Origin: an uncultured Bacilli bacterium
Lineage (GTDB): Bacteria; Bacillota_I; Bacilli_A; RFN20; CAG-826
Assembly (NCBI GenBank): GCA_944363565.1
Contig: CALVUI010000001.1
Coordinates: 124,001-188,000 of the forward strand
Length of the DNA stretch: 64,000 nucleotides
Reading direction: 5' to 3'
Shown here: in pieces, positions 1 to 64,000 of the stretch
How the letters are laid out: each line of letters opens with the position of its first letter
How positions within the stretch are numbered: position 1 is the first letter of the stretch
Translations under genes and position numbers: made by a program
Notes under the pieces: generated by a model
What the model was told of the DNA's origin: nothing
Seen by the model: the letters and a program-made list of their open reading frames with translations, nothing else
The model's database searches: none

Positions 1-507
1 CGTCTCTTCTACGGCAAGGTCCGTTCGGTCGTCCTCAATCACGACTTCTACCTTCTCAACGAACTCTCGATCGGGGAGGGGGACTACGATATCAAGATCG
101 ATCACCTGATCGGCGGGGACAAGTACATATACCTCATCTTCGACCTCTTCTTCGAAGGTGGGATTGCCCTCGAACCCGACGATGCCAGATGGGTGACCTA
201 TTCGAAGAAGGGCAAACGGTACATCGACAATCCATTGATCGCCGCCGAAGGGATCTTGGGCAAGCTCTCGGCCAAGACCGGGATCGACCCCAGCCTCATG
301 GTGGCCATCGTCTTGGTCAACGAGGATTGCTTCCTCACACCATACCGGAACAAGGGGACCTCGCCGTTACTCGTTCCCCTCAACCGCTTCCAAGAGACGA
401 TCGAGAACCTCGAGTCCCGCGATGTGCCTCACTTGCAAAAAGAGCAACTTTGGCAGACCATACACGATCTCTATGAATTCTACAAAAAGCACAAAGAAGA
501 AAGATAG
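1..507 (+). CDS. NERD-like nuclease-related domain protein (5' truncated by window edge)
   Basis: The frame is open from base 1 to a TAG at 505-507, so only the last 168 codons are present. The visible part carries a pattern typical of NERD (nuclease-related domain) proteins: HDFYLLNEL, then KIDHLIGGDKYIYLIFD, a short glycine turn, and a Trp before the SKKGKRYIDNP segment. In the family this fold resembles restriction-endonuclease-like cores, but its substrate is usually unknown. No membrane segment is visible in this part. The next gene starts inside it at 473, so the two are probably co-transcribed. Family assignment rests on motif resemblance only. Confidence 0.6.
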   Translation, partial: RLFYGKVRSVVLNHDFYLLNELSIGEGDYDIKIDHLIGGDKYIYLIFDLFFEGGIALEPDDARWVTYSKKGKRYIDNPLIAAEGILGKLSAKTGIDPSLMVAIVLVNEDCFLTPYRNKGTSPLLVPLNRFQETIENLESRDVPHLQKEQLWQTIHDLYEFYKKHKEER

Positions 508-1561
508 CATCCCCCTCAAGGCCCTGAGTGACATCAAGGGAAACCTCTCGAAGATCCTTCCTTCGGTCCTTTCTTATTTCATCATCGGTCTCCTAGCCAT
601 CGCCTTGATGTTCCTTTCTTCCCTTTTGTCCTACCTCTTGATGCCACTAGTCATCATTCCCTTCGCCTTCGCCGTCAGCGGCTGCCTGGCTTCCTTCCCC
701 AAGGGCGGGGAGCTCTCCAACCGCGCCCTCTTCAGCGGCTACAAGGCCTATTTCTCTTTGCCTTATTACGGGTCCTACCGGGTGGTCAATAGCTACCTCA
801 AGGCCCTCATCATCGGCGGGGTGGCCTCGATGTTCCTCTATTACATCCTGATGGCCCTCTTTGCCGCCAACAACCCGATGTTCCTCGAGGAAATGCAAAG
901 CTTCGAGAACATGGTGATTTCCGGCCAAACCAACACCGCCCTCGACCTCCTCAACAACGGCTCCTATCTCCCGACCTTCGTCATCACGGTCTCGGTCCTC
1001 GAGATGGGTTCGACCGCCGTCTTGTTCGTCCTCTTCCTCCTAGCGGAAATGCCCAATCCCTTCTTTCGGAATACGATCCGGGGTCTCAATTCCCGTGGCA
1101 TTGCCTATCTCAAGAGGGCCATCAACCTCAAGACCGGCGGGGAGTACCGCAAGACCCTCCTCAAGTGCTTCTGGCCGGCCTTCGTCGCCATTCCCGTCTT
1201 CTTCGTCCTAGGCTGCGTCGTCGGGTATTATTTGCCCTTTGACTTTTCCGCTTTGGAAAGGACCAACCTCATGCTCGCCTCCGGCTATGCAGGGATGTTC
1301 CTTTCCTTTTCCATCCTCCTTCCCTACCTCGTCTATTGTTCCGACGCCTTGGTCGAGCGTTATAGCGGCACCGCCCAGGAAATGGCCTTCGAGATGACCC
1401 AGGAAGCCATCAAGATGGCGGAAGCCCAACGCAATTACCAGGAAGAGGCTCTGCGTCAAATGCAGCAGGAACTCGACGAAGCCAAGAGGCAAGCCGAGGA
1501 AGCCAAACAGGATTTGGGCAAAAGCGAGGACAATCAAAACTCCGAGCCCAAGGACAATTGA
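473..1561 (+). CDS. Polytopic membrane protein with C-terminal coiled coil, unknown function
   Basis: A 362-aa product. I chose the ATG at 473 because it begins a normal basic N-terminus (MNSTKSTKKKDS) ahead of the first membrane segment; the frame also opens further upstream at 422. No strong Shine-Dalgarno is visible and the start overlaps the previous gene by 35 nt. Hydrophobic segments lie near residues 25-65, 100-125, 155-185 and 235-300, followed by a charged helix of about 60 residues rich in Glu, Gln, Lys and Ala (QMQQELDEAKRQAEEAKQ) that should form a cytoplasmic coiled coil. I recognise no named family. A terminator follows 28 nt after the stop. Confidence 0.75.
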   Translation: MNSTKSTKKKDSIPLKALSDIKGNLSKILPSVLSYFIIGLLAIALMFLSSLLSYLLMPLVIIPFAFAVSGCLASFPKGGELSNRALFSGYKAYFSLPYYGSYRVVNSYLKALIIGGVASMFLYYILMALFAANNPMFLEEMQSFENMVISGQTNTALDLLNNGSYLPTFVITVSVLEMGSTAVLFVLFLLAEMPNPFFRNTIRGLNSRGIAYLKRAINLKTGGEYRKTLLKCFWPAFVAIPVFFVLGCVVGYYLPFDFSALERTNLMLASGYAGMFLSFSILLPYLVYCSDALVERYSGTAQEMAFEMTQEAIKMAEAQRNYQEEALRQMQQELDEAKRQAEEAKQDLGKSEDNQNSEPKDN

Positions 1562-1588
1562 ACTAATTCAGCAAAAACTCCGCAAAAG

Positions 1589-1611
1589 AGGGATGGAAAT
1601 ATCCCTTTTTT
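1589..1611 (+). terminator. Intrinsic terminator after the membrane protein gene
   Basis: Stem AGGGAT/ATCCCT with a six-base loop, followed by a run of six T. It closes the transcript that contains the NERD-like and membrane protein genes and separates it from the sigma factor unit. Confidence 0.8.
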
Positions 1612-1697
1612 GTTTATAAGGGTCTAAATTACGTATAAATAACCCATTTATCTAAATCATTTGTTTTAGGAATTTCCGAAAAAACAGCGAAATCGGT

Positions 1698-1729
1698 GGG
1701 ACAAACGACCCTTTCTCACGTCTTATACT
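1698..1729 (+). promoter_or_regulatory. Candidate promoter of the sigma-factor operon, ECF-like
   Basis: GGGAC at 1698-1702 and CGTC at 1719-1722 are separated by 16 nt, close to the GGAAC-N16/17-CGTC layout used by many ECF sigma factors, which commonly transcribe their own gene. A vegetative -10-like TATACT (1724-1729) overlaps it. Autoregulation is an inference. Confidence 0.35.
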
Positions 1730-1740
1730 TACGAAGGAAG

Positions 1741-2250
1741 ATGAAAGTATCCGTCATGACCGCCAAAAGGTTCCTCGCCGGGGACGAGAGGGCTGCCTCC
1801 GAGGTCTACGGGGCCTATCGGGGCCTCGTCTACTTTCTCATCGGTAGCCTTTTGGACAACAAGGAAGATAGGGACGATGTCTATCAGGAAACCTTCTTGA
1901 GACTCTTGGGGTCTAAAGAAGACATCAAGCGCCCGGAAGCCCTCGAGTCCTATCTTCTCCAAACGGCCAAGAACCTCTCCTACGAAGTCCTAAGGAAAAA
2001 GCGGGTCGAGCAAATCCCCGAAACCCTCTATGAGTGTCTCGGACAAGAAGACACCCGCGGCTTCTACGACGAGATCGAGGAGGCTTTGCCCAGGCGCGAG
2101 CTCTTCGCCTTCATGCTCGCCGAGGTCTACGGTTATAGCGTCCGGGAAATCGCTTCCTTCGCCGGCATCTCGAAATCATCCATTGCCCGGGATCTCAAAC
2201 GGGCCAAGGAAATCCTCAAGGAGAAGTATCGCAATGAAAAAGAAAATTAG
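1741..2250 (+). CDS. RNA polymerase sigma factor, sigma-70 family, ECF-like
   Basis: About 169 aa, the usual size of an ECF sigma factor. Region 2 is visible as FLAGDERAASEVYGAYRGLV followed by the acidic stretch DREDDVY-like NKEDRDDVYQETFLRLL; region 4 near the C-terminus holds a helix-turn-helix (YSVREIASFAGISKSSIARD). ATG 1741 lies directly behind AAGGAAG, which is too close for normal initiation; ATG 1756 (MTAKRF) is the alternative, with the same site somewhat too far away. The downstream gene starts 17 nt before this stop and encodes a single-pass membrane protein, the usual position of an anti-sigma factor. Expected role: switch on envelope-response genes when released. Confidence 0.85.
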   Translation: MKVSVMTAKRFLAGDERAASEVYGAYRGLVYFLIGSLLDNKEDRDDVYQETFLRLLGSKEDIKRPEALESYLLQTAKNLSYEVLRKKRVEQIPETLYECLGQEDTRGFYDEIEEALPRRELFAFMLAEVYGYSVREIASFAGISKSSIARDLKRAKEILKEKYRNEKEN

Positions 2251-3688
2251 GGAAGGCTACGCGGCGAAGGTCGAGGCTATGGCCCCGAATATCGAAGGCC
2301 TCGAACCGATCGAACCAAAAAAGAACCACCGCCCCTTGATCTACGGGGCCCTGGCCTTGGCCGGTGTCCTGGCCATCGCCCTAGGGCTGGGTCTCGGCCT
2401 TGGAGGCCCGGGGAAGTCGTCCTACGGCCGAATTTTGGCCAAGGCCAAGCAACCGGTCAATTCCATCGTCGTTTCCAAAAGAAGCGCGGAAATCTATAAG
2501 AATTTCGCCACCGTCTTTGCCCCCTTGCTCCTCGAGGAAGCCGAGGAATCGACCTCCCTATCCCTCGTCGACTTCTTCCTCAACCTCTCGACCCTGTCGT
2601 TCTTATCGGACGACGTCCTCCAATCGGAGGTCCTCGAACTCTACGGAGCCAATAGCCAAGAGGAAATCACCACCGCGGTCAAGGAAATCGGGGCGGCCCT
2701 TGCTAGCAACGTCACCGAAGGCGGGAAGGACTACGGGGCGCGTCTAGCCAATTCCCTCTGGGTCGATCCCGCGAAGACCTCCCTGAAGGAAGGCTTCGAA
2801 GATTACCGTCCTTCTTTGGAAGAGGATTACTATGCCTCCCTCATCAGTGGCGAAATCAACCCCGAGAAGGTCAACCAGTACCTGAAGGAGACCTTCGAGG
2901 GCTTTCCCTACCATCCCGAGCTTAAGGAAGGGGATCTTTCCGAAAACACCGCCATGGCCTGCGTCTCGGCCTATTACGTCTATGACTATTTCGACGATCT
3001 GACCCAGGAAAGGCTCAAGAAGCGAATCAGGACGGGCGAGGCCATCGACGATTACCAAGTCGACGGAGTCACCAAGGAAGTGCCCTATCTCGGCTTTGCC
3101 GGGGCCGGGGACCAGATTTATCGGAATGAGGGCCGCTTCGAAGGAGGGAGAATCGGCGAATTCCAAAGGCTTACGATGGACGTCTTCCTTCCGGAAGAAG
3201 GATTGGAGCCTAGTGAGATCATCGACGATCTTGTGAGGGAAAACTACGAGACGACCTTCGTCACGGGGATCGACGAGAAGGACGGGCTCGAGAAGATCCG
3301 TCCAGTCTCCCTCACCGTTCCCTGCTTCGACGTCGAAAGCCGGATCGACATCATGGATGCCCTCATGAAGGAGAATCTCCTCTCTTCCCTCTTTACCTCC
3401 GGCCACGTTATGGAGAAAGTCAGCCTCTACGACCTCTTCGTCAGTTCCTATCTCCAGACTTCCATCACCCGTTTCGACTACCACGGTCTCTACTCGGCCT
3501 CCGTTACCGTCAGCGGCATGGACGCCGAGTCCGACACCGCCGAGGTCGAGGCCTATGAAATCATCATGGACCGCCCCTTTGCCTACACCCTCAATAGCAG
3601 CCCCCTAAAGGACGAAACCGGGCATTACTTCACCCTCCCTCTTCTCTACGGCGTCATCTACGAACCCGGTTACGAGTTCGTGAATTAG
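2234..3688 (+). CDS. Membrane-anchored serpin-like protein, putative sigma-factor partner
   Basis: A 484-aa product, coupled to the sigma gene by a 17-nt overlap, with AAGGAG 10 nt before the ATG. Residues 1-34 are charged and probably cytoplasmic, 35-57 form one membrane helix, and the rest is extracytoplasmic. The ectodomain follows the serpin order: ARLANSLW, then a segment like the family's PE-x-IN-x-W-x-x-x-T (NPEKVNQYLKETFEG), VSAYYVYDYFDD where serpins have NAIYFKGxW, VSLTVPCFDVES where they have LPKFKIES, a hinge-like HGLYSASVTVSGMDAESD, and MDRPFAYTL then LLYGVIYEP at the end. The hinge only partly keeps the small residues of inhibitory serpins. The N-terminal tail could bind the sigma factor; that is inference. 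Confidence 0.7.
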   Translation: MKKKIREGYAAKVEAMAPNIEGLEPIEPKKNHRPLIYGALALAGVLAIALGLGLGLGGPGKSSYGRILAKAKQPVNSIVVSKRSAEIYKNFATVFAPLLLEEAEESTSLSLVDFFLNLSTLSFLSDDVLQSEVLELYGANSQEEITTAVKEIGAALASNVTEGGKDYGARLANSLWVDPAKTSLKEGFEDYRPSLEEDYYASLISGEINPEKVNQYLKETFEGFPYHPELKEGDLSENTAMACVSAYYVYDYFDDLTQERLKKRIRTGEAIDDYQVDGVTKEVPYLGFAGAGDQIYRNEGRFEGGRIGEFQRLTMDVFLPEEGLEPSEIIDDLVRENYETTFVTGIDEKDGLEKIRPVSLTVPCFDVESRIDIMDALMKENLLSSLFTSGHVMEKVSLYDLFVSSYLQTSITRFDYHGLYSASVTVSGMDAESDTAEVEAYEIIMDRPFAYTLNSSPLKDETGHYFTLPLLYGVIYEPGYEFVN

Positions 3689-3703
3689 ACATAGTCCCAA
3701 CAT

Positions 3704-3729
3704 AAAAAAAGAGCCCCATGGGGCTCTTT
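3704..3729 (-). terminator. Terminator between convergent serpin and lipoprotein units
   Basis: A perfect 16-bp palindrome at 3711-3726 (GAGCCCC/GGGGCTC) flanked by seven A on the left, so minus transcripts end in a seven-U tract right after the LRR lipoprotein stop. The plus side has only three T, so it works best on the minus strand but may stop both. Confidence 0.85.
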
Positions 3730-5456
3730 CAGATGTCGTAGTCGCCATCGATGCAAGTGACGACGTTTCCCTTTATTTGAGTATTTTCGTGGAAGCTTCC
3801 GTTTTCGCGGTGGAGGTCGACGGCTTCGAATTGTTCGATCGTCCCGGCGTAACGGAGGGTCAGGGATTTCGTGATCCCGCCCGGGAGGTCGGCATACATG
3901 TTGTAGAAGGCCCGGTCGATCGACTTAAGGCTGAGGGGCAAGGTCAGGTCTTCGATCTCCCGGTGGTAGGTGAAGGCCTCGGGATCGAGGTGAGTCACCC
4001 CTTCGGGAAGGACATAGGTCTCATCGACCTTCCCCATGGGGTAGGTGATGAGGTGCTTTTCGTTGTCCTTGAGGCCATAAAGGACCGAATCCTCGATGGT
4101 GAAGGCCTCGCAGCCCTCTTCGATCGTGAAGTTGTTTTCATACCCTAGGGACGTGATTCCGGAGAAGGGGTTTCTCCTGATTTCCATGAGGGTCGAGGGC
4201 AAATGGAGGCCCTGGATCGAATAGGAACGGCCGAAGGCCACGTCCCCGATACTTAGCAAGCCCTCGTTGAGTTTGACCGTGGTCAGACCTTGACAAAGCT
4301 CGAAGGCCGAATTCCCGATGCTCTCCAAGGTGCTGGGGGCTTCGAAGTCCCGGATCTTGGTGGAGATGAAGGCCTGGGAGCCGATGCTCTTCAGCCCTTC
4401 GTTCAAGGTGACGTCGGCAAGGTTGCGGCAGAAGTAGAAGGCCGAGTCCGGGAGGGCCGAGAGGCTCCCCGGGACGACCGCCTTTTCCAGACCCGAGCTG
4501 GCGAAGGCCGAGGCCCCGAGTTCGGTCAGTCCTTCCGGCAAGACGATTTGCTTCAAGGAGTTGGCGAACTGGAAGGCTCCCTGGCCGATGCTTTTGAGGG
4601 TCGAGGGGAAGGAGACGGTCTTGAGGTCCGAGTCGAACTGGAAGGCATTGACCCCGATGGTTTGTAAACCCTCGGGAAGGGTGACGGTTTCTAGGGAAGT
4701 GACGTTGCTGACCGCGTGATTGGCGATGTGGGTCGTACCCTCGGCGACGACGGCTTCCCGGCCATAGTCCAGGGGCACCCGGACCAAGGTCTTGCCTTGG
4801 TAGAGGATCCCGTCTTTGGCTTGATAAAGGCTATTGCCTTCCGCCACTTCGAAGCGCCTTAACTTCCTAGCCCCGTCGAAGGCCAAGGGATCGAGGGTCT
4901 TGATGTTGCTCCCGATCCTGATGGCGGTGATCTCGGTCCCGTCGAAGGCCCGTTCCGCTATTCCGGTCACCTTGTAGGTGGTGCCAAAGAGAGTCACTTC
5001 GCTCGGAATGAGGAGGGGAGAGGGAGCCTCGCCGGTCGGGAAGTAGCGGACGACGCTTACTTCGCCGTTATGGGGTTCGCTGAAGGAGAAGTCGCTGTCC
5101 TTGGTCGGAATCAACGCAAAAGTCCCTTCGATGAGGTTGTTTCCTTCATTGATGACGATGGTCCCGACGCCGTCACTTAGTTCCACTTCCTCACTGTTAT
5201 GGGTGAGGGAAGCGAGGCGGTAGCCTTCATTGGGTTCCGCCAAAATGGCCAGGGTATCGCCGATCGATAGGAGGGAGGCGGCGTTTTCGCCGCTCACCTC
5301 AACGCCGTCCTTGTAGGCCTTGAGGGTCCCGCCCTCGGAAGCCTCGAGATTCAAGGTGAAGAGGCTTTCCGAGGTGAGGGTGGAATCACTGGTTTGGGTG
5401 GGACCGCAGGCCGAAAGAAGGAGGGCGATCCCTAGCAAGGGGAGGGCCTTGTTCAT
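3729..5456 (-). CDS. Surface lipoprotein with InlB-type repeat and BspA-like leucine-rich repeats
   Basis: A 575-aa product. It has a lipoprotein signal peptide with lipobox LLSAC (Cys17) followed by GPT. Residues about 28-110 form a divergent InlB B-type repeat (GGTLKAYKDGVEVSG, then EPNEGYRLASLT). From about 115 to 550 run LRR_5/BspA-type repeats with recurrent units such as LPEGLQTIGVNAF, FPSTLKSIGQGAF and LNEGLKSIGSQAF. Such proteins are exported, lipid-anchored and often bind host or polymer ligands; the ligand here cannot be told. Its ATG overlaps the upstream stop as ATGA, so it is translationally coupled to the paralogous lipoprotein genes. Confidence 0.9.
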   Translation of the reverse strand: MNKALPLLGIALLLSACGPTQTSDSTLTSESLFTLNLEASEGGTLKAYKDGVEVSGENAASLLSIGDTLAILAEPNEGYRLASLTHNSEEVELSDGVGTIVINEGNNLIEGTFALIPTKDSDFSFSEPHNGEVSVVRYFPTGEAPSPLLIPSEVTLFGTTYKVTGIAERAFDGTEITAIRIGSNIKTLDPLAFDGARKLRRFEVAEGNSLYQAKDGILYQGKTLVRVPLDYGREAVVAEGTTHIANHAVSNVTSLETVTLPEGLQTIGVNAFQFDSDLKTVSFPSTLKSIGQGAFQFANSLKQIVLPEGLTELGASAFASSGLEKAVVPGSLSALPDSAFYFCRNLADVTLNEGLKSIGSQAFISTKIRDFEAPSTLESIGNSAFELCQGLTTVKLNEGLLSIGDVAFGRSYSIQGLHLPSTLMEIRRNPFSGITSLGYENNFTIEEGCEAFTIEDSVLYGLKDNEKHLITYPMGKVDETYVLPEGVTHLDPEAFTYHREIEDLTLPLSLKSIDRAFYNMYADLPGGITKSLTLRYAGTIEQFEAVDLHRENGSFHENTQIKGNVVTCIDGDYDI

Positions 5457-6931
5457 CCCAAGATCCCTTCGAGGGTGACGGGGGTGAGGTCGTAGGTGGC
5501 GTTGACGGTCCCGACGCTGACGAAGCCGTTGAGGGAATCGACGTAGGAATAGGGGGCGTGGAGGCCGGCCAGCGTCCCTTCGTTCAAGGTCAGGGCGATC
5601 GAGGTGGCGTTTTCATAGCCTTCGTAGTCCAAGGCGGGATTGGGGATGAGGAAGCATTCGCCAATGAGGGCGGCTCCTTCGGCATCGGCTTCATAGGCCC
5701 CTTCCCCGTTCTTGGTGAAGAAGGTCCCGGAGACCCCGGCGATGACCGGGAGGAAGTCCTCGTAGGTGAAGTGGCCGACGTAGCCATAGGCGAAGCGAAT
5801 GACCCCGTTTTCGTCGGTGAAGCCTTCGCTTCTCGGAGTCCAGGTCCCGGAGTCCTTATCGTAGGCATAGGGGTAGAGGGAACCGTCCCCGCCTTCCAAG
5901 GGTGCCAGGTAATAGTCGGTCACGGTGTTGACCTTGCTGTCTTCGCCCTCGCTGACGGCGTGGACGAAGATCTCCTGTCCGGTGAAGGAGTATTCGGTTG
6001 TGGTGTCGTATTGCTCGGTCGGCATCCCCTCGTCATAGATGGAAGTCAACCGGTAATTGTCATTGACCCTGAGGGTATAGGAGGCCCCGTCGAACTGGGC
6101 GAAGGCCTCTTCGAGGGCGGCGCTGTCTTCGGTTTCCGGGTTGGGGGCCAGGTGCTTGATCGTTTCCTCGCCGACGCTAGAGAAGGTGAAGGTGGCGAGG
6201 TTATGGATGGCGGTGGTGGCACCGCTATAGGGGTCGTAGGCGATGATCGGGGTCATCTCGAGGACGAACTGGGTGAAGTTGCCCCCGTCTTCCCGGAAGT
6301 AGGCGTTGAGGGGAACGCTGTAGGCCCCGGAGTTCAGGGAGTAGAGGAGGTTGTTGGCGATGACGGCGGCCTTGTTGGTGTCGATGTCATAACGACCGTA
6401 GGCCGTAACTTCCTCGTTCTTGGCCAGATCGCCGTCGAGGAAGAGCTCGAAGAAGTTGTAGAAGCCGTTGCTCGAGAAGGTGTAGCCGTTCTTGTTCCCA
6501 CCCGAGAGGCGGACGAAGACCTTGTCGATCTCGTTTTTGTAATTCAGCTCCTCGCTGTAGGCATAGCCGTTTTCGTCCTCGAAGTAGGTGTAGTTCTCCG
6601 ATTCGACCTGCCCACCCTCGATGATGGAATATGAACGCTTGTGGTAGGCGTTCTCGGTCTTGGAGTTGAAGGCCAGATCGGTGTAGTAGGTATTGGTCTC
6701 AAGGAGGTTGTCGGTGACCGTCACTCCGTCGGCCGCCACTTCGTAACGGCTTTGGACGATGGTCCCTTCCATCTTGAAGCCGTCGAGGAACTTGGCGACG
6801 TTTTGGGCGACGATGGGGTCGCTGAAGGTCTCCTTGGTGATTCCACTGGTGGTCTCGCCCCCGCCGGTCGGGCCGCAGGAAGCAAGCAAGAGGGCGGCCG
6901 AGAGGACCGCGATGGATAACTTTTTGTTCAT
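5453..6931 (-). CDS. Lipoprotein of unknown function, paralogue A
   Basis: A 492-aa product. The start at 6931 is chosen because AAGGAG precedes it at normal spacing and it begins a clean lipoprotein signal (lipobox LLASC, Cys19, then GPT). The mature part opens with a conserved element NVAKFLDGFKMEGTI that matches VAPILQELRKGFRMDGTL in the adjacent upstream gene, and both then run through repeated Tyr-rich beta segments (TYYTDLAFNSKTENAYHKRSYS). I recognise no named domain. It ends in an ATGA overlap with the LRR lipoprotein, so the three genes appear to be one operon. Confidence 0.75.
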   Translation of the reverse strand: MNKKLSIAVLSAALLLASCGPTGGGETTSGITKETFSDPIVAQNVAKFLDGFKMEGTIVQSRYEVAADGVTVTDNLLETNTYYTDLAFNSKTENAYHKRSYSIIEGGQVESENYTYFEDENGYAYSEELNYKNEIDKVFVRLSGGNKNGYTFSSNGFYNFFELFLDGDLAKNEEVTAYGRYDIDTNKAAVIANNLLYSLNSGAYSVPLNAYFREDGGNFTQFVLEMTPIIAYDPYSGATTAIHNLATFTFSSVGEETIKHLAPNPETEDSAALEEAFAQFDGASYTLRVNDNYRLTSIYDEGMPTEQYDTTTEYSFTGQEIFVHAVSEGEDSKVNTVTDYYLAPLEGGDGSLYPYAYDKDSGTWTPRSEGFTDENGVIRFAYGYVGHFTYEDFLPVIAGVSGTFFTKNGEGAYEADAEGAALIGECFLIPNPALDYEGYENATSIALTLNEGTLAGLHAPYSYVDSLNGFVSVGTVNATYDLTPVTLEGILG

Positions 6932-6941
6932 GTTCGTCTCC

Positions 6942-8396
6942 TTAGCTGGCAAAGGAAATGTCGAAGGCCGGGTGGCTGTCGCCAAGGCCCTCGAAGTGGA
7001 GGGTCATGGTCCCGGAGTTCCCGGCGTGGTCGGCATAAAGGGCCACGATTTTGTCGAGGCAGGTCCCGTCTTCGTTGACGTAGATCCTGACGTCATTGAC
7101 GTAGCCGGAGTCGATGGGGGTGAAGCTATCGAGGGGCGACATGAAGACCTCGGTCATGATGTAGGGGAGGTTGTCGTCGGTCGGGGAGTAGGAACCGTCG
7201 TCTTCGTTGTAGAGGAAGACGTCGCCGCTTAGGAAGGAGAGGTCATAGGCCAGATCGCTATAGGTGTAGCGGTTATGGAGGCCGGCGTAGTTGGCGGCGT
7301 TGAGCTGGAACTTCCCGGTCGTGTCGTTGAGCTGGTAGACGCTCATGAGGGCACCGGCCACCGCCGGCTTCAGGATGTAGTCACTGGTGGTGGCGCTGCT
7401 GGGGGCCGCCTGGTCCGGGGCCAGTTCGTAGGCCTGGGAATAGATCCCTTCCTCTTCGCCCATGTAGTAGACGTTGAGCCAGACATCGGTGCCGTTGTAC
7501 TCGCCGTCGACATAGGGCTGGACCTGGCGCTTGAGGGTGACTTCCTTGCCGGCCATGTTGGCAAGAGCATTCCGGAGGGGCTCATTTTCGGCCTTGCTCT
7601 CCATCGGTTTGATCATGTCCTTGCTATTGGCGGTCCCAATCTCGGAGAAGGAGAAATCGGCTTCGTAGAGGGTCCTGACGAAGGCGGTGTGGTGACGGTC
7701 TTCCTCATTGGGGACGGTCTGACGGGTCAAAGAGTCGTAGGGGAGGCTCTTGAAGGAGGCCGTCTTCAAGGTCTCGTCTTCGAAGTCGAGGGTGGCTTCG
7801 CCCATGGCGATGTCCCTCTGGTAGCCTTCCAAGGTCGAGAAGAAGTTGGAGAAGATGATCTCGGCCTTGGTGTGGTCCAGGGAGTAGACCCCTTCGGCCT
7901 CGCTGACATCTTCGACCTTGACCAGCTTGAAGGGGTTGATGAGGCCGTTGCTCCCGTAGGGGATGGTGCGGCCGGTGCTATCGTAGGCATAGCTCCGGGC
8001 CACCGTGTTGTCGTAGTCGAGCCAGATGAGGCCGGCGTACCCGCCGGCGTCATAGGAGTTCTCGCCGCTATAGTAGGTCCGGGTCTTATCTTCCCCTTCG
8101 CCCTCGACCTTGTAGATCCGACGGTCGAGGCCGGTGAAACCGTTGTTGTCCTGGTAGACGAAGGTGAATTCGTAGTTGGTCTTGGCGGTTTCGACGCTGG
8201 TATCGGGAATCTGGAAGTTGTCGTCGATGAAATAGCTTTCGGTGATTTGGAGGGTCCCGTCCATCCTAAAGCCCTTCCTCAGCTCCTGGAGGATGGGGGC
8301 GACCGAGGTCTTGCTTAGGTCTTCGGTCGGGGTGATCGCGCAGCCTGCCAAGAGGGCAGTACAGGCGAGCAAGGGGACGAATTTTGCTTTGTCCAT
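6942..8396 (-). CDS. Lipoprotein of unknown function, paralogue B
   Basis: A 484-aa product with lipobox LLAGC (Cys19), followed by AIT instead of the GPT seen in the other lipoproteins here. AAAGGA lies about 7 nt before the ATG. It is a diverged paralogue of the next gene: both begin the mature chain with a GF(R/K)M(D/E)GT element, are of similar length and are rich in Tyr and Thr beta segments. First gene of the three-gene lipoprotein operon; a terminator immediately upstream separates it from the 854-aa repeat protein, although read-through may link them. Confidence 0.75.
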   Translation of the reverse strand: MDKAKFVPLLACTALLAGCAITPTEDLSKTSVAPILQELRKGFRMDGTLQITESYFIDDNFQIPDTSVETAKTNYEFTFVYQDNNGFTGLDRRIYKVEGEGEDKTRTYYSGENSYDAGGYAGLIWLDYDNTVARSYAYDSTGRTIPYGSNGLINPFKLVKVEDVSEAEGVYSLDHTKAEIIFSNFFSTLEGYQRDIAMGEATLDFEDETLKTASFKSLPYDSLTRQTVPNEEDRHHTAFVRTLYEADFSFSEIGTANSKDMIKPMESKAENEPLRNALANMAGKEVTLKRQVQPYVDGEYNGTDVWLNVYYMGEEEGIYSQAYELAPDQAAPSSATTSDYILKPAVAGALMSVYQLNDTTGKFQLNAANYAGLHNRYTYSDLAYDLSFLSGDVFLYNEDDGSYSPTDDNLPYIMTEVFMSPLDSFTPIDSGYVNDVRIYVNEDGTCLDKIVALYADHAGNSGTMTLHFEGLGDSHPAFDISFAS

Positions 8397-8410
8397 TTAG
8401 TGTCCTTTCT

Positions 8411-8436
8411 TTCAAAAGCGGGGGATAACCCCCGCT
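8411..8436 (-). terminator. Terminator between repeat lipoprotein and paralogue B
   Basis: Minus-strand stem AGCGGGGG/CCCCCGCT with loop TTAT and a TTTTG tail. The tail is short, so part of the transcripts may continue into the three lipoprotein genes downstream, which have no obvious promoter of their own in the remaining 15 nt. Confidence 0.7.
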
Positions 8437-8460
8437 GGTTATCTAGTAGGCTCGAAGATT

Positions 8461-11025
8461 CTACAGAGCCAAGGTGATGGTGACAACCACGTCGGCATCC
8501 GGCATGGTGAAGGAGGGGATGTCGGGGTCGGCCCAGGTGACGATCTCGCCATTGACGATGACGTCCTTGACGGTCGGGGCTTTGCTTAGCTCGAGGTCCC
8601 AAACGTTGAGATAGACCTTGGTCCCGGCTTCGACGCCCGAGAGGGAGTACTGCATGTTGCCCGACATGAGGTCATCGGTGAACATCACATCCAAGTTGTC
8701 TTGTCCCTCGGTGGCCTGGAAGGTCACGGAGTGGCCGGTGGAAGCGGCCGTATCCCATTCGATGGTGATGACGACGTCCTCAGCCGGCATGTAGAAGTAA
8801 TAGGTGGAGCCGTACATGATGGAGCATTGTTCGTCGTTGGCCCAGACGGAAGCCGGGGTATGGCCTTCGCACCAGACGTTCACGAAGACCATGTCGCCTT
8901 CCTTGGCACTGGTAAGCGGGTCTCCATTCATGGTCATGATGGTCACTTCGAGGCCGGCCGGATCGGCGGAGGAGGGTTGATAAGTAAGGCTATAGGAGGC
9001 AGCCGGAGGAACCTCGCCGCCGCCCCAAGTGACGGTCACGAGGACGTCCTCGGCCGGCATCGTGAACTCGAACATGCTTCCGCCGAGGTCGGTCGCCGGT
9101 TCGCCGTTGACGTAGACCTTGGAGGTCACGCCCGGGGCCCAGGCCAAGACCTGGAAGACATCGCCGGCCTTGCCGCGGTATTCGGTCAAGGGCAGTTGCA
9201 TGCCGTCTGCATTGGCAAGGTAGTATTCCGCCCCATCGGGGACGCCGGTTTGGTCGAGGGCGATGTCATAGTAGACATCTTCCGGAGCGGTGTACTGGAA
9301 GACGAGCTTGACCGCCTTTTCCGGCATGACGAAGTAGTTCCACTCGAGGTAGTCTCTTTCCTCAACTTGGTTCTTGATCGAAACACCGTCGAGGAGGATG
9401 TCGGAAAGGCTATAGATCATGTCGGGGTCAGGGAAGGCCCGGACGTAGATCTTTTCCCCGGCCGCGGCTTCGGTGACCGAATCCCCGCTGGCATTTTGGA
9501 TCATCGGCTTATTGACGGCGAGGGCGGCGGCTTCGGGCAGGATCTCATAACTGATGGCGTAGGTTTCCTCGGTGACCGCGCTCTTCCAAGTGACGGTGAA
9601 GACCATCTCTTCGCCCCGGGCCGTGATCGAGAAGGTGTTACCGATTAGATCGCCATAGGCGGTGGAGCCGTTGACCAGGACTTCCTCGACCTCGAGGCCA
9701 TCGGGATGGGTGAAGGTGACGTTGACGTTGCTACCGGCGGCGATGCTATTGATTTCCGCCCCGGTATCGTCTTTGAAGACGGCGGTGGCCCCGCTGCCCT
9801 CGGCATCGAAGGAGAGGGTGGTGATGATGGCTTCCGCCACGGCGTGGACCGCGGTCTCGGAGTTCCCCATCTTGAAGGCATAGTAGCCTTCGGCATCGGC
9901 GGTGACCGGAGCCTCGTTGACCAAGACTTCCTTCAGTTTGGTCTGGGAGGCGTAGCTCGGCAAGACCCGGACCTTGACGGCCAAGTCAGTCCCGGCTTCG
10001 TAGAAGCGGTTATCGGCGGCTACCGAGGGGGCTTCCTCGTAGGTCCCGGTTTCGGTCTTTTCGTAAAGGGTGATGTCGAGGCCGATGTCCTCTTCCAGTT
10101 TCAGGAGGTGACTTTCGGCAAGTGTGTATTCGGTCTTGATGGCGAGGGTCGCATTGTGGTCCGGCATTTCGAAGGTATAGCCGAAGTCACCGGCCGCGAC
10201 CGGGGTCTCATCTAGGGTGACCGCGGTGATGGTGTAGCCGTACTTCGGATAGGCCGAGAGGACGAGGTCGGTCCCCGGGGTGATGGCCGAGGCGTTGATC
10301 TGGTAGGCTTCGCCGGAGGCGTTGACCCCTAGTAGCATCGGGGCTTCGTCGAAGGCGGCGGTGTCGTAACTGAGGGTCAGGGCATAGGCCTCGACCGGAT
10401 CGATCTGGATGACGCTATTGGCGGCCGGCATCGTAAAGGAGGTGTATTCCTCCCCGACGGTAAGGGGAGTGCCGTTGAGGGTCATCTGGACCGGGCCCGG
10501 GGCCCCGATGTAGCGTAAGAGGTAGCTGGCCTCGGGCGGGAGGTGGTAGATCCCGTTTTCGTCGGCTTTGTATTCGTAGGCCGAGGCATCGGCGGTCATG
10601 ACGAAAACCACTTCGCCACCGCCGTTGTTGATGATGGTGAGGCCGTAGGTATCGCGGACCGCGTCCTTGAGGGTGCAGCTGACGGTGACGTTGCTGGCGG
10701 GCATCAGGAAGTAATAGGTCCCGTCCGGGTTCTCGGTGACCCCGACATCGGGGACGTCGACGCTGACGGTCTCGATTTCCTTGCCCTCGGGGAGCGAGGT
10801 GACGGTGATGGTGATCCTGGTCCCGGGCGCGGCCGAGGTGGCCGAGGGGGCGAGGACCGCACCGGCGGTTTCCCCGATGGTCACGCTGTAGTTGGTGACC
10901 TCGCTGGTCGAGGTGGCGGGGTCGGTCCCGCTGGTGCCGCTTTCGCTAACGGTCGGGCCGCAGGCCGCTAAGCCCATGGCCGCCGCCACGGCGACTAGGA
11001 GGAGTGGAGCATGCTTCTTACTCAT
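8461..11025 (-). CDS. Large lipoprotein built of about nine divergent InlB-like repeats
   Basis: An 854-aa product from ATG 11025; ATG 11031 two codons upstream is equally possible because GGAGAAGGG serves both. Lipobox LAAC (Cys22) then GPT, followed by a Ser/Thr-rich linker. The rest is a string of roughly nine units of 70-100 residues, each closing with an aromatic-Met-Pro signature: YYFLMPASNVTV, YTSFTMPAANSV, YTFEMPDHNATL, YAFKMGNSETAV, YFVMPEKAVKLV, FEFTMPAEDVLVTVTW, YYFYMPAEDVVITIEW and IPSFTMPDADVVVTITL. This resembles the divergent InlB B-repeat family of exported proteins. Probably a stalk or adhesin; no catalytic motif seen. Confidence 0.8.
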   Translation of the reverse strand: MSKKHAPLLLVAVAAAMGLAACGPTVSESGTSGTDPATSTSEVTNYSVTIGETAGAVLAPSATSAAPGTRITITVTSLPEGKEIETVSVDVPDVGVTENPDGTYYFLMPASNVTVSCTLKDAVRDTYGLTIINNGGGEVVFVMTADASAYEYKADENGIYHLPPEASYLLRYIGAPGPVQMTLNGTPLTVGEEYTSFTMPAANSVIQIDPVEAYALTLSYDTAAFDEAPMLLGVNASGEAYQINASAITPGTDLVLSAYPKYGYTITAVTLDETPVAAGDFGYTFEMPDHNATLAIKTEYTLAESHLLKLEEDIGLDITLYEKTETGTYEEAPSVAADNRFYEAGTDLAVKVRVLPSYASQTKLKEVLVNEAPVTADAEGYYAFKMGNSETAVHAVAEAIITTLSFDAEGSGATAVFKDDTGAEINSIAAGSNVNVTFTHPDGLEVEEVLVNGSTAYGDLIGNTFSITARGEEMVFTVTWKSAVTEETYAISYEILPEAAALAVNKPMIQNASGDSVTEAAAGEKIYVRAFPDPDMIYSLSDILLDGVSIKNQVEERDYLEWNYFVMPEKAVKLVFQYTAPEDVYYDIALDQTGVPDGAEYYLANADGMQLPLTEYRGKAGDVFQVLAWAPGVTSKVYVNGEPATDLGGSMFEFTMPAEDVLVTVTWGGGEVPPAASYSLTYQPSSADPAGLEVTIMTMNGDPLTSAKEGDMVFVNVWCEGHTPASVWANDEQCSIMYGSTYYFYMPAEDVVITIEWDTAASTGHSVTFQATEGQDNLDVMFTDDLMSGNMQYSLSGVEAGTKVYLNVWDLELSKAPTVKDVIVNGEIVTWADPDIPSFTMPDADVVVTITLAL

Positions 11026-11103
11026 TGTCATTCCCTTCTCCGGCGACTTCATGACGAATGTCCCGGTAGTCAAATTTAAAGACGATGTATTTTGGGAATA
11101 AGA

Positions 11104-11143
11104 GGCCCATTGTCAATGATAATTTTGTTATCCTTATTGGGCC
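11104..11143. promoter_or_regulatory. Divergent promoter region framed by an inverted repeat
   Basis: GGCCCA (11104-11109) and TGGGCC (11138-11143) frame an AT-rich core that contains GATAA/TTATC arms (11118-11132). A perfect TTGACA lies on the minus strand (plus 11111-11116) pointing towards the repeat lipoprotein, and overlapping TTGTCA on the plus strand points towards the DUF3137 gene. The -10 elements are poor in both directions. The symmetry could be an operator. Confidence 0.35.
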
Positions 11144-12106
11144 ATGGACGAGGAACTTAGAAAAATCAATGCCTACCGCAGGCTCCGCCTCTTCTTTTCA
11201 ATCCTTTACATCATCCTCGCGGCCCTCTCCGGGGCCGGGGGTTTTGCCGGGACCACGGTCTTCGCCATCGTCCGCCTGAACCCCGAATGGCTTTCCTATC
11301 TTTTCCTTGGATTATCGTTGGTTATCTTCCTCGGGGGAGTGCCGTCCTTCACCCTACTGGCCATCCGCCAAGGGACCCTTTATAAGAAGAGGTTTTCCGA
11401 GACCTATTTGGTCCCGGCCGGGGAAGAAATCTATGAGGGATTTTCCTATAGGTTCAACGACAAGGAAAAGGCCGCTGACCTGGCCAAGGTAGCCGCGACT
11501 TTGCTTAGGAAAGATCCCGACATCGATGCTTCTTCCTATTACGAAGGGGCATATGGGGGTTCGCGCTTCTCCTCCTTCGCCTACGCCTGCATGGGGTGGC
11601 GGAGCCGCCACTACGGGAATCTGGCCATGAGCGAGGAAGTCGAAAGGACCGGCAAGGCCTTCGGGAAGTACCAGGCCGGGACCGTCGACCTCGGGGGCCG
11701 CTTCTTCCTCTTCGAACTGGGAAAGGAATTCCCGGCCCCGGTCTTCCTGCGCGACAAGCGCCACCCCGGCTTCTTCAAACGTCCGCGGAAGGATTGGAAG
11801 CCCTTCAAGGGGGAGTCGTTCAAGTTCAATGAGATGTACGATTGCTTTTACGCCGGTAAGGACTTGGAACATGCCTTCTTGGCCATCGACCCGGCCTTCC
11901 TAGGCGGGGTCATTTCCCTCGAGGAGGATTACGGAGGCTACCTCAGCCTCTACGTTGAGGGGAAAAGGGCCCTCGTCTACTTCGACCATTACGATTCCGG
12001 CTTCAAGTTGTCGCTTACCAGGAAGGTCAGCAAAAACACCCTCTATTACCTGAAGAGGGAATTGGAATTGCCCCGGCGTTTGCTCAAAACGGTCGGGAGT
12101 TTCTAG
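11144..12106 (+). CDS. DUF3137-like membrane protein
   Basis: A 320-aa product. Two membrane helices lie near residues 18-42 and 50-75. The soluble part matches the DUF3137 pattern: a central GGRFFLFELGKEFPAPVFLRDK stretch, then FNEMYDCFYAGKDLEHAFLAIDPAFLGGVISL and a C-terminal LSLYVEGKRALVYFD segment. The function of the family is not known; members are usually membrane proteins of Gram-positives and mollicutes. The start codon lies directly at the expected transcription start, with no Shine-Dalgarno. It converges on the DUF3737 gene with only 8 nt between them and no terminator. Confidence 0.7.
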   Translation: MDEELRKINAYRRLRLFFSILYIILAALSGAGGFAGTTVFAIVRLNPEWLSYLFLGLSLVIFLGGVPSFTLLAIRQGTLYKKRFSETYLVPAGEEIYEGFSYRFNDKEKAADLAKVAATLLRKDPDIDASSYYEGAYGGSRFSSFAYACMGWRSRHYGNLAMSEEVERTGKAFGKYQAGTVDLGGRFFLFELGKEFPAPVFLRDKRHPGFFKRPRKDWKPFKGESFKFNEMYDCFYAGKDLEHAFLAIDPAFLGGVISLEEDYGGYLSLYVEGKRALVYFDHYDSGFKLSLTRKVSKNTLYYLKRELELPRRLLKTVGSF

Positions 12107-12114
12107 AAACCTTA

Positions 12115-12969
12115 TTATTGTATTTCCTTGCCACCGACGATTAATTTCGCTCTTGGAGGAAGGGCGAATTCGTCGAAGATGATCTGGCCGATTTCCGGGG
12201 CCTTGATCCACCCTTTGCGGGGATTTTTAACCGAAACGATGGGGGTGGTGACCACGGCTTCGACCTCGGAGTTTTCAAAGGAGAGGTCAGTGTCATACAT
12301 CTCGCAGTTAATTAGGCGGAGCCCTTTGCAGTCGACGAAGGGCTGGGTCCCTTCGATCCGGCAGTTTACGAAGGTCAGGTCTTCGCTGTACCAAGCTAGG
12401 TATTCGCCCTTGAGGACGCAGTTTTCGATGCGCGCGCCCTTGACGTGCCAGAAGGCGTCCTTGGTGTCGAGGGTCGAATTCCGGATGACGAGGTTCTTCC
12501 CGTACTGGAAGGAGTACTTGCCCTTGAAGTCCATCCCTTCGATTTCGAGGTCTTTGTTCTCGAAGAAGGCATAGACCCCTTCGAGTTTCAGGTCCTTGAC
12601 CTTGGTATCTTGGCTCCGCCAGAAGAACTCGTCGCTTTGGGCCACGATGTGGTTGAGCTTCGTATCCTGGCATTCGCGGAAGGCCTTGATCGTCTTGATT
12701 TCGCAATCCTCGACCGTCAAGTCACGGCAATACCAAAAGGGAGCCCGGCTGTTCTCGTGGAAGCGGGAAGCAATGATCTTGGCGTTTTTGGCGTGCCAGC
12801 AGGGGTAACGGAGGTTGATGTCTGAGTTTTTGACCTCGTAGTCGCTTCCTTCCTTCAGGGGTGACTCACCGTCTACCGGGCCTCCGAATTGGCAATCTAA
12901 AACGAGGGTGTCCCTAAGGCCGTAGAGGGACCTTTCCTCCTCAAATTTCTGTCCTTCGATTATCTTCAT
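12115..12969 (-). CDS. DUF3737-type beta-helix protein
   Basis: A 284-aa soluble protein. It consists of short repeats with alternating hydrophobic positions, for example LTVEDCEIKTIKAFRECQDTK, NLVIRNSTLDTKDAFWHVKGA and LTFVNCRIEGTQPFVDCKG, the pattern of a right-handed beta helix and of DUF3737 (the N-terminus IIEGQKFEEERSLYGLRD fits this family). Biochemical role unknown. A good vegetative promoter on the minus strand places the transcription start at the ATG, so the mRNA should be leaderless. Confidence 0.75.
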   Translation of the reverse strand: MKIIEGQKFEEERSLYGLRDTLVLDCQFGGPVDGESPLKEGSDYEVKNSDINLRYPCWHAKNAKIIASRFHENSRAPFWYCRDLTVEDCEIKTIKAFRECQDTKLNHIVAQSDEFFWRSQDTKVKDLKLEGVYAFFENKDLEIEGMDFKGKYSFQYGKNLVIRNSTLDTKDAFWHVKGARIENCVLKGEYLAWYSEDLTFVNCRIEGTQPFVDCKGLRLINCEMYDTDLSFENSEVEAVVTTPIVSVKNPRKGWIKAPEIGQIIFDEFALPPRAKLIVGGKEIQ

Positions 12970-12976
12970 TCCCGCT

Positions 12977-13006
12977 TATTTAAGACTAGAAAAAGGGGGT
13001 GGTCAA
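12977..13006 (-). promoter_or_regulatory. Promoter of the DUF3737 gene (leaderless)
   Basis: Minus-strand TTGACC (plus 13001-13006), 18 nt spacer, TAAATA (plus 12977-12982), then 7 nt to the ATG at 12969. With normal promoter geometry transcription begins on the start codon. No ribosome binding site is present. Confidence 0.7.
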
Positions 13007-13018
13007 ATACCTTGCAAA

Positions 13019-15061
13019 CTAGTAAAGGCGGATGATTTCCTCGTGGTAATCGCTACCGGCCGTAAGCTTCAGGATCCCGATGGTCGGGGAATCGACGTCG
13101 CGGGCCGCCAGATAAAAGGAAGCCCGGCCCCTCACCAGCATCGGCGGGGTGATCCCGCGGATCTTCATCGGACCTTCGATGCTGATCTCAAGGGGGACGT
13201 CGTCCCTCACCAAGGTTCCGTATTCGTCGACCAGCCTGACTCCGACGTATGTGCAGTCGTAGGTCCGCATGTCGCTTAGGCAATCGCGGTAGAGGTCGAC
13301 GTAGATCTGACGTTCCTTGCCGGGGGCGAAGGTCTTGGTGATGGTCGGGGCCCCGTTCCTGGAAGCGATGAACTGGTAGGTCGAGAGGCGCCTGGGATCG
13401 GCCGCTTCTTCGAAAAGGGCCGCCAAGCGTTCCTCGTCGATGCGGTATCGCCGCAAAAGGGGGATGTAGGGAAGCATTTCCAGTTTGGTCAGCTTCTTGG
13501 GATAGATGAGGGCCAAACGGTTGAAAAGATGTTCCAACTTCTTCTTGTCCCTTGGCTTCATCCCCTGGTAGGCATAGCTGGCCTTGACGAAGTCGCGGAT
13601 GAAGATCGGGGGATGGGAAAGCCTAGGATAGGCTTTGTGGTCGGGGGTAAAGACGTCTAGCAAAGCCCCATCTTTGTAGACCTCGAGGTAGTCGTCGTTG
13701 GAATAGGCCAATAAGTGGCCGCCTTCCTTGAGGAAGAAACGGTCGTCGATCCTAAGCAAGGAAGAATAGAGGCGGTTGCTGGCGTAGGCAAAACCATCGA
13801 GACGTAAGAAGCGGTTTTCATCCGCCAAAGAGGGACGCGGTCCGAAGGCAGTCCCGATGATTTCACCGGAAGCCGAAAGTTCCTTGGATTTTTCCATGAT
13901 GGCCAGGGTATCGGTCCCATCTTTTTCCTTGTCCTTCCGGTCTTCCATGAGAACGAAGGGTTTATCGTCCTTTCGCGCTCTTTTCATGGCCTTGAGGCCC
14001 TTGGGGGTGAGGGCGCTAGAGTAGGGGAAGACCAGGCAATCGGCATCTTTGAGGGAGAGGTTTTCGCTTAGGACGATGGCCCCGGGGGCCTTGAGTCTGA
14101 TTTCCTTCAAGGTTTCCTCGGTGGCCGTAAGGGGCAGCAAGACCCCGATGACGGCGGCATGGGTGAAGTAGTCGAAATAGAAGAGGTCCAAGGAAGGGAG
14201 GCTTCCGAGGTCGTAGAGGCAAAGGAGGCCCTGCTCGTCGGCGGCCTTGAGGAAATCACGGCTGGGCGGGAAGTCCTTGAGGATCACCAAATCCGACCCT
14301 AGCCTCCTCCTGAGGGTCATGACATCCTGGTAAAAGGGGGTGAAGGGCATGGCGGAGCCCAGCCCCGGGAACATCGAGTCGTAGGTGAGGGCCGAGAGCC
14401 TCTTGGCCCGTCCGGCGTGGATGAAGCGGCCCTGTTCGCTGAAGAAGGTCGAGGAAAAGCCGACCCGGACTTCCTTCTCCTCGTCCTTGATCCTCATCTT
14501 GAGGTCATAGAGTTCGGGGGCTTTGGTGGAATATAGGGCAATGCCATCGAAGGTCGTGGCCAGGGTCTGGAATTCCGCGACCGGGCGCCCGCGGCGGCTG
14601 AGGGAAAAAGAAACATCTTTCCCTTCATAAGGCCCATCGGCCTCGTAGGAGATCTTCAGGGTCCCGGAGTCATCTCCCCTGGCGAAGAGTTTTTTGATAT
14701 GGATCTCTCCCGAGGATTCGATATAGAGATAACGGCAGACCCCGGGCGAAAGGGTGTCGCGGGTTTGTTCGAAGTTGAGGCGGATGGTGTTTTCTTCCTT
14801 GAATGGGCCCTTGAGTTCGAATTGGTCCCGGGTCATCGTGCCTTCGATTTCCCCTTGGGGAACCTCATTCAGGACGACTTCCACCTGGCCGAGCAACCCT
14901 TCGTAGACCAAAAAGAAGCGTTTCCCCGCGGGTAGGGAGAAGGTCGTTTGCATGGAAAAAGCCCCGTCGTGCGGGTAGAAGAAGGGGATGTCGTGGGTCT
15001 CCCCGTCTTCCCTGTCGGAGGTGAAAACCATCCAATGCCGGTTGAGGCTCATCCGCTGCAT
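13019..15061 (-). CDS. Glycoside hydrolase family 2-like protein, probably non-catalytic
   Basis: A 680-aa product without signal peptide. The N-terminus (LNRHWMVFTSD) and residues to about 210 resemble the jelly-roll and immunoglobulin domains of GH2 enzymes. The GH2 linker into the barrel is visible: GFSSTFFSEQGRFIHAGR-like text where active enzymes have FxLNGxxxxxRG, then MTLRRRLGSDLVILKDFPPSRDFLKAADEQGLLCLYDLG, where they have a KxxGxNxxRxxHYP and cDexGllV pattern. The usual His-Tyr-Pro, Asn-Glu acid/base and nucleophile motifs are not found. The C-terminus looks like a GH2 beta domain (IRGITPPMLVRGRASFYL). Start could also be the fourth codon (MSLNRHW). Likely a sugar-binding or structural pseudoenzyme. 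Confidence 0.65.
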   Translation of the reverse strand: MQRMSLNRHWMVFTSDREDGETHDIPFFYPHDGAFSMQTTFSLPAGKRFFLVYEGLLGQVEVVLNEVPQGEIEGTMTRDQFELKGPFKEENTIRLNFEQTRDTLSPGVCRYLYIESSGEIHIKKLFARGDDSGTLKISYEADGPYEGKDVSFSLSRRGRPVAEFQTLATTFDGIALYSTKAPELYDLKMRIKDEEKEVRVGFSSTFFSEQGRFIHAGRAKRLSALTYDSMFPGLGSAMPFTPFYQDVMTLRRRLGSDLVILKDFPPSRDFLKAADEQGLLCLYDLGSLPSLDLFYFDYFTHAAVIGVLLPLTATEETLKEIRLKAPGAIVLSENLSLKDADCLVFPYSSALTPKGLKAMKRARKDDKPFVLMEDRKDKEKDGTDTLAIMEKSKELSASGEIIGTAFGPRPSLADENRFLRLDGFAYASNRLYSSLLRIDDRFFLKEGGHLLAYSNDDYLEVYKDGALLDVFTPDHKAYPRLSHPPIFIRDFVKASYAYQGMKPRDKKKLEHLFNRLALIYPKKLTKLEMLPYIPLLRRYRIDEERLAALFEEAADPRRLSTYQFIASRNGAPTITKTFAPGKERQIYVDLYRDCLSDMRTYDCTYVGVRLVDEYGTLVRDDVPLEISIEGPMKIRGITPPMLVRGRASFYLAARDVDSPTIGILKLTAGSDYHEEIIRLY

Positions 15062-15103
15062 GCATATAGGCTATACTAACTGACGCCCTTTGGCCAAGAT
15101 TCC

Positions 15104-15403
15104 ATGCCTTTTCTCAGCAAAGAAGCCCGCGTTTTCCAAGAGATCGCCGAGTCCTCCCAGGGAATCCTCAAGAAGAAGGAACTCTTGGAGATCCTTTTGG
15201 ACTACGAGGAGTTGACCGAGAACCCGTCTTTCAACAAGGCCCTCCTCAAGGAGGAAGCCAAGGCCCTGGCCTCCTTGATCGACAAGATCTGCCTCGCCTA
15301 TTTCCGGGCCTTACCCGGGGACGAAGCCCGGAGTTACGTCTTGGAACTCGGACGCATCGTCGACCGGGCCTTCACGCGGATGATCATCGCCAAGTATTCT
15401 TAG
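15104..15403 (+). CDS. Small helical protein of unknown function
   Basis: A 99-aa product predicted to be all-helical, rich in Glu, Lys and Leu (GILKKKELLEILLDYEELTE) with no signal peptide or membrane segment. It is divergent from the GH2-like gene across 42 nt that contain TATACT. No clear Shine-Dalgarno. Base composition and codon use match neighbouring genes, which supports it being real; I recognise no family. Confidence 0.6.
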   Translation: MPFLSKEARVFQEIAESSQGILKKKELLEILLDYEELTENPSFNKALLKEEAKALASLIDKICLAYFRALPGDEARSYVLELGRIVDRAFTRMIIAKYS

Positions 15404-15485
15404 ACATTGTCAAAAGTAATACGAATATAGTCGATAGGTATCGTATCAATCCTTATACAAGACCAAATATTGTTTCCTAAAAGGC

Positions 15486-15515
15486 TTGCAATCAGATCAG
15501 CGTTTGGGGTATATT
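15486..15515 (+). promoter_or_regulatory. Promoter of the initiator tRNA gene
   Basis: TTGCAA (15486-15491), 18 nt, TATATT (15510-15515); transcription would begin about 20 nt before the mature tRNA 5' end. It is the only good promoter in this stretch. Confidence 0.65.
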
Positions 15516-15542
15516 TCACGAGCGCTTCTCAGGAAGCCAGAT

Positions 15543-15617
15543 CGCGGGGTAGAGCAGTGGTAGCTCGTCAGGCCCATAACCTGAAGGCCGGTGGTTCAAG
15601 TCCATCCCCCGCAACCA
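15543..15617 (+). tRNA. tRNA-fMet (CAT), initiator, variant anticodon arm
   Basis: Folds as a cloverleaf with encoded CCA. C1 opposes A72 (5' CGCGGGG, 3' CCCCGCA-ACCA), the unpaired first position that marks bacterial initiators. The anticodon arm is TCAGG-CCCATAA-CCTGA: position 33 is C, not the near-universal T, and the first of the usual three stacked G-C pairs is A29-T41. It stands alone between a promoter and a terminator. Confidence 0.95.
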
Positions 15618-15626
15618 AGTACACCG

Positions 15627-15649
15627 CGCCGGTCCGCCCGGCGTTTTTT
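15627..15649 (+). terminator. Terminator of the initiator tRNA unit
   Basis: Stem CGCCGG/CCGGCG with loop TCCGC and six T, starting 10 nt after the tRNA CCA end. Confidence 0.85.
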
Positions 15650-15781
15650 CTTGCCCGATCAAGCCCAATCGTCTTTCAAGGGATAGACCAGGGGCCGGAT
15701 TCCCATTTTATTTCACGCCGTCAACAAACCATCGGAAGGAAACGGGTCTCGGTCGTCATCCCTGCTCTTACATGCATAAGG

Positions 15782-15986
15782 TTATTTTTCGATATGTTCC
15801 GTTTGGAAAAATAGACGGCCGTCGCACAAGTCAATACGTTCTTGAGTAATGACTTTCACCAGAGCAATTCTTTGAAGAATGAACGGCTCAATAATTTTCC
15901 ATATCAAACAAATTCACTTCATAGACAAAGGTAGGCATTTTGTCCAATATCTCACGCCATGTATCTTTACTTTGCAATGGACTACG
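15782..15986 (-). pseudogene. AT-rich frameshifted gene remnant
   Basis: This lies in the only gene-free stretch over 300 nt (15618-16200), which otherwise holds two terminators and a promoter. On the minus strand two short open frames abut: one reads SKDTWREILDKMPTFVYEV and ends in MENY-stop (15888-15986), the other reads IIEPFILQRIALVKVITQER and continues to TEHIEK-stop (15782-15913). Restoring one A in the AAAA run joins them into about 68 residues with plausible codon use. The upstream end is closed by TAA and TAA. The segment is clearly more AT-rich than the genes around it, which suggests imported and decayed DNA. Family not recognised. Confidence 0.5.
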
Positions 15987-16000
15987 TTATAGTTAGGGCA

Positions 16001-16040
16001 CCTCAGCTCCAGCCCCCTCTGAAGTTGAGGCCTTTTTTTG
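16001..16040 (+). terminator. Intrinsic terminator with no obvious gene upstream
   Basis: Stem CCTCAGCT/AGTTGAGG (one G-T pair) with a 14-base loop, followed by seven T. No plus-strand gene precedes it after the tRNA terminator, so it may be left over from the decayed element or end an unannotated RNA. Confidence 0.6.
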
Positions 16041-16184
16041 TATTTTGACGGGCCTGATTAGATGTTTAGGGGGGGCTTGTCGGCCCTGGCCTCTCGTACG
16101 GATTCTAGGAAAAGAGATCTTTTCTGGTTGCTCGAAGAGGGGCTCGATGTTTTTCCCTTTTCTTCCTTATGGAAAAGCCAATTT

Positions 16185-16193
16185 TGCTATAAT
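16185..16193 (+). promoter_or_regulatory. Extended -10 promoter, leaderless
   Basis: TGCTATAAT is a perfect extended -10 (TGn plus consensus hexamer), 7 nt before ATG 16201. No convincing -35 and no Shine-Dalgarno. Confidence 0.65.
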
Positions 16194-16200
16194 CCTAACC

Positions 16201-16803
16201 ATGTCCGGCCCAAGCAAATCAAAAGAGCCCGTCAAGCGGACGACCGACGCCATCGCCGCCTTTGCCGAAGGGGAGGATGATTTCGAGTTCCTCGGCTTAG
16301 ATAGCGAGGGCCGTTTCTGCATCCCGGTCGACCTCAGGGGAGAAGAACTCTACGCCCCCTTCAGCGGCCGGGCCCTCCTCGTCGATTCCTTCTTTTCCTA
16401 CGTCGAGGAAGCCTCCCATCTCTCGCTCCGACCCCTGTCCTTGGAATTGAAGATCGAAGAGGAAAGGCTCTCGGAAAAGGACTTCTTCAGGCGGGCCTAC
16501 GTCCGTCATTACGAGGCCAAGAAGGAAGAGGCGAGGCGCCAAAGGAAGAGGGACCGCCTCCAAAGCTTCTTCCTCCTCTTAGTCGGGATCTTCTTCTTTG
16601 TCTGCTACGGGGTCTCCGAATACTTCCTCTACGACCACGATTACCTTTTCTTCATCCCGGAGATCATCTCCATCGTGGCCTGGGTCTTCGTCTGGGCCGC
16701 GACCGAGAAGCTCTTCTTCGACGGAAGGACGGCCAAGATCGAGGAATTGAAGGCCAAGCGCCTCGAGGAAGCGACCCTCACCTTCTATTGCGAAAGGAAA
16801 TAG
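16201..16803 (+). CDS. Two-helix membrane protein of unknown function
   Basis: A 200-aa product. ATG 16201 is preferred over in-frame codons further upstream because a perfect extended -10 sits 7 nt before it. Residues 1-115 are soluble and charged; about 120-142 and 150-175 are hydrophobic (SFFLLLVGIFFFVCYGVSEY and FFIPEIISIVAWVFVWAATE), separated by a short DHD loop; the C-terminal tail is basic. Only 1 nt separates its stop from the glycosyltransferase ATG, so it opens a lipid-synthesis operon. Function not recognised. Confidence 0.75.
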   Translation: MSGPSKSKEPVKRTTDAIAAFAEGEDDFEFLGLDSEGRFCIPVDLRGEELYAPFSGRALLVDSFFSYVEEASHLSLRPLSLELKIEEERLSEKDFFRRAYVRHYEAKKEEARRQRKRDRLQSFFLLLVGIFFFVCYGVSEYFLYDHDYLFFIPEIISIVAWVFVWAATEKLFFDGRTAKIEELKAKRLEEATLTFYCERK

Positions 16804-16804
16804 G

Positions 16805-17965
16805 ATGATCATCTGTGTCGTAAGCGACGTCTTGGGTGAGGCCAACAACGGCACCACCATCGCGGCTTTCAACCTCATCAATAGCCTCAAGAAAGCGGGC
16901 CACGACGTCCGCATCGTCTCGCCCGATTCCGAGAAGGCCGGGCAAATCAACTACTACATCGTCCCGACCTATACCTTCGGCCCCCTCGACTTCATCGTCG
17001 AGGCCAACGGGGTCCGTTTGGCCAGGGGCGATTCCCTGGTCTTGATGCGGGCCATGACCGAGGCCGACTTGGTCCACGTCGTTACCCCGCTTAGTTTGGG
17101 CCGAAAGGCCATGAAGGTGGCGACCTATCTAGGTAAGCCCATCACCGCCTCCTTCCACATGCAGGCCGAAAACGTCACCGCCCACTTCTTCAACTTCCAA
17201 AACATCAAGTGGATCAACAATCTGGTCTACCACGATTTCTACAACCACGTCTTCCGCTACGCCGACGCCATCCACTATCCGACCCAGTTCATCCGCGATA
17301 CCTTCGAAAAGGCGATCGGGAAGACGACCCCGGGCCATGTCATCTCCAATGGCGTCAACAAGGAATTCCACCGTCATGACATTGAAAAACCCGCAAACCT
17401 CAAGGGTAAGTTCCTGATTTACTGCACGGGGCGCTATTCCAAGGAAAAGAACCAGCAGCTTCTCATTAGGGCGGTGGCGGCTTCGCGCTACGCCGAGAAG
17501 ATCCAAATCGTCTTCGCCGGCAGCGGCCCCCGCCTTAAGGGCCTCCAGGCCCTCTCGGCCAAGCTCCTTCCCAATCCCGCCATCTTCCGCTTCTTCAGCC
17601 GGGCCGAACTGGTCGATGCCCTCAGCATCGGCGACCTCTACGTCCATACCTCCTCGGTCGAGATCGAGGCCATCTCCTGCCTCGAGGCCATCGCCTGCGG
17701 CCTGGTCCCGGTCATCAACAACGCCAGGCGCTCGGCTACCCGTTACTTCGGCCTCCACGAGAACAACCTTTTCAAGGAAGACGATTACCGTGACCTAGCT
17801 AGGAAGATCGACTACTGGATCGAGCATCCCAAGGAAAAAGAGGAATGCGCGAAGGAATACGCCGGCTACAGCAAGCAGTTCGACTTCGATACCTGCATGC
17901 ACCAGATGGTGAGCTTGCTCGAAGAGACATCGAAGATCAAAAAGGAGCCACGCCATGGCAAATAA
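16805..17965 (+). CDS. GT4 glycosyltransferase, probable glycolipid synthase
   Basis: A 386-aa GT-B fold enzyme. The N-terminal lobe has the expected glycine turn (GEANNGTTIAAFNLINSL) and the C-terminal lobe carries FLIYCTGRYSKEKN, FAGSGPRL and the E-x7-E type nucleotide-sugar motif in VEIEAISCLEAIACGLVPV. The sequence style and the downstream acyltransferase suggest a 1,2-diacylglycerol 3-glucosyltransferase like the monoglucosyl-diacylglycerol synthase of Acholeplasma, a membrane-surface enzyme that glucosylates diacylglycerol. The lipid acceptor is inferred from context. It overlaps the acyltransferase gene by 11 nt. Confidence 0.8.
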   Translation: MIICVVSDVLGEANNGTTIAAFNLINSLKKAGHDVRIVSPDSEKAGQINYYIVPTYTFGPLDFIVEANGVRLARGDSLVLMRAMTEADLVHVVTPLSLGRKAMKVATYLGKPITASFHMQAENVTAHFFNFQNIKWINNLVYHDFYNHVFRYADAIHYPTQFIRDTFEKAIGKTTPGHVISNGVNKEFHRHDIEKPANLKGKFLIYCTGRYSKEKNQQLLIRAVAASRYAEKIQIVFAGSGPRLKGLQALSAKLLPNPAIFRFFSRAELVDALSIGDLYVHTSSVEIEAISCLEAIACGLVPVINNARRSATRYFGLHENNLFKEDDYRDLARKIDYWIEHPKEKEECAKEYAGYSKQFDFDTCMHQMVSLLEETSKIKKEPRHGK

Positions 17966-18761
17966 AAAGGAAAAGAAGGTCGTTTACTATACTGATTTGC
18001 TCAATGACGACTTCGCGGGGACGGGGCTGGAGACCAAGCCCCTGAAGGCCAACTACCATTACGTCAACAAGAACCCGGTCTACAAGTTCTTCTCCTACCT
18101 CATTTACTTCCTGATCGCCCTCCCGATCCTCTACGTGGTCGGTAAGGTCTGGCGGGGAGTGAGGGTCAAGGGCAAGAAGAATCTCAAGGTCCTCAAGGGC
18201 CAGGGGGCTTTCTTCTATGGGAACCACACCCAGATCGTCGACGCCTTTATGGTCCAGGCCTATCTTGTCCCGACTAGACGGACCTACATCATCGCCGACC
18301 GGGCCGCCTTCTCGATCAGGGGGCTCCGCTGGCTCCTCAAGATGATGGGGATGCTCCCGATCCCCGGAAACGGCGAGGAGACCTCGGAATTCCTCAAGGC
18401 CATCGAGTACCGGCATTCGCGGACCGACCACATCGTCATCTTCCCGGAAGCCCACATCTGGCCCTTCTATACCGGGATCCGCCCCTTTAGGGAAAATTCC
18501 TTCATCTATCCGGCAAGGCTATTGGCTCCCGTTGTCCCGATGTGCGTGACCTACCGCCAACGGAAGATCTTCAAAAACGCCACCCCGCGCATGACCCTCC
18601 ACGTCGGGGAAGTGATCTATCCCGATTCCAGCTTGCCCCTCCCGGAACGCTGCAAGGTCCTCCGCGACAAGTGCTATGCCTACATGGTCGATGTGGCCGG
18701 GGACCTCGACAACTACGAGTACATCGAGTACCGGAAGAAAGAAGGGGAGCAAACCCCTTAA
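17955..18761 (+). CDS. plsC: 1-acyl-sn-glycerol-3-phosphate acyltransferase (PlsC family)
   Basis: A 268-aa membrane acyltransferase. One hydrophobic segment near residues 45-65 precedes the catalytic NHTQIVD (His91 and Asp96, the H-x4-D motif) and a PEAHIWPF block in place of the family's EGTR-type substrate motif. It should acylate lysophosphatidic acid in the inner leaflet, feeding the glycolipid enzyme encoded just before it. AAAGGAG precedes the ATG at good spacing. The stop lies in a weak hairpin (AAGGGG/CCCCTT, 18742-18759) that lacks a T tract. Confidence 0.85.
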   Translation: MANKKEKKVVYYTDLLNDDFAGTGLETKPLKANYHYVNKNPVYKFFSYLIYFLIALPILYVVGKVWRGVRVKGKKNLKVLKGQGAFFYGNHTQIVDAFMVQAYLVPTRRTYIIADRAAFSIRGLRWLLKMMGMLPIPGNGEETSEFLKAIEYRHSRTDHIVIFPEAHIWPFYTGIRPFRENSFIYPARLLAPVVPMCVTYRQRKIFKNATPRMTLHVGEVIYPDSSLPLPERCKVLRDKCYAYMVDVAGDLDNYEYIEYRKKEGEQTP

Positions 18762-18785
18762 TGTTTAAGGGAAACCACCTATAAT
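18757..18785 (+). promoter_or_regulatory. Promoter of the rubrerythrin gene
   Basis: Consensus TATAAT at 18780-18785 with a weak CTTAAT 17 nt upstream. Unlike the leaderless units, 19 nt separate the -10 from the ATG and the leader carries AAGGAG, so this is a conventional leadered mRNA. Confidence 0.6.
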
Positions 18786-18804
18786 TAAGGACAAGGAGAA
18801 AACA

Positions 18805-19344
18805 ATGGAACTCAAAGGATCTCAAACCGAAAAGAACCTGCAGGCCGCTTTCGCCGGCGAATCGCAGGCCCACACCAAGTACGAATACTATGCCTCGAAG
18901 GCCAAGAAGGAAGGCTATGAGCAGATCGCCGAAATCTTCCTCGAGACCTCGAAGAACGAAAAGGAACACGCCAAGCTCTGGTTCAAGTACCTCCACGGCA
19001 ACGAAATCCCGACCACCGATGTGAACCTCCGGGATGCCGCCAACGGCGAGAACTACGAGTGGACCGACATGTATGCCGGGTTCGCCGAAACCGCCCGCAA
19101 GGAAGGCTTCGAGGAAATCGCCCTCAAGTTCGAGATGGTCGGTGCCATCGAAAAGGCCCATGAAGAGCGCTACCTCCGCCTCCTCGACAAGGTCAAGGGC
19201 GGCAAGGTCTTCATCAGCGAGGACGTCACCGTCTGGAAGTGCCGCAACTGCGGCCACCTGGTCATCGGGAAGTACGCCCCGGAAATCTGCCCGGTCTGCA
19301 AGCATCCGAAGGCCTTCTTCGAGCTTCGCGCCACCAACTATTAA
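18805..19344 (+). CDS. Rubrerythrin
   Basis: A 179-aa product of classical layout. Residues 1-135 are a ferritin-like four-helix di-iron domain with Glu and His ligands (Glu19 in AFAGESQAH, Glu-x-x-His in KNEKEHAKL, and EFE-type ligands in the [15 protein letters not shown] helix). Residues 140-175 form a rubredoxin-like domain with CRNCG and CPVCK (Cys146, 149, 162, 165) for one iron. In anaerobes it reduces hydrogen peroxide in the cytoplasm. It has its own promoter, a good AAGGAG site and a strong terminator, so it is monocistronic. Confidence 0.95.
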
Positions 19345-19350
19345 TCTTTG

Positions 19351-19391
19351 AAAAAAGACGGGGAGCGGGATGCTCCCCGTTTGTCTTTCTC
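19351..19391 (+). terminator. Terminator of rubrerythrin
   Basis: Stem ACGGGGAGC/GCTCCCCGT with loop GGGAT, T-rich tail TTTGTCTTTCT. An outer AAAGAC/GTCTTT pairing can lengthen it. Confidence 0.85.
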
Positions 19392-19405
19392 TATAGGAGG
19401 AACAT

Positions 19406-19666
19406 ATGAAAGAAGTCGAAATCGCCATCGAAGGCATGAAGTGCCCCATGTGCGAAAAGCATACCGTCGAGGCCCTTATGAAGGTCCCCGGCGTCAAGAA
19501 GACGACGGCCAGCCACGTCGAGAAGAAGGCCATCCTCGAAGTCGAAGGGGAGGTCGATGCGGCCGCCCTCGAAAAGGCCGTCTCCGAGGCCGGTTACGAG
19601 CCCAAGGGCGTGACCGTCAAGGATGCCCCGAAAAAGGGCTTCTTCGCCCGTCTCTTCAGGAAATAG
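19406..19666 (+). CDS. Heavy-metal-associated (HMA) domain protein, CopZ-like
   Basis: An 86-aa product with an excellent AGGAGG site. It is a single HMA fold: beta1 VEIAIEGM, the metal-binding loop GMKCPMC (Cys13, Cys16), then VEALMKVPGVKKTTASHVEKK and a C-terminal AVSEAGYEP strand. Proteins of this type carry Cu(I) or another soft metal to a P-type ATPase or regulator. No transporter gene is adjacent. A basic tail (KKGFFARLFRK) extends beyond the fold. Confidence 0.9.
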   Translation: MKEVEIAIEGMKCPMCEKHTVEALMKVPGVKKTTASHVEKKAILEVEGEVDAAALEKAVSEAGYEPKGVTVKDAPKKGFFARLFRK

Positions 19667-19673
19667 TTTTTTC

Positions 19674-19702
19674 TTGCTTTTATTGGCCCTGCCCTTGATA
19701 AT
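19674..19702 (+). promoter_or_regulatory. Promoter of the tRNA-Asp/tRNA-Phe operon
   Basis: TTGCTT (19674-19679), 17-nt spacer, GATAAT (19697-19702), about 11 nt before the mature tRNA-Asp end. Confidence 0.75.
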
Positions 19703-19713
19703 AGCAGGGCGCT

Positions 19714-19790
19714 GGACCATTGGTGTAGCGGCCTAACATGCCTCCCTGTCACGGAGGAGACCACGGGTTCGAATCCCGTATGGTCCGCCA
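19714..19790 (+). tRNA. tRNA-Asp (GTC), copy 1
   Basis: 77-nt cloverleaf with encoded CCA, acceptor GGACCAT/ATGGTCC, anticodon loop CTGTCAC, T loop TTCGAAT. Identical base for base to a second copy on the minus strand at 29392-29468. It is followed after 5 nt by tRNA-Phe in one transcript. Confidence 0.97.
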
Positions 19791-19795
19791 GCGAA

Positions 19796-19871
19796 GGCCC
19801 GATAGCTCAGTCGGTAGAGCAAGGGACTGAAAATCCCTGTGTCGGCGGTTCGATTCCACCTTGGGCCACCA
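19796..19871 (+). tRNA. tRNA-Phe (GAA)
   Basis: 76-nt cloverleaf with encoded CCA, anticodon loop CTGAAAA. The T stem is GGCGG/CCACC, so C51 opposes A63 in the middle of the stem where a C-G pair is expected; all other stems pair. Confidence 0.96.
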
Positions 19872-19881
19872 TGCTGAATGC

Positions 19882-19912
19882 AATCTTGCGAAGACCTCGC
19901 AAGATTTTTTGT
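19882..19912 (+). terminator. Terminator of the tRNA-Asp/Phe operon
   Basis: Ten-base stem AATCTTGCGA/TCGCAAGATT, loop AGACC, then further T. Confidence 0.9.
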
Positions 19913-20004
19913 TTATAGGTCCTTCTTTGGCAATATCCGGGAATCGTGGTCGGGTATCCCCTAAATTTCCCCACGTTCCCATGAGTTATGGTAAAATCCG
20001 CCCG

Positions 20005-20463
20005 ATGAAAGCAGTAGCCAAAGGATTTGCCATCGCCGCCATCGTCCTCGCGGCCCTCGGTCTGATTGGCGAGATCGTCTATCTCATCGCCGTTGGCCCG
20101 ATGCTTAGTTATTACGGCTTCACCGTTTATTTCGTCGCCGCCATCATCGGGTCCCTGGTCTGCATCGCGGCTTCGGCCTACGCTATCGCTTCCCTCGAAA
20201 ACGCCACCTCGGCCAGGCAGCTTCTGGCCCCGGCCATCATCGCCCTCCTTTTCTCGAACATCGTGACCGGGATTGTCATGCTTTGCATGAAGGATCAGGA
20301 CGTCAAACCCTATGCGTTCGGGAAGGACCTGCCTCGCAAGAACTCCCTCGAGGACGAACTCTCGGCCTTCATGAAGATGCGGGAAGACGGCATCATCACC
20401 GAGGCCGAATACGAAGAAGGGCGCAAGAAGATCATCGAACGCCACCTCGACCAAGGCCAATGA
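20005..20463 (+). CDS. Membrane protein with C-terminal SHOCT domain
   Basis: A 152-aa product. Three membrane helices lie near residues 8-30, 38-62 and 72-93; the C-terminal 35 residues (LSAFMKMREDGIITEAEYEEGRKKIIE) form a SHOCT domain, a short helical pair found at the ends of many membrane and surface proteins that probably mediates oligomer contacts. The start is chosen because TGGTAAAAT, an extended -10, ends 7 nt before ATG 20005, implying a leaderless mRNA. It overlaps the next gene as ATGA. Confidence 0.75.
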   Translation: MKAVAKGFAIAAIVLAALGLIGEIVYLIAVGPMLSYYGFTVYFVAAIIGSLVCIAASAYAIASLENATSARQLLAPAIIALLFSNIVTGIVMLCMKDQDVKPYAFGKDLPRKNSLEDELSAFMKMREDGIITEAEYEEGRKKIIERHLDQGQ

Positions 20464-20816
20464 AACTCGCCACCAAGTTCCTCTTCATTTTTTCAATACT
20501 CTGCGGCTACCTCATGGTGGTCCCCCTTTTGGTCATCGCCATGGTCCTCGGCTTCCTGAAGGAAACCCGGAAGAAGGACGAGATGATGTGCCTGGCCTTT
20601 TCGACCTGCTACCTCTGTCCTTCGCCCAAGTGGCTCTTGCCCCACCAAAAAGGGTTCGAGCCGCATCCGGAGAAGCCGACGGTCGAAGATGAGGTCGGGG
20701 AAGAACTCAAAAGGAAAATCGCCCGTCTCAATTCCTTCCGGATCGCCGGCTCGATAACCGAGGAAAAATACGGGGCCTTCCGTCAGAAGGCCGTCTTCGG
20801 GGACCGGGGAAAGTAA
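20460..20816 (+). CDS. Small membrane protein with SHOCT-like tail
   Basis: A 118-aa product translationally coupled to the previous gene through ATGA. One long hydrophobic stretch at residues 5-33 (FLFIFSILCGYLMVVPLLVIA) is followed by a Cys-containing region and a C-terminal helical pair (ELKRKIARLNSFRIAGSITEEKYGAFRQKAV) that resembles SHOCT. The two proteins probably act together. A weak hairpin (AGGC/GCCT, 20816-20828) followed by CTTTTT may end the transcript. Confidence 0.65.
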   Translation: MKLATKFLFIFSILCGYLMVVPLLVIAMVLGFLKETRKKDEMMCLAFSTCYLCPSPKWLLPHQKGFEPHPEKPTVEDEVGEELKRKIARLNSFRIAGSITEEKYGAFRQKAVFGDRGK

Positions 20817-20869
20817 GGCTTCGCGCCTATCTTTTTCCCATCTCTTTTTTCAACCCGAGGTCTATAAAC

Positions 20870-21706
20870 ATGCAATACAAAATCATCGTTGATTCTTCTA
20901 GCAATCTTCTTCCCAATTACCTATCTTCTCATCCCGCGATCGGCTTTGCCGTCGCCCCCCTTACCATCCGCTTCGGGGGCAAAGAATACGTCGATGACGA
21001 AAATCTCGACGTCGAGGCGATGCTTAGGGCCCTCGAACAGGACGGGGGAGCCGCTTCCAGCGCCTGCCCCGCCCCCGGTGACTTCCTGAAACACATGGAA
21101 GGGGCCGAGCACTACATCGTCATCACCATTTCCCAAAAGCTCTCGGGGGCCTATGCCTCGGCCTTGACCGCCAAGTCGAATTATGAGCATCCGGACGAGG
21201 TCTTCGTCCTCGACTCGAAGCTGGTCTGCGGTTCGATGGAACAGCTGGTTGTCAAGGCGGTGGACTTAATTGAACAAGGCCTTTCCTTCGAGGAAATACA
21301 AGATAAGCTCACCGAATTCCGCGATACCATGAACCTCCTCTTCGTCCTCAACAAGTTCGACAATCTCATTAGGAACGGCCGCATGAACAAGATCGTGGCC
21401 TTCATCGCCCAGTTGGTGGGGATCAAGCCCCTTTGCTATGGGAAAAACGGGGAGATCCAGATCAAGGAAAAGGTCAGGACCCTCCAAGGGGTCTACAAGC
21501 GCCTGGTCCACAACATCGGGACCATGTGCCCGGAGACCGAAGGCAAGACCTGCATCATCTCCCATACCCTCTGCGAAAACGACGCGATCGCCTTGAAACA
21601 AGAGATCGAAAAGCGTTACCACTTCAAAGAAGTGAAGGTCGAGCCCAATCGTGGCCTCTGCGCCTTCTATTCCTTAGAAGGCGGGATCATCGTCTGCTTT
21701 GCCTAA
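20870..21706 (+). CDS. DegV family fatty-acid-binding protein
   Basis: A 278-aa soluble protein matching DegV throughout: N-terminal IIVDSSSNL, VAPLTIRFGGKEYVDDENL, the SSACPAPGDF loop that contributes to the lipid pocket, ISQKLSGAYASAL and the second-domain LFVLNKFDNLIRNGRMNK. Family members bind a fatty acid and, as FakB proteins, present it to a fatty acid kinase for phospholipid synthesis. The kinase gene is not in this window. CGAGG lies about 9 nt before the ATG. It converges with the next gene at 2 nt distance. Confidence 0.9.
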   Translation: MQYKIIVDSSSNLLPNYLSSHPAIGFAVAPLTIRFGGKEYVDDENLDVEAMLRALEQDGGAASSACPAPGDFLKHMEGAEHYIVITISQKLSGAYASALTAKSNYEHPDEVFVLDSKLVCGSMEQLVVKAVDLIEQGLSFEEIQDKLTEFRDTMNLLFVLNKFDNLIRNGRMNKIVAFIAQLVGIKPLCYGKNGEIQIKEKVRTLQGVYKRLVHNIGTMCPETEGKTCIISHTLCENDAIALKQEIEKRYHFKEVKVEPNRGLCAFYSLEGGIIVCFA

Positions 21707-21708
21707 GG

Positions 21709-22575
21709 CTAATCGAAACGGTCTTTGAATTCGAGGCGGATGGCCCCTCCGCTTAGGGGGTAGCAGGTCGCGCTTTCGACGTCTTCCTCATCGTCCCAAT
21801 CCTCCCAATCGTAGAGGGGTTTGAGGCGGAAGCTTTCGCACGTTCCGTCTTGGTAATAGAGGACCAGGTCCTCGAGGTCGATGAAGGAAAAGTTGGTGGC
21901 GAGATACGGAGTCCTGGTATCGACGTCCCCAAGGAGCCTTCTTTCCGCCGCTTCCTTGCTATAACCGTCTTCCTCATAGAGGCGGACACCATCTCGTGGC
22001 TTATCGCCGAATTTGAGGCTGAGATAAGACTTCTCGGCAATCACAAGGCGAAAGCATTTGTCCAATTTCTCCGCAAAAACGAGGTGGAAGGAAGTGATTT
22101 CCTCCTTCAAAACCGGAAGCCTTTCCCCGTTTTGGAAAAGAAGGAGGAGGCCGGCCACCTCGTCTTTGGTGATATCCCCATGCTGGAAATAGATCTGGAC
22201 TTCGGCCTCTTTGGCATCTTCCCCTTCGACGTCGAGGAAGAACTTTCCGTCTTCCTTTCTTAGCCGCATCCTCTGGTGGCTTTCGAAATGGAGATCGTCC
22301 GGAATGATGTCGATCCGTTTGATTCTAGGGCCGAGGTAGTCTTCGAGGCGGCCCCCTTTGTTGCCTTCGGCTTTGAGAAATTCGATCGGCAGTTCCTGGG
22401 GTGTCAGATAGCAAAGGCTTTCGTTAGGGAGGTAGGTTCCCTGTTCCTCGAGGCCGGCTTCTTCGAGGAAGTCCACACCTCTAAGGATCAGGAAATAGCC
22501 GTTTTCGAAAGTCAGTTTGACGGCCCGGTAAAAGGCCATCTTGGTCCTAGGCAAGAGACCGCGGTAGTTTTTCAT
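21709..22575 (-). CDS. Hypothetical soluble protein
   Basis: A 288-aa acidic protein without signal or membrane segments. It alternates short beta strands and charged loops (LRLRKEDGKFFLDVEGEDAKEAEV-type text; LYYQDGTCESFRLKPLYDW), which suggests an all-beta fold. No family recognised. CATAAT on the minus strand (plus 22582-22587) ends 6 nt before the ATG and there is no Shine-Dalgarno, so the mRNA should be leaderless. It diverges from the rhamnose operon. Confidence 0.7.
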   Translation of the reverse strand: MKNYRGLLPRTKMAFYRAVKLTFENGYFLILRGVDFLEEAGLEEQGTYLPNESLCYLTPQELPIEFLKAEGNKGGRLEDYLGPRIKRIDIIPDDLHFESHQRMRLRKEDGKFFLDVEGEDAKEAEVQIYFQHGDITKDEVAGLLLLFQNGERLPVLKEEITSFHLVFAEKLDKCFRLVIAEKSYLSLKFGDKPRDGVRLYEEDGYSKEAAERRLLGDVDTRTPYLATNFSFIDLEDLVLYYQDGTCESFRLKPLYDWEDWDDEEDVESATCYPLSGGAIRLEFKDRFD

Positions 22576-22655
22576 GTTTTGATTATGGCTTAGATCGCCT
22601 TCCTTTGCCTTAATTTCCTGCCCGCCCTTAGGGGCCCTTGGTGTAGAATGAGCCC

Positions 22656-23555
22656 ATGAAAGGCATCATCCTGGCCGGCGGTAGCGGCACCCGCCTCTAC
22701 CCCCTGACCTTGGTTTCGAGCAAGCAGCTCCTACCCGTCTACGACAAACCCCTCATCTACTACCCTTTGACGACCCTGATTTCGGCCGGGATCAAGGACA
22801 TCCTCGTCATCTCCACCCCCCAGGATACCCCGCGGATCGAAAGCCTTTTGGGGGATGGGAGGAACTACGGGGTCAAGCTCCAATATCTGGCCCAGCCTGC
22901 TCCAGAGGGGATCGCCCAGGCCTTCATTTTGGGCCAGTCCTTCATCGGTGACGACGAAGTGGCCTTGATTCTCGGGGACAACCTCTTCTACGGGGGAGGA
23001 CTAAGGTCCCAATTAAAGGAAGCCGCCAAAGAGGCAAGGGAAGGGAAGGCCACCTTCTTTGCCTACTTCGTCAAGGATCCCGAACGCTTCGGGACCATCG
23101 CCATCGATGAACAAGGCCAACTATCCGGGATCAGGGAAAAGGATCCCCATCCTTCTACTTCCTACGCGGTCACCGGGCTTTATTTCTATCCCTCGGGTGT
23201 TAGTGCCAAGGCCAAAGGGCTGAAAAAATCCCCGCGCGGCGAGTATGAAATCAGCGACCTCAACAATCTCTACATCGAAAAGAAACAAGCGGTGGTTCGA
23301 GTCTTGGGCCGCGGCTATACCTGGCTTGACTGCGGAACCCCCGATAGCCTCAAGGAAGCCGCCGACTTCGTCCACAGCGTCCAAAGCCACGAAGGCCTCT
23401 ACATCGGCTGCCCCGAAGAAGCGGCCTACCGCGAAGGCTATATCGGGAAGGATATTCTCATCGAAAGGGCCGAGGCCCTATCGCACTGCGCCTATGGCCG
23501 TTACCTCAAGGCTTTGACCGAGGCCACCTACCTCCAGGAAGGGAGGATCGTCTGA
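22656..23555 (+). CDS. rfbA: Glucose-1-phosphate thymidylyltransferase
   Basis: A 299-aa nucleotidyltransferase making dTDP-glucose from glucose-1-phosphate and dTTP, the first step of dTDP-L-rhamnose synthesis. The N-terminus carries the signature GGSGTRLYPLTLVSSKQLLPVYDKP, and LILGDNLFYGGG provides the metal-binding Asp; length is normal. TAGAAT ends 6 nt before the ATG with no Shine-Dalgarno, so the operon mRNA appears leaderless. Its last base is shared with the next ATG. Confidence 0.95.
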   Translation: MKGIILAGGSGTRLYPLTLVSSKQLLPVYDKPLIYYPLTTLISAGIKDILVISTPQDTPRIESLLGDGRNYGVKLQYLAQPAPEGIAQAFILGQSFIGDDEVALILGDNLFYGGGLRSQLKEAAKEAREGKATFFAYFVKDPERFGTIAIDEQGQLSGIREKDPHPSTSYAVTGLYFYPSGVSAKAKGLKKSPRGEYEISDLNNLYIEKKQAVVRVLGRGYTWLDCGTPDSLKEAADFVHSVQSHEGLYIGCPEEAAYREGYIGKDILIERAEALSHCAYGRYLKALTEATYLQEGRIV

Positions 23556-24121
23556 TGAAGGAAATCATCAAGACCCCCTTGGAAGGGGCCTATCTATTGA
23601 TCCCCGAGGTCCATTACGATCTCCGCGGCTATTTCTATGAATCCTTCAGTGCCCGGGAACTAAAGGGCATCGTCGAAGGGGACTTCGTCCAGGATAACCA
23701 ATCCCTAAGCAAAGACCCCGGGGTCCTGAGGGGCCTCCACCTCCAAATGGGTGAGCATAGCCAGGGCAAGCTGGTCCGGGTTTTGCGGGGCAAGGTCCTC
23801 GACGTCATCGTCGACGTCAGAAAAGGGAGCCCTTCCTACCTCAAGTGGGCCTCGTTTGAACTGAGTGAGGAAAACTTCCACATGCTCTACGTCCCCCGGG
23901 GCTTCTTGCACGGCTTCGTCACCCTGACTCCGGACGTCATCTTTTCCTATAAGGTCGACCGTTATTACGATAAGGGGAGCGAGCGCGGCGTCAATTACGC
24001 CGACCCCCTCTTCCATATCGACTGGGGTGTCAAGAATCCGATCCTCAGCGAGAAAGATGCCCGCAATCCATTTTACAAAGATTCCGGAATCGAGTTCATC
24101 TATCAGGGGAGCAAACAATGA
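23555..24121 (+). CDS. rfbC: dTDP-4-dehydrorhamnose 3,5-epimerase
   Basis: A 188-aa cupin-type epimerase, third step of the rhamnose pathway. Catalytic features are visible: DLRGYFYESF, RGLHLQ with the catalytic His, VDVRKGSPSYLKW, and VPRGFLHGFVTL followed by a SYKVDRYYDKGSERG segment with the catalytic Tyr. Overlapping starts and stops link it to rfbA and rfbD. Confidence 0.95.
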   Translation: MKEIIKTPLEGAYLLIPEVHYDLRGYFYESFSARELKGIVEGDFVQDNQSLSKDPGVLRGLHLQMGEHSQGKLVRVLRGKVLDVIVDVRKGSPSYLKWASFELSEENFHMLYVPRGFLHGFVTLTPDVIFSYKVDRYYDKGSERGVNYADPLFHIDWGVKNPILSEKDARNPFYKDSGIEFIYQGSKQ

Positions 24122-24966
24122 AGATCGCGGTTTTGGGGGCCAAGGGGCTTTTGGGAACCGCCCTCGTGCCCTTGCTCAAAAGCCGGGGCCATGAGGTCCT
24201 GGCCCTTGATAAAGAGGAGTGCGACGTCACTTCCTTGAAGGCCCTCCATGAGGCCCTCGCTCCCTTCGGGCCCGAGAGCATCGTCCTCCTAGCGGCCTAC
24301 ACCGCGGTCGATAAGGCCGAGGAAGAGCCTTCCAAATGTTTCTGGATCAACGGTTACGGGGCCGCCAACGTGGCTTTCGTGGCCGAGCTTCTCCATTCCG
24401 AAGCCATCTACATCAGCAGCGACTATGTCTTCGATGGGAAGAAGGATGGCTATTACGAAACCGATGACACCCATAATCCTTTGTCCGTCTACGGGGCTTC
24501 CAAGGTCTTCGGGGAGAACTGCTTCCAGAAGTTCACGGTCGTGAGGACCAGCTGGCTCTACGGGACCCACGGTCCCGATTTCGTGAGGACGATGATCCGC
24601 CTGGCCAAGGAAGGCCGGGATCTCAAGGTCGTCGATGATCAAATCGGGGCTCCGACCTACGCTCCCCATTTGGCTTTGGCTTTGTCTCAGATCATCGAAA
24701 AGAAACTCCGGGGCATCTATCACGCCCGGGCCGAAGGGGTCATGAGCTGGTATGAATTCGCCAAACTCATCTTCGACAAAACCGAGATCCATCCTAGGTC
24801 CCTGACGCCGGTCCCTTCCAAGGACTACAAGACCCTGGCGGTCCGTCCCCTCAATTCGCGTTTGTCCAATCAAAGCTTGATTTCGGCCGGTGTCGCTCTC
24901 TTGCCCCATATCGAAAAAGGCCTTGATGAATATCTCAGGCAACTGGCCTATGAAGGAGTCCTATGA
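24118..24966 (+). CDS. rfbD: dTDP-4-dehydrorhamnose reductase
   Basis: A 282-aa extended short-chain dehydrogenase catalysing the last step to dTDP-L-rhamnose with NAD(P)H. The Rossmann turn is GAKGLLGTALV, ISSDYVFDG holds the catalytic Ser/Thr region and SVYGASKVFGE the Tyr-x3-Lys pair; GTHGPDFVRTM fits substrate-binding. Overlaps both neighbours (ATGA type). Confidence 0.95.
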   Translation: MKIAVLGAKGLLGTALVPLLKSRGHEVLALDKEECDVTSLKALHEALAPFGPESIVLLAAYTAVDKAEEEPSKCFWINGYGAANVAFVAELLHSEAIYISSDYVFDGKKDGYYETDDTHNPLSVYGASKVFGENCFQKFTVVRTSWLYGTHGPDFVRTMIRLAKEGRDLKVVDDQIGAPTYAPHLALALSQIIEKKLRGIYHARAEGVMSWYEFAKLIFDKTEIHPRSLTPVPSKDYKTLAVRPLNSRLSNQSLISAGVALLPHIEKGLDEYLRQLAYEGVL

Positions 24967-25934
24967 ACATTCTCGTGACCGGAGGCGCCGGCTTCATCGG
25001 CGCCAACTTCCTGAACCTCATGGTTCCCAAATACCCGGAAGACCATTTCGTCTGCCTTGATATCCTCGGCTATGCCGGGCATTTGGAGTCCTTGGAAGTC
25101 AAAGAAGCCAAGAACTTCGCCTTCGTCAAAGGCGACATCGCCGACCGCGACCTCGTCGATTCCTTGTTTGCCAAATACCATTTCGACTACGTCATCAACT
25201 TCGCGGCCGAGAGCCACGTCGACCGTTCCCTGGTCGATCCCTCGATCTTCATCCATAGCAACGTCGAAGGGGTTTCCTCCCTTTTGGATGCCTGCCGGAA
25301 GTACGGGGTCAAGCGCTACCACCAGGTCTCGACCGACGAGGTCTACGGGGATCTGCCCTTGGAAAGGAAGGATCTCTTCTTCGACGAAGCTTCGCCCCTA
25401 AAACCGTCTTCGCCCTACAGCGCTTCCAAAGCTTCCGCCGACCTTCTGGTTTTGGCCTACCACCGGAGCTTTGGGCTCGACGTCACCATCACCCGCTGCA
25501 GCAACAACTACGGTCCCTACCAATATCCCGAGAAGCTCATCCCCCTCTTCCTTTATCGGTTATCGGAAGGGGAGAAGGTTCCGGTCTACGGGGAAGGGAA
25601 GAACGTCCGGGACTGGCTCTATGTCGAGGACCATTGCCGGGCCATCGACCTCGTGGTCCGCAAGGGGATCTCGGGCCAGATCTACAACGTCGGGGGCCAT
25701 GGGGAACATAGCAACCTCGAGGTCGTGCGGGCCCTCCTCAAGGCCATGGGCCTAGGGGAAGACCGGATCGAATTCGTGAAGGATAGGCCCGGCCATGACC
25801 TAAGATATGCGATCAACCCCAAGAAGATCAATGAGCTTGGTTGGAAGCCTTTGACCGACTTCGAGACCGGCTTGAAGAAGACAATCGATTGGTATCTCCG
25901 TCACCAGGACTGGACGAAGAAGGTCCAAGGATGA
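24963..25934 (+). CDS. rfbB: dTDP-glucose 4,6-dehydratase
   Basis: A 323-aa short-chain dehydrogenase-fold enzyme, second step of the pathway. It has the NAD turn GGAGFIGANF, FAAESHVDRSLVDP, the catalytic STDEVYGD (Thr-Asp-Glu) and PYSASKASADLLV (Tyr-x3-Lys), and NYGPYQYPEKLIPLF. All residues needed for the oxidation-elimination-reduction cycle appear present. Gene order rfbA-C-D-B completes the whole route from glucose-1-phosphate to dTDP-rhamnose. Confidence 0.95.
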   Translation: MNILVTGGAGFIGANFLNLMVPKYPEDHFVCLDILGYAGHLESLEVKEAKNFAFVKGDIADRDLVDSLFAKYHFDYVINFAAESHVDRSLVDPSIFIHSNVEGVSSLLDACRKYGVKRYHQVSTDEVYGDLPLERKDLFFDEASPLKPSSPYSASKASADLLVLAYHRSFGLDVTITRCSNNYGPYQYPEKLIPLFLYRLSEGEKVPVYGEGKNVRDWLYVEDHCRAIDLVVRKGISGQIYNVGGHGEHSNLEVVRALLKAMGLGEDRIEFVKDRPGHDLRYAINPKKINELGWKPLTDFETGLKKTIDWYLRHQDWTKKVQG

Positions 25935-26725
25935 ACAAGGCCCTCATCCTTTGCTACAACGACGCCGAGCGTTCCCTCAAAGCCGCCCGGCTTTTGCTTT
26001 CCTTCGATTCCTTCGAGGAAGTCGTGATCGTCGACAATGCCTCGAGGGAAGAAGAAAGGCTTAAGCTAGAAAACGCCGAGAAGGAAGATGGGCTGACCAT
26101 TCTCTACTCCAAGGAAAACAAAGGCTACGGGGCCGGGAACAACATCGGCCTCCGCTACATGGAGAAGGAAGCCCCGGGAGCCGTTCTCCTCATGAATCCC
26201 GACATCATCCCGACCAAGAAGGCCGTAGAGGACTGTTTGGCCTTCCTTCGCGATCATAAGGAAATTGCCGCCTGCTCGACCTACATGTTGGAAAAGGGGA
26301 AGAAGGTCCGTAATTACTATGACATCCCGACCTTCGCCTCGACGATGCTCGGTGATTCCTATTTTTCCCGTCACGTCGCTTCCGAGAGGATGAAAGAAGG
26401 CTACTTCACCTGCGGTTTCGTCCGCGAGTCTTTCGCTTTTTATAACTTTGCCTACCTAAAGGACATCGGTTATTTCGATGAGCGCCTCTTCATGTATAAC
26501 GAAGGGGCTTCCCTAGGCTACCGCTTCCGCGAGAAGGGATACCAAGAGGCCATCGTCCTCGATGGCGAAGCCGTCATCCACGACCATAGAGGGGCCAAGA
26601 TTAACCGCAAGGGCTTCAAGATGGTCAAGGCCAGTCGGAGCATTTACCTCCGGGAATACCTAAGAACCCCGGAATGGAAGATCAAACTCTTCAACCTCTG
26701 GTGGGTCAACGTCTTTCTAAAGTAA
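25931..26725 (+). CDS. GT2 glycosyltransferase, probable rhamnosyltransferase
   Basis: A 264-aa GT-A fold enzyme. The N-terminus MNKALILCYNDAERSL is followed by EEVVIVDNASREEE and NKGYGAGNNIGL and the metal-binding LLMNPDIIP, typical of rhamnosyltransferases of the WbbL/RfbF type. It overlaps rfbB as ATGA, so it most likely uses the dTDP-rhamnose made by the four preceding enzymes to build a surface polysaccharide; acceptor unknown. A terminator follows. Confidence 0.85.
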   Translation: MNKALILCYNDAERSLKAARLLLSFDSFEEVVIVDNASREEERLKLENAEKEDGLTILYSKENKGYGAGNNIGLRYMEKEAPGAVLLMNPDIIPTKKAVEDCLAFLRDHKEIAACSTYMLEKGKKVRNYYDIPTFASTMLGDSYFSRHVASERMKEGYFTCGFVRESFAFYNFAYLKDIGYFDERLFMYNEGASLGYRFREKGYQEAIVLDGEAVIHDHRGAKINRKGFKMVKASRSIYLREYLRTPEWKIKLFNLWWVNVFLK

Positions 26726-26745
26726 TGGTCTGTATTGGCCATTGC

Positions 26746-26768
26746 ACTCCGCTTCTGCGGAGTTTTTT
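26746..26768 (+). terminator. Terminator of the rhamnose operon
   Basis: Stem ACTCCGC/GCGGAGT, loop TTCT, six T. The T tract overlaps the stop codon of the convergent antiporter gene. Confidence 0.9.
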
Positions 26769-28119
26769 ATATGTCGCGGTGGTCGCTTCTTCCAAAACGG
26801 CTGACCCGTCCATAGTCACGGGCTCTCCAATCATTGACGAGGTAAAGGGGTTCTTCTTCCTGGACCATCGGCCTTTGAACTTTAGCCTCTTCCGGTGTGG
26901 CCACGTAATGGAAGAGGACTTTTTCCTGCTTCTTCTGCTTGGCCTTCCTCTTGATGGAACCGGTTTTGAGAAGGGCCATCTTGCTAAGGCTCGGCCCGAA
27001 GAGCTCGTAAAGGAAGGAAGAAGCGAGGATGATCCCTTGGAAGGTCGACGCCAAGCTCTCTTCGAGGAGACGGCCCGCCACTTCCGATAGGCCGAGGGCG
27101 ACCCCGGCTTGAGGGGCCAAGGATAAGCCAAGACAGAGGCTGGTCCTTTGATCGAGATGGCAGATCCGGCAGCCCAGATAAGCCCCGCCGTATTTTCCAA
27201 TCAGGCGGAGGATGAAATAAGCCAGTCCTATGAGGCCGAGGGAAGATAGGGAAGTGACATCCATCGAGGCCCCACTACGGACGAAGAAGACCAGCATCAA
27301 GGGGGTCGAGAAGAAGTTCAGGTCATCGAAGATCTTGTCTTCGCCCCCACAAAGGGTGAAGACGCCACCCATGGCCATGGCCGATAGGAGGGGAGAGACC
27401 CCGAGGGCACTCCCGATGAAAACCAAGGGGAAGAGGAACGAGAGCATGACCAGAAGCGAGGGCTTGCCCTTTTGGATCTTCGAAAGGATGTAACCAAAGA
27501 GACCTCCCAATGCCATAAGTAGAAAGGTGTAAAGAAGCGGAAGCATGGCGGTCAAGGGATCGCTTCCGTCTCCGATGAAAGCGGTGACCAAAGAATAAGA
27601 AAGGAGGCAGACCACGTCATCGAGGGCGACCACCGAAAGCAGAAGATCGACGAAGGGCCCGTGCCCGTGATATTCCCCGATGGTGGCTAGGGTTGAGGCT
27701 GGAGCGGTGGCCGTGGCGAGTGCCCCAAGCAGCAAGGCCAGCGGCCACCCCTCCTCCGGGAAGAGGAAATAGACACCCAGAGTGACCAAAACTTGGGCCA
27801 ACAGGGCTTCTAGAAGCGTGATTACCAAGGCGTTCTTACCGACTTTGCGGAGATTTTGCTTTTTGAAGAATCTTCCGACCCCGAAGGCCACGAAGGAAAG
27901 GCAAAGGTCGGATAGGAAGGAAGTGGCATCGACGAACTCCTTGTCGACGACACCTAAAGCCGGACCGAGCAAGAGGCCAGCCAGGAGATATCCCGTGACC
28001 CTGGGCAAGCCGATGAGGCGGAGCAAAGAAGCGAAAAGATAGCCGACGCTGACGATGGCGGTGATGGTCAGAAGGATTTTGGTCGTGGGATCGAGTCCTT
28101 GAATCAAAGGAGTCAGCAT
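26767..28119 (-). CDS. Cation:proton antiporter, CPA2 family
   Basis: A 450-aa product from ATG 28119, which has GGAGAA at 6 nt. About 12 membrane helices; motifs include RVTGYLLAGLLLGPALG in helix 2-3, ATATAPASTLA and VALDDVVCLL (the paired-acid region of CPA2 proteins) and RTSLCLGLSLAPQAGVALG near the end. Such carriers exchange Na+ or K+ for protons. The C-terminal 60 residues are cytoplasmic and basic. It is divergent from a LysR regulator that likely controls it. Confidence 0.85.
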   Translation of the reverse strand: MLTPLIQGLDPTTKILLTITAIVSVGYLFASLLRLIGLPRVTGYLLAGLLLGPALGVVDKEFVDATSFLSDLCLSFVAFGVGRFFKKQNLRKVGKNALVITLLEALLAQVLVTLGVYFLFPEEGWPLALLLGALATATAPASTLATIGEYHGHGPFVDLLLSVVALDDVVCLLSYSLVTAFIGDGSDPLTAMLPLLYTFLLMALGGLFGYILSKIQKGKPSLLVMLSFLFPLVFIGSALGVSPLLSAMAMGGVFTLCGGEDKIFDDLNFFSTPLMLVFFVRSGASMDVTSLSSLGLIGLAYFILRLIGKYGGAYLGCRICHLDQRTSLCLGLSLAPQAGVALGLSEVAGRLLEESLASTFQGIILASSFLYELFGPSLSKMALLKTGSIKRKAKQKKQEKVLFHYVATPEEAKVQRPMVQEEEPLYLVNDWRARDYGRVSRFGRSDHRDI

Positions 28120-28179
28120 TCTTTTCTCCGGATTCCAATATAAGGGGGAAAAGTCAAAAGACACTTCAGCTTTCTTTTG

Positions 28180-28362
28180 GGTCCCATAAGGTGAATTTAT
28201 GGCACTTCTCAAAACCCTAGGCCGATATTCGGAAATCGGGAAAGCGAGGAATTTTTTCTTCGAACAAGCCTGAAAGTAGGAAAAATGTTTGCTTTATTTA
28301 GACGGGGCGATATATTGGGCATGGGACCTGGATAACCAAAAGAAGGGAATATGGTCCCATAA
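28180..28362. promoter_or_regulatory. Repeated GGTCCCAT sites between antiporter and LysR gene
   Basis: GGTCCCATAA occurs as a direct repeat at 28180-28189 and 28353-28362, and its inverse ATGGGACC at 28321-28328. Three copies in about 180 nt between divergent genes suggest binding sites of the adjacent LysR-type regulator. The distal pair 28321/28353 forms an inverted repeat. Confidence 0.5.
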
Positions 28363-28383
28363 CAAATACTTATGGAGGATGGT

Positions 28384-29271
28384 ATGTTTGACAATCGTCT
28401 GGAATCACTGATCGCTGTTGTTGAATGGGGGTCTTACACCAAGGCCGCCGCTAAACTCCATCTGACCCAACCGGCGGTTAGCCAACATATCAGACAACTG
28501 GAAGAAGAATTCGGCTCCCCCCTTTTCACCAAGGGCCAAAGTAGCCTCCGTTTGACCCAGGAAGGGGAAGTGGTGCTTCGCTACGCCAAGAGGATCAAGG
28601 CCATGTATGGGCGTTTGGAAAACCGTCTTTCCGATTTGAGGAAAGGGCGGAGGAGCTATTACCTTGGTTTGACCCATAGCAGCGAAGCTTCCCCGATCCT
28701 TTTGGCGCTGGCCTCCTTGTCCCAAAAACACAAGGAGGCCCGCATCAAGGTGGAAATTGGATCGATGGGGAAGCTCTTCGAAAAACTCTCCAATTACGAA
28801 CTCGATGCTGCGGTGGTGGACGGCCCTTTCTCGGAAAAGAAGTTTTCCAGCATCTTGCTCGATACAGATTACCTGGTCTTGGCGATGGGAAAGGACCATC
28901 CTTTGGCCGAGAAGCAAAGCGTTTCGGTCGAGGACCTGAGCAAAGAAAAACTCGTTCTCCGACCCCTCAAAAGCGCCACTACGACCTTGCTTTCCTCGGC
29001 TCTAGAATCCCACGGCCTTTCCTTGAACCAACTCAACGTGGTGATGGAGATCGATTCGGTTGCCGCCATCAAGGACGTCTTGGAGAGGACGGAACTGGTC
29101 TCCGTCTTGCCGCGAAGTGCCCTTTACGGCCATAGCCGGAACCTCGCCGTCCGCCCGATCGAAGCCCTTTCCCTAAGCCGCGAGATCAATCTGATATTCC
29201 GACGCGAGGAAAAGGAAGACCCCTTGCTCAAGGACTTCCTGGCCGCCTATCGGGAAGTGGGGACCCGTTAA
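28384..29271 (+). CDS. LysR-type transcriptional regulator
   Basis: A 295-aa product. ATG 28384 is chosen because GGAGG sits 5 nt before it. The N-terminal winged helix-turn-helix is canonical (GSYTKAAAKLHLTQPAVSQHI, then LEEEFGSPLFTKG), and residues 90-295 form the two-lobed effector domain (LTHSSEASPILLALASLS). LysR regulators usually control a divergent neighbour and themselves, here the CPA2 antiporter; the repeated GGTCCCAT sites between them fit that. The effector is unknown. Confidence 0.9.
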   Translation: MFDNRLESLIAVVEWGSYTKAAAKLHLTQPAVSQHIRQLEEEFGSPLFTKGQSSLRLTQEGEVVLRYAKRIKAMYGRLENRLSDLRKGRRSYYLGLTHSSEASPILLALASLSQKHKEARIKVEIGSMGKLFEKLSNYELDAAVVDGPFSEKKFSSILLDTDYLVLAMGKDHPLAEKQSVSVEDLSKEKLVLRPLKSATTTLLSSALESHGLSLNQLNVVMEIDSVAAIKDVLERTELVSVLPRSALYGHSRNLAVRPIEALSLSREINLIFRREEKEDPLLKDFLAAYREVGTR

Positions 29272-29277
29272 CGAAAG

Positions 29278-29304
29278 AAAAAAGGTTTGAATCCCTCAAA
29301 CCTT
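29278..29304 (-). terminator. Bidirectional terminator between LysR gene and minus-strand tRNAs
   Basis: Stem AAGGTTTGA/TCAAACCTT with loop of five; on the minus strand it is followed by six U, ending the tRNA transcript, and on the plus strand by a weaker T-rich tail after the LysR gene. Confidence 0.85.
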
Positions 29305-29316
29305 AGATTTCCTTTT

Positions 29317-29390
29317 TGGAGCAGGTGACGAGAATCGAACTCGCATAGTCAGCTTGGAAGGCTGATGTTCTACCACTGAACTACACCTGC
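29317..29390 (-). tRNA. tRNA-Gly (TCC)
   Basis: 74-nt cloverleaf on the minus strand with encoded CCA; acceptor GCAGGTG/CACCTGC, anticodon loop CTTCCAA, T loop TTCGATT. One nucleotide separates it from the upstream tRNA-Asp. Confidence 0.96.
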
Positions 29391-29391
29391 A

Positions 29392-29468
29392 TGGCGGACC
29401 ATACGGGATTCGAACCCGTGGTCTCCTCCGTGACAGGGAGGCATGTTAGGCCGCTACACCAATGGTCC
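29392..29468 (-). tRNA. tRNA-Asp (GTC), copy 2
   Basis: Identical over all 77 nt to the tRNA-Asp at 19714-19790, but in a different pair (Asp-Gly) and on the opposite strand. Confidence 0.97.
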
Positions 29469-29489
29469 AGGTTAGGATGTAGCCGCGCT

Positions 29490-29518
29490 AATATAGCATT
29501 GCGCCTAGTTTTGTGGAA
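29490..29518 (-). promoter_or_regulatory. Promoter of the tRNA-Asp/tRNA-Gly operon
   Basis: Minus-strand extended -10 TGCTATATT (hexamer at plus 29490-29495) with TTCCAC 17 nt upstream (plus 29513-29518). Confidence 0.6.
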
Positions 29519-29530
29519 GGGGGAAACACC

Positions 29531-30352
29531 CTAGAGGACGACGTTTCCGCTGCTGATCCCTTCCTTGGAGGGGCCAAGGGGCAGGAAGTCCTCGATGACC
29601 CGTTTGATCTCCGAGTTCCAAAAATCCCAATCGTGTTTCCCGTCTTCCTCGTGATAGAAGAGATCGACCCCGTGTTCATAGAGAAAATCGCGATAGCTTT
29701 CGGTATAGGGGTAGAGCCCGTCCTGACGCCCGCAGCTTAGGTAAATCTTTGGGTATTTGCTGATGTCACCATGGAGTTCTTTCTCCATGGATAGGAAGGT
29801 TTTGCGGGGATTAAGAATGGATTTGCGGGCTTTTTCCATATCTCCGAATATCTGGTGGGCTTCCTCGTCATCGCCTTCTATTTCGAAGAGGTGGAGGGCG
29901 CTGGAAAAGGCGGCGATGGCCCCGAAGGTCCTATGGTTCAGCATCCCGTTGACGATGGCCCCGTATCCGCCCATCGAGAGGCCCCCGATGAAGGTATCCT
30001 CCCTTTTCGTGGACAAGGGGAACATCATGCGGGTGACGTTGACGAGCTCCTTCCCGATGAAGGTTCCGAAACGTGAGGACTTCAAGACCGGGGAGTCGAC
30101 GTAGAAGGAGTTCTCGCCACTAGGCATAACGACCGCGAGGTCATGGTCCTCGGCCAGTTTCCTGAGATTGGTGTTGTCGATCCAGTCGTTGCAGTCTCCA
30201 AGTAGCCCGTGGAGGAGATAGAGGGTTTTGTAGGGTTTGGGCTTGCCTTTCTTGACCGCGTAGCTGAAGGCCTTGTCGATCGGAAGCAAGACGTTGACGG
30301 TGACCGTCCTTTTGAGGGCGACGGAGAAGAAGTTGCAGGTGATTTTGGCCAT
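29531..30352 (-). CDS. Esterase family alpha/beta hydrolase
   Basis: A 273-aa putative esterase of the esterase D/tributyrin esterase type. It has YLLHGLLGDCNDW (oxyanion region), the nucleophile elbow GLSMGGYGA, an Asp in SCGRQDGLY and a His in DGKHDWDFW, giving a full Ser-Asp-His triad. No signal peptide, so cytoplasmic. Likely deacylates short esters or S-formylglutathione-like substrates; the exact substrate cannot be told. GATAAT on the minus strand ends 6 nt before the ATG with no Shine-Dalgarno. Confidence 0.85.
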   Translation of the reverse strand: MAKITCNFFSVALKRTVTVNVLLPIDKAFSYAVKKGKPKPYKTLYLLHGLLGDCNDWIDNTNLRKLAEDHDLAVVMPSGENSFYVDSPVLKSSRFGTFIGKELVNVTRMMFPLSTKREDTFIGGLSMGGYGAIVNGMLNHRTFGAIAAFSSALHLFEIEGDDEEAHQIFGDMEKARKSILNPRKTFLSMEKELHGDISKYPKIYLSCGRQDGLYPYTESYRDFLYEHGVDLFYHEEDGKHDWDFWNSEIKRVIEDFLPLGPSKEGISSGNVVL

Positions 30353-30377
30353 GCCCTAATTATCGCCCTTGTAGATA

Positions 30378-30405
30378 AAGAAAAAAGGGCCGAAGCCCCT
30401 TTTTC
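30378..30405 (-). terminator. Terminator of the CPBP-TraX-thioredoxin operon
   Basis: Minus-strand hairpin GGGC-TTCG-GCCC, extended by A-U pairs, then six U, directly after the thioredoxin stop. Confidence 0.85.
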
Positions 30406-30422
30406 ATGGCCTAATTCCTTGT

Positions 30423-30728
30423 TTAGAGGCCGAGGAGGCGGAGGACGCTGTTCTCCGGCATGTAGCCCATGGCCTGGTTGACGATCTTCCCGTCTTGGTA
30501 GGCCAAGAGGGTCGGGATGGCCGAGATCCGGTAGCGGCCCGCTAATTCGGGAACCTCGTCGGTATTTACCTTGACGACGTCGATTTCCGGATGGTCGTTG
30601 GCCACTTTTTCGAGAATCGGGGCCAGCATTTTGCAGGGGCCGCACCAATCGGCATAGAAGTCGACGAGGACCTTGCCCTCTTTGACGGCAGCATCGAAAT
30701 CAGCGACGTTGGTAATGTGTTTCAGCAT
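30423..30728 (-). CDS. trxA: Thioredoxin
   Basis: A 101-aa cytoplasmic disulfide reductase with VLVDFYADWCGPCKMLAPIL (active-site Cys29 and Cys32) and the cis-proline segment ISAIPTLL. AAGGAG precedes the ATG at normal spacing. It lies 24 nt downstream of the TraX-like gene and ends at a terminator, so it is the last gene of a three-gene unit. Confidence 0.97.
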   Translation of the reverse strand: MLKHITNVADFDAAVKEGKVLVDFYADWCGPCKMLAPILEKVANDHPEIDVVKVNTDEVPELAGRYRISAIPTLLAYQDGKIVNQAMGYMPENSVLRLLGL

Positions 30729-30752
30729 GTCTTTTTCTATCTCCTTATTGTT

Positions 30753-31703
30753 TTACAGAACCAGGGAGGCGATGAGGATCGTTATCCCGAACACCAAGGC
30801 GAGGTGGAGGGGATAATAGGCATAGCTTCCGTACTGGAACCATTTCGCATTGTACCCGCGTTTTCCGTTATAGCAAGCGATTGGCACTGCTGCCAAAACG
30901 CAATAGCTTTGGATTCCCATCGCGTAGACGTCATAGGGTCCCTGTTCGAAGAGGCCCTCGGCCCCTAGGGATAGTAGAGCCCAGAAGAGGACGGTCACGA
31001 GGACCAAAACCAAACAGGAATAAAGGTTCATTAGATAGCGATAGTCCGGCGTCTCCTTGAAGGCGTCGAAGGTTTCCCCTTTGGTGAAAGAGGAGGTCTT
31101 GAGGATCAGGAAGTCGAGGATCTTAGGCCCGTAGTAGAAGAGCAAGAAGATGGCAAAGCCGTAGATCGAATAACCACCGATGAAGAGTTGGTAGGGCTCG
31201 TAGGCCACGTCGATGATCCCCATATAACGGATGGCGTAGCTGACCCCGATATAGGCGAGGGGCAATAGGGAAAGGAACCTCAGGGGTTTCTTCTTGAGTT
31301 CGATCAGATAGATGAAGAGGGCATAGGCCAGGAGGTCGCTGAAGGCTTGGGAGATGACCCGGAACCCGAAGCCGAATTGGAGGATGATGGACATGACGAG
31401 GACGAAGGTCCAAGCCACCGCCAACCTCAATAGATAAACGGAACGGCTATGGGTGTGATGGAGGCCTTCGGCCAAAAGGAAGATGAAGATCGGGAAAGAA
31501 AGGCGTCCGATGATATGGAGGGCAAGGACGATGTTATAAAGGGCCCCGCCTTCGACGATCAAATAGCCATAGGTCGGGAGGACGCTTTCGATGGCCACCG
31601 CCACGTGGTCGAGGGTCATGGTCAAAAGGGCGATGATCTTCAAAACGAAGCCATCGAGCTTTTGGAAGCGACCGCGCCTTGAAATGGTTTGCGTTTCGTT
31701 CAT
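30753..31703 (-). CDS. TraX family membrane protein
   Basis: A 316-aa polytopic protein with about eight helices. The N-terminus KLDGFVLKIIALLTMTLDHVA and C-terminal GKRGYNAKWFQYGSYAYYPLHL are hallmarks of TraX (PF05857), named after the F-plasmid pilin N-acetyltransferase and related to membrane acyltransferases with the conserved H-x-L/H pattern. Chromosomal homologues in Firmicutes probably acylate surface molecules. No conjugation genes are nearby. It overlaps the CPBP protease stop as ATGA. Confidence 0.85.
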   Translation of the reverse strand: MNETQTISRRGRFQKLDGFVLKIIALLTMTLDHVAVAIESVLPTYGYLIVEGGALYNIVLALHIIGRLSFPIFIFLLAEGLHHTHSRSVYLLRLAVAWTFVLVMSIILQFGFGFRVISQAFSDLLAYALFIYLIELKKKPLRFLSLLPLAYIGVSYAIRYMGIIDVAYEPYQLFIGGYSIYGFAIFLLFYYGPKILDFLILKTSSFTKGETFDAFKETPDYRYLMNLYSCLVLVLVTVLFWALLSLGAEGLFEQGPYDVYAMGIQSYCVLAAVPIACYNGKRGYNAKWFQYGSYAYYPLHLALVFGITILIASLVL

Positions 31704-32548
31704 AGTTGACCTCCGGAAGTCATGGCGATGCTTAGGACCGAAACGAGGTTGTTGATGGCGTGGGTCGTATAGGAAGCCGCCAACCCGCCCTTATCGTAGA
31801 CGAAGGCCATGATGAGGCCGGGGACCAGGTAGAGGGGGACGTTGAGCCATTCGTTGAGGCTTCCGATGGCGGTGAAGTCGAAATGGATGAAGGCGAAGAC
31901 GACCGAGGCCACGACGTAGGCCACCCAGGTCGAGTAGCGTTTGAGGAAGCCGAAGAGCCCGACCCGGTAGCCGAGTTCCTCGCAGAGGGGTCCGACGAGG
32001 GCCAAAAATATGACGGCCAGGACAGGATTGTATTCCACGATTTCGACGATGAGGCTCTGGTTTTGGTTGTCGCCGGCCGCCGAACCGGCCTGGATGAGAA
32101 TGAGGTTATAGATGATGGAGAAGATGTAAATCGCGGCAAAACCGGCGAGGCCATAGAGGGGAGCTTTGAGCTTGATTCCCCGCAGAATCCCCTTCCATTT
32201 GTCGAAAACGGTAAGGCAGAGGGCGACCGCCAAGAGGCCGTAGGTCACATATTGGACGAGGGACAGGTTCTGGGGTCTTAGGAGCCACTCGCTAAGTTGC
32301 TCGGGGTTAAGGCCCTTTGGGGCGGTCATCAAAAGGATCAGTTGGACGATGGTCCCGAACAGCTGGAGGCCGACGAAGAGGATAAGGAAGAGGATCGGTT
32401 CCCTGAGGGGTTCGACCGGATAAAAGCCGGCGAAGGCGGCGAGGCGCTTGGGATCCCCGTTTTCCCTCCCGCAATACGGGCATTTGGTGAGAGCCCCGTC
32501 GATTTTATTTCCGCAGCCCTCGCACTTTTGGTAAGAGATGAAATTCAC
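31700..32548 (-). CDS. CPBP family intramembrane metalloprotease with N-terminal zinc ribbon
   Basis: A 282-aa product. I start it at GTG 32548 because TGTTAACAT, an extended -10, ends 7 nt upstream; an in-frame extension exists to 32584 but would lie before the promoter. Residues 8-28 are a zinc ribbon (CEGCG and CPYCG). Then about eight helices with the CPBP motifs CEELGYR (EExxxR), FAFIHFD and HAINN. CPBP proteins cleave within membranes and act in protein maturation or immunity. Heads the operon with TraX and thioredoxin. Confidence 0.85.
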   Translation of the reverse strand: MNFISYQKCEGCGNKIDGALTKCPYCGRENGDPKRLAAFAGFYPVEPLREPILFLILFVGLQLFGTIVQLILLMTAPKGLNPEQLSEWLLRPQNLSLVQYVTYGLLAVALCLTVFDKWKGILRGIKLKAPLYGLAGFAAIYIFSIIYNLILIQAGSAAGDNQNQSLIVEIVEYNPVLAVIFLALVGPLCEELGYRVGLFGFLKRYSTWVAYVVASVVFAFIHFDFTAIGSLNEWLNVPLYLVPGLIMAFVYDKGGLAASYTTHAINNLVSVLSIAMTSGGQL

Positions 32549-32606
32549 AGGGCAAATGTTAACATTTGGCTCACTCCCTTGCACTCTTTATGGCATAATT
32601 CCGGAC
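32549..32606. promoter_or_regulatory. Divergent leaderless promoters with a 14-bp palindrome
   Basis: Minus: TGTTAACAT (hexamer at plus 32556-32561), 7 nt before GTG 32548. Plus: TGGCATAAT (hexamer 32594-32599), 7 nt before ATG 32607. Both are extended -10 elements. AAATGTTAACATTT (32554-32567) is a perfect palindrome over the minus -10 and could be an operator. Confidence 0.6.
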
Positions 32607-35600
32607 ATGAGATATTTTCTTGCCATGCTTGATGAAGCAGTCGACGTGTCTTCGATCCTTTCGATCGTTAACCTGGTCCTCCAAATCGCCTTTTTCGCGA
32701 TCTTGGGGATCCTGGTCATTGCTTTCTTCTGCGGCCTCCTCAAGGGGTGGCGCTACGCCGTCTACCGCCTCATCATGGTTGCCATCTGGATCGCGGTTAT
32801 GCTCTTCACCCTCGATCCCCTCTGCAACTTCGTCGGCAATTTCGATCTCTCATCCTTCGGCATACCGGCCATCAACGTCGCCATCGGGGACATCACGGTC
32901 TCGGCCAACGTCACCACGCCCTATGCCACCATCGAGACCCTCCTGACCGACCTCTTCAAGGCCATGGGGACCTCCCTCGACCCGATTTCCCTAAGCAATT
33001 ACGTCGTCGCCCTGGCCAACAACACCGTCAAACTGGCCCTCATCCTGGTTTACGGGATTTTGCTTTTGACCCTCATCAACTTCCTCATTTGGTTCTCCTG
33101 GCACCTCATCTTCAAGTGGATCACCCCGCGGAAGATCCGCAAGGACAAGAAGAGGAAGAACAAGGGAAGGCTGGTCAACGCCTTCGCCAACGTCCTCGTG
33201 GTCTTCGTCTCCGGGGCCATGGTCCTTTTCCCCTTGACCTCCCTGGTCAATACCATCAACAAATCGGCCCTCCGTCCGGATGAGGAAACGATGGAGAAGA
33301 TCAGGGCCGACGGGGGAACCTACGCCACCGTCGTCGATGCCCTCGATGCCTATGACTCCTCGATCTTCGCCCAGGGCCTCTTCAATTGGACCTACAACGA
33401 AGAAACCGGCATGACCTTGGATGCCGCCCTCATCGACATGCTGATCTCGAGCGACTACAACGGCCTCTCCGTCTCCTTCATGAAGGAACTCGGGAGTTTG
33501 GCCTCCATCGCCTCGACCGCCCTTAGCACCGGCGTTGACCTCAATGGCAACCAAGGGGAGATGATCGCCACCCTCTTGACCGCCAAGCAAACCCCGGAAG
33601 TGCTGCGCCTCTTGACCCAAAACCAATTGATCAGCACCGCCCTTCCCTTTGCCTTCCAGGTCGCCATCCACATGGACCAGATCGCCGACTTCCTCCTCAC
33701 CGATGAGGGGATCGACGCCACCGGCGAGGACTTCAGCCATACCTTCGATAGCCTGGCCGACCTCTACGACGGAGTCTTGGCCTCGGGTGTTCTCGAAGGC
33801 CTTTCGGTCGATGAGCAAGGGCAGTTGGCCTTTGATTTCGACTACGTCACCAAGATCCTCGGGGAAGAAGGGAAGACTACCTTCGATGCCTTCTTTACCA
33901 AACTCGACAACGGGGAATTGGCCCTTCTGGAAAATATCCTCGATTCCTTTGCCTTCATGCAGGCCGTCAACGCCCTGACCGACGAAGGGGAAGAGGGCGA
34001 AGAAACCACGAGCGACCAGCTTCTCATCTCCGACTTCCTCCCGAAGGCCAGCTTCGTCGACGAAAACGGCGACGGCCGGCCCGACGCCGTCAGCCAGGAA
34101 TTCAAGGACATCAAGTGGGGCCAGGAGATCTCCTACCTCTTTGACTTCGTCTACAACGCCAACGCCATCGACCCGACCTTCGCCCCCAACCTCATCGCTT
34201 CCATGACCTCCACCGAGGAAGGGGAAGTCGACCTCGGCCCGGTCATCGACTTCGCCGTCGACAACATTGAAGCCATCGGGGACCTCTTTGTCGGGGACCT
34301 CAGCACCATCGACCAGAACACCGGCCATGACGTCGATCCCGAGAAGTCCTGCCTCCTTGATTCCTCCTTGGTCCAAAACGCCATGCCGAAGCTCTTAACG
34401 GTCCTTCAGGGGACCCTCGAAAGTTCGCTTCAGGGGACCCTCGAGCCCGGGACCATCGACCTCGTCGGGGTCGCCGATCAGCTCGCTAATGAGAATCCGG
34501 CCACCCAGATGGTCAACTACAAGCGCGAATTCTCGGCCCTCTTCTCGGTCCTCGAGGCCATGGTCGTCGACCATCCGAAGGTCCAGGAATTGCTCAAGGA
34601 CTTCGACAAGCACCCCGGCATCTACATCGCCCCCGACAATAGCTTCAAGGGGATGGATGACGACATCTACGCCGGCCTCATCGACGCCCTCCCGCGCCTC
34701 GACTCGTCTTTGATCGCCTCCAATACTCTCCCGGCCGTCTTTGCCTCCTTCCTCGAAGGCGAAAACAACCCGATCGGGAGTTTGCTTGGGGAAGAAGCCG
34801 TCCCCTTTGACTTCGACGTCCCGTCCCTTGGGACCGAACTTTCGAAGTTGGTCCAAGCCATCAGGGAACTCGATCCCTATCTTTCGGAACTGATGGCCCT
34901 AGGTAGCGGCGGCATCAACACCTCGACCATCCAAAACGTCCTTTCGATCCAAATCGGGCCCGATGAGACTCCGGTCATCACCTATTTGCTTAATCTTTTC
35001 GCCACCAGCGCCATCCTCAATCCGGCCGTAACCACCGAAGACGGCACCACCGTCATCAATACCAACTACTATCTCCTTATGAAGACGGTGGCCGAAACGG
35101 CCTTTGGCCCCGGAACCTTGACCTTGACCGTCATGGACTTCCAGGATGCCTCTAGGGCCGAAGCCGAAAGCGAAGCCATCGGCCGGGTCCTCGAAAGCAT
35201 CATCGATACCGATCTTCTGAGTCAGCTTGGCGATACTGCCAGCGTCGAAATCTCGAAGATGCTTCGTACCCTCGACGCCATCCCCGAGGAAACCTTCATC
35301 GAGCTCTTCGATGCCCTCGGCTCCTCCCTCATCATGAGCGATTGCCTCGGGACCTATTTCGATCAAACCTTGGTCAGTGGCTTCTTCGGTGAGGGGAGCG
35401 GCATCTCCTTCCACAATGTCACCGATTGGGCGGCCGAAGGAAAGGGCCTTAAGAGCCTCATTTCCTACGCCTCGGAGATCGGCGACCTTGCCAACCTCGA
35501 CATCTTCGGAAGCGATCCCTACGCCATCGAGGGGATCCTCAAGGCCTGCGCCAATAGCCAGCTCTTCGTTTCCAAGGAAGACGGAAGCTTCCTCTTCCCC

Positions 35601-38600
35601 TCCTTCCTTTCGGGTCTCCTCGACGACAATCTTTCCAATTCCCCGATCGAGTACCTCCAGGGGACCAGTTTCGATAAGACGGCCCAAGACTTCGTCGTCG
35701 ATCCCGAAAACCCCTATGGGATCTTGAAGGACAACATCATGGCCCTCGATACCCCGGAGCTCTGGGAAGACGAGATCTCGGTCTGGGGCGATCTCTTCAC
35801 CATCCACCAGCAGATGGATCTGACCACCGGCATCGACATCGCCTCCCTCGAGGTCGAAACCTTCAGGAGCCTTGGTCTGACGGCCGCGGCCTCGAAGGCC
35901 TTTGGCAATCTCATCATGCCCCACGTCTTCATCATCGTGAAAGACACGGTCCGGTCTTCTTTGCCGACCGGTTCGGAAGAGGACGCCCTCGACAATGCCG
36001 ACATCTCTTATGTTTATTATGGGACCTATGAGCAGGTAGCCGCCGAGGTCGAGACCCTGGTCGACGTCACGGAAGCCATCCTCGACCCGACCTACGGCCT
36101 CATCGACGAAAGCGGGAACATCGGGGCCATCGAACCCGGTTCCATCTCCGGCAAGAGGACCCTCGAGCCGATTCTCAACGGCCTTTCCAAGAGCCAGGTC
36201 TTTAACGGCCAGGCCGAAGGGGCCACGGCCTACGAGTCCTTCCTGATCGACTTCCTCTTCGCCAGCGGCTTCTATCCCAGCGACTTCGATAAGAGCGAAG
36301 TCCTAGAGATGGTCCCAAACGTCGAATCCTGGGAGGCCGAAAACGCCCTCATCTGCCAAGCCTTCGACAATCTGACCCCCGTGGTCGGGACCGGTTCTTT
36401 GGCCGACTTCGACCCCACTTCCTTCTTCCAGGGGAGTGCCGCTGAGATGAACGAGAAGAAGCAACTCCTCTCCGACCTCCTCATCAGCATCGATAATTCG
36501 ACCCTCCTTTCCCCGGCCCTCAGGGCCCAGGTCAGCTCCTTCAGTAGCGGCATCCAAATCGACTTCGTCCCGGGTGGTCTCAGTACCGTTAACTTCGACT
36601 ACCAGAATGCCGAAGGCCATTACGGGGAAGAGGAAATCGAACGCCTGGTCGAGCTTTTGGCCCTCCTTCCGAACCTTGGCTCCGACATCTTCGGGAACGC
36701 CGAGATCCTGGCCGAGGCCCTCGGCGGCCTCCTCGAGAGCCGGGTCTTCAATACCGTCAAGGCCGGCGAGGAAACGACCTTCTTCCAAAACCTCATCTAC
36801 GCCGTCCTCGGCGACGAGACCATTTCTTCCTATCTATATAGCGCCGACAACCCGAAGATGGCGGGTTACGACCAAAAGTCCTACGTCGAGCACCTGGTCT
36901 ACGAGGTCTATTTCCCGGCCATGGTCGACGGGACCGACGTCCACGACGTCCCGGCCGAAATGGCACGCCAGAAGGACCTCATTTTGAGCCTCAACGAGGT
37001 CTTCCCGGTCCTCAGCGACTTCATGGGCTCTGGCAGCTTCGATGTCGGGAGCCTCAATTCCGAGGACCTTTACCAGATCCTCCATGCCGTCAACAACTGC
37101 GACCTCCTCTTCGACATGGTCCCCAATCTCTTGAACGGGTTCCTGAGTAGCAGCAGCGCGATTGCCATCAACGGGGTCGACCTCTCCTTGGCCTATCCTT
37201 TCTTCAACTATTACTATGACGAGGACACGGATTCCATGACCAGCGAAGCCGACTTCTCGCGCCGCTATCCGGAAGCCGAACTCCAGCTCATCGCCGACCT
37301 CGTCGGTGGTCTGACCGAGTACGCTTCCTTCTTCAACAACCTCAACCTCAGCACCATCTCGCCTTTGGCCGTGAACGAGATCTTAGCCGCGGCTGCCGAT
37401 AGCTATCTCTTCAACCGGGCCGGGCCCAATCCCCAAACCCTCGACCATACGAGGAGTTCGATCGACGTCTTGCCCAACGACCTCACGGTAGCCGAGCAGA
37501 TCCTTCAGATGTTCTACCAGACGGCTGGCATCCACCGCTTCTCCTTCGAGGTCCATGAAGACGCCATTTGGCTCCTTTCCCTTACCTCGAGCACCGGGAT
37601 CCCGCTCATCAGCGACCTCGCTACCTTCGTCGCCCGCGACGATGCGGTCGAAGTCGGGGCCAACAACAAGCTCTACGATGCCATCATCGCCTCCAGGGGC
37701 ACCGATAGCCTCTGGCAGGAAGTGGCGATCCTCACCACCGGGACCGCCGATACCCAGGGCTTCATCGAAATCATCCAAAACACCAACCTCCTCGGTGCTT
37801 CGAGCGACATGGGCGATCTCAGCACCTCCTTCATGAGCCTCCCGCCGGAGACCCTTTCGACCTTGCTAAGGGCCCTTTCCTCCCTGAGCCTCATCGACGT
37901 CCCGGTCGGCTACCTGGCCGATCAGGTCTTCAACGGGGAGACGGTCAACCTCCAGCCCTTCTCGATGACGACCTTGACCCTCAAGACCGACCAAAACGGG
38001 GAACTCCTGATCCCGGCCGCTTCTTCCTATGGCCGGATCCACTCCCTAAACGTCGCCCTCGGGGTCGACCAAGCCGCCACCTATTCCTTGGATCTCTACG
38101 CCAAGGCCCGGACCAACGACTCCTACCAGTATGCGAGCGGAAAAGCCGTGACCGGAGCCTTTGAACTCCTTGACCTCGACGATTACCGTCCCTACGGCTT
38201 CGACTTGACCCTCCTCGATGGCAGCAACCAGCCTCTAGCGGACATTGATGTCACCCTGAGCGTCGATACCTCGGACTACTTCTACCGCGAAGCCACCACC
38301 TTTGCCGATGCCAGGGCCCGTTACACCTCGGGCGGCCTCGAGGTCCTCAATGACTTCCTCGGCATCCTTTACGATGTCGGTTCCGGCAGTGGCGAAGGCG
38401 GTTACTTCTCCTTCGACTCCAATAGCAGCGACGGCATCATGCAGGCCCTCGACATCGGGATCGCCCGCTTCCTTGCCTTCCTTGGCAATGACGGTGGCTT
38501 CTACGCCGCCGGCGACAAGGAAAGCGGTCTGACCGGCCGGGCCGTCCTCACCAATAGCCTCCTCGAGGTCGGTTCGACCGTCGACCTCGGCTCGGTGGCC

Positions 38601-39404
38601 GCGGGCCAAAACATCGAGCTTTCCCTAAGCGACTACGCCACCTATATCCCCGATCAGGGGAGGAAGGCGCCGCTCGCCGCCATCGAAAGCATTTATGAGC
38701 TCCTCGAAAGCGGGACTTCGAGCTATGAGCTAGAGGGGGCTTGGTTCGATAATCGGATTGCCAGTGCCACCGCCATCAGCGCCTTCATGAAGGCCCTTTC
38801 CCTCATGGACAATGGCTCTATTCCCAATCCGGCCGCCATCCAAAGCAACCTCTTCCTAACGACCCTCCGCGACGGTGGCAACGATTACCGTAACCTCTAC
38901 GAGACCCTCTTCGATATTGAGGATGCCACGAGTCTCTTCGGTTACAACATCACCATCGGGATCGCCCGGGAAATCCTCGACCTCAGCGTTGCTTACGGAG
39001 ATGAGGCCGGCACCCTCCCCGATCGTATCTATCTCCTTTCCAAGTCGATGATTCCGACGCACGGCAACACTACAATCGTGCCGCAGTTCGTGTCTGGTCC
39101 TTATGATTTGTCTTCGGAGTACGTCGATCCGCTGATGTATCAGGACTACGAGAGGATAAAACGCGTCTTCAAAAACCTCCTCGAAGGCCGATCATTCTTG
39201 TCGATCGCCGCCGCTTTGGATCCCGTTGCCGATACCGCCTACCGGGCGGCCGTCAATCTCTTCTATGGTCTGGGCTATGACGTCGTCTGGTCCGATGACT
39301 TCCTCAAAGCCACCAACGACCAGAGTTGGACCGACCTCTTCAAACTCCAAAATTATCCCTCGGAGACGAATATCTTCAGGACCATCCTAGACCTCAATGC
39401 TTAG
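32607..39404 (+). CDS. Giant membrane-anchored extracellular protein (2265 aa), CvpA-like N-terminus
   Basis: The 6.8-kb frame has normal codon use throughout. Four membrane helices lie in the first 215 residues (about 19-41, 48-70, 130-155 and 190-215), with a very basic loop KWITPRKIRKDKKRKNKGR before the fourth; the layout resembles CvpA-type proteins. By the positive-inside rule the remaining ~2050 residues are outside the cell. They consist mostly of leucine-rich helical segments with recurring short elements such as ACANSQLF, AVNNCDLLF and AAADSYLF, and a Thr/Asp-rich beta domain near residues 1790-1910. There is no sortase motif, catalytic site or known adhesin domain. It starts at an extended -10 without leader and overlaps the next gene by 8 nt. 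Confidence 0.8.
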   Translation: MRYFLAMLDEAVDVSSILSIVNLVLQIAFFAILGILVIAFFCGLLKGWRYAVYRLIMVAIWIAVMLFTLDPLCNFVGNFDLSSFGIPAINVAIGDITVSANVTTPYATIETLLTDLFKAMGTSLDPISLSNYVVALANNTVKLALILVYGILLLTLINFLIWFSWHLIFKWITPRKIRKDKKRKNKGRLVNAFANVLVVFVSGAMVLFPLTSLVNTINKSALRPDEETMEKIRADGGTYATVVDALDAYDSSIFAQGLFNWTYNEETGMTLDAALIDMLISSDYNGLSVSFMKELGSLASIASTALSTGVDLNGNQGEMIATLLTAKQTPEVLRLLTQNQLISTALPFAFQVAIHMDQIADFLLTDEGIDATGEDFSHTFDSLADLYDGVLASGVLEGLSVDEQGQLAFDFDYVTKILGEEGKTTFDAFFTKLDNGELALLENILDSFAFMQAVNALTDEGEEGEETTSDQLLISDFLPKASFVDENGDGRPDAVSQEFKDIKWGQEISYLFDFVYNANAIDPTFAPNLIASMTSTEEGEVDLGPVIDFAVDNIEAIGDLFVGDLSTIDQNTGHDVDPEKSCLLDSSLVQNAMPKLLTVLQGTLESSLQGTLEPGTIDLVGVADQLANENPATQMVNYKREFSALFSVLEAMVVDHPKVQELLKDFDKHPGIYIAPDNSFKGMDDDIYAGLIDALPRLDSSLIASNTLPAVFASFLEGENNPIGSLLGEEAVPFDFDVPSLGTELSKLVQAIRELDPYLSELMALGSGGINTSTIQNVLSIQIGPDETPVITYLLNLFATSAILNPAVTTEDGTTVINTNYYLLMKTVAETAFGPGTLTLTVMDFQDASRAEAESEAIGRVLESIIDTDLLSQLGDTASVEISKMLRTLDAIPEETFIELFDALGSSLIMSDCLGTYFDQTLVSGFFGEGSGISFHNVTDWAAEGKGLKSLISYASEIGDLANLDIFGSDPYAIEGILKACANSQLFVSKEDGSFLFPSFLSGLLDDNLSNSPIEYLQGTSFDKTAQDFVVDPENPYGILKDNIMALDTPELWEDEISVWGDLFTIHQQMDLTTGIDIASLEVETFRSLGLTAAASKAFGNLIMPHVFIIVKDTVRSSLPTGSEEDALDNADISYVYYGTYEQVAAEVETLVDVTEAILDPTYGLIDESGNIGAIEPGSISGKRTLEPILNGLSKSQVFNGQAEGATAYESFLIDFLFASGFYPSDFDKSEVLEMVPNVESWEAENALICQAFDNLTPVVGTGSLADFDPTSFFQGSAAEMNEKKQLLSDLLISIDNSTLLSPALRAQVSSFSSGIQIDFVPGGLSTVNFDYQNAEGHYGEEEIERLVELLALLPNLGSDIFGNAEILAEALGGLLESRVFNTVKAGEETTFFQNLIYAVLGDETISSYLYSADNPKMAGYDQKSYVEHLVYEVYFPAMVDGTDVHDVPAEMARQKDLILSLNEVFPVLSDFMGSGSFDVGSLNSEDLYQILHAVNNCDLLFDMVPNLLNGFLSSSSAIAINGVDLSLAYPFFNYYYDEDTDSMTSEADFSRRYPEAELQLIADLVGGLTEYASFFNNLNLSTISPLAVNEILAAAADSYLFNRAGPNPQTLDHTRSSIDVLPNDLTVAEQILQMFYQTAGIHRFSFEVHEDAIWLLSLTSSTGIPLISDLATFVARDDAVEVGANNKLYDAIIASRGTDSLWQEVAILTTGTADTQGFIEIIQNTNLLGASSDMGDLSTSFMSLPPETLSTLLRALSSLSLIDVPVGYLADQVFNGETVNLQPFSMTTLTLKTDQNGELLIPAASSYGRIHSLNVALGVDQAATYSLDLYAKARTNDSYQYASGKAVTGAFELLDLDDYRPYGFDLTLLDGSNQPLADIDVTLSVDTSDYFYREATTFADARARYTSGGLEVLNDFLGILYDVGSGSGEGGYFSFDSNSSDGIMQALDIGIARFLAFLGNDGGFYAAGDKESGLTGRAVLTNSLLEVGSTVDLGSVAAGQNIELSLSDYATYIPDQGRKAPLAAIESIYELLESGTSSYELEGAWFDNRIASATAISAFMKALSLMDNGSIPNPAAIQSNLFLTTLRDGGNDYRNLYETLFDIEDATSLFGYNITIGIAREILDLSVAYGDEAGTLPDRIYLLSKSMIPTHGNTTIVPQFVSGPYDLSSEYVDPLMYQDYERIKRVFKNLLEGRSFLSIAAALDPVADTAYRAAVNLFYGLGYDVVWSDDFLKATNDQSWTDLFKLQNYPSETNIFRTILDLNA

Positions 39405-39981
39405 TCCATCCGGCCAAGTCGAAGGCGAAATCCGGATCCTGGCCTCGATCTTTCACTTCGCCCTTTGGCCCATCAGGGGTGAGGATCCCGAGAAACTTCT
39501 CGAAGTCTTCAAGGCCAAGTATCCCGGGGCCGACCACTATCCCTATGCCTATATCAATAAGGGGAGTGAACGCTGCAGCGACGATGGGGAACCCCATCTT
39601 TCCGCCGGCCTTCCTTTCCTTGAACTATTGAGGGCCAGGGAATTCGACGACGTCCTTTTGGTGGCCGCCCGTTACTTCGGGGGAACAAAGCTCGGCTTAG
39701 GACGCCTCAAGAAGGTCTTCCGGGACGGGGCCAAGGAAGTGATCGCCAAAGCCTCCTACTTAACGATTGCCGAAAGGCCCTTTGTCCAGGTTGAGGTGCC
39801 CTTCGAAAAGGCCATGTCCTTCGAAGGGTATCTCCGAAAGTCCGGGATCGAGTTCGAAAAGGACGCCAGGGAAGAGAGATATTCCTTCCTTTTTCCCTTA
39901 GCGGACACTGGAATTTTGGCTTATTTGGAGGAAAATAGGCTCGCTTACGAGAAGCTGGAGCCAAGGAGGACCTACCTATGA
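39397..39981 (+). CDS. YigZ/IMPACT family protein
   Basis: A 194-aa product with the UPF0029 core: FHFALWPIRGEDPEKLLEVF, HYPYAYINKGSERCSDDGEP, and LLVAARYFGGTKLGLGRLKKVF, typical of bacterial YigZ proteins related to eukaryotic IMPACT. Cytoplasmic; a link to translation or proline peptide handling has been suggested for the family. It sits immediately before an aminopeptidase P gene, overlapping it as ATGA. Confidence 0.9.
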   Translation: MLSPSGQVEGEIRILASIFHFALWPIRGEDPEKLLEVFKAKYPGADHYPYAYINKGSERCSDDGEPHLSAGLPFLELLRAREFDDVLLVAARYFGGTKLGLGRLKKVFRDGAKEVIAKASYLTIAERPFVQVEVPFEKAMSFEGYLRKSGIEFEKDAREERYSFLFPLADTGILAYLEENRLAYEKLEPRRTYL

Positions 39982-41282
39982 TGGATGTCTATGACCGGGT
40001 CAAACCCGAAGAATACGCGAAGAGGAGGCGGGCCTTGCTCGACCGCCTCGATGACAATTCGGTGGCTGTTTCCTTTGGCGGTTTGGCGAAGGTCAAATCG
40101 GCGGACGAGGACTATCCCTTCGAGGTTTCGAAGAACTTCTATTACCTGACCGGGATCGACCAGGAGGATTCGCGTCTCCTCCTCTTCAAGTGCGGCGGTC
40201 TCATCCGCGAATACCTCTTCGTCTCCCCCTATGACGAGAGGCAGGAGAAGTGGACCGGGAAGCGTTTGACTTACGCCGAAGCCAAGGAGATTTCCGACAT
40301 CGGGAACGTCTTGCCGGTTTCCGCTTTCGAATCGCTCCTCGAAGGGGCCCTCAAGGGCGAAAACCCCGACCTCGGGGAAGTGACGGTCCTCTATCTCGAC
40401 CGCGACCGGGAACTGAAGGTCGCCGAAGATACCTCCTTGAAGGACTACGAAAAGGAACTCGTTTCCTCTTATCCCAGCCTCAAGGTCAATGACCTCTATC
40501 CCTATGTCACCAACCTCCGCCTCATCAAAAGCCCGCGGGAAATCAACCTGCTTAGACGGGCGATCAGAGCCACGCATCTAGCCATCAACGAGACGGTTAA
40601 GGCCATTGCCCCCGGGAAGAGGGAATATGAACTCGCCGATACCTTCGCCCGCCGCGTCAACGACGAAAACGGCTACCAAGGACTTAGTTTTGCGACGATA
40701 ATGGCCTCCGGTGTCCACGCGGCCACCCTCCATTATCCGACACCTTTGGGTCTCCTCAAGGAAGGAGACCTCGTCCTCATGGACCTCGGGGGAAGGATCG
40801 GCTACTACTGCGCCGATATCTCGAGGACCTACCCGGTGAACGGGAAGTTCGAAGGACTCCAGAAAGACCTATATGAATTGGTATTGGCCGCCAACAAGAA
40901 CGTCATTTCCTTGGCCCGGCCTGGGACCACGATCCACGCTCTTCAGGACGCCACCATCGACTTCCTGGCCAACGGTTTATTGAAGCTCGGCCTCATCGAC
41001 AAGAAGGAAGACTACATCAATTACTACTTCCATAGCGTCTCCCACTTCATCGGCCTCGATACCCACGACCCCTACCAATCGGCCGAAGGGAACCTTCATT
41101 ACCGGGACGTCGTTTTGGAGCCCGGCATGGTCATCAGTGACGAACCGGGCCTCTATTTGGCCGACAAGGAAATCGGGATCAGGATCGAAGACGATCTGCT
41201 GATCACCGAATCGGGCTGCGTCAACCTCAGCGAGGAGATCGAAAAAGAAATACCCGCCGTCGAGGCTTTGATGGCAAAATAA
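39978..41282 (+). CDS. pepP: Xaa-Pro aminopeptidase (M24B)
   Basis: A 434-aa product with AAGGAGG 8 nt before ATG 39978. Residues 1-175 are the creatinase-like N-domain (FYYLTGIDQEDSRLLLF); the rest is the pita-bread metalloprotease with the dinuclear metal ligands visible: MDLGGRIGYYCADISRTYP (two Asp), SVSHFIGLDTHD (His), VISDEPGLY (Glu) and GIRIEDDLL (Glu). It removes N-terminal residues ahead of proline in the cytoplasm. Confidence 0.93.
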   Translation: MMDVYDRVKPEEYAKRRRALLDRLDDNSVAVSFGGLAKVKSADEDYPFEVSKNFYYLTGIDQEDSRLLLFKCGGLIREYLFVSPYDERQEKWTGKRLTYAEAKEISDIGNVLPVSAFESLLEGALKGENPDLGEVTVLYLDRDRELKVAEDTSLKDYEKELVSSYPSLKVNDLYPYVTNLRLIKSPREINLLRRAIRATHLAINETVKAIAPGKREYELADTFARRVNDENGYQGLSFATIMASGVHAATLHYPTPLGLLKEGDLVLMDLGGRIGYYCADISRTYPVNGKFEGLQKDLYELVLAANKNVISLARPGTTIHALQDATIDFLANGLLKLGLIDKKEDYINYYFHSVSHFIGLDTHDPYQSAEGNLHYRDVVLEPGMVISDEPGLYLADKEIGIRIEDDLLITESGCVNLSEEIEKEIPAVEALMAK

Positions 41283-41286
41283 CAGG

Positions 41287-42762
41287 GTGAAAAGATTCAT
41301 CCTTGCGATCGACCAAGGGACGACCTCGACCCGGGCCCTTTTGGTCGATGCCTCCGGGAAGATCGTGGCCAGCGCTTCCCGCCCGGTTGAGTGCCTCTAT
41401 CCCCATCCAGGATGGGTCGAAGTGAAGGCCGACCAGCTCTTCGTGAGCCTCGTCGACGTCGTCAACGAGGTTTTGATCGTGAGCGGCCACCGGCTGGAAG
41501 AGATTGCCGCCATGGGGATCACCAACCAACGGGAAACGGCCTTGGTTTGGGATAAGCAGGGGAGGGCTATCCACAACGCCATCGTCTGGCAAAGCAAGCA
41601 GACGGCCCCTCTTTGCGATGCCAAGAAGGAGGCCATTGATCTGGTGAAGGCCAAGACCGGCCTCCTCATGAATCCCTATTTTTCGGCTTCGAAGATCGCC
41701 TTCATCCTCGATGCGGTGCCTGGGGCCCGGGAAAAGGCGAAGCGGGGCGAGCTTTACGCCGGGACCGTCGATAGTTATCTCATTTACCGTTTGACCGAGG
41801 GTCGTTGCTTCTATAGCGACGAGACCAATGCCTGCCGGACCTTGCTTTACGATATCCACCGTTTGGATTACGACCAGGAACTCCTCGATCTCTGGGACAT
41901 CCCCAGATGCATGCTCCCGGAAGTCAAACCCAGCATCTCCGACTTCGGGGAAGCCACTTTCTTCGGGAAGGGCCTAAGGATCCTTGGGGTGGCCGGGGAC
42001 CAGCAGTCCGCCCTCTTCGGCCAGGGCTGCCTGAAGTCGGGCGAAGGGAAGAACACCTACGGGACCGGCTGCTTCATGCTCCTCAATACCGGGGAACGGC
42101 CGGTCGAATCCAAACACGGTTTGCTTACGACCTTGGCCTGCCGGACCGGGGATAAGCCTTGCTATGCCTTGGAGGGTTCGGTTTTGGTCGGCGGGGCCGT
42201 GGTCCAGTGGTTAAGGGACCAACTCCGCTTATTCAAAGAAAGCAGCGATAGCGAGGAATACGCTTTGCGTTGCCCCGATACCGGGGGCGTCTACGTTGTC
42301 CCCTCCTTCGTGGGGATGGGAACCCCTTATTGGGATGACGAGGCTAGGGGTGCGATCTTCGGTTTGACCCGGGGGAGCGACCGTCATAACATCGCCCGAG
42401 CGGCCCTATATTCGATCGCCTACCAGAGCAAGGACGTCATCGAAACCATGAAGAAGGAAGCCGGTCTCGACCTCTCCTTCCTCAAGGCCGACGGGGGCGC
42501 TTCCGCCAATTCCTTGCTCATGCAATTCCAGGCCGATATCCTCGGAACCAAGGTGGTTTTGCCGCGTTTTCGAGAGACGACCGCCCTCGGGGCCGCTTAC
42601 CTGGCGGGTCTAGGAGCCTCTTTCTTTCCTTCTAGGGAAGACATTGCTTCCCTCAACCCCATCGAGAAGACATTTGTCCCGAAAATGTCGCAGGAGGAAC
42701 GCGATAATTTGTACCGTGGTTGGCTGAAGGCCGTCGAAGCCACCCGGGTCTACAAACCATGA
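41287..42762 (+). CDS. glpK: Glycerol kinase
   Basis: A 491-aa FGGY kinase with a GTG start and only a weak ribosome site (CAGG). The N-terminal phosphate loop is LAIDQGTTSTRALL, GITNQRET binds glycerol, and the C-domain has NTYGTGCFMLLNTG and KADGGASANSLLMQFQADIL. It makes glycerol-3-phosphate for glycolysis or phospholipids. No uptake facilitator or GlpD is adjacent. Stop overlaps the addB ATG. Confidence 0.93.
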   Translation: MKRFILAIDQGTTSTRALLVDASGKIVASASRPVECLYPHPGWVEVKADQLFVSLVDVVNEVLIVSGHRLEEIAAMGITNQRETALVWDKQGRAIHNAIVWQSKQTAPLCDAKKEAIDLVKAKTGLLMNPYFSASKIAFILDAVPGAREKAKRGELYAGTVDSYLIYRLTEGRCFYSDETNACRTLLYDIHRLDYDQELLDLWDIPRCMLPEVKPSISDFGEATFFGKGLRILGVAGDQQSALFGQGCLKSGEGKNTYGTGCFMLLNTGERPVESKHGLLTTLACRTGDKPCYALEGSVLVGGAVVQWLRDQLRLFKESSDSEEYALRCPDTGGVYVVPSFVGMGTPYWDDEARGAIFGLTRGSDRHNIARAALYSIAYQSKDVIETMKKEAGLDLSFLKADGGASANSLLMQFQADILGTKVVLPRFRETTALGAAYLAGLGASFFPSREDIASLNPIEKTFVPKMSQEERDNLYRGWLKAVEATRVYKP

Positions 42763-45116
42763 ACCTCAATCTCGACAAGCGTTTGGTGATTGCCCCCTCT
42801 TCCTTGGCCGATGGGCTCTTGGCCCTAAGGCGCGAGCATCCGGAGTGGGACTTTTTGCTTTACGACGCGATCGGGATCGAGGAATTGCTTTCCTATCGTT
42901 ACGGAAACCAGGCCCTCAACTTCCTTCTAAAGGAAGGAATGGGTCTCTCCAAGGCCCAAAGGACCTTGTCCGCGATTTCCAAACTCAAGGATACGAAGGC
43001 CGAGACTCCCTTCATCGCGGAGATGAAGTCGATTGAAAAAAGGCTCCTGGTCGGAGGGGTCCTTCATGCCCACCCCGATCCCTTGAGGCTACTAAAGGGA
43101 TACAAACCCTTGGTGATCGGCTACCCCCGTTCCCATAAGCTCGACCTTTTGCTTAAGAGGATCGGCTATGAGGAATACGAATGCCTTCCCTTGGAGAAAA
43201 AGGAAATCAAGGCCCCCTATGTCTTCAAGGACCGTTATGAGGAAGGACGCTACCTCCTCAATTCCATTGCCGCTCTTTTAAAAGAAGGGACCAAGCCTGA
43301 GGATATCTACATCTATGGGGCCAAGCGGGAGTTCCTCGATTTCATCGTGGCCGAGGCCCCCAATTACGGCTTCGGCTTGCCCCGGAAGATGCCCCTCAGC
43401 GATTGTTCCTCCTTCAAGGCCTTTATGAAACGCCTTGATGAAGAGGGGAAAGATCGTGACATCCTCGAGGATTTGGTCAGCAAACTCAAAGACCATGCGG
43501 GGACCAGGGAACTGGCTTCCGTCATCAACGCCTTCGAAGGCCTGCCCCTAGATAGACGCCGGTCCCTCTATCTCCAATGGGCCCGGGGCAAGGAAGTCAG
43601 CATCCCACCCCTCAAGGATGGGCCGCGCCTCCTTTCTTCCTTCATCGTCCCGGAAGGGAGCCACCTTTTCGTCGTCGATGCTTCCTTTGGGAGATTGCCG
43701 GCTTCCCGAAGCGATGATCCCTTCTTCAAGGATGCCGACAAGCAAGCCGCCGGCCTCCCGACCAGCGTCGACGAAAACGAGGCCTCGACCTATGAAGGGG
43801 AACTTCTTTTGTCTTCCCCTTCCTTGGTCTATGCATCCTACGATGCCGAAAACGGGGAGAAGTCCTTCCTTTTTCCCAATGACAAAAAGCCGGTTTCCGC
43901 ACCAATCGAGGTCAAGGACTATTCACTCGACCACGGGGGCCTGCTCCAGGCCTTCCTTTTGGACGAAAAGGAAGACACCTTGGTAGCCGATCCCCGTTTG
44001 CCTTCCCTTTTGGAACAAGGCGAGGTCGGACACGCCAGCTTCCCCTATGATTTCCAGCCCTTTGGCCTCGAAATCAACAGGCCAGAGAGTTATTCATATT
44101 CTTCCCTCAAGGTCTATGCCTCTTGCCACTTTTCCTACTATTTGGAGCGGGTTTTGCGTCTATTTGGTTCGGATTCCACCTTTGCGACCCTCCGTGGTTC
44201 CTTCATCCACCGGGTCTTGGAACTAAGAGGAAGAGATGAAATCGAAAAGGTCATCGAGAAGGCCTTCGAAGAATCCCTTGAGGAATATGGCAAACCCCTG
44301 ACCGCGGTCGAAGAAGTTTTGATGGGGAAGATCAAGGAGTCACTTTCCGATGTCTTGAAAAATGTTAACTCCTTCGAAAACCTCTTTGCCCAGTATCGGC
44401 CTACCTACCGCCGGGAATATCCCTTCACCGTCGAGATGGGCGATGGGATCAAGGTCGGAGGGAAGATGGACGAGGCCATCAGCTATGTCACGACCTTGCC
44501 CTTCAACGTCATTGTCGACTTCAAGACCGGGCAGGAGCCCTTCAATGCCGAGCTCTTCAGCCTTTTCGGCCTCGGGGCCCAACTACCGATCTACGCCCTG
44601 GCTTCTTCCTTGGACCCGGAACTTTCCGGAAGGGGATTAGGGGCTGCCCTCATTTTCCCGGTCCTCCCGAAAAACCAAGATTTCGTAACCGAAGAAGAGA
44701 CCAAAGAACTCGGCCTGGCCGATAATCCCTATCCTCCCGACTACGACAAGCCGGCCGGCCTCCTCCTCGACGACGAGGTCAACGTCCTTTCGATTTTGGA
44801 TAAGGAGGTCAAGGGGACCGCGAAGTGGACCCAGGACAAGAAAATCAGCACGAAGTTCGCCGGCAAAAAGATGGAGACGATAAGTCAACTCATCGAGAAG
44901 GCCAAGGAATACGTGAAGGCTTGGGATGCCGGGATCCTGAAGGGGGATTTCGGCGTTACTCCCTTCGAAGTCAAGGGAGACTTCCATTCCTGCCAGTATT
45001 GCCATTATCGCGATATCTGCTACCGGGAAGATCAGAAGGTCGGCTTCTACCAATTGAAAAAGGACAAGAAGAGTAGTGATGACAGGGAGGAGGATGACGA
45101 TTATGGAACCGACTAA
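42759..45116 (+). CDS. addB: AddB-like helicase/nuclease subunit with Fe-S nuclease
   Basis: A 785-aa product, well below the ~1150 aa of classical AddB. The N-terminus (MNLNLDKRLVIAPSSLADGL) lacks the Walker A loop seen in typical AddB, so the helicase-like part appears inactive or much reduced. The C-terminal RecB-type nuclease is intact: RGSFIHRVLE, VIVDFKTGQEP, GLGAQLPIYAL, and the four-Cys iron-sulfur clamp (YASCHFSYYL; CQYCHYRDICY). With AddA it should resect double-strand breaks for recombination. ATGA overlap with glpK. Confidence 0.85.
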   Translation: MNLNLDKRLVIAPSSLADGLLALRREHPEWDFLLYDAIGIEELLSYRYGNQALNFLLKEGMGLSKAQRTLSAISKLKDTKAETPFIAEMKSIEKRLLVGGVLHAHPDPLRLLKGYKPLVIGYPRSHKLDLLLKRIGYEEYECLPLEKKEIKAPYVFKDRYEEGRYLLNSIAALLKEGTKPEDIYIYGAKREFLDFIVAEAPNYGFGLPRKMPLSDCSSFKAFMKRLDEEGKDRDILEDLVSKLKDHAGTRELASVINAFEGLPLDRRRSLYLQWARGKEVSIPPLKDGPRLLSSFIVPEGSHLFVVDASFGRLPASRSDDPFFKDADKQAAGLPTSVDENEASTYEGELLLSSPSLVYASYDAENGEKSFLFPNDKKPVSAPIEVKDYSLDHGGLLQAFLLDEKEDTLVADPRLPSLLEQGEVGHASFPYDFQPFGLEINRPESYSYSSLKVYASCHFSYYLERVLRLFGSDSTFATLRGSFIHRVLELRGRDEIEKVIEKAFEESLEEYGKPLTAVEEVLMGKIKESLSDVLKNVNSFENLFAQYRPTYRREYPFTVEMGDGIKVGGKMDEAISYVTTLPFNVIVDFKTGQEPFNAELFSLFGLGAQLPIYALASSLDPELSGRGLGAALIFPVLPKNQDFVTEEETKELGLADNPYPPDYDKPAGLLLDDEVNVLSILDKEVKGTAKWTQDKKISTKFAGKKMETISQLIEKAKEYVKAWDAGILKGDFGVTPFEVKGDFHSCQYCHYRDICYREDQKVGFYQLKKDKKSSDDREEDDDYGTD

Positions 45117-48100
45117 GGCCCAAAAGAAAGCCATAGAGTCCCACGAGGGACAATATCTGGTGGCCGCCGGGGCCGGCTCGGGCAAGACCGCCGTCCTTTC
45201 CAAACGCGCCGCCTCGATCATCAAGAGCGGGAAATGCCGAATCGAGGAACTTTTGGTTCTGACCTTCGGGAACGACGCGGCTGCCGAGATGAAGGGGCGG
45301 ATCCTCAAGGAACTAAACGAGCAAGGAGACGATCCCTTATGCCAGGAAGCGGCCCACCGCATCGATAGCGCGGCCGTCATGACCTTCGACGCCTTGGCCT
45401 ATAGGCTGGTCAGCCAATATTCCCATCTTTTACCGGTGCCCCCTTCGATTTCCATCGATGGAAGTGGTCTTCTTGATTTGGAACGGCGCCGGCTCCTTAA
45501 GGCCTACAGTGAAGAGTTGGCGGCCAACAAGGATGAACGTTATCTTTCCTTGCTTCGTCGCTACTGTCTCAAGAGCGACGACGTCCTAACCGATTACGTC
45601 TTGGCCATCGACGAAGCGGCGCGTCTATCCCCCGATCCCGAAAAGTGGCTCAAGGAAGCTAGGACCCGTTTCTTCGAGCCCGATTTCCTCGAAGCCCGTT
45701 ATCGGGTCTTGGTCGAGGCTGCCATCAAGCGCCTGAAGAACATCATTGATAAGGTTCCCTTCCTTTTGGACGAACCCTATAAAAGCAGCGTCATCGACAA
45801 CTGCGAGCAGAAGATCATGGCCTACATGGGCTCGGCCGAGGAAGGGCTTGCCTTCAAGACGAAGTTCAAAAAAGTCTCAGACAAACCCCCTCTCACGGAA
45901 GAAGAAAAAAAGGTTTACAAAGCGATCCGTAATAAGGCCAATGACGCCGACGCCGAGTGCAAGGCAGTAGGGAAATCCGAAGAAGCGATGAAGAAGTCCC
46001 TGGCCCAAAGGGACGATATCTCATTTTTCCTCGACCTGGCTTTGCGGTTGAGGAAAGACATGGCGGAAAAGATGTATGCCTCCGGGGTCTATGGTTTCTC
46101 CGATATCTACAACTTAGCCCTAAAAGCCTTGGATTATCCGGAGATCAAAACCGATTTTGCGGGGAAATACAAGTACGCGATGGTGGACGAATACCAGGAT
46201 ACCAGCGATCTCCAGCAATCCTTCTTGGCCCGTCTCAACATCAAAAACGCCTTTTGCGTCGGGGACGTCAAACAATCGATCTATGGTTTCCGGCACGCCA
46301 ACCCCTCCATCTTCTCGGCCCTGAGGGAAAGATACGAAGACAAAGGGGAAGGGGAGCTGATCCGCCTCAAGGAAAACTTCCGGAGCCGGTCTGAGGTCCT
46401 AGAGGGCATCAACCGCCTCTTCAATGGCCTCATGACCAAGGACCTCGGGGGCGTCGATTACCAGAAGGGCGAGGCCTTGAACTATGGGAACACCAGCTAT
46501 GACGCCGCCAACGGCCTCGAGGACTACGGATTCAAGATGGTCAAACTCGATCCGACCGGCACCAACTACAAGGCCCCCTCGGCCCATTACATCGCCAACG
46601 ACATCGCCAAGAAACTGAACGAAGGTTTCAAGATCTACGATCTCAAGGCCAAGAAGGGCGAAGAGAAGATCAGGCCGTGCCGGCCCCGCGACTTCGCCAT
46701 CCTCTGCATGACCCGGGGAACCTACAAGGAATTCGCCAAGGAACTAAGCGACAAGAAGATCCCCTTCGTCCTCGACCAGGGGGAGGAACTGAAAAACGCC
46801 GACGTCCTCATGGTCCTTTCATCCCTGGCCCGTTTCTATTTGCTCCTAGGAGATCAACGTCGAAGGAAGGAACTTTCACACGCCTACGTCTCGATCAGGC
46901 GTTCCTTCCTTTACATGGATTCCGACCAGAAGATCTATGAAGACCTCCAAAATGGGACTTACCTGGAAGGGGAGTTTGTCAAAGATGCCATTAACAACCG
47001 TCTGGACGTCTTGAACGCTTCCTTGCCCCATGCCGTGAACTTCTTCCTCTCTCATTATCCCTTCCGGGATGGGATCCTTCGGGTCCGCCATACAAAGAAC
47101 GTCATGAAATTGATCCAGGGTCTCACGGCCTCGGCCGAAAACATGGAACGACTTGGCTACGACCTTGCCTATTTGGCGGACTATCCGGAAAACCTGGCCC
47201 GCTTCAAGATCAAGGCCGAGGCCGAATTGCCCCCGATGGACGAAGACTGCGTCCACCTCTATTCCATCCACCGCTCCAAGGGCCTCCAGTTCCCGATTGT
47301 TTATATCCCGGACCTCGAACACGGCTTCAATCTCCAAGATACCAAGACCGCCTTCTTGGCCGATACCGATTTGGGCTTGTCCTTGAAGCTGAGGGACAAG
47401 AAGCCGGAGAAGAAGAAAGCCGTCCAGACCTTGGCCTATGGGCTGACTAAAAAGAAGGAAGCCATCAGCGAGTACATGCGCCTCTTCTACGTCGGGGTCA
47501 CCCGGGCCGAACAAGTCATATATCTGGTAGAGACCGAAAACGGGAAGGACTACGATGGCCTCGGCGATCCCCTTTCCTTCCGGGCTTTCCTCGCCCTAAG
47601 CGGTTTTGATGAGGACCTCGAACCCATTTCCTTATATCGCCTCAAGGAATACGCCTACCGGGCCGGCGGGGAAAAGGAAGGGGAGATCCCTTCGGCTTTG
47701 GAGTTCGTGGAACCCAAGATCATGGATCCGGCGCCGGAGCGGAAGCGCCCGAGCAAGGACTCCCTCTTCGTCGACGAGGCGGCCTCCGAATACGGGACTT
47801 TGCTTCACGCCTACATGGAGATGGTGGACTTTTCCGATCCCGATTTTTCCTTCATCGAGGACGAGAAGATAAGGGCCAAGCTCGAAAAGGTCCTCGCCCT
47901 CGAAATCTTCCAAAAGACCAAGGGCTATCGGGCCTACAAGGAGTACAACTACGTGAGCGAGGACGGGACCCGGGGCAGCATCGACCTCTTGCTGGTCGGC
48001 CAAGACGACTGCGTGGTCATCGACTACAAGGCCAAGAATATCCTCGATCCCGCCTATATAACCCAGGTCAATACCTATTGCCAATACGTCGAAAAGGCCT

Positions 48101-48165
48101 TCGGCAAGAAGACAAGGGGCTATCTCCTTTCCCTTTCTAACGCCCTTTGCCGGGTAGTAGACTAA
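45103..48165 (+). CDS. addA: AddA-like UvrD/Rep helicase-nuclease
   Basis: A 1020-aa product; ATG 45103 has AGGAGG at 9 nt, while ATG 45094 touches that site. Superfamily 1 helicase motifs: VAAGAGSGKTAVLSKRAA (Walker A), AMVDEYQDTSDLQ (Walker B), VGDVKQSIYGFRHA, SIHRSKGLQFPIVYI and LFYVGVTRAEQVIYLV. The C-terminus is a RecB-type nuclease (GTLLHAYMEM; CVVIDYKAKN; QVNTYCQYV). Together with AddB it forms an end-resection complex; its start lies 14 nt inside addB. Confidence 0.93.
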   Translation: MEPTKAQKKAIESHEGQYLVAAGAGSGKTAVLSKRAASIIKSGKCRIEELLVLTFGNDAAAEMKGRILKELNEQGDDPLCQEAAHRIDSAAVMTFDALAYRLVSQYSHLLPVPPSISIDGSGLLDLERRRLLKAYSEELAANKDERYLSLLRRYCLKSDDVLTDYVLAIDEAARLSPDPEKWLKEARTRFFEPDFLEARYRVLVEAAIKRLKNIIDKVPFLLDEPYKSSVIDNCEQKIMAYMGSAEEGLAFKTKFKKVSDKPPLTEEEKKVYKAIRNKANDADAECKAVGKSEEAMKKSLAQRDDISFFLDLALRLRKDMAEKMYASGVYGFSDIYNLALKALDYPEIKTDFAGKYKYAMVDEYQDTSDLQQSFLARLNIKNAFCVGDVKQSIYGFRHANPSIFSALRERYEDKGEGELIRLKENFRSRSEVLEGINRLFNGLMTKDLGGVDYQKGEALNYGNTSYDAANGLEDYGFKMVKLDPTGTNYKAPSAHYIANDIAKKLNEGFKIYDLKAKKGEEKIRPCRPRDFAILCMTRGTYKEFAKELSDKKIPFVLDQGEELKNADVLMVLSSLARFYLLLGDQRRRKELSHAYVSIRRSFLYMDSDQKIYEDLQNGTYLEGEFVKDAINNRLDVLNASLPHAVNFFLSHYPFRDGILRVRHTKNVMKLIQGLTASAENMERLGYDLAYLADYPENLARFKIKAEAELPPMDEDCVHLYSIHRSKGLQFPIVYIPDLEHGFNLQDTKTAFLADTDLGLSLKLRDKKPEKKKAVQTLAYGLTKKKEAISEYMRLFYVGVTRAEQVIYLVETENGKDYDGLGDPLSFRAFLALSGFDEDLEPISLYRLKEYAYRAGGEKEGEIPSALEFVEPKIMDPAPERKRPSKDSLFVDEAASEYGTLLHAYMEMVDFSDPDFSFIEDEKIRAKLEKVLALEIFQKTKGYRAYKEYNYVSEDGTRGSIDLLLVGQDDCVVIDYKAKNILDPAYITQVNTYCQYVEKAFGKKTRGYLLSLSNALCRVVD

Positions 48166-48168
48166 GGC

Positions 48169-49317
48169 ATGCCCAATAGCAGCAGCCTCAAACCCATGGC
48201 CCCCGAGGCCTTCAAGGCGGTCGCCCACGCCCTTTTCCCAAAGGAAAAGGAAGAGACCTTCGATTTCCTCTACGGGGCCTACGTCTACGCGGTCGGGGGC
48301 TTCAAGACCCTCGCGGAGAATAGCAAGGCCCTCTCGGCCCTGCCCCTCAACCATGTCCAGCTGATCCTCTATCTCTACAACGAACACCGGTTTTACCTTT
48401 TGACCCATAAGGGGGAGATCAAGGAAGAAGATAGGGAAAGCTATACCAGCTACCTCATTTCCCTAAGTCTCGACAAGTACGTCACCAATGAGCATCTGGC
48501 CTACCAAAACGTGGCCTTTTCCAACCGTTTTTCGCCGGAAGTCTCGACCATTTCCCTCTATTTGAATTTCATTCTCGGAATGCTCGGCCGTTATAAGAAA
48601 GGGGAGCCGGAACGGACGCTTTTGGTCGACGTCACCAACAAGGCCTTCAGCATGTGCCGCTGCATCGTCCTGCTCCTCAACAATGGTTATGAAACCGAGG
48701 CCTTCTCGACCTGGCGCACCCTCCACGAAAACGAATGCATCCTCACCGTTTTGGTCCGATACGGCAATCCCGCGATCAAAAGCTACCTGAAGCATTTGAC
48801 CTACGCCATGGCCTTCCGCGGGGGACTCGGCGACAAGGAAAAGACCGACGCCGCCTTCTTGGAGATCAAGGAAGGGATGCGGGAAGCCGGGCTCAAGAGC
48901 AAGGACATGAAGCGCTTCATTGAGTACGGCTGGCTTCTTTCGGTTCCTCCTGAGGAACGCGGCGAGGAGTTCAAGTTCAACTTCCGGGACGGGGTCGAAC
49001 GGGTGGCCGGTCTCCACGATTACGCGAAGGTCTACGAGATGAGCAGCGAGATCGCCCATAGTTCCCCCTTGCTCATCTATTCCCGGAAGACCTATTTCTA
49101 CCTCATCGCCTCCCTCAATCTCTACGAGTCCTTCTTCCGGCTCGAAAAGATCTTCTCTTCCCTTTATCTTTCCAGCGTCAGCGAAGAGGAAAAGAACCGT
49201 TATCTCTCGCTCAGGAAACTCTATTATCCCCAGCTGACCGCCGTTTATTCGATTTTAAAAGCCCGTTTTGCGGGCTTTTCGAAGGAGAAGGGCAAGGAGC
49301 CTCAGACGTCGGCGTAA
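48169..49317 (+). CDS. DUF5677-like helical protein
   Basis: A 382-aa, mostly helical cytoplasmic protein. The segment LNNGYETEAFSTWRTLHENECIL and the later EMSSEIAHSSPLLIY fit DUF5677, a family found near defence and phage genes, with no known activity. It starts 3 nt after addA, so it is the last gene of the glpK-addB-addA unit. Oddly, a complete intrinsic terminator (49255-49281) lies within its last 20 codons, and the reading frame ends inside the convergent nucleoside kinase gene. Confidence 0.7.
   Translation: MPNSSSLKPMAPEAFKAVAHALFPKEKEETFDFLYGAYVYAVGGFKTLAENSKALSALPLNHVQLILYLYNEHRFYLLTHKGEIKEEDRESYTSYLISLSLDKYVTNEHLAYQNVAFSNRFSPEVSTISLYLNFILGMLGRYKKGEPERTLLVDVTNKAFSMCRCIVLLLNNGYETEAFSTWRTLHENECILTVLVRYGNPAIKSYLKHLTYAMAFRGGLGDKEKTDAAFLEIKEGMREAGLKSKDMKRFIEYGWLLSVPPEERGEEFKFNFRDGVERVAGLHDYAKVYEMSSEIAHSSPLLIYSRKTYFYLIASLNLYESFFRLEKIFSSLYLSSVSEEEKNRYLSLRKLYYPQLTAVYSILKARFAGFSKEKGKEPQTSA
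49255..49281. terminator. Bidirectional terminator embedded in coding sequence
   Basis: Stem GCCCG/CGGGC extended by AAAA/TTTT, loop TTTTG, so both strands give a U tract. It lies inside the 3' end of the DUF5677 frame, 21 nt beyond the stop of the convergent nucleoside kinase. Confidence 0.75.
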
Positions 49318-50948
49318 CAACTGCCGCCGATGAACTCCCGCATCAGGGAGTTGCTCGGGACCCAGTCGTCGTCCATGTCGACGAAGAATTTGAGCATCCG
49401 TAATAGCCTGGTTGCCACCGGGTGGTAGGGGGACTCCTTGTCGATTTCGGCAAGGAGTGGCATCGCGTATTTCCGCATGACCGGAAGCTCGTAGCTTAAC
49501 ATCGAATTGTAGACGTAGTCGCTTCCCTCTTGGGTCGAGTAGATCCATTTGAATTCGCCCTTGCGGACGCTCGGCCACATGCCAAGGGTCTCTTCGGCCG
49601 AGGCATTGCGGAACTTCTTGTCCCTGACCAAACGCCTGATGAGGCGGAGGTCGGTGATCGAGAGGGGGTTATGGTCATCGAGGTTGATCTGGGCCTGGGG
49701 CGAGATGAAGATCTTGAACTTGTTGTGCTTGGGGATCGAGACGGTCAGACGGTCGTTGAGGGCGTGGATCCCTTCGATGATGATGGGCTCGCCTTCTTCG
49801 ATCTTCAGTCTCCTCCCGGCTACCCGGCCCCCGCGACCGAAGTCGAAACGGGGGAGTTCCACCTCCTCGCCGTTGATGAGGTCGAGCATGTTCTGGTTGA
49901 AGAGGTCGATGTCGAGGGCCTCGATCGACTCGAGGTCGGGATTGCCGTTTTCGTCGACCGGGCACTGGTCCTTGCTCTTGTAATAGTCGTCGATCGAGAT
50001 CCGGATCGGGCGGATCCCGCGGCTCATCAGTTCGATCCTCAGGCGGTTGGCAAAAGTGGTCTTGCCGGAGCTGCTGGGCCCGGCCACGCAGATGAGGCGG
50101 ATGTCCTCACGGTCATCCTGTATGAGTTGGCCCAGTTCGCAAAGCATCCGGTTGTGTCTGGCCTCGCAGAGGTTGATGAACTCGATGGGCCCGGCCTTTT
50201 CGATGGTCTCGTTGATGCCGGCCACCGTGTCGGCCCCGACGATCTTGGCCCAGTCGTGGCTTTCCTTGAGAACCCTATTGAAGGTCGGGGCGTCTTCGAA
50301 TTCGGGGATTTCCCCGACCGTCTCCGAACGCGGGTATTGGATGAGGAAGCCCGGGGAGTAGAGGCGGATCTTGTATTTCTTGATGTAACCGGTCGAGGGG
50401 ACGAGGTGGCTGTACATGTAGTCGACGTAGCCGTCGCACTCATAGAGGTGGACCGTCTTCTCGGGCCGGTATTTGAGAATGGCCATCTTGTCCTCGTAGC
50501 CGCGTTCCTTGTAGATCTCGGCCGCCTCGGCATTGCTGACGACCTTGCGGACCAAGGGATAGTCGGCCTTGACCAGCCTATCGAGTTCGTGGTTGAGGCG
50601 GATCAGCATGGCGGTGTCGCTTTTGGCTTTCGGATCGAGGAGGTTGATCTTGACCGAGCGGCTGACGTCGTAGCTGAAGCGGATCTTGAGATCGGGGTAG
50701 AGATTGTGGAAGGCCATGGCCACGAGAAAACGAAGGGAGGCCTCGTAGGTCTTGTTGGCGTCATGGTCCTTGAGGGTCAGGAATTCGACTTCGGCGTCGT
50801 AATAGACTTCGTAGTTCAAATCGCGGACGACGTTGTTGACCCGCGCCGCGATATATTGGTAACGGTCCTTCTCCTCGAGGAGTTCGAGGAGGCGGATCTT
50901 CTTTTCGTAGGTGGTTTTGCTTTCGCCCACCGTGATGGTAAATGACAT
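49302..50948 (-). CDS. Nucleoside (uridine) kinase fused to ThrRS-like N-terminal region
   Basis: A 548-aa product from ATG 50948 with GGGAGGTAG at good spacing. Residues 1-70 resemble a TGS-like domain, about 75-280 a threonyl-tRNA synthetase-like editing region, and about 285-500 a uridine kinase/phosphoribulokinase domain with Walker A GPSSSGKTTFANRL, ISIDDYYK and IIIEGIHALND. The fusion is common in Firmicutes as a nucleoside kinase. Its promoter contains a perfect match to the cre consensus, so repression by a CcpA-type regulator is likely. Confidence 0.85.
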   Translation of the reverse strand: MSFTITVGESKTTYEKKIRLLELLEEKDRYQYIAARVNNVVRDLNYEVYYDAEVEFLTLKDHDANKTYEASLRFLVAMAFHNLYPDLKIRFSYDVSRSVKINLLDPKAKSDTAMLIRLNHELDRLVKADYPLVRKVVSNAEAAEIYKERGYEDKMAILKYRPEKTVHLYECDGYVDYMYSHLVPSTGYIKKYKIRLYSPGFLIQYPRSETVGEIPEFEDAPTFNRVLKESHDWAKIVGADTVAGINETIEKAGPIEFINLCEARHNRMLCELGQLIQDDREDIRLICVAGPSSSGKTTFANRLRIELMSRGIRPIRISIDDYYKSKDQCPVDENGNPDLESIEALDIDLFNQNMLDLINGEEVELPRFDFGRGGRVAGRRLKIEEGEPIIIEGIHALNDRLTVSIPKHNKFKIFISPQAQINLDDHNPLSITDLRLIRRLVRDKKFRNASAEETLGMWPSVRKGEFKWIYSTQEGSDYVYNSMLSYELPVMRKYAMPLLAEIDKESPYHPVATRLLRMLKFFVDMDDDWVPSNSLMREFIGGSCYADV

Positions 50949-50971
50949 GTTGCTACCTCCCGGACACATGA

Positions 50972-51000
50972 ATATATAGAGAAATGTAAGCGCTTGCAAT
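50972..51000 (-). promoter_or_regulatory. Nucleoside kinase promoter overlapped by a cre site
   Basis: Minus-strand TTGCAA (plus 50995-51000), 17 nt, TATATT (plus 50972-50977). The sequence ATGTAAGCGCTTGCA at 50985-50999 fits the CcpA cre consensus WTGNAANCGNWWNCA at every position and covers the -35 box and spacer. Confidence 0.75.
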
Positions 51001-51071
51001 GGCGTTTTTGCGAGGTTATTGAAACTTTCCTTTTTCTAATAATCCCACGGCCTTTTCCCTTTGGCTTTTCC

Positions 51072-51100
51072 TTGTGGCTTGCCTCCCCATATCCTATTAT
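51072..51100 (+). promoter_or_regulatory. Promoter of PPi-phosphofructokinase, leaderless
   Basis: TTGTGG (51072-51077), 17 nt, TATTAT (51095-51100), then 6 nt to ATG 51107; no Shine-Dalgarno. Confidence 0.65.
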
Positions 51101-51106
51101 CACACC

Positions 51107-52303
51107 ATGAAACGCAACCTTTGTTACCTGCAGTCGGGGGGACCGACCGCCGTCATCAATTCTTCTTTGTACGGAGCCTACATCGAAGCCAAGGAGCATG
51201 AGGAAATCGGGGCCTTCCTCGGATCCCGTTACGGGATCGAAGGCCTCCTCAAGGACGACCTCATCGACATGGGGAAGGAGAAGGAGAACGAAATCGCCCT
51301 CTTGCCCCAGACCCCGGGCGCCATCTTGGGGACGACCCGCAAGAAGATGCCGGAAGACCTAAGCGACCCCCTTTACGATGATCTTTTGGAGACCATCGAA
51401 AGGCACAACATCGGTTACCTCTTCGTCAACGGCGGCAACGACTCGATGGATACCTGCAGCCGCCTCCACCGCCTCTTTGCCCACCACGGCGTGGACTGCC
51501 GGGTCCTCGGGATTCCCAAGACCGTCGACAATGACCTCCTGGGTACCGACCATAGCCTCGGCTATCCCAGCGCCGCCAAGCACGTCATGAACACGGTCAA
51601 GGAAGCGGTCATCGACGCCTCCTGCTATCCCCATGGGAAATTGGTTTTGCTCGAGATCATGGGCCGGAACGCCGGGTGGCTGACGGCCGCCAGCGACCTC
51701 TTGCCCTATCCCTACCGTCCCGACCTCTTCTTCCTCCCGGAGAATCCCTTCGACGAGGAACGCTTCCTCAAGGTCATCTCCGATACCTATTGGAAGAAGG
51801 GCTACGCCGTCGCCGCTTTAAGCGAAGGCGTCCAACTCCCGCGTCCCAAGAAGAAGGTCGACGCCTTCGGCCATTCCTCCCTCGAAGGGGTGGCGGTCAC
51901 CCTGGCCAACCTCATCGAGGAGAAGACCAAGATCCCGACCCGGACCATGGAACTGAGCCTGCCCCAACGGGCCGACCCCATCAACGTCGCGAGAATCGAC
52001 CGCGAGGAGGCCATTGAGCTGAGCCGCTATGCCGTCAGGGAAATACTTAAGGGCGAAAGCGGGAAGATGGTCTGCATCAGACGCCTTTCCAACGAGCCCT
52101 ACAAGGTCGAATACTTCACCAGCGACGTCCACGTCGTGGCCAATGGCGAGCGCAAGGTCCCGCGGGAAATGCTCGTCGACGAAACGAGGATGGCAGATTC
52201 CTTCAGGAAGTACCTCGCCCCCCTCGTCAAAGGGGAAGTGGAGGTGGCCTATGAAGACGGAACCTTCAAGGCCGCGCGTTTTAGTTACGTCAAAGCCGAG
52301 TAA
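51107..52303 (+). CDS. pfp: Pyrophosphate-dependent 6-phosphofructokinase
   Basis: A 398-aa phosphofructokinase. Residues that decide the phosphoryl donor are of the PPi type: NGGNDSMDT where ATP enzymes have GGDGS, and GIPKTVDNDLLGTDH where ATP enzymes have PGTIDND. EIMGRNAGWLTA binds fructose-6-phosphate. It converts fructose-6-phosphate plus PPi to the bisphosphate, reversibly, saving ATP in glycolysis. PPi specificity is inferred from these residues. Confidence 0.88.
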   Translation: MKRNLCYLQSGGPTAVINSSLYGAYIEAKEHEEIGAFLGSRYGIEGLLKDDLIDMGKEKENEIALLPQTPGAILGTTRKKMPEDLSDPLYDDLLETIERHNIGYLFVNGGNDSMDTCSRLHRLFAHHGVDCRVLGIPKTVDNDLLGTDHSLGYPSAAKHVMNTVKEAVIDASCYPHGKLVLLEIMGRNAGWLTAASDLLPYPYRPDLFFLPENPFDEERFLKVISDTYWKKGYAVAALSEGVQLPRPKKKVDAFGHSSLEGVAVTLANLIEEKTKIPTRTMELSLPQRADPINVARIDREEAIELSRYAVREILKGESGKMVCIRRLSNEPYKVEYFTSDVHVVANGERKVPREMLVDETRMADSFRKYLAPLVKGEVEVAYEDGTFKAARFSYVKAE

Positions 52304-52342
52304 GCGCTTTCAGTCGACACCCCCAAAGGGGGTGCCTATACT
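52299..52342 (+). promoter_or_regulatory. cre-like site and promoter with a hairpin in its spacer
   Basis: AGTAAGCGCTTTCA (52299-52312), one mismatch from cre, overlaps the pfp stop. Then TCGACA (52314-52319), 17 nt and TATACT (52337-52342) make a good promoter for the antiporter gene. The spacer is occupied by CACCCCC-AAA-GGGGGTG (52318-52334), a strong hairpin without T tract. Confidence 0.6.
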
Positions 52343-52360
52343 TAGGCGGAAATCTTGACT

Positions 52361-53704
52361 ATGCCCACCACAGTTCTGACATCGATCGGGGACCCCTTCG
52401 AAATACTCCTGCCCCTCGGTCTCATCCTCATCTTCGCCAAGGTCATCTCCAGCGCCTTGGCCCACTTCAAGATCCCCCAGGTCATCGGCTTCTTGCTGAG
52501 CGGCCTTTTGGTCGGCCTCATTTACTTCATCCCCGACCAGACCATCCTCACCGACTACACCCGGGGCGGGATCGACATATTGGCCAAGATCGGGGTCGTC
52601 CTGATTCTCTTCTCGGCCGGGGTCGAAACCGACCTCAAGCAGATCAAGGCGGTCGGCAAACCATCGGTCCTCATCGCCGGACTCGGGGTCGTCGTCCCCC
52701 TCCTCTTCGGCTTCATCGGCGCCTACCTCTTCCGGGTTTTCGGGGGAATGGAGCCGGCCTTCTTGCCCGAGGGGGTCGATCCCATTTTCAGTGACATTTA
52801 TTACGGGGTCATCTTGACCGCGACCAGCGTCGCCATTACTGTGGCTAGCCTCAAGGAATTAGGTAAGCTCGAAGGCAAGGTCGGCAGCGCCATCGTTTCT
52901 GCTTCCATCATCGATGACATCATCGGCATCGTCCTCATCTCCCTCGTCATCTCCCTATCGGGTTCCTCGAGCGGCGACTTCAGTCTCCTCGGCTTCATCA
53001 TCGAAGCCTGCGGCGGGGTGGTGGAAGGACCTTGGACCATCGTGGTCGTCATCGCCAACATGCTGATTTTCTTCCTGCTTAGCTTCGGGGCCTACTTCGT
53101 CATCAAGCCCTTGTTCAACTACCTCGACGGGAAGTTCCCCCATCATCGGCGGATCCCGATCTTCGGCTTGGCCTTCTGCTTCATCTGGGCCTATTTGTCG
53201 CAGAAGCTCTTCCAAATGGCCGATGTCACCGGGGCCTACGTGGCGGGTCTCCTCATTTCGCTCACCAAAAGCCGCTCCTATATCGACCATCGGACCGAGA
53301 CGACGGCCAACGTCATCTTCGTCCCCGTTTTCTTCGCCTCGGTCGCCCTCCAGATGTACGACACCTCCTTCGACTTCAGCAACGTCACCTTCATCCTCTT
53401 CGGTCTTACCTTCATCGTCCTCGGGGTCTTGGGCAAGATCATCGGGGCCGGGGCCGGGGCCAAGATCTGCCGTTATTCCTCCAAAGATTCCCTCCGGGTC
53501 GGGATCGGGATGATGGCCCGGGCCGAGGTCCTGGTCGTGGCCGCCCAAACCGGCGTCGACTCCGGCCTCATCGATCCCCAGATCATTCCTTATTGCCTGC
53601 TTCTCATCCTCCTTACTTCCTTCCTGAATCCCATCTTCTTGAAGCTTCTTTATAAAAACGAAGCCAAAACGACCGAGGCCGCGCCGAAAATTGTAGAGAA
53701 ATGA
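52361..53704 (+). CDS. Cation:proton antiporter, CPA2 family (second)
   Basis: A 447-aa product with about 12 helices. ATG 52361 is preferred over TTG 52355 two codons earlier. Motifs: KIPQVIGFLLSGLLVGLIYF, DILAKIGVVLILFSAGVETDLKQIK, TSVAITVASLKEL and SASIIDDIIGIVLISLV, the paired-Asp core of CPA2 exchangers. It is not closely similar to the antiporter at 26767. Lying between PPi-PFK and the ATP synthase operon, it may balance Na+ or K+ against protons. Confidence 0.87.
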   Translation: MPTTVLTSIGDPFEILLPLGLILIFAKVISSALAHFKIPQVIGFLLSGLLVGLIYFIPDQTILTDYTRGGIDILAKIGVVLILFSAGVETDLKQIKAVGKPSVLIAGLGVVVPLLFGFIGAYLFRVFGGMEPAFLPEGVDPIFSDIYYGVILTATSVAITVASLKELGKLEGKVGSAIVSASIIDDIIGIVLISLVISLSGSSSGDFSLLGFIIEACGGVVEGPWTIVVVIANMLIFFLLSFGAYFVIKPLFNYLDGKFPHHRRIPIFGLAFCFIWAYLSQKLFQMADVTGAYVAGLLISLTKSRSYIDHRTETTANVIFVPVFFASVALQMYDTSFDFSNVTFILFGLTFIVLGVLGKIIGAGAGAKICRYSSKDSLRVGIGMMARAEVLVVAAQTGVDSGLIDPQIIPYCLLLILLTSFLNPIFLKLLYKNEAKTTEAAPKIVEK

Positions 53705-53709
53705 AAAGT

Positions 53710-53727
53710 CTCTTATTAAAATAAGAG
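53710..53727 (+). promoter_or_regulatory. Palindrome and -10 before the ATP synthase operon
   Basis: CTCTTATT-AA-AATAAGAG is a perfect inverted repeat; TAAAAT (53717-53722) inside it is a likely -10, with a poor -35. It lies 12 nt before the first gene of the operon and could be an operator. Confidence 0.4.
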
Positions 53728-53739
53728 AAGAACCAAACA

Positions 53740-54186
53740 ATGCTTGAAAAGTTCTCCCGTTTGTCATCGGAAAAGAAGACCCTAGTCATCATCTTGGCCC
53801 TGAGCCTCGGGGTTTTCCTTTGCCTTTCGCCTCTATTTTTCCTAAGCCTCTACCAATACCCCCTCGGGTGGCTACTGGGCTCCATCATCGCTTGTGTCTG
53901 CTACTACTCGATCCTTAAGGGCAACCAATACCTCCTTTCCCTCGATGGGAAGAAAGGGGCGGCCGCCGCCGCGATCGGTCTCTATTTCCTGCGCTTTGCC
54001 CTGATGGCGGTCGGCCTCATCCTCGCTGCCGTCTGCACCTTCAAGAAGGAATGGTTCGGGGGCTTCGACGCCTTCAACCTCTGGACCGTCTTCGCCGGTT
54101 ACCTTTTGCTCTTCGTTTTCGTTCCGGCCAAGGCCGCCATCGAAGCCCACATCGCCCTCAAGAAGGAGGATAAGCCCGATGCTTGA
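53740..54186 (+). CDS. Probable ATP synthase subunit I (AtpI-like)
   Basis: A 148-aa protein with four helices (about residues 15-40, 44-62, 72-100 and 112-132), in the position where atpI precedes atpB. AtpI helps assemble the c-ring and may bind Mg2+. Sequence similarity is weak, as is usual for AtpI, so the call rests on position and topology. It overlaps atpB by 8 nt. Confidence 0.6.
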   Translation: MLEKFSRLSSEKKTLVIILALSLGVFLCLSPLFFLSLYQYPLGWLLGSIIACVCYYSILKGNQYLLSLDGKKGAAAAAIGLYFLRFALMAVGLILAAVCTFKKEWFGGFDAFNLWTVFAGYLLLFVFVPAKAAIEAHIALKKEDKPDA

Positions 54187-54958
54187 GGAGCGTCTTGCTT
54201 CCTTCTTCGAGTTTTCCCTCGAGGACCTCGATCCCGCCCTTTTCAGCAGCCTCCTGATCATGCTCGTCGTCTTGGTTCTGGCCATCATCGTCGGGATCAA
54301 GGCTAAGAGGGCCGATCCGAGGAAACCGAGCAAAGGCCTCCTTTTCTATGCCGAGTGGGGCTATGAGAAACTCGAAGGCTTCGTGAAGGAAAACATGGGC
54401 GTCGCCATGATCGACTACCTGCCTTATTTCCTAGTCGCCGTTCCCTATTGTGCCCTTGCCTTCCTCATCGATCTGACCGGTTTACCCGGGGTCATGGATT
54501 GGCTCGGGGCGCCGCTGAGTCTTGCCGTCATCATGTTCGTCACCATCCACATGACGGCCGTCCGTTACCAGAAATGGCATTACTTCTCGCGCTACACCTC
54601 GCCGGTTTTCTTTTGGCTCCCAATCAACCTCGTCACCATGTGGACCCCGATCATCAGCGTCTCGATGAGGCTCTTCGGCAATTGCCTGAGCGGCACCATC
54701 ATCATCGGCCTCCTGCGCTGGGCCTTGACCGGGCTAGGCCAAAGCCTTTTCCCGGCTTTGCCCGGCGAAAGCGCCGGCCTCATTTTGGCCCCCATCCCGA
54801 TGGGGATCTTGAATCTATACTTCGGCCTCTTCTCGGCTTATGTCCAGACGACGGTCTATGCTTTCCTCTGCGCCCTATGGTTCGCGGCCGAAAGGCCGGA
54901 AGAGGAAGCCCCGGCCCTCGTCCCCGACAACCGCCAACTGGTAGGGGCCAAGGCATAG
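54179..54958 (+). CDS. atpB: ATP synthase subunit a
   Basis: A 259-aa membrane subunit forming the ion half-channels of Fo. The essential Arg is Arg164 in VSMRLFGNCLSG, matching the family's LRLFGN. Five to six helices, with MDWLGAPLSLAVIMFVTIHM and the C-terminal LNLYFGLFSAYVQTTVYAFL helix lining the c-ring. Complete length. Confidence 0.95.
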   Translation: MLEERLASFFEFSLEDLDPALFSSLLIMLVVLVLAIIVGIKAKRADPRKPSKGLLFYAEWGYEKLEGFVKENMGVAMIDYLPYFLVAVPYCALAFLIDLTGLPGVMDWLGAPLSLAVIMFVTIHMTAVRYQKWHYFSRYTSPVFFWLPINLVTMWTPIISVSMRLFGNCLSGTIIIGLLRWALTGLGQSLFPALPGESAGLILAPIPMGILNLYFGLFSAYVQTTVYAFLCALWFAAERPEEEAPALVPDNRQLVGAKA

Positions 54959-54971
54959 GAAAGGAGAATTT

Positions 54972-55208
54972 ATGACTGACTTAGGACTATGCGCCATCGG
55001 AGCCGCGCTGGCCATGATGTTCGGGAACCTGGCCGCCATCGGCGAAAGCCTCATCTGCTGCCACGCCATCGACGCCATGAGCCGGAACCCGGAAATGCGG
55101 AGCAAGCTCCAGAGCACGATGATGATCGCCGTCGCCCTCGACGAATCGACCGGCATCTACTCCCTCATCGTCGCCATCCTCATCATCTTCGTCTTGGGGC
55201 TTCACTAA
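54972..55208 (+). CDS. atpE: ATP synthase subunit c, two-carboxylate (Na+) type
   Basis: A 78-aa helical hairpin with loop SRNPEM. Helix 2 has the ion-binding Glu58 in LDESTGIYSL, where EST is typical of Na+-binding c subunits. In helix 1 the residue 13 positions before the loop Arg, Gln32 in Ilyobacter, is Glu25 (AAIGESL), giving two carboxylates as in the Na+ c-ring of Fusobacterium nucleatum. The usual GxGxGxG packing motif of helix 1 is degraded and CCH follows the Glu. AAGGAG precedes the ATG. Confidence 0.93.
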   Translation: MTDLGLCAIGAALAMMFGNLAAIGESLICCHAIDAMSRNPEMRSKLQSTMMIAVALDESTGIYSLIVAILIIFVLGLH

Positions 55209-55211
55209 AGC

Positions 55212-55754
55212 ATGTACCGTCTTCCCCTTCTCATCGATAGCCCATTTTCGGCCGAGGATTTCATCTCGAAGATCATCCCGAACTTCTGGAGTTTTTTGAT
55301 CAACCTCCTGGCCTTGGCCGCTTTGATCGCGGCCGTCTTCTTTTTGGCCTACAAGCCCCTCAAAAAGTTCATCGAGGCCAGGCGCAAATACGTCGATGAG
55401 AATCTAAGGGGAAGCGAAGAGGCTTTGAAGAAGGCCAAGATCAACGAAGAGAAGTGGCGGGAACGCCAGGAAGAAAGCAAGGCTTTGGCCCGCGACTACA
55501 TCAAGAAGGCCCAGGACGAGGCCAAGAAGGAAAACGCCCGTCTTTTGGAGGAGGGACGGAAGGCCCTCGAACTCGAAAGGCAGAAGGCCCAGGACGACAT
55601 CGACGAGGCCAAAAAGCAGGCCCTCGCCGACCTCAAGAAGGAGGCCGTCGACCTGACGATGGAGGCCAGCGCCAAGATCCTGATGGAAAAACTCGACGAG
55701 AAGGAAGACCGCCGCCTCATCGAAGGATATCTCGAAGATGGAAAGGACCAATAA
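55212..55754 (+). CDS. atpF: ATP synthase subunit b
   Basis: A 180-aa peripheral stalk subunit: one membrane helix near residues 24-47 (FWSFLINLLALAALIAAVFF), then a long charged right-handed coiled coil (KKAQDEAKKENARLLEEGRK) reaching the delta subunit. Starts 4 nt after atpE and overlaps atpH by 17 nt. Confidence 0.93.
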   Translation: MYRLPLLIDSPFSAEDFISKIIPNFWSFLINLLALAALIAAVFFLAYKPLKKFIEARRKYVDENLRGSEEALKKAKINEEKWRERQEESKALARDYIKKAQDEAKKENARLLEEGRKALELERQKAQDDIDEAKKQALADLKKEAVDLTMEASAKILMEKLDEKEDRRLIEGYLEDGKDQ

Positions 55755-56280
55755 GAAACTCGACGCCGCCGCCCTCGGGCGGGCCCTCTTCGAGGTGGCA
55801 AGTGAACAAGGCATCTTGGCCGAAGTCCAGGCCGAGGTCAGCTCCCTCCACCACATGTTCCTCCGGGAAAAGGGACTTTCCGACCTTCTGGCTTCCCCCG
55901 AGGGGAAGAAGGCGAGGGCGATGTTCCTAGAGGAAACCTCCGGGGCCATCGGACCCCTGAAGGCCGCCCTCCACCTGATGGACAAGAGGAACATCTTTGG
56001 TTATTGGCCCCTCTTCGTTTCTTCCTTCCGTTCCTTCTCGGAACCGATCCTCGGGATCACCCGCGGCCTCGTCTATAGCGCCAGGCCTTTGGGAGATGAC
56101 GAAAAGGAAAGGCTGACCGCCGTCCTAAGCGAAAACGAGGGCAAGCCCTTGCGCCTGACCTTCAAGGTCCAAAAGAGCCTCATCGGGGGGATCCGTTGCT
56201 ACTACGGATCGACCCTCCTCGACCTGTCGGTCGAAAGCCGCCTCCAGGAAATGGGGAGCGCCCTTCTAGGAGGTAGATGA
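55738..56280 (+). CDS. atpH: ATP synthase subunit delta
   Basis: A 180-aa stalk protein in the standard position between b and alpha. N-terminal helical bundle (AALGRALFEVASEQGILAEV) and the C-terminal signature KVQKSLIGGIRCYYGSTLLDLSVESRL fit OSCP/delta. Confidence 0.92.
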   Translation: MERTNKKLDAAALGRALFEVASEQGILAEVQAEVSSLHHMFLREKGLSDLLASPEGKKARAMFLEETSGAIGPLKAALHLMDKRNIFGYWPLFVSSFRSFSEPILGITRGLVYSARPLGDDEKERLTAVLSENEGKPLRLTFKVQKSLIGGIRCYYGSTLLDLSVESRLQEMGSALLGGR

Positions 56281-57791
56281 TGAAATTCGATACCAAGCAA
56301 ATCGCCGCCAGCCTCAAGAAGCAGATCGAGGACTTTTTGAGCGACACCTCGAAGAAGGAAGTCGGCAGCGTCGTCTCGGTCGGCGATGACATCGCCGCCG
56401 TCTACGGCTTGCCAGGCGCCATGCTCGGGGAACTTCTCCTTTTCCCCGGCGGCCACTATGGCCTCGTCATGAACCTCTCGGAGGATTCCATCGACTGTGC
56501 CCTTTTAAACGGGGAAGGCGACATCAAGGAAGGGGACTACGTCTACCGGACCAAGAAGGTGGTCGAAGTCCCGGTCGGTGATGCATTGCTTGGCCGCGTC
56601 ATGGGGGCCCTCGGCAATCCCATCGACGGGAAGGGCGAGATCATCACCTCCTCCTTTAGGCCCGTCGAACGCGTCGCCCCCTCGATCATGAGAAGGCAGG
56701 GGATCGATACCCCCCTCATCACCGGCATCAGGGCCATCGACGCCATGATCCCGATCGGGCGGGGCCAACGGGAACTGATCATCGGGGACCGCCAGACCGG
56801 GAAGACCGCCATTGCCATCGACGCCATCGTGGCCCAGAAGGACACCGGCGTCAAATGCATCTACTGCGCGATCGGGCAGAAGACTTCCTCGGTCGCCTAT
56901 TTGGTCGACGTCCTCCAAAAGCTCGGCTGCCTCGACTATACCTGCGTCGTCACGGCTTCGAGCAGCGAACCGGCCCCCCAGCTCTACCTCGCCCCCTATA
57001 GCGCCATGGCCATGGCCGAGGAATGGATGGAAAAGGGCGAGGACGTCCTCGTCGTCTTCGACGACCTCAGCAAGCATGCCATCGCCTACCGGACCTTGTC
57101 CCTCCTTTTACGTCGTTCCCCGGGCCGCGAAGCCTACCCCGGCGACATCTTCTATCTCCATAGCCGGCTTCTCGAAAGGGCCTGCCGTTTGAGTGCCAAG
57201 GAAGGCGGGGGTTCCATCACCGCCCTTCCGATCATCGAGACCCAGGAAGGGGACTTCTCGGCCTACATCCCGACCAACGTCATTTCCATCACCGACGGCC
57301 AGATCTACCTCAACAGCGACCTCTTCAACTCCGGCCACCGTCCGGCCATCGATTCGGGTTTGAGCGTGAGCCGCGTCGGCTCCAACGCCCAGCATCCCTG
57401 CATGAAGAAGGTCGGGGGAGGCATGAAGATCGACCTTGCCTCCTACCAGGAAAACCTCGCCTTCTCCCAATTTGGGAGCGACCTCGATAGCGATACCCGG
57501 GCCATCTTGACCCACGGTGGGGTCCTCGATGCCGCCCTCGTCCAAAAGAACAGGCATCCGGAGAAGGAAGAAAAGCAGACCATCATCCTCTATGCCGTCC
57601 GTGAGGGTCTTTTTGACGAAATCGCCCCCCACGACATCCCTTCTTTCCTCGAAGGTTTCTATTTCTACGGCTCGGCCGCCAAGCCGGGGTTGATCAGGCG
57701 GATCGCCGAGACCCACGACCTCGACCGTGAGGCGATGGCGGAAATCCGCGAATTGGCCACCGACTACCTCAAGGAGCACCAGGAGGACTAA
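56280..57791 (+). CDS. atpA: ATP synthase subunit alpha
   Basis: A 503-aa non-catalytic F1 nucleotide-binding subunit. Walker A GDRQTGKT at residues 169-176, VRVGSNAQHP-type motif SRVGSNAQHPCMKKVGGGMK with the arginine finger region. AGGAGG favours ATG 56280 (6 nt) over ATG 56277 (3 nt). Overlaps the atpH stop by one base. Confidence 0.97.
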   Translation: MKFDTKQIAASLKKQIEDFLSDTSKKEVGSVVSVGDDIAAVYGLPGAMLGELLLFPGGHYGLVMNLSEDSIDCALLNGEGDIKEGDYVYRTKKVVEVPVGDALLGRVMGALGNPIDGKGEIITSSFRPVERVAPSIMRRQGIDTPLITGIRAIDAMIPIGRGQRELIIGDRQTGKTAIAIDAIVAQKDTGVKCIYCAIGQKTSSVAYLVDVLQKLGCLDYTCVVTASSSEPAPQLYLAPYSAMAMAEEWMEKGEDVLVVFDDLSKHAIAYRTLSLLLRRSPGREAYPGDIFYLHSRLLERACRLSAKEGGGSITALPIIETQEGDFSAYIPTNVISITDGQIYLNSDLFNSGHRPAIDSGLSVSRVGSNAQHPCMKKVGGGMKIDLASYQENLAFSQFGSDLDSDTRAILTHGGVLDAALVQKNRHPEKEEKQTIILYAVREGLFDEIAPHDIPSFLEGFYFYGSAAKPGLIRRIAETHDLDREAMAEIRELATDYLKEHQED

Positions 57792-57792
57792 G

Positions 57793-60378
<2,586 letters not shown>

Positions 60379-60388
60379 GGGAACAGTC

Positions 60389-61609
60389 ATGAATTTCATC
60401 TTCATCTCGCCGAACTTCCCGGTCCGCTACTTCAAGTGGGTCGAGGCTCTCTCCGGCCATGGCATCAATGTCCTCGGGATTGGGGATTCACCTTATTACG
60501 ACGTCCATCCCCGCCTTTCGAAGGCCCTCAAGGAATACTATTTCGTCTCCGACCTCTCGGATTATCCGAAGATGCTCGAGGCCTGCCGTTATTACGAGAA
60601 GAAGTACGGGAAGATCGACTTCATCGAAAGCGACAACGAGTGGTGGCTCGAAAGTGATGCCCGCCTCCGTCTCGATATGGGCGTCAATAGCGGCTTCCAT
60701 CCCGCCGACATGCATCGGATCAAGGCCAAAAGCGCGATGAAGGAAGCCTTCAGGAGCGCCGGGGTCAAGACCATGCGTTACGTCTTGGCGGACGGACCCG
60801 AGGATCTCGACAAGGTCCTAACCTTCGCCAAAGAAGTCAATTATCCCCTCTTCGCCAAGCCCGACGTCGGGGTCGGGGCCAACGATTCCTTCTCCCTCAA
60901 TAACGAAGAGGAAGTGAGGAAGTTCTTGGCCAAGAAGCTACCGGAAACCTACATCGTCGAAGAGAAGATCGACGGCATCATCGTCAGCTTCGACGGGATC
61001 TGCGATTCGAAGTCCGAGGTCGCCTTCGCCACCTCCGACCACTTCATGACCCCGATCGCCGATGTCGTCAACGAAGACACCGACTACTATTACTACAACA
61101 ACCCCTTCGATTTGCCCTTCCACGACATCGACGGGAAGGCCTTCTTGGAGACCGGGAAGCGGGTAGTGAAGAGCTTTGGGATCCGCGATCGTTTCTTCCA
61201 CATCGAGTTCTTCGTCCTCAACAAAGACAAGGAAGGCTTCGCGAAAGCCAACGAGTTCGTGGCCCTCGAGTGCAACATGAGACCGCCCGGTGGCTATACG
61301 CCCGACCTCATCGACTACGCCAATTCGGTCAGTTGCTACGAGATCTACGCCGACGTCATCTGCTATGACCAGAATAGGCAGGACATGGGGAAGGAGAAGT
61401 ACTATGCCTTCGCCGCGGCTAGGAAGGACGTCATTTCCTACCGCCATAGCGAGCAGGAAATTCTTACCCGTTACAAAAACGAGATCTGCATGCACGGCCG
61501 CTATCCCGCCCACATGGCCAAGGCCATGGGTGACACCTACTACTACGGCCGCTTCAAGGACTTCGAAAAGGGGAAGGAGTTCGCGGCCTTCGTGGCCGAA
61601 AGGGCCTAA
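60389..61609 (+). CDS. ATP-grasp domain enzyme
   Basis: A 406-aa cytoplasmic enzyme, AGGGGA 7 nt before the ATG, 10 nt after atpC. N-terminal FIFISPNFPVRYFKWVEAL preATP-grasp domain, then MKEAFRSAGVKTMRYV, YPLFAKPDVGVGANDSFSL and YIVEEKIDGIIVSFDGIC, an ATP-grasp carboxylate-amine or thiol ligase of the carbamoyl-phosphate synthase/BL00235-like type, with metal-binding ALECNMRPPGGYTPDL. Substrate unknown. Probably co-transcribed with the ATP synthase genes without functional link. Confidence 0.82.
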   Translation: MNFIFISPNFPVRYFKWVEALSGHGINVLGIGDSPYYDVHPRLSKALKEYYFVSDLSDYPKMLEACRYYEKKYGKIDFIESDNEWWLESDARLRLDMGVNSGFHPADMHRIKAKSAMKEAFRSAGVKTMRYVLADGPEDLDKVLTFAKEVNYPLFAKPDVGVGANDSFSLNNEEEVRKFLAKKLPETYIVEEKIDGIIVSFDGICDSKSEVAFATSDHFMTPIADVVNEDTDYYYYNNPFDLPFHDIDGKAFLETGKRVVKSFGIRDRFFHIEFFVLNKDKEGFAKANEFVALECNMRPPGGYTPDLIDYANSVSCYEIYADVICYDQNRQDMGKEKYYAFAAARKDVISYRHSEQEILTRYKNEICMHGRYPAHMAKAMGDTYYYGRFKDFEKGKEFAAFVAERA

Positions 61610-61610
61610 G

Positions 61611-62405
61611 CTAATTCAGCAATGAGGCGCCCTCCTCAAGGGGCGCCTTTTCGTTTCCCGCCTTGATGGCGGCCTCGTATCCGCTTAATCCGAAATGGGC
61701 AAGGGTTTCTTCCATCCCTTCGTCGTAATCAAGGACCGCGGTCTTTTGGCTTCTCTTTTGAGCCTTTTGGTAAAAATCGGCGTAAAACAAGGACGAATCT
61801 TCTTGGCTTTCCTCGTCGAAGAGAATCTCCACACAGTCGTTTTCCTTTACGAAGCGGAGGAAGTTTTCTTCTTCGTCGAAGAAATATACCTCGCTTCTCG
61901 AGGCCTCTTTTTGGAGGAGGCTACTAAGGCGGGGAGCGGTCCAGGTGTTGATGGGGTTGCTGCGGAGGTCGAGCCTGGTCATCTCGTCTTTGGATAGAAG
62001 GAAGAGGGAAGGGGTGAAGACCTCGTCCATCGTGAGGCCATAACGGGCCATGAGGGCCGAGGAATTAGCGATGAAGGCCTCATAGCTTTCCTGACTGGCT
62101 CCGTTGTAAAAAGAAAGGCAGGGGATCGAGCCGTCCAGGACGAAGTCCGAGAAGGCCCTTTCGAGGACGATACAGGGGTAGCAGTTTTCCCCAAAGAGAC
62201 CGAGGAGGACGTCGCGGCCCGCGTCCACCATTTCGAAGACCTCATCGACATCGGTGATCTTGGTCAGCTCCTCGTAACCGTAGGCCTCGTCAATGTAGGG
62301 CAAATCGCCGTCATGGTCGAGAATATAGGGTTTTTGCGCTGTAGGCCCGCAGGAAAAGAGGGAGAAGAGGGGCACTAGGACAAAAAAGAGCCGGCTTTTC
62401 CGCAT
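61611..62405 (-). CDS. Lipoprotein with thioredoxin-like CxxC motif
   Basis: A 264-aa product with lipobox LFSC (Cys19) then GPT. Cys75 and Cys78 in LLGLFGENCYPCIVLERAF stand where thioredoxin folds have WCxPC, so it may act as a surface disulfide or thiol protein; the preceding Trp is replaced by Asn. The rest is acidic and unrecognised. Its 3' end contains the terminator of the convergent ATP-grasp gene, and its stop lies 1 nt after that gene. Confidence 0.7.
   Translation of the reverse strand: MRKSRLFFVLVPLFSLFSCGPTAQKPYILDHDGDLPYIDEAYGYEELTKITDVDEVFEMVDAGRDVLLGLFGENCYPCIVLERAFSDFVLDGSIPCLSFYNGASQESYEAFIANSSALMARYGLTMDEVFTPSLFLLSKDEMTRLDLRSNPINTWTAPRLSSLLQKEASRSEVYFFDEEENFLRFVKENDCVEILFDEESQEDSSLFYADFYQKAQKRSQKTAVLDYDEGMEETLAHFGLSGYEAAIKAGNEKAPLEEGASLLN
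61625..61652 (+). terminator. Terminator of the ATP synthase/ATP-grasp unit, inside the convergent gene
   Basis: Stem AGGCGCCC/GGGCGCCT with an eight-base loop, then TTT, directly after the ATP-grasp stop and within the last codons of the lipoprotein gene. Confidence 0.75.
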
Positions 62406-62443
62406 GGCTCATTATAAACATTTTCTCTCCCTTACCTCTCCTT

Positions 62444-62449
62444 TAAAAT
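62444..62449 (+). promoter_or_regulatory. -10 element of the VanZ-Ig gene, leaderless
   Basis: TAAAAT ends 7 nt before ATG 62457; weak -35 and no Shine-Dalgarno. Confidence 0.5.
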
Positions 62450-62456
62450 CTAGTCC

Positions 62457-64000
62457 ATGGAAGAAAGGAAGGCCCTCAAAAGGAAGGCCCCGGCCCGGGC
62501 CTATGTTTACTTGACCCTTTCCCTTTTGGCCGCTTCCTTTACCCTTATCGAAGCCTCGCTTGGGGGTTCGGCGAGCGGCGTCCAAAGTGATTTCGTGAGC
62601 CAAATCGGCGCCTTCTTCATCAACCTCTTCGGTTCGGAGGACGAACCCGAGCCCCTGAAGCCGACCTCGATCCAACTCGTTTCCGATTCTTCGTTTTTGG
62701 GTGAAGGGACGATCGCCCAGGGGACTTCGAGCCGTCTGGGATTTGAAATCGCCTATCCCAAGACCGGGGCCTACGACCAAAGCGTCGAAATCACCCGCCT
62801 CCAGGGGGAAGAATGTGATTATTCCCTGGTCTATTCTTCCGGGAATGTCCAAGGGAACGTCCTCAATTCCTATGTCAACGTCATCGGGAACAACCCGGGG
62901 GAGTACGCCTTAAAAGTCGAGGTAGCGGATTCCGTTTCCTATCAATACGACTTCACGGTCCTCGAATGCCCGGCTCCATCCGAATTTAGTCTCCCAGTCC
63001 CCCTTCCCGAAAAAATGGAAACCGGGGAAGCCATCTTCCTACCCCTTCTGCTCGAAGATTCGAGCGGCAAGGCCCTTTCCCGCCTCAATCTAAGCGGGGA
63101 GGAAAACGAGGAAGAAGTGACCTCTCTCCTCGACCATTATCTAAGGCGGGTCTACGATCCCGCCAAGGCCGAAGCGAAGATCGATGGGGAAGGACTCTAT
63201 TATGAAGGCGAGGTCCTCTATGCCGAAAAACCGGGGACCTACCATATCGAAATCGGTCCATATGCAGGAACCGTCGAGGTGACGGGGGCTGAGGTCAGTC
63301 CTTCCTCTTTCAGCATTGCCCAAAGCGGTCAGACTTACCTCAACGGTTATGACTTTGCCGAAGACGGGGGCAATGCCTTGCTATTGGAGGCCGAGGGCCT
63401 TCCCGAAGACGCCGGGGTCGCCTTTGCCCTAAGGAGTGAGGACGCCTTGAAGGCCAAGATCAAACCGGTCGGGAAAGACCAAGCCATCCTTTATGGTTAC
63501 CGTAAAGAAGGGGAAGTGGAGGTCAGGGCCTTCGTCCCAGGACATGAATCCGAGGGCGAAAGGATCCTCATCGACATCCAAAGGGCGGTCCCGACTGACC
63601 TTAAGGTAAACGGAAACGACCAAGGTCTCAGCCTCAGTGCCGGGAGCCAGATGAACCTCGATGTCGTCTTGGAACCGGCGATCAGCGCCGGATCGCCTTT
63701 GGTCGGGACCTCCAGCGATCCAAGCATCGTCGAGGTCATCGGTAGCGGAACCCCAAACTTAGCGTTGCGGGGGATCAAAACCGGGAAGGCCAGTGTTACC
63801 GTGTCTAGTCCAGACAACGAAGAACTGAAGGTCACGGTCGATATCGAGGTCAAGCCGAGGGCCGCAATCAACGAGGATAACAGTATGGCCTTCGCCGGGT
63901 TCATCCGGAAATTCGTCGGCCATTTCTTGGTTTTCTTCGTTCAGGGTCTCTTTGCTTTCTTGGCCGTCTACCACCTTTGGCCCCAGGAACGGAAAAAGGA
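62457..64000 (+). CDS. VanZ-like membrane protein interrupted by Ig-like ectodomain (3' truncated by window edge)
   Basis: The frame is open for 514 codons to the window end. Helix 1 (about 15-33) is followed by ASLGGSASGVQSDFVSQIGAF, resembling the S-x-S region after the first helix of VanZ proteins. Then about 430 extracellular residues, all beta, ending in a BIG2-type Ig-like domain near 379-465 (SSDPSIVEV; GIKTGKASVTV). Next comes FAGFIRKFVGHFLVFFVQGLF, matching VanZ's RK-x-x-H-F helix, with more presumably beyond the edge. VanZ proteins affect glycopeptide or lipid resistance. Confidence 0.65.
   Translation, partial: MEERKALKRKAPARAYVYLTLSLLAASFTLIEASLGGSASGVQSDFVSQIGAFFINLFGSEDEPEPLKPTSIQLVSDSSFLGEGTIAQGTSSRLGFEIAYPKTGAYDQSVEITRLQGEECDYSLVYSSGNVQGNVLNSYVNVIGNNPGEYALKVEVADSVSYQYDFTVLECPAPSEFSLPVPLPEKMETGEAIFLPLLLEDSSGKALSRLNLSGEENEEEVTSLLDHYLRRVYDPAKAEAKIDGEGLYYEGEVLYAEKPGTYHIEIGPYAGTVEVTGAEVSPSSFSIAQSGQTYLNGYDFAEDGGNALLLEAEGLPEDAGVAFALRSEDALKAKIKPVGKDQAILYGYRKEGEVEVRAFVPGHESEGERILIDIQRAVPTDLKVNGNDQGLSLSAGSQMNLDVVLEPAISAGSPLVGTSSDPSIVEVIGSGTPNLALRGIKTGKASVTVSSPDNEELKVTVDIEVKPRAAINEDNSMAFAGFIRKFVGHFLVFFVQGLFAFLAVYHLWPQERKK

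What the first reader, a model, noticed from the sequence alone, without database searches (positions are those of the whole stretch)
15543..15617. Initiator tRNA with C33 and an A29-U41 pair in place of the three-G-C signature
C1-A72 proves initiator identity, yet the anticodon stem has A-U/G-C/G-C and the loop has C33. Three stacked G-C pairs and U33 are nearly universal in bacteria; altered stems are reported for some mycoplasmas, and C33 is typical of eukaryotic initiators. This could relate to the leaderless mRNAs, which depend on initiator tRNA and 70S ribosomes.
Basis: partly seen in the sequence, partly recalled or inferred. Interest (0 to 1): 0.65.

Follow-up and report, generated by a model that had tools for sequence, protein, structure and literature searches.

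The report
Clade-wide unconventional bacterial initiator tRNA
The only start-of-protein tRNA gene found in this gut-type bacterium lacks two features usually called nearly universal, but its relatives share the same changes and the ribosome parts that grip it look normal, so it is most likely a working, inherited variant of a known kind.

Summary
At 15543-15617(+) lies an initiator tRNA (C1xA72, A11-U24) with stem A29-U41/G30-C40/G31-C39 and C33. It is the only initiator found in the 1.26 Mb assembly; the other 45 tRNAs have U33. It is no sequencing error: all 30 same-genus genomes read have A29 and C33. The family shows G29/U33, G29/C33, A29/C33 and, rarely, A29/U33. Neither change is unique: C33 recurs in Weissella/Leuconostoc, Patescibacteria, Elusimicrobia and Phycisphaerae; 33 of 57 Patescibacteria tRNAs lack G29-C41; mycoplasmas have altered stems. 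The predicted compensation was not found: 16S P-site residues, anti-SD, uS9 and uS13 tails and IF3 R/K131 are ordinary; IF3 position 129 changed in this genus and its sister, but not in step with the tRNA. No leaderless link emerged: ribosomal-protein genes carry strong Shine-Dalgarno sites in every tRNA state. A29 and C33 co-occur in the family (64 of 67 A29 rows), but on a tree the dependence is weak (p 0.03-0.22 by model) and it is absent in Patescibacteria. Best reading: a functional, clade-fixed, probably near-neutral unconventional initiator.

The parts
15543..15617 (+). initiator tRNA-fMet gene (CAU), sole copy found in the assembly, CCA encoded
   Evidence: ARAGORN; Rfam RF00005 61.4 bits; one match in own genome
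15568..15584 (+). anticodon arm: stem TCAGG/CCTGA (A29=15570 pairs U41=15582; G30-C40, G31-C39), loop CCCATAA with C33=15574
   Evidence: sequence; parsed (AS5 TCAGG, loop CCCATAA, AS3 CCTGA)
15552..15566 (+). D arm GAGC/GCTC with A11-U24, an initiator hallmark
   Evidence: sequence
15486..15515 (+). promoter-like TTGCAA-18-TATATT (9 of 12)
   Evidence: shuffles mean 0.4 sd 0.8, so weak
15626..15651 (+). intrinsic terminator: GC-rich hairpin followed by a T run
   Evidence: shuffles mean 0.3 sd 0.5

Best explanation
This is the working and, as far as the assembly shows, only initiator tRNA of the organism. It is an unconventional AU/GC/GC type with a C33 anticodon loop, fixed in its genus by descent. 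SHOWN: clade-wide conservation; intermediate states in the family; an otherwise intact initiator (C1xA72, G2-C71, C3-G70, A11-U24), with fmt present; canonical 16S P-site residues, anti-SD, uS9 and uS13 tails; IF3 131 still R/K. INFERRED: the P site still grips the stem because A1339 reads the retained G30-C40 pair, while G1338 contacts position 41 mainly through its 2'-OH and so tolerates U41 in place of C41; C33 still allows the anticodon-loop turn, as in animal initiators. Both changes are then near-neutral or mildly relaxing, and no compensating change in the 30S subunit is needed.
For: Genus-wide A29-U41/C33. A family series G29/U33 (25), G29/C33 (24), A29/C33 (64), A29/U33 (3) of 116 tRNA rows, with several changes and back-changes on a 78-genome tree. 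The 29-41 pair stays complementary: A-T in every fully read A29 tRNA. 16S G1338, A1339, A790, G966, C1400 and the CCTCC tail are canonical in 17 of 17 genomes read, 8 of them A29/C33. IF3 131 is R (50) or K (23) in 73 genomes. uS13 tails are ordinary in 78 genomes. uS9 ends in SKR in the 15 of 16 genomes whose tail my parser found. fmt is found in 19 of 19. U33 is kept in the 45 other tRNAs of the genome, so the change is specific to the initiator. Published structure: G1338 bonds the 2'-OH of nucleotide 41 (PMC11497404, passages). C33 is known in eukaryotic initiators (PMC9023262, passages).
Against: No expression, aminoacylation or initiation data. Naked-RNA folding slightly prefers an alternative to the cloverleaf (-28.1 against -27.6 kcal/mol); canonical relatives show similar gaps (e.g. 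G077, G043), so this is weak. Published work reports impaired growth of E. coli with an AU/GC/GU initiator (PMC10568206, passage), so stem changes need not be neutral. IF3 position 129 has changed in this genus and its sister genus and could be a compensation I cannot exclude. Of 22 genomes re-searched with up to 3 mismatches, 16 still gave no initiator; they may hold other variants.
Confidence: 0.8

Rival explanations
1. C33 is a permissive or compensating change: a C33 loop makes loss of G29-C41 tolerable (or the other way round), so the two evolve together.
For: In the family 64 of 67 A29 tRNA rows have C33 (raw Fisher p 5e-9). The ML rate of A29 gain is about tenfold higher on C33 than on U33 background in the gain-only model. 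G29/C33 is common and A29/U33 rare, as if C33 came first.
Against: On the tree the tests are weak: gain-only p 0.07-0.10; A-dependent p 0.18-0.22; C-dependent-on-A p 0.03-0.06; full model p 0.06-0.13 (0.12). The full model even put A29 gain on U33 instead when the root was fixed at G29/U33. Independent pairs are uninformative. No association in Patescibacteria (non-G29 in 4 of 7 C33 and 29 of 50 U33 rows; p 1.0). Rhizobia and mycoplasmas have A29 with U33 (recalled).
Confidence: 0.12
2. The tRNA has co-adapted with a changed initiation machinery, as reported for mycoplasmas (IF3, rRNA, uS9, uS13).
For: IF3 in this genus and its sister genus (19 of 19 rows) has V, I or Y at E. coli R129 and a W in place of the usual M/L before the [ED]G[RK] motif. 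Mycoplasma precedent (PMC10568206, passages).
Against: The IF3 change also occurs in sister-genus members with G29 (G482, G521) and is absent from other A29/C33 genera (g210, g24, g30, g216), so it follows descent, not tRNA state. 16S, uS9, uS13 and IF3 131 are unchanged.
Confidence: 0.1
3. The variant initiator is an adaptation to leaderless mRNAs.
For: TATAAT-like hexamers begin at -13 to -11 in 4 of 42 ATG-first ORFs of this genome and nowhere from -60 to -14. Leaderless genes and unconventional initiators coexist in M. pneumoniae (PMC10568206, passages).
Against: Strong Shine-Dalgarno sites precede ribosomal-protein genes in this genome (18 of 20 at or below -6 kcal/mol) and equally in all initiator states. 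The -10 signal does not clearly follow tRNA state among genera, though those loci are few and operon-biased.
Confidence: 0.04
4. Assembly or sequencing artefact, or a pseudogene beside a missing canonical copy.
For: Draft assembly of 9 contigs, 95.25% complete.
Against: 75/75 identity in another genome and the same changes in 30 of 30 genus genomes read; intact stems, terminator and CCA.
Confidence: 0.02

Closest known systems
Unconventional mycoplasma and rhizobial initiator tRNAs (AU/GC/GC, AU/GC/GU)
   Same: G29-C41 replaced by A29-U41 while the C1xA72 formylation signature stays; small genome
   Different: C33 here; none of the reported 16S, uS9, uS13 or IF3 R131 compensations found. M. 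pneumoniae details are from passages of PMC10568206; the rhizobial case is recalled, and the primary papers were not held or not read
Eukaryotic initiator tRNA-Met(i)
   Same: C33 in place of U33 (PMC9023262, passages)
   Different: No A1-U72 and no A54; this tRNA has C1xA72, T54 and bacterial A11-U24. Resemblance at one base only
C33 initiators of other bacteria (Weissella, Leuconostoc, Convivina, Saccharibacteria, Falkowbacteria, Elusimicrobia, Phycisphaerae)
   Same: Loop CCCATAA in an initiator D/anticodon arm, found here by pattern scan; many also lack G29-C41
   Different: Unrelated lineages; the Lactobacillales and Phycisphaerae ones seen keep G29-C41, the Saccharibacteria ones have U29-A41
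E. coli tRNA-fMet with the M1 change (C30-G40)
   Same: A change within the three G-C pairs that meet A1339/G1338 (PMC11497404, passages)
   Different: M1 hits 30-40, the type I A-minor pair; here 30-40 is intact and only 29-41 changes

Membership tests
bacterial initiator tRNA (general) | unpaired or weak 1-72 (C1xA72) | tested here: met
   sequence; 5 of 28 genus loci have U1-G72 instead
bacterial initiator tRNA (general) | G2-C71, C3-G70 and A11-U24 formylation elements | tested here: met
   sequence; elements named in PMC7949028 passage
bacterial initiator tRNA (general) | CAU anticodon; distinct from the elongator | tested here: met
   (separate elongator tRNA-Met with TTCATAC loop)
bacterial initiator tRNA (general) | formyltransferase present in genome | tested here: met
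   TIGR00460 238.8 bits, cut-off 201.5
canonical 3GC initiator tRNA | G29-C41, G30-C40, G31-C39 | tested here: not met
   A29-U41; the other two kept
canonical 3GC initiator tRNA | U33 | tested here: not met
   C33; 45 of 46 tRNAs of the genome have U33
mycoplasma-type co-adapted unconventional initiation | altered 3GC stem | tested here: met
   AU/GC/GC
mycoplasma-type co-adapted unconventional initiation | altered 16S P-site residues | tested here: not met
   G1338, A1339, A790, G966, C1400 kept in 17 of 17
mycoplasma-type co-adapted unconventional initiation | altered IF3 R131 (residue recalled) | tested here: not met
   R or K in 73 of 73; R129 changed throughout this genus and its sister genus
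mycoplasma-type co-adapted unconventional initiation | altered uS9/uS13 tails | tested here: not met
   uS13; uS9 SKR in own genome and 14 others
eukaryotic-type initiator | A1-U72 and A54 | tested here: not met
   C1/A72 and T54
working initiator | charged, formylated, binds P site, initiates | not testable with these tools
   needs biochemistry

The most novel reading that the evidence does not exclude
Position 33 and pair 29-41 form a linked tuning module of bacterial initiator tRNAs. A U33-to-C33 change, like that of animal initiators, arises first and makes the P site indifferent to the first of the three G-C pairs, so the '3GC rule' can be dropped without any ribosomal compensation. This would have happened several times in one family of gut-type Bacilli and in other phyla.
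Probability: 0.1. Interest if true: 0.55.

Novelty: new variant of a known kind. Interest (0 to 1): 0.35.

Why it matters
Reviews call the three G-C pairs highly conserved in all domains of life (PMC7949028, passage). Here one bacterial family, with sequenced relatives in several states and ordinary ribosomal P-site parts, shows that both the first G-C pair and U33 can change repeatedly. That makes it a natural series for asking whether 30-40 alone carries the initiator signal, and it argues against the idea that such changes always need mycoplasma-like compensation.

Tried and rejected
Second initiator copy: none found. One family member, G475, seemed to carry two initiators; the second (contig C24) has a flank 95.9% identical over 1036 nt to genome G457 of another genus, so I treat it as bin contamination and dropped it from the later tree test; it is still counted among the 64 A29/C33 rows. 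Coupling of 33 with 29-41: strong in raw family counts, weak on the tree, absent in Patescibacteria. 16S, uS9, uS13 and IF3 compensation: not found, apart from the lineage-specific IF3 129 change. Leaderless link: not supported; a crude Shine-Dalgarno test on first-start ORFs gave little contrast (mean -4.0 against -3.6 kcal/mol), which I put down to poor start choice, because ribosomal-protein starts gave a clear signal. Eukaryote-like initiator: rejected on A1-U72 and A54.

Limits of the counts: the search pattern demands a GAGC..AGCT D arm, so initiators without it are missed: 110 of 394 Bacilli, 31 of 146 family and 89 of 145 Patescibacteria genomes had no match. The listing was truncated; the 150 visible rows (132 genomes) were parsed. 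Of 117 rows, 116 were typed in (an identical second G502 row dropped). The 16S of G022 resembles that of another genus (G097) and may be mis-binned; it was kept in the 17.

Full report
Observation. The tRNA at 15543-15617(+) is real. It has the initiator hallmarks C1xA72, G2-C71, C3-G70 and A11-U24, an encoded CCA, a terminator and a weak promoter match. In the whole assembly (1,258,617 bases, 9 contigs, 95.25% complete) there are 46 tRNAs; only this one is an initiator, and residue 33 is U in the other 45.

Relatives. In the same genus group, 31 of 37 genomes gave a match. Twenty-eight were fetched and parsed and all have A29-U41 and C33; two more were read at 29 and 33 (G027, G015) and agree; one (G025) was not read. 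Two of these genomes coincide in contig place with named records: G029 with OX437086 (uncultured Firmicutes bacterium) and G020 with CADCLU010000008 (uncultured Erysipelotrichaceae bacterium RUG14765). So the lineage belongs to uncultured Bacilli-type bacteria (inference). In the family, 115 of 146 genomes matched; 116 tRNA rows split into A29/C33 64, G29/U33 25, G29/C33 24, A29/U33 3. One of the A29/C33 rows, from G475, was later judged contamination. Among the five order-level outgroups used in the tree, four have G29/U33 (G043, G046, G052, G056) and one G29/C33 (G038).

Tree. Twenty-one ribosomal-operon proteins from 78 genomes gave a tree with 57 of 75 inner branches starred. Parsimony needs 7 changes at position 29 and 10 at position 33 for 73 genomes. 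Position 29 differs within genera g23, g24, g25, g30 and g219, and position 33 within g25, so both changes recur or reverse. Pagel-type tests with 77 scored tips: A29 gain dependent on C33 p 0.07-0.10; A29 rates dependent on C33 p 0.18-0.22; C33 rates dependent on A29 p 0.03-0.06; full dependence p 0.06-0.13, by root assumption (an earlier run with fewer scored tips gave 0.12). The raw association (Fisher p 5e-9) is therefore largely shared descent, with a hint left over.

Other bacteria. The 80 loci shown hold 82 tRNAs: 29-41 is A-T in 45, G-C in 30, T-A in 7. They come from Weissella, Leuconostoc, Convivina, Fructilactobacillus, Saccharibacteria, Falkowbacteria and other Patescibacteria, Elusimicrobia, Omnitrophota, Victivallales, Phycisphaerae and several Bacilli. 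In a class sample, 150 visible rows were G29/U33 143, G29/C33 4, A29/U33 3. In a Patescibacteria sample, 57 rows were G29/U33 21, A29/U33 17, U29/U33 12, A29/C33 4, G29/C33 3, with no association of C33 with loss of G29 (p 1.0). So both features are uncommon in Bacilli as a whole but not rare in bacteria at large.

Ribosome and factors. In 17 genomes with a full 16S rRNA (8 A29/C33, 8 G29/C33, 1 G29/U33), G1338, A1339, A790, G966, C1400 and the CCTCC anti-SD are canonical in all (numbered on E. coli rrsB). IF3 position 131 is R in 50 and K in 23 of 73 genomes. In this genus (10 rows) and its sister genus g23 (9 rows), E. coli R129 is V, I or Y; two g23 genomes with this IF3 have G29, and other A29/C33 genera keep a basic residue in nearly all rows, so the change tracks descent. 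uS13 tails are ordinary in 78 genomes and uS9 ends in SKR in the 15 of 16 the parser resolved, own genome included. fmt is present in 19 of 19.

Leaderless mRNAs. In ribosomal-protein genes of this genome, 18 of 20 starts have a duplex energy to the anti-SD at or below -6 kcal/mol (mean -8.8; control -2.9), and the four initiator states give means of -9.2 to -9.6. TATAAT-like hexamers start at -13 to -11 in 4 of 42 ATG-first ORFs of this genome, which hints at some leaderless genes, but the genera compared do not separate by tRNA state (sparse data).

Mechanism. A published structure shows that A1339 and G1338 make A-minor contacts with pairs 30-40 and 29-41, and that G1338 bonds the 2'-OH of nucleotide 41 (PMC11497404, passages). 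A sugar contact can survive U41, and pair 30-40 is intact here; this is inference. C33 in place of U33 is seen in eukaryotic initiators (PMC9023262, passages). M. pneumoniae has an AU/GC/GU initiator with reported compensations in rRNA, uS9, uS13 and IF3 (PMC10568206, passages); none of the tested ones is seen here.

Literature. Ten searches of an open-licence library, read as listings plus passages of seven papers, showed no description of C33 in bacterial initiators. Two key primary papers (PNAS 2012, NAR 2017) were not held and the RNA Biology 2018 paper was not read, so absence from print is not established.

Verdict. A real, clade-fixed, functional-looking unconventional initiator: a new variant of a known kind, of moderate interest chiefly as a natural evolutionary series.

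Noticed in passing
L011:6665-6741 (G000 contig C4): AUA is read by a tRNA-Ile with a UAU anticodon; the genome has only two CAU tRNAs, so no lysidine-type tRNA-Ile2(CAU) was found, while outgroups G043, G046 and G056 carry a third CAU tRNA that looks like one. Absence of tilS was not tested.
   Followed up: partly
L351 (IF3 gene, G000:C1:223214-223465): IF3 C-domain of this genus and its sister genus has V/I/Y at E. coli R129 and a W before the [ED]G[RK] motif, and lower Pfam scores than most other genera.
   Followed up: partly
L026, L034, L035, L044, L045, L195: Initiators with U1-G72 instead of C1xA72, in the same genus and in G097.
   Followed up: no
L396 (G015): Same-genus initiator with D-stem GGGC/GCCT, so G11-C24 replaces the A11-U24 initiator pair.
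   Followed up: no
L394 (G445) and L395 (G447): Initiators in which G31-C39 has become G31-U39, further eroding the three G-C pairs.
   Followed up: no
Patescibacteria sample: 33 of 57 initiator rows lack G29-C41 (A29 or U29), so the three-G-C rule is weak in that phylum.
   Followed up: partly
window and other G000 DNA, e.g. ORF starts near 22656(+) and 62405(-): TATAAT-like boxes ending a few bases before the ATG, suggestive of leaderless genes.
   Followed up: partly
G475 contig C24 (L402): Bin contamination: flank 95.9% identical over 1036 nt to G457 of another genus.
   Followed up: yes

Follow-up and report, generated by a model that had tools for sequence, protein, structure and literature searches.

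The locus and its inheritance

The largest gene of the window (the 64,000-nucleotide stretch of DNA analysed here) is located at positions 32607..39404 of the forward strand, as are all features of its product given below. It encodes a protein of 2265 aa, as stated in an earlier note on this DNA made from its letters alone; the runner-up measures 1029 aa. The ORF contains no internal stops and its ATG start codon lines up with those of homologues; an alternative in-frame ATG at 32538 would give a protein of 2288 aa. Codon use is normal, as noted earlier, with a score of 0.351 that is the highest among 14 local genes. The gene had also been credited with its own promoter, and this claim was not supported: a consensus scan found none at the gene, and just a -10-like CATAAT (32594..32599, forward strand) is present 7 nt 5' of the ATG, lacking a recognisable -35, which would be leaderless if used. 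Several homologues are preceded by similar elements, GATAAT or CATAAT being similarly placed before L031 and L034.

Three conserved neighbours were identified. A CPBP (Rce1-like) intramembrane protease with a zinc-ribbon-like N-terminus (31700..32584, reverse strand; Pfam PF02517, E 7e-17) is divergently encoded, and a TraX-family protein (30753..31703, reverse strand; Pfam PF05857) is found beyond it. On the other side is a YigZ/IMPACT protein (39397..39981, forward strand; Pfam PF01205, TIGR00257), whose start overlaps the stop of the giant gene by 8 nt; PepP and GlpK genes follow downstream. A functional tie of the giant gene to the CPBP protease and TraX was considered and rejected: both remain where the giant gene is absent, and synteny alone therefore proves no partnership. 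Outside the order, no recurring partner-gene family was found, the neighbours there being unrelated housekeeping or assorted genes.

Homologues of the giant protein were identified in 31 of 37 genomes of the genus. The gene tree tracks that of PepP (Mantel r 0.83, against a null maximum of 0.32), and the giant gene is inherited vertically across the order at a conserved locus. Several close relatives, including genomes of the same genus, possess the same locus with the giant gene cleanly missing; the gene is thus dispensable. The earlier description of it as clearly maintained consequently stands for its inheritance across the order and needs qualifying for these relatives. Such clean absence would suit a lineage-specific relic or hitchhiker with no important function, but this is highly improbable given that ORFs are intact in most relatives and the core of the protein is strongly conserved, with the top local codon score and the agreement with the PepP tree arguing in the same direction.

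The membrane base and its relation to CvpA

Hydropathy analysis of the giant protein identified four membrane segments and no more, none lying outside residues 11-217. Together with charge, structure model, HMM and HHalign evidence this delimits a CvpA-related base of four transmembrane helices at residues 1-217 (32607..33257). One loop of the base (43-55) carries three K+R and no D+E and another (168-192) carries 11 K+R against one D+E, while residues 214-2265 contain 93 K+R against 312 D+E. As the charges of loop and ectodomain fit a C-out topology, the C-terminus is predicted to lie outside the cell.

HHalign alignment of the base with CvpA gave a probability of 98% (E 2.1e-13, 181 columns), whereas control comparisons with two unrelated membrane families gave less than 1%. 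The giant family's HMM for its N-terminal region retrieves genuine CvpA proteins such as L137 (247 aa, E 2.4e-10), itself scoring 54.2 bits against Pfam CvpA, and one distant family member exceeds the cut-off of that Pfam family (31.4 versus 29.3 bits). The window protein showed no match to Pfam CvpA (PF02674) and none to any Pfam family at E<1; a scan of its own genome likewise lacked a CvpA match at the giant locus. The HMM, HHalign and the Pfam match of the distant member confirm the CvpA-like four-helix base proposed earlier.

CvpA is a poorly understood protein. The base is among the better-conserved parts of the giant protein and could be its working part, acting in transport, export or envelope stress, with the ectodomain as a capture or gating scaffold for a substrate crossing the membrane. 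We regard this as unlikely: the mechanism of CvpA itself is not understood, conservation of the base does not exceed that of the neck and the core to residue ~1000, a genome of the same genus (G029) encodes a 247-aa plain CvpA and no giant protein, and no transporter or ATPase partner accompanies the giant gene.

Composition, repeats and predicted structure of the ectodomain

The ~2050 residues that follow the base are acidic, cysteine-poor, mainly helical and predicted to be extracellular. In 61 family members the ectodomain consists of 12-20% D+E, 4-10% K+R, 9-16% Leu and 0-1% Cys. The lack of known adhesin, enzyme or anchor motifs noted earlier was confirmed for LPXTG, NPQTN, lipobox, SLH, RGD and HEXXH; YSIRK is also absent from the window protein, and searches with this protein of Pfam, NCBIfam and PDB sequences gave no match. 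Nor did any characterised surface enzyme or transporter prove homologous, the finding that the earlier note had named as counting against its description. No functional homologue was found. No known family appears, from these searches, to fit the whole of the giant protein. Weak Pfam matches in family members (EI24, VTT_dom, TgpA_N, EF-hand, ATG5_HBR and others) were dismissed as chance membrane or low-complexity matches or isolated fragments.

Next to the membrane is a neck (residues 225-420, 33279..33866), recognised by its own HMM, which is conserved order-wide, in several class members and in distant members of the family. HHalign self-comparison of the protein's profile gave off-diagonal matches at shifts of ~100 and ~200 aa over residues ~640-1784 (34524..37958; probability up to 97.6%) and no matches over residues 1840-2265. 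A profile of a ~85-aa helical repeat, which has no Pfam counterpart, detected 374 copies in 61 family proteins versus none in shuffled controls, with 25 copies head-to-tail in L152. The recurring short elements reported earlier were thus recovered by both methods. At least five clear copies occur in the window protein, at residues 323-400 (33573..33806; domain E 4e-11), 680-755 (34644..34871; 5e-6), 892-965 (35280..35501; 2e-14), 1282-1358 (36450..36680; 2.7e-5) and 1478-1573 (37038..37325; 3.1e-8). Two weaker copies (domain E 1e-4 to 0.01, ends approximate) begin at residues ~433 (33903..34136) and ~584 (34356..34586). Distant members L174, L176, L177 and L182 have just two to three copies each, reflecting either divergence or different ectodomain content. 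In a phylum sample of 392 genomes the repeat is confined to this class and occurs mostly within giant-family proteins. Spike HR2 and designed helical bundles, which the repeat matched in a PDB profile search (best E 7e-4), were set aside as compositional helix matches. A calcium-loop-like motif, DENGDGRPD, is located at residues 485-493 (34059..34085) and may bind calcium; such motifs occur in 16 of 61 family members, with 0.35 expected overall from shuffling.

The structure models are helical, with pLDDT values of 75.3 and 69.5 (pTM 0.52 and 0.55 for the two models); since this confidence is middling, the shape they show is tentative. The best Foldseek hits of model 1 were Gea2 and transportin 3 (E 0.1), model 2 hit BIRC6 at E 1e-4 but with a TM-score of 0.13, and the helical parts of model 1 did not reach a VIA Z of 5. 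The matches to HEAT-like proteins, BIRC6 and importins have low TM-scores or Z and reflect a common arrangement. As far as the models go, the Foldseek and VIA matches indicate neither membership in a known fold nor a new fold. The one beta domain that had been proposed was placed by the secondary structure of model 2 at residues 1787-1887 (37965..38267), as a predicted jelly-roll beta-sandwich. VIA-align of the predicted model gave Z up to 7.6, the nearest structures being CBM32 and fucosidase beta domains (Z 7.2-7.6; CpGH89 CBM32-6, Z 7.2, rmsd 3.0, 94 residues), with nucleoplasmin-type folds reaching 6.8. The modelled sandwich therefore resembles carbohydrate-binding modules, though not conclusively, as nucleoplasmin folds are nearly equal and the match is non-diagnostic. 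The C-terminal tail (residues 2068-2265, 38808..39401) is mostly of low model confidence and is the least conserved part. Charge distribution, repeat profiles and models together bear out the extracellular, mainly helical, leucine-rich region with repeats and one beta domain that was first described from the letters.

The mycobacterial protein MarP also has a base of the CvpA type. MarP (Rv3671c) is an acid-resistance protease whose four N-terminal helices hold a C-terminal domain that is large and extracytoplasmic (PMC4992679), and by this likeness the base of the giant protein could tether an ectodomain acting as enzyme or stress sensor. This reading is very improbable, as the ectodomain matches no protease or enzyme family (no Trypsin or Trypsin_2 Pfam match follows the helices of the window protein), is mostly repetitive and varies widely in size from one relative to another. 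MarP has ~397 aa and a trypsin-like protease domain, whereas the giant protein has a several-fold larger repeat ectodomain and no protease.

Distribution, cell wall status and probable role of the family

Profiles detected the family widely across the order and class, with the four helices first and with lengths of 619 to at least 6049 aa; the search for orthologues and size variation suggested earlier thus yielded both. The window protein has the features proposed to define the family, namely four N-terminal helices, the neck and ~85-aa repeats in a long ectodomain. No published description was found in the literature searched, subscription papers and preprints lying outside its coverage, and the giant proteins apparently represent a widespread, undescribed family of gut and related bacteria. 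The core up to residue ~1210 is common to all genus members compared. Mean identity is 5-14% over residues 1651-2265 versus 29-39% over residues 1-400; low distal identity is what an outer part contacting a changing environment would predict.

The penicillin-binding transpeptidase PF00905 is absent from all 15 genus genomes tested, including that of the window, and FtsW/RodA (PF01098) from all nine tested; the host is therefore predicted to lack peptidoglycan. These absences, and the commonness of very large surface proteins in this class, could suggest a proteinaceous coat or exoskeleton standing in mechanically for peptidoglycan. Against this, and against any strict link between gene and wall loss, wall-less relatives occur without the gene (G014, G017, G028, G029 and several genera of the taxonomic family) and walled ones with it. 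Among the 55 genomes scored for PF00905, PBP-bearing genomes with a family member are G119, G045, G055, G041, G249, G258, G266, G319 and G414. The protein is thus not tied to wall loss, and a coat of this kind is very unlikely.

The architecture of base, long helical repeat ectodomain and predicted distal beta-sandwich is well supported. We favour, with a probability of about 0.55, a CvpA-anchored giant surface rod that functions as a scaffold or adhesin. The base would be inserted by the Sec/YidC route and would keep the protein membrane-bound with no need for a sortase or wall. The repeats may stack into an elongated superhelix, perhaps calcium-stabilised, forming a rod that would serve at the cell surface, its variable distal part, including the beta-sandwich, possibly contacting glycans, particles or adjacent cells within the gut. 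A more tentative proposal, given somewhat less than an even chance, is that CvpA-base giant proteins with the undescribed ~85-residue helical repeat are, class-wide, a main means of large-protein surface display in sortase-less, wall-deficient Bacilli.

Animal guts commonly harbour uncultured mycoplasma-related Bacilli, many of them predicted to be without peptidoglycan. The order RFN20, likely that of this genus, has been reported to lack sortases, from which it was inferred that such Bacilli probably make fewer surface proteins (PMC10868615). The family suggests a different picture, that of a wall-independent, CvpA-related anchor bearing ectodomains of ~400 to several thousand residues. It provides a concrete protein for studying attachment, aggregation or membrane protection in wall-less gut bacteria, a natural fusion set for CvpA biology and a Pfam-unmatched repeat for structural work. 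Relatives in which the conserved locus has or lacks the giant gene form natural comparison pairs.

Compared with known systems, the base is homologous to that of CvpA (colicin V production protein, PF02674), but the plain CvpA proteins found here have ~190-300 aa and no ectodomain, the giant protein adding ~2050 residues. Sortase-anchored (LPXTG) giant adhesins likewise carry repeats at the surface and have a role in attachment; they use a C-terminal sorting signal, whereas the giant protein has none and all four of its helices are N-terminal. It also has no lipobox, unlike bacterial lipoproteins, in which this is N-terminal. BspA-type surface proteins, occurring in the same class, are also built of a leucine-rich repeat, but of ~23 aa, compared with the helical ~85-aa repeat found here; the window protein has no LRR Pfam match. 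A BspA gene lies near family member L181. Giant1-5 of Apilactobacillus kunkeei are likewise very large and extracellular and come from Bacilli with small genomes. They have long rods of alpha-helical repeats, the repeats being described as new, an N-terminal beta-solenoid and C-terminal DUF5776/SH3b-like domains; their genes are clustered, and the bacteria are walled, with apparently loose attachment of the proteins (PMC12863079). Compared by description, Giant1-5 and the giant protein are both very large proteins with helical repeats, the former beginning with a beta-solenoid and the latter with membrane helices.

Membrane topology and a CvpA-related base

The giant gene (32607-39404, + strand) is an uninterrupted ORF encoding 2265 amino acids and is, as the earlier note had stated, by far the largest gene of the window. 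Hydropathy analysis identified four membrane segments, all within residues 11-217. The loop between helices 1 and 2 carries three positive and no negative charges and that between helices 3 and 4 eleven positive and one negative; both are thus predicted to be cytoplasmic, which would place the remaining ~2050 residues outside the cell, as previously proposed. This ectodomain contains 312 acidic versus 93 basic residues. A motif scan of the protein found no sorting signal, lipobox, SLH, RGD or simple catalytic motif, and Pfam, NCBIfam and PDB sequence searches gave no match, in keeping with the reported lack of known adhesin, enzyme or anchor motifs. Its codon score (0.351) is the most host-typical of 14 local genes (others 0.145-0.314), which argues that the gene is native and agrees with the normal codon use described for it. 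The start of yigZ overlaps its stop by 8 nt, so a yigZ-pepP-glpK transcription unit probably begins with the giant gene; the promoter of its own that had been ascribed to it was not demonstrated.

The window protein itself has no Pfam match to CvpA. An HMM built from the first 250 residues of the family matched a genuine CvpA protein (L137; 247 amino acids, Pfam CvpA 54.2 bits) with a domain E-value of 1.1e-9 (full E 2.4e-10), as well as further CvpA proteins (L096, full E 5e-8; L089, full E 5e-6). Profile-profile comparison of the base with an alignment of eleven CvpA proteins, from which L137 was excluded, gave 98% probability (E 2.1e-13, 181 columns, all four helices), with the CPBP and TraX membrane families scoring below 1% as controls. 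Pfam CvpA was matched by L175, a distant family member (E 2e-7; 31.4 bits, above the 29.3 cut-off), and by other distant members (L183, 5e-6; L055, 3e-5; L098, 2e-4). Judged by these matches, the base is a diverged CvpA domain, as the earlier note had supposed. The family's base profile gives the CvpA-like proteins of ~280-300 amino acids at L138-L143 (e.g. L140, 697-1602) E-values down to 4e-15 and, in those tested, a better score than Pfam CvpA does; these proteins are perhaps short paralogues of this base.

Repeats and predicted structure of the ectodomain

Recurring short elements had been noticed in the ectodomain, and self-comparison of a genus-alignment profile bore this out, with internal matches at shifts of ~100 and ~200 residues (up to 97.6%) across residues ~640-1784 and none in residues 1840-2265. 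A repeat HMM seeded from the neck, the membrane-proximal part after the base, converged over three iterations on a unit of ~85 residues (consensus LLDIDLLDLTSEEIESLLDALDDSKLLSSLLPNALDKALNNSDELKDYGIDFSNITDWGEELANLLDIVKSLQDLGILSNIDEDV) with no match in Pfam. It detected 374 copies across 61 family proteins and none in shuffled ectodomains. Because the model was trained on the family itself, the relevant controls are these shuffles and a sample of the phylum, where the repeat was present in 63 of 392 genomes, all 63 within the class, mostly in frames of 1000-4600 amino acids. Clear copies in the window protein occupy residues 323-400, 680-755, 892-965, 1282-1358 and 1478-1573; weaker ones start at residues 433 and 584. 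The cleanest example is L152 (G041:C68, 2-7987), a frame of at least 2662 amino acids with 25 consecutive copies at a near-regular period of ~85 residues. Its genome, G041, a member of the order, carries a second family protein of 1019 amino acids (L055, G041:C140).

A core to residue ~1210 is common to all genus members compared; the shortest stop near its end (1262-1323 amino acids) and the longest reaches 2809. Mean identity among them is 29-39% in residues 1-400 versus 5-14% in residues 1651-2265. A DxNGDGxPD loop (residues 485-493 of the window protein) resembles a calcium-binding loop, and motifs of this kind are present in 16 of 61 family members against 0.35 expected in total by chance.

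AlphaFold2 with alignments, run on two overlapping segments, gave pLDDT 75.3 and pTM 0.52 for residues 1-1190, and 69.5 and 0.55 for residues 1118-2265 (blocks mostly 80-93 between about 1200 and 1600). Helices dominate both models, and a single eight-strand sandwich is predicted at residues 1787-1887, matching the earlier description of helical segments with one beta domain. Foldseek returned nothing confident for the helical parts: the best hit of the first model had E 0.1, and for the second, BIRC6 was found at E 1e-4 but TM 0.13. Nearest to the sandwich in fold is a fucosidase beta domain (Z 7.6); CBM32 follows at Z 7.2, and nucleoplasmin folds score almost as high (6.8), so that sugar binding by the modelled sandwich is possible.

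Distribution, locus and inheritance

Orthologues and size variation, which the earlier note had proposed looking for, were both found. Within the genus, which consists of uncultured gut and rumen Bacilli, Candidatus Alloenteromonas among them, tblastn identified homologues in 31 of 37 genomes; elsewhere in the order it did so in 5 of 24. A profile built on residues 1 to ~620 matched 118 of 196 genomes (34 of 52 genera) in the order, about a dozen of these matches being plain CvpA of ~250-300 amino acids, and 117 of 395 genomes in the class. Complete members range from 619 to 4165 amino acids; the longest frame, running to a contig end, is at least 6049. Giant frames from other orders (14 loci) begin with four helices, most having no further strong membrane segment, and ectodomains are acidic, Leu-rich and Cys-poor in all 61 analysed. 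Tandem paralogues occur at L176 and L183. Beside those of L176 (2941 and 955 amino acids) lies a divergent trypsin-like protease gene (3668-4522, - strand), and a BspA-type leucine-rich repeat gene (L181, 2948-4168, - strand) lies near a 2855-residue member. Genomes G015 and G025 encode closely similar homologues of 1628 amino acids (L048, L046); a TAA was reported inside the search match, yet the frame in the fetched DNA is open throughout.

The locus reads Trx-TraX-CPBP and then, in the divergent direction, the giant gene, YigZ, PepP, GlpK, AddB and AddA. Across a large part of the order this arrangement is maintained, even where identity has fallen to ~20%. The giant gene was not detected in some genomes of the same genus (e.g. 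G014, G017, G028, G029, G016) and family (e.g. G062-G065, G070, G078, G099, G102). Such relatives keep the locus, with CPBP adjoining YigZ or PepP, which means that the gene is truly missing and not hidden by an assembly gap. Its tree follows that of PepP (Mantel r 0.83; permuted maximum 0.32) which, together with these gene-free loci, indicates that the gene has been inherited vertically and lost several times. The view that the gene is clearly maintained therefore holds for its descent but not for every relative, even within the genus. An inverted repeat, TTATCCTGCTAGGATAAG, which might serve as a regulator site, lies directly upstream of the giant gene in L036, L047 and L049, no more than about 10 nt from the start. 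The CPBP protease (31700-32584, - strand), whose gene remains where the giant gene is absent, has an N-terminal zinc-ribbon-like CxxC...CxxC segment.

Host wall and putative role

No PF00905 transpeptidase was found in the window's genome or in any of the other 14 genomes of the genus that were tested, against matches in 10 of 14 controls; PF01098 (FtsW/RodA) was absent from all nine genus genomes tested. The host is thus predicted to lack peptidoglycan. This is in line with what has been published on families of order RFN20, to which the genus likely belongs: peptidoglycan loss is predicted, sortases are reported missing and fewer surface proteins are inferred (PMC10868615). Presence of the giant gene did not track wall loss as judged by PF00905.

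The evidence favours a surface rod that would be anchored in the membrane independently of wall and sortase. Its architecture, the homology of the base, the repeats, the distribution, the inheritance and the absence of wall genes are computed results, to which we add by inference an elongated shape, calcium binding and a contact function. Its likeliest role is that of a scaffold or adhesin, at slightly better than even odds (about 0.55). A transport or envelope role of the CvpA base ranks next and seems rather unlikely. Neither giant surface proteins nor CvpA domains are new in themselves. The papers searched described neither a CvpA-type base combined with this ~85-residue repeat nor the class-wide spread of such proteins. 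For the parts there are precedents: like the giant protein, MarP tethers an extracytoplasmic domain by four N-terminal helices (PMC4992679), and the Giant1-3 proteins of A. kunkeei are giant helical rods (PMC12863079), to which the rod proposed here may be likened.
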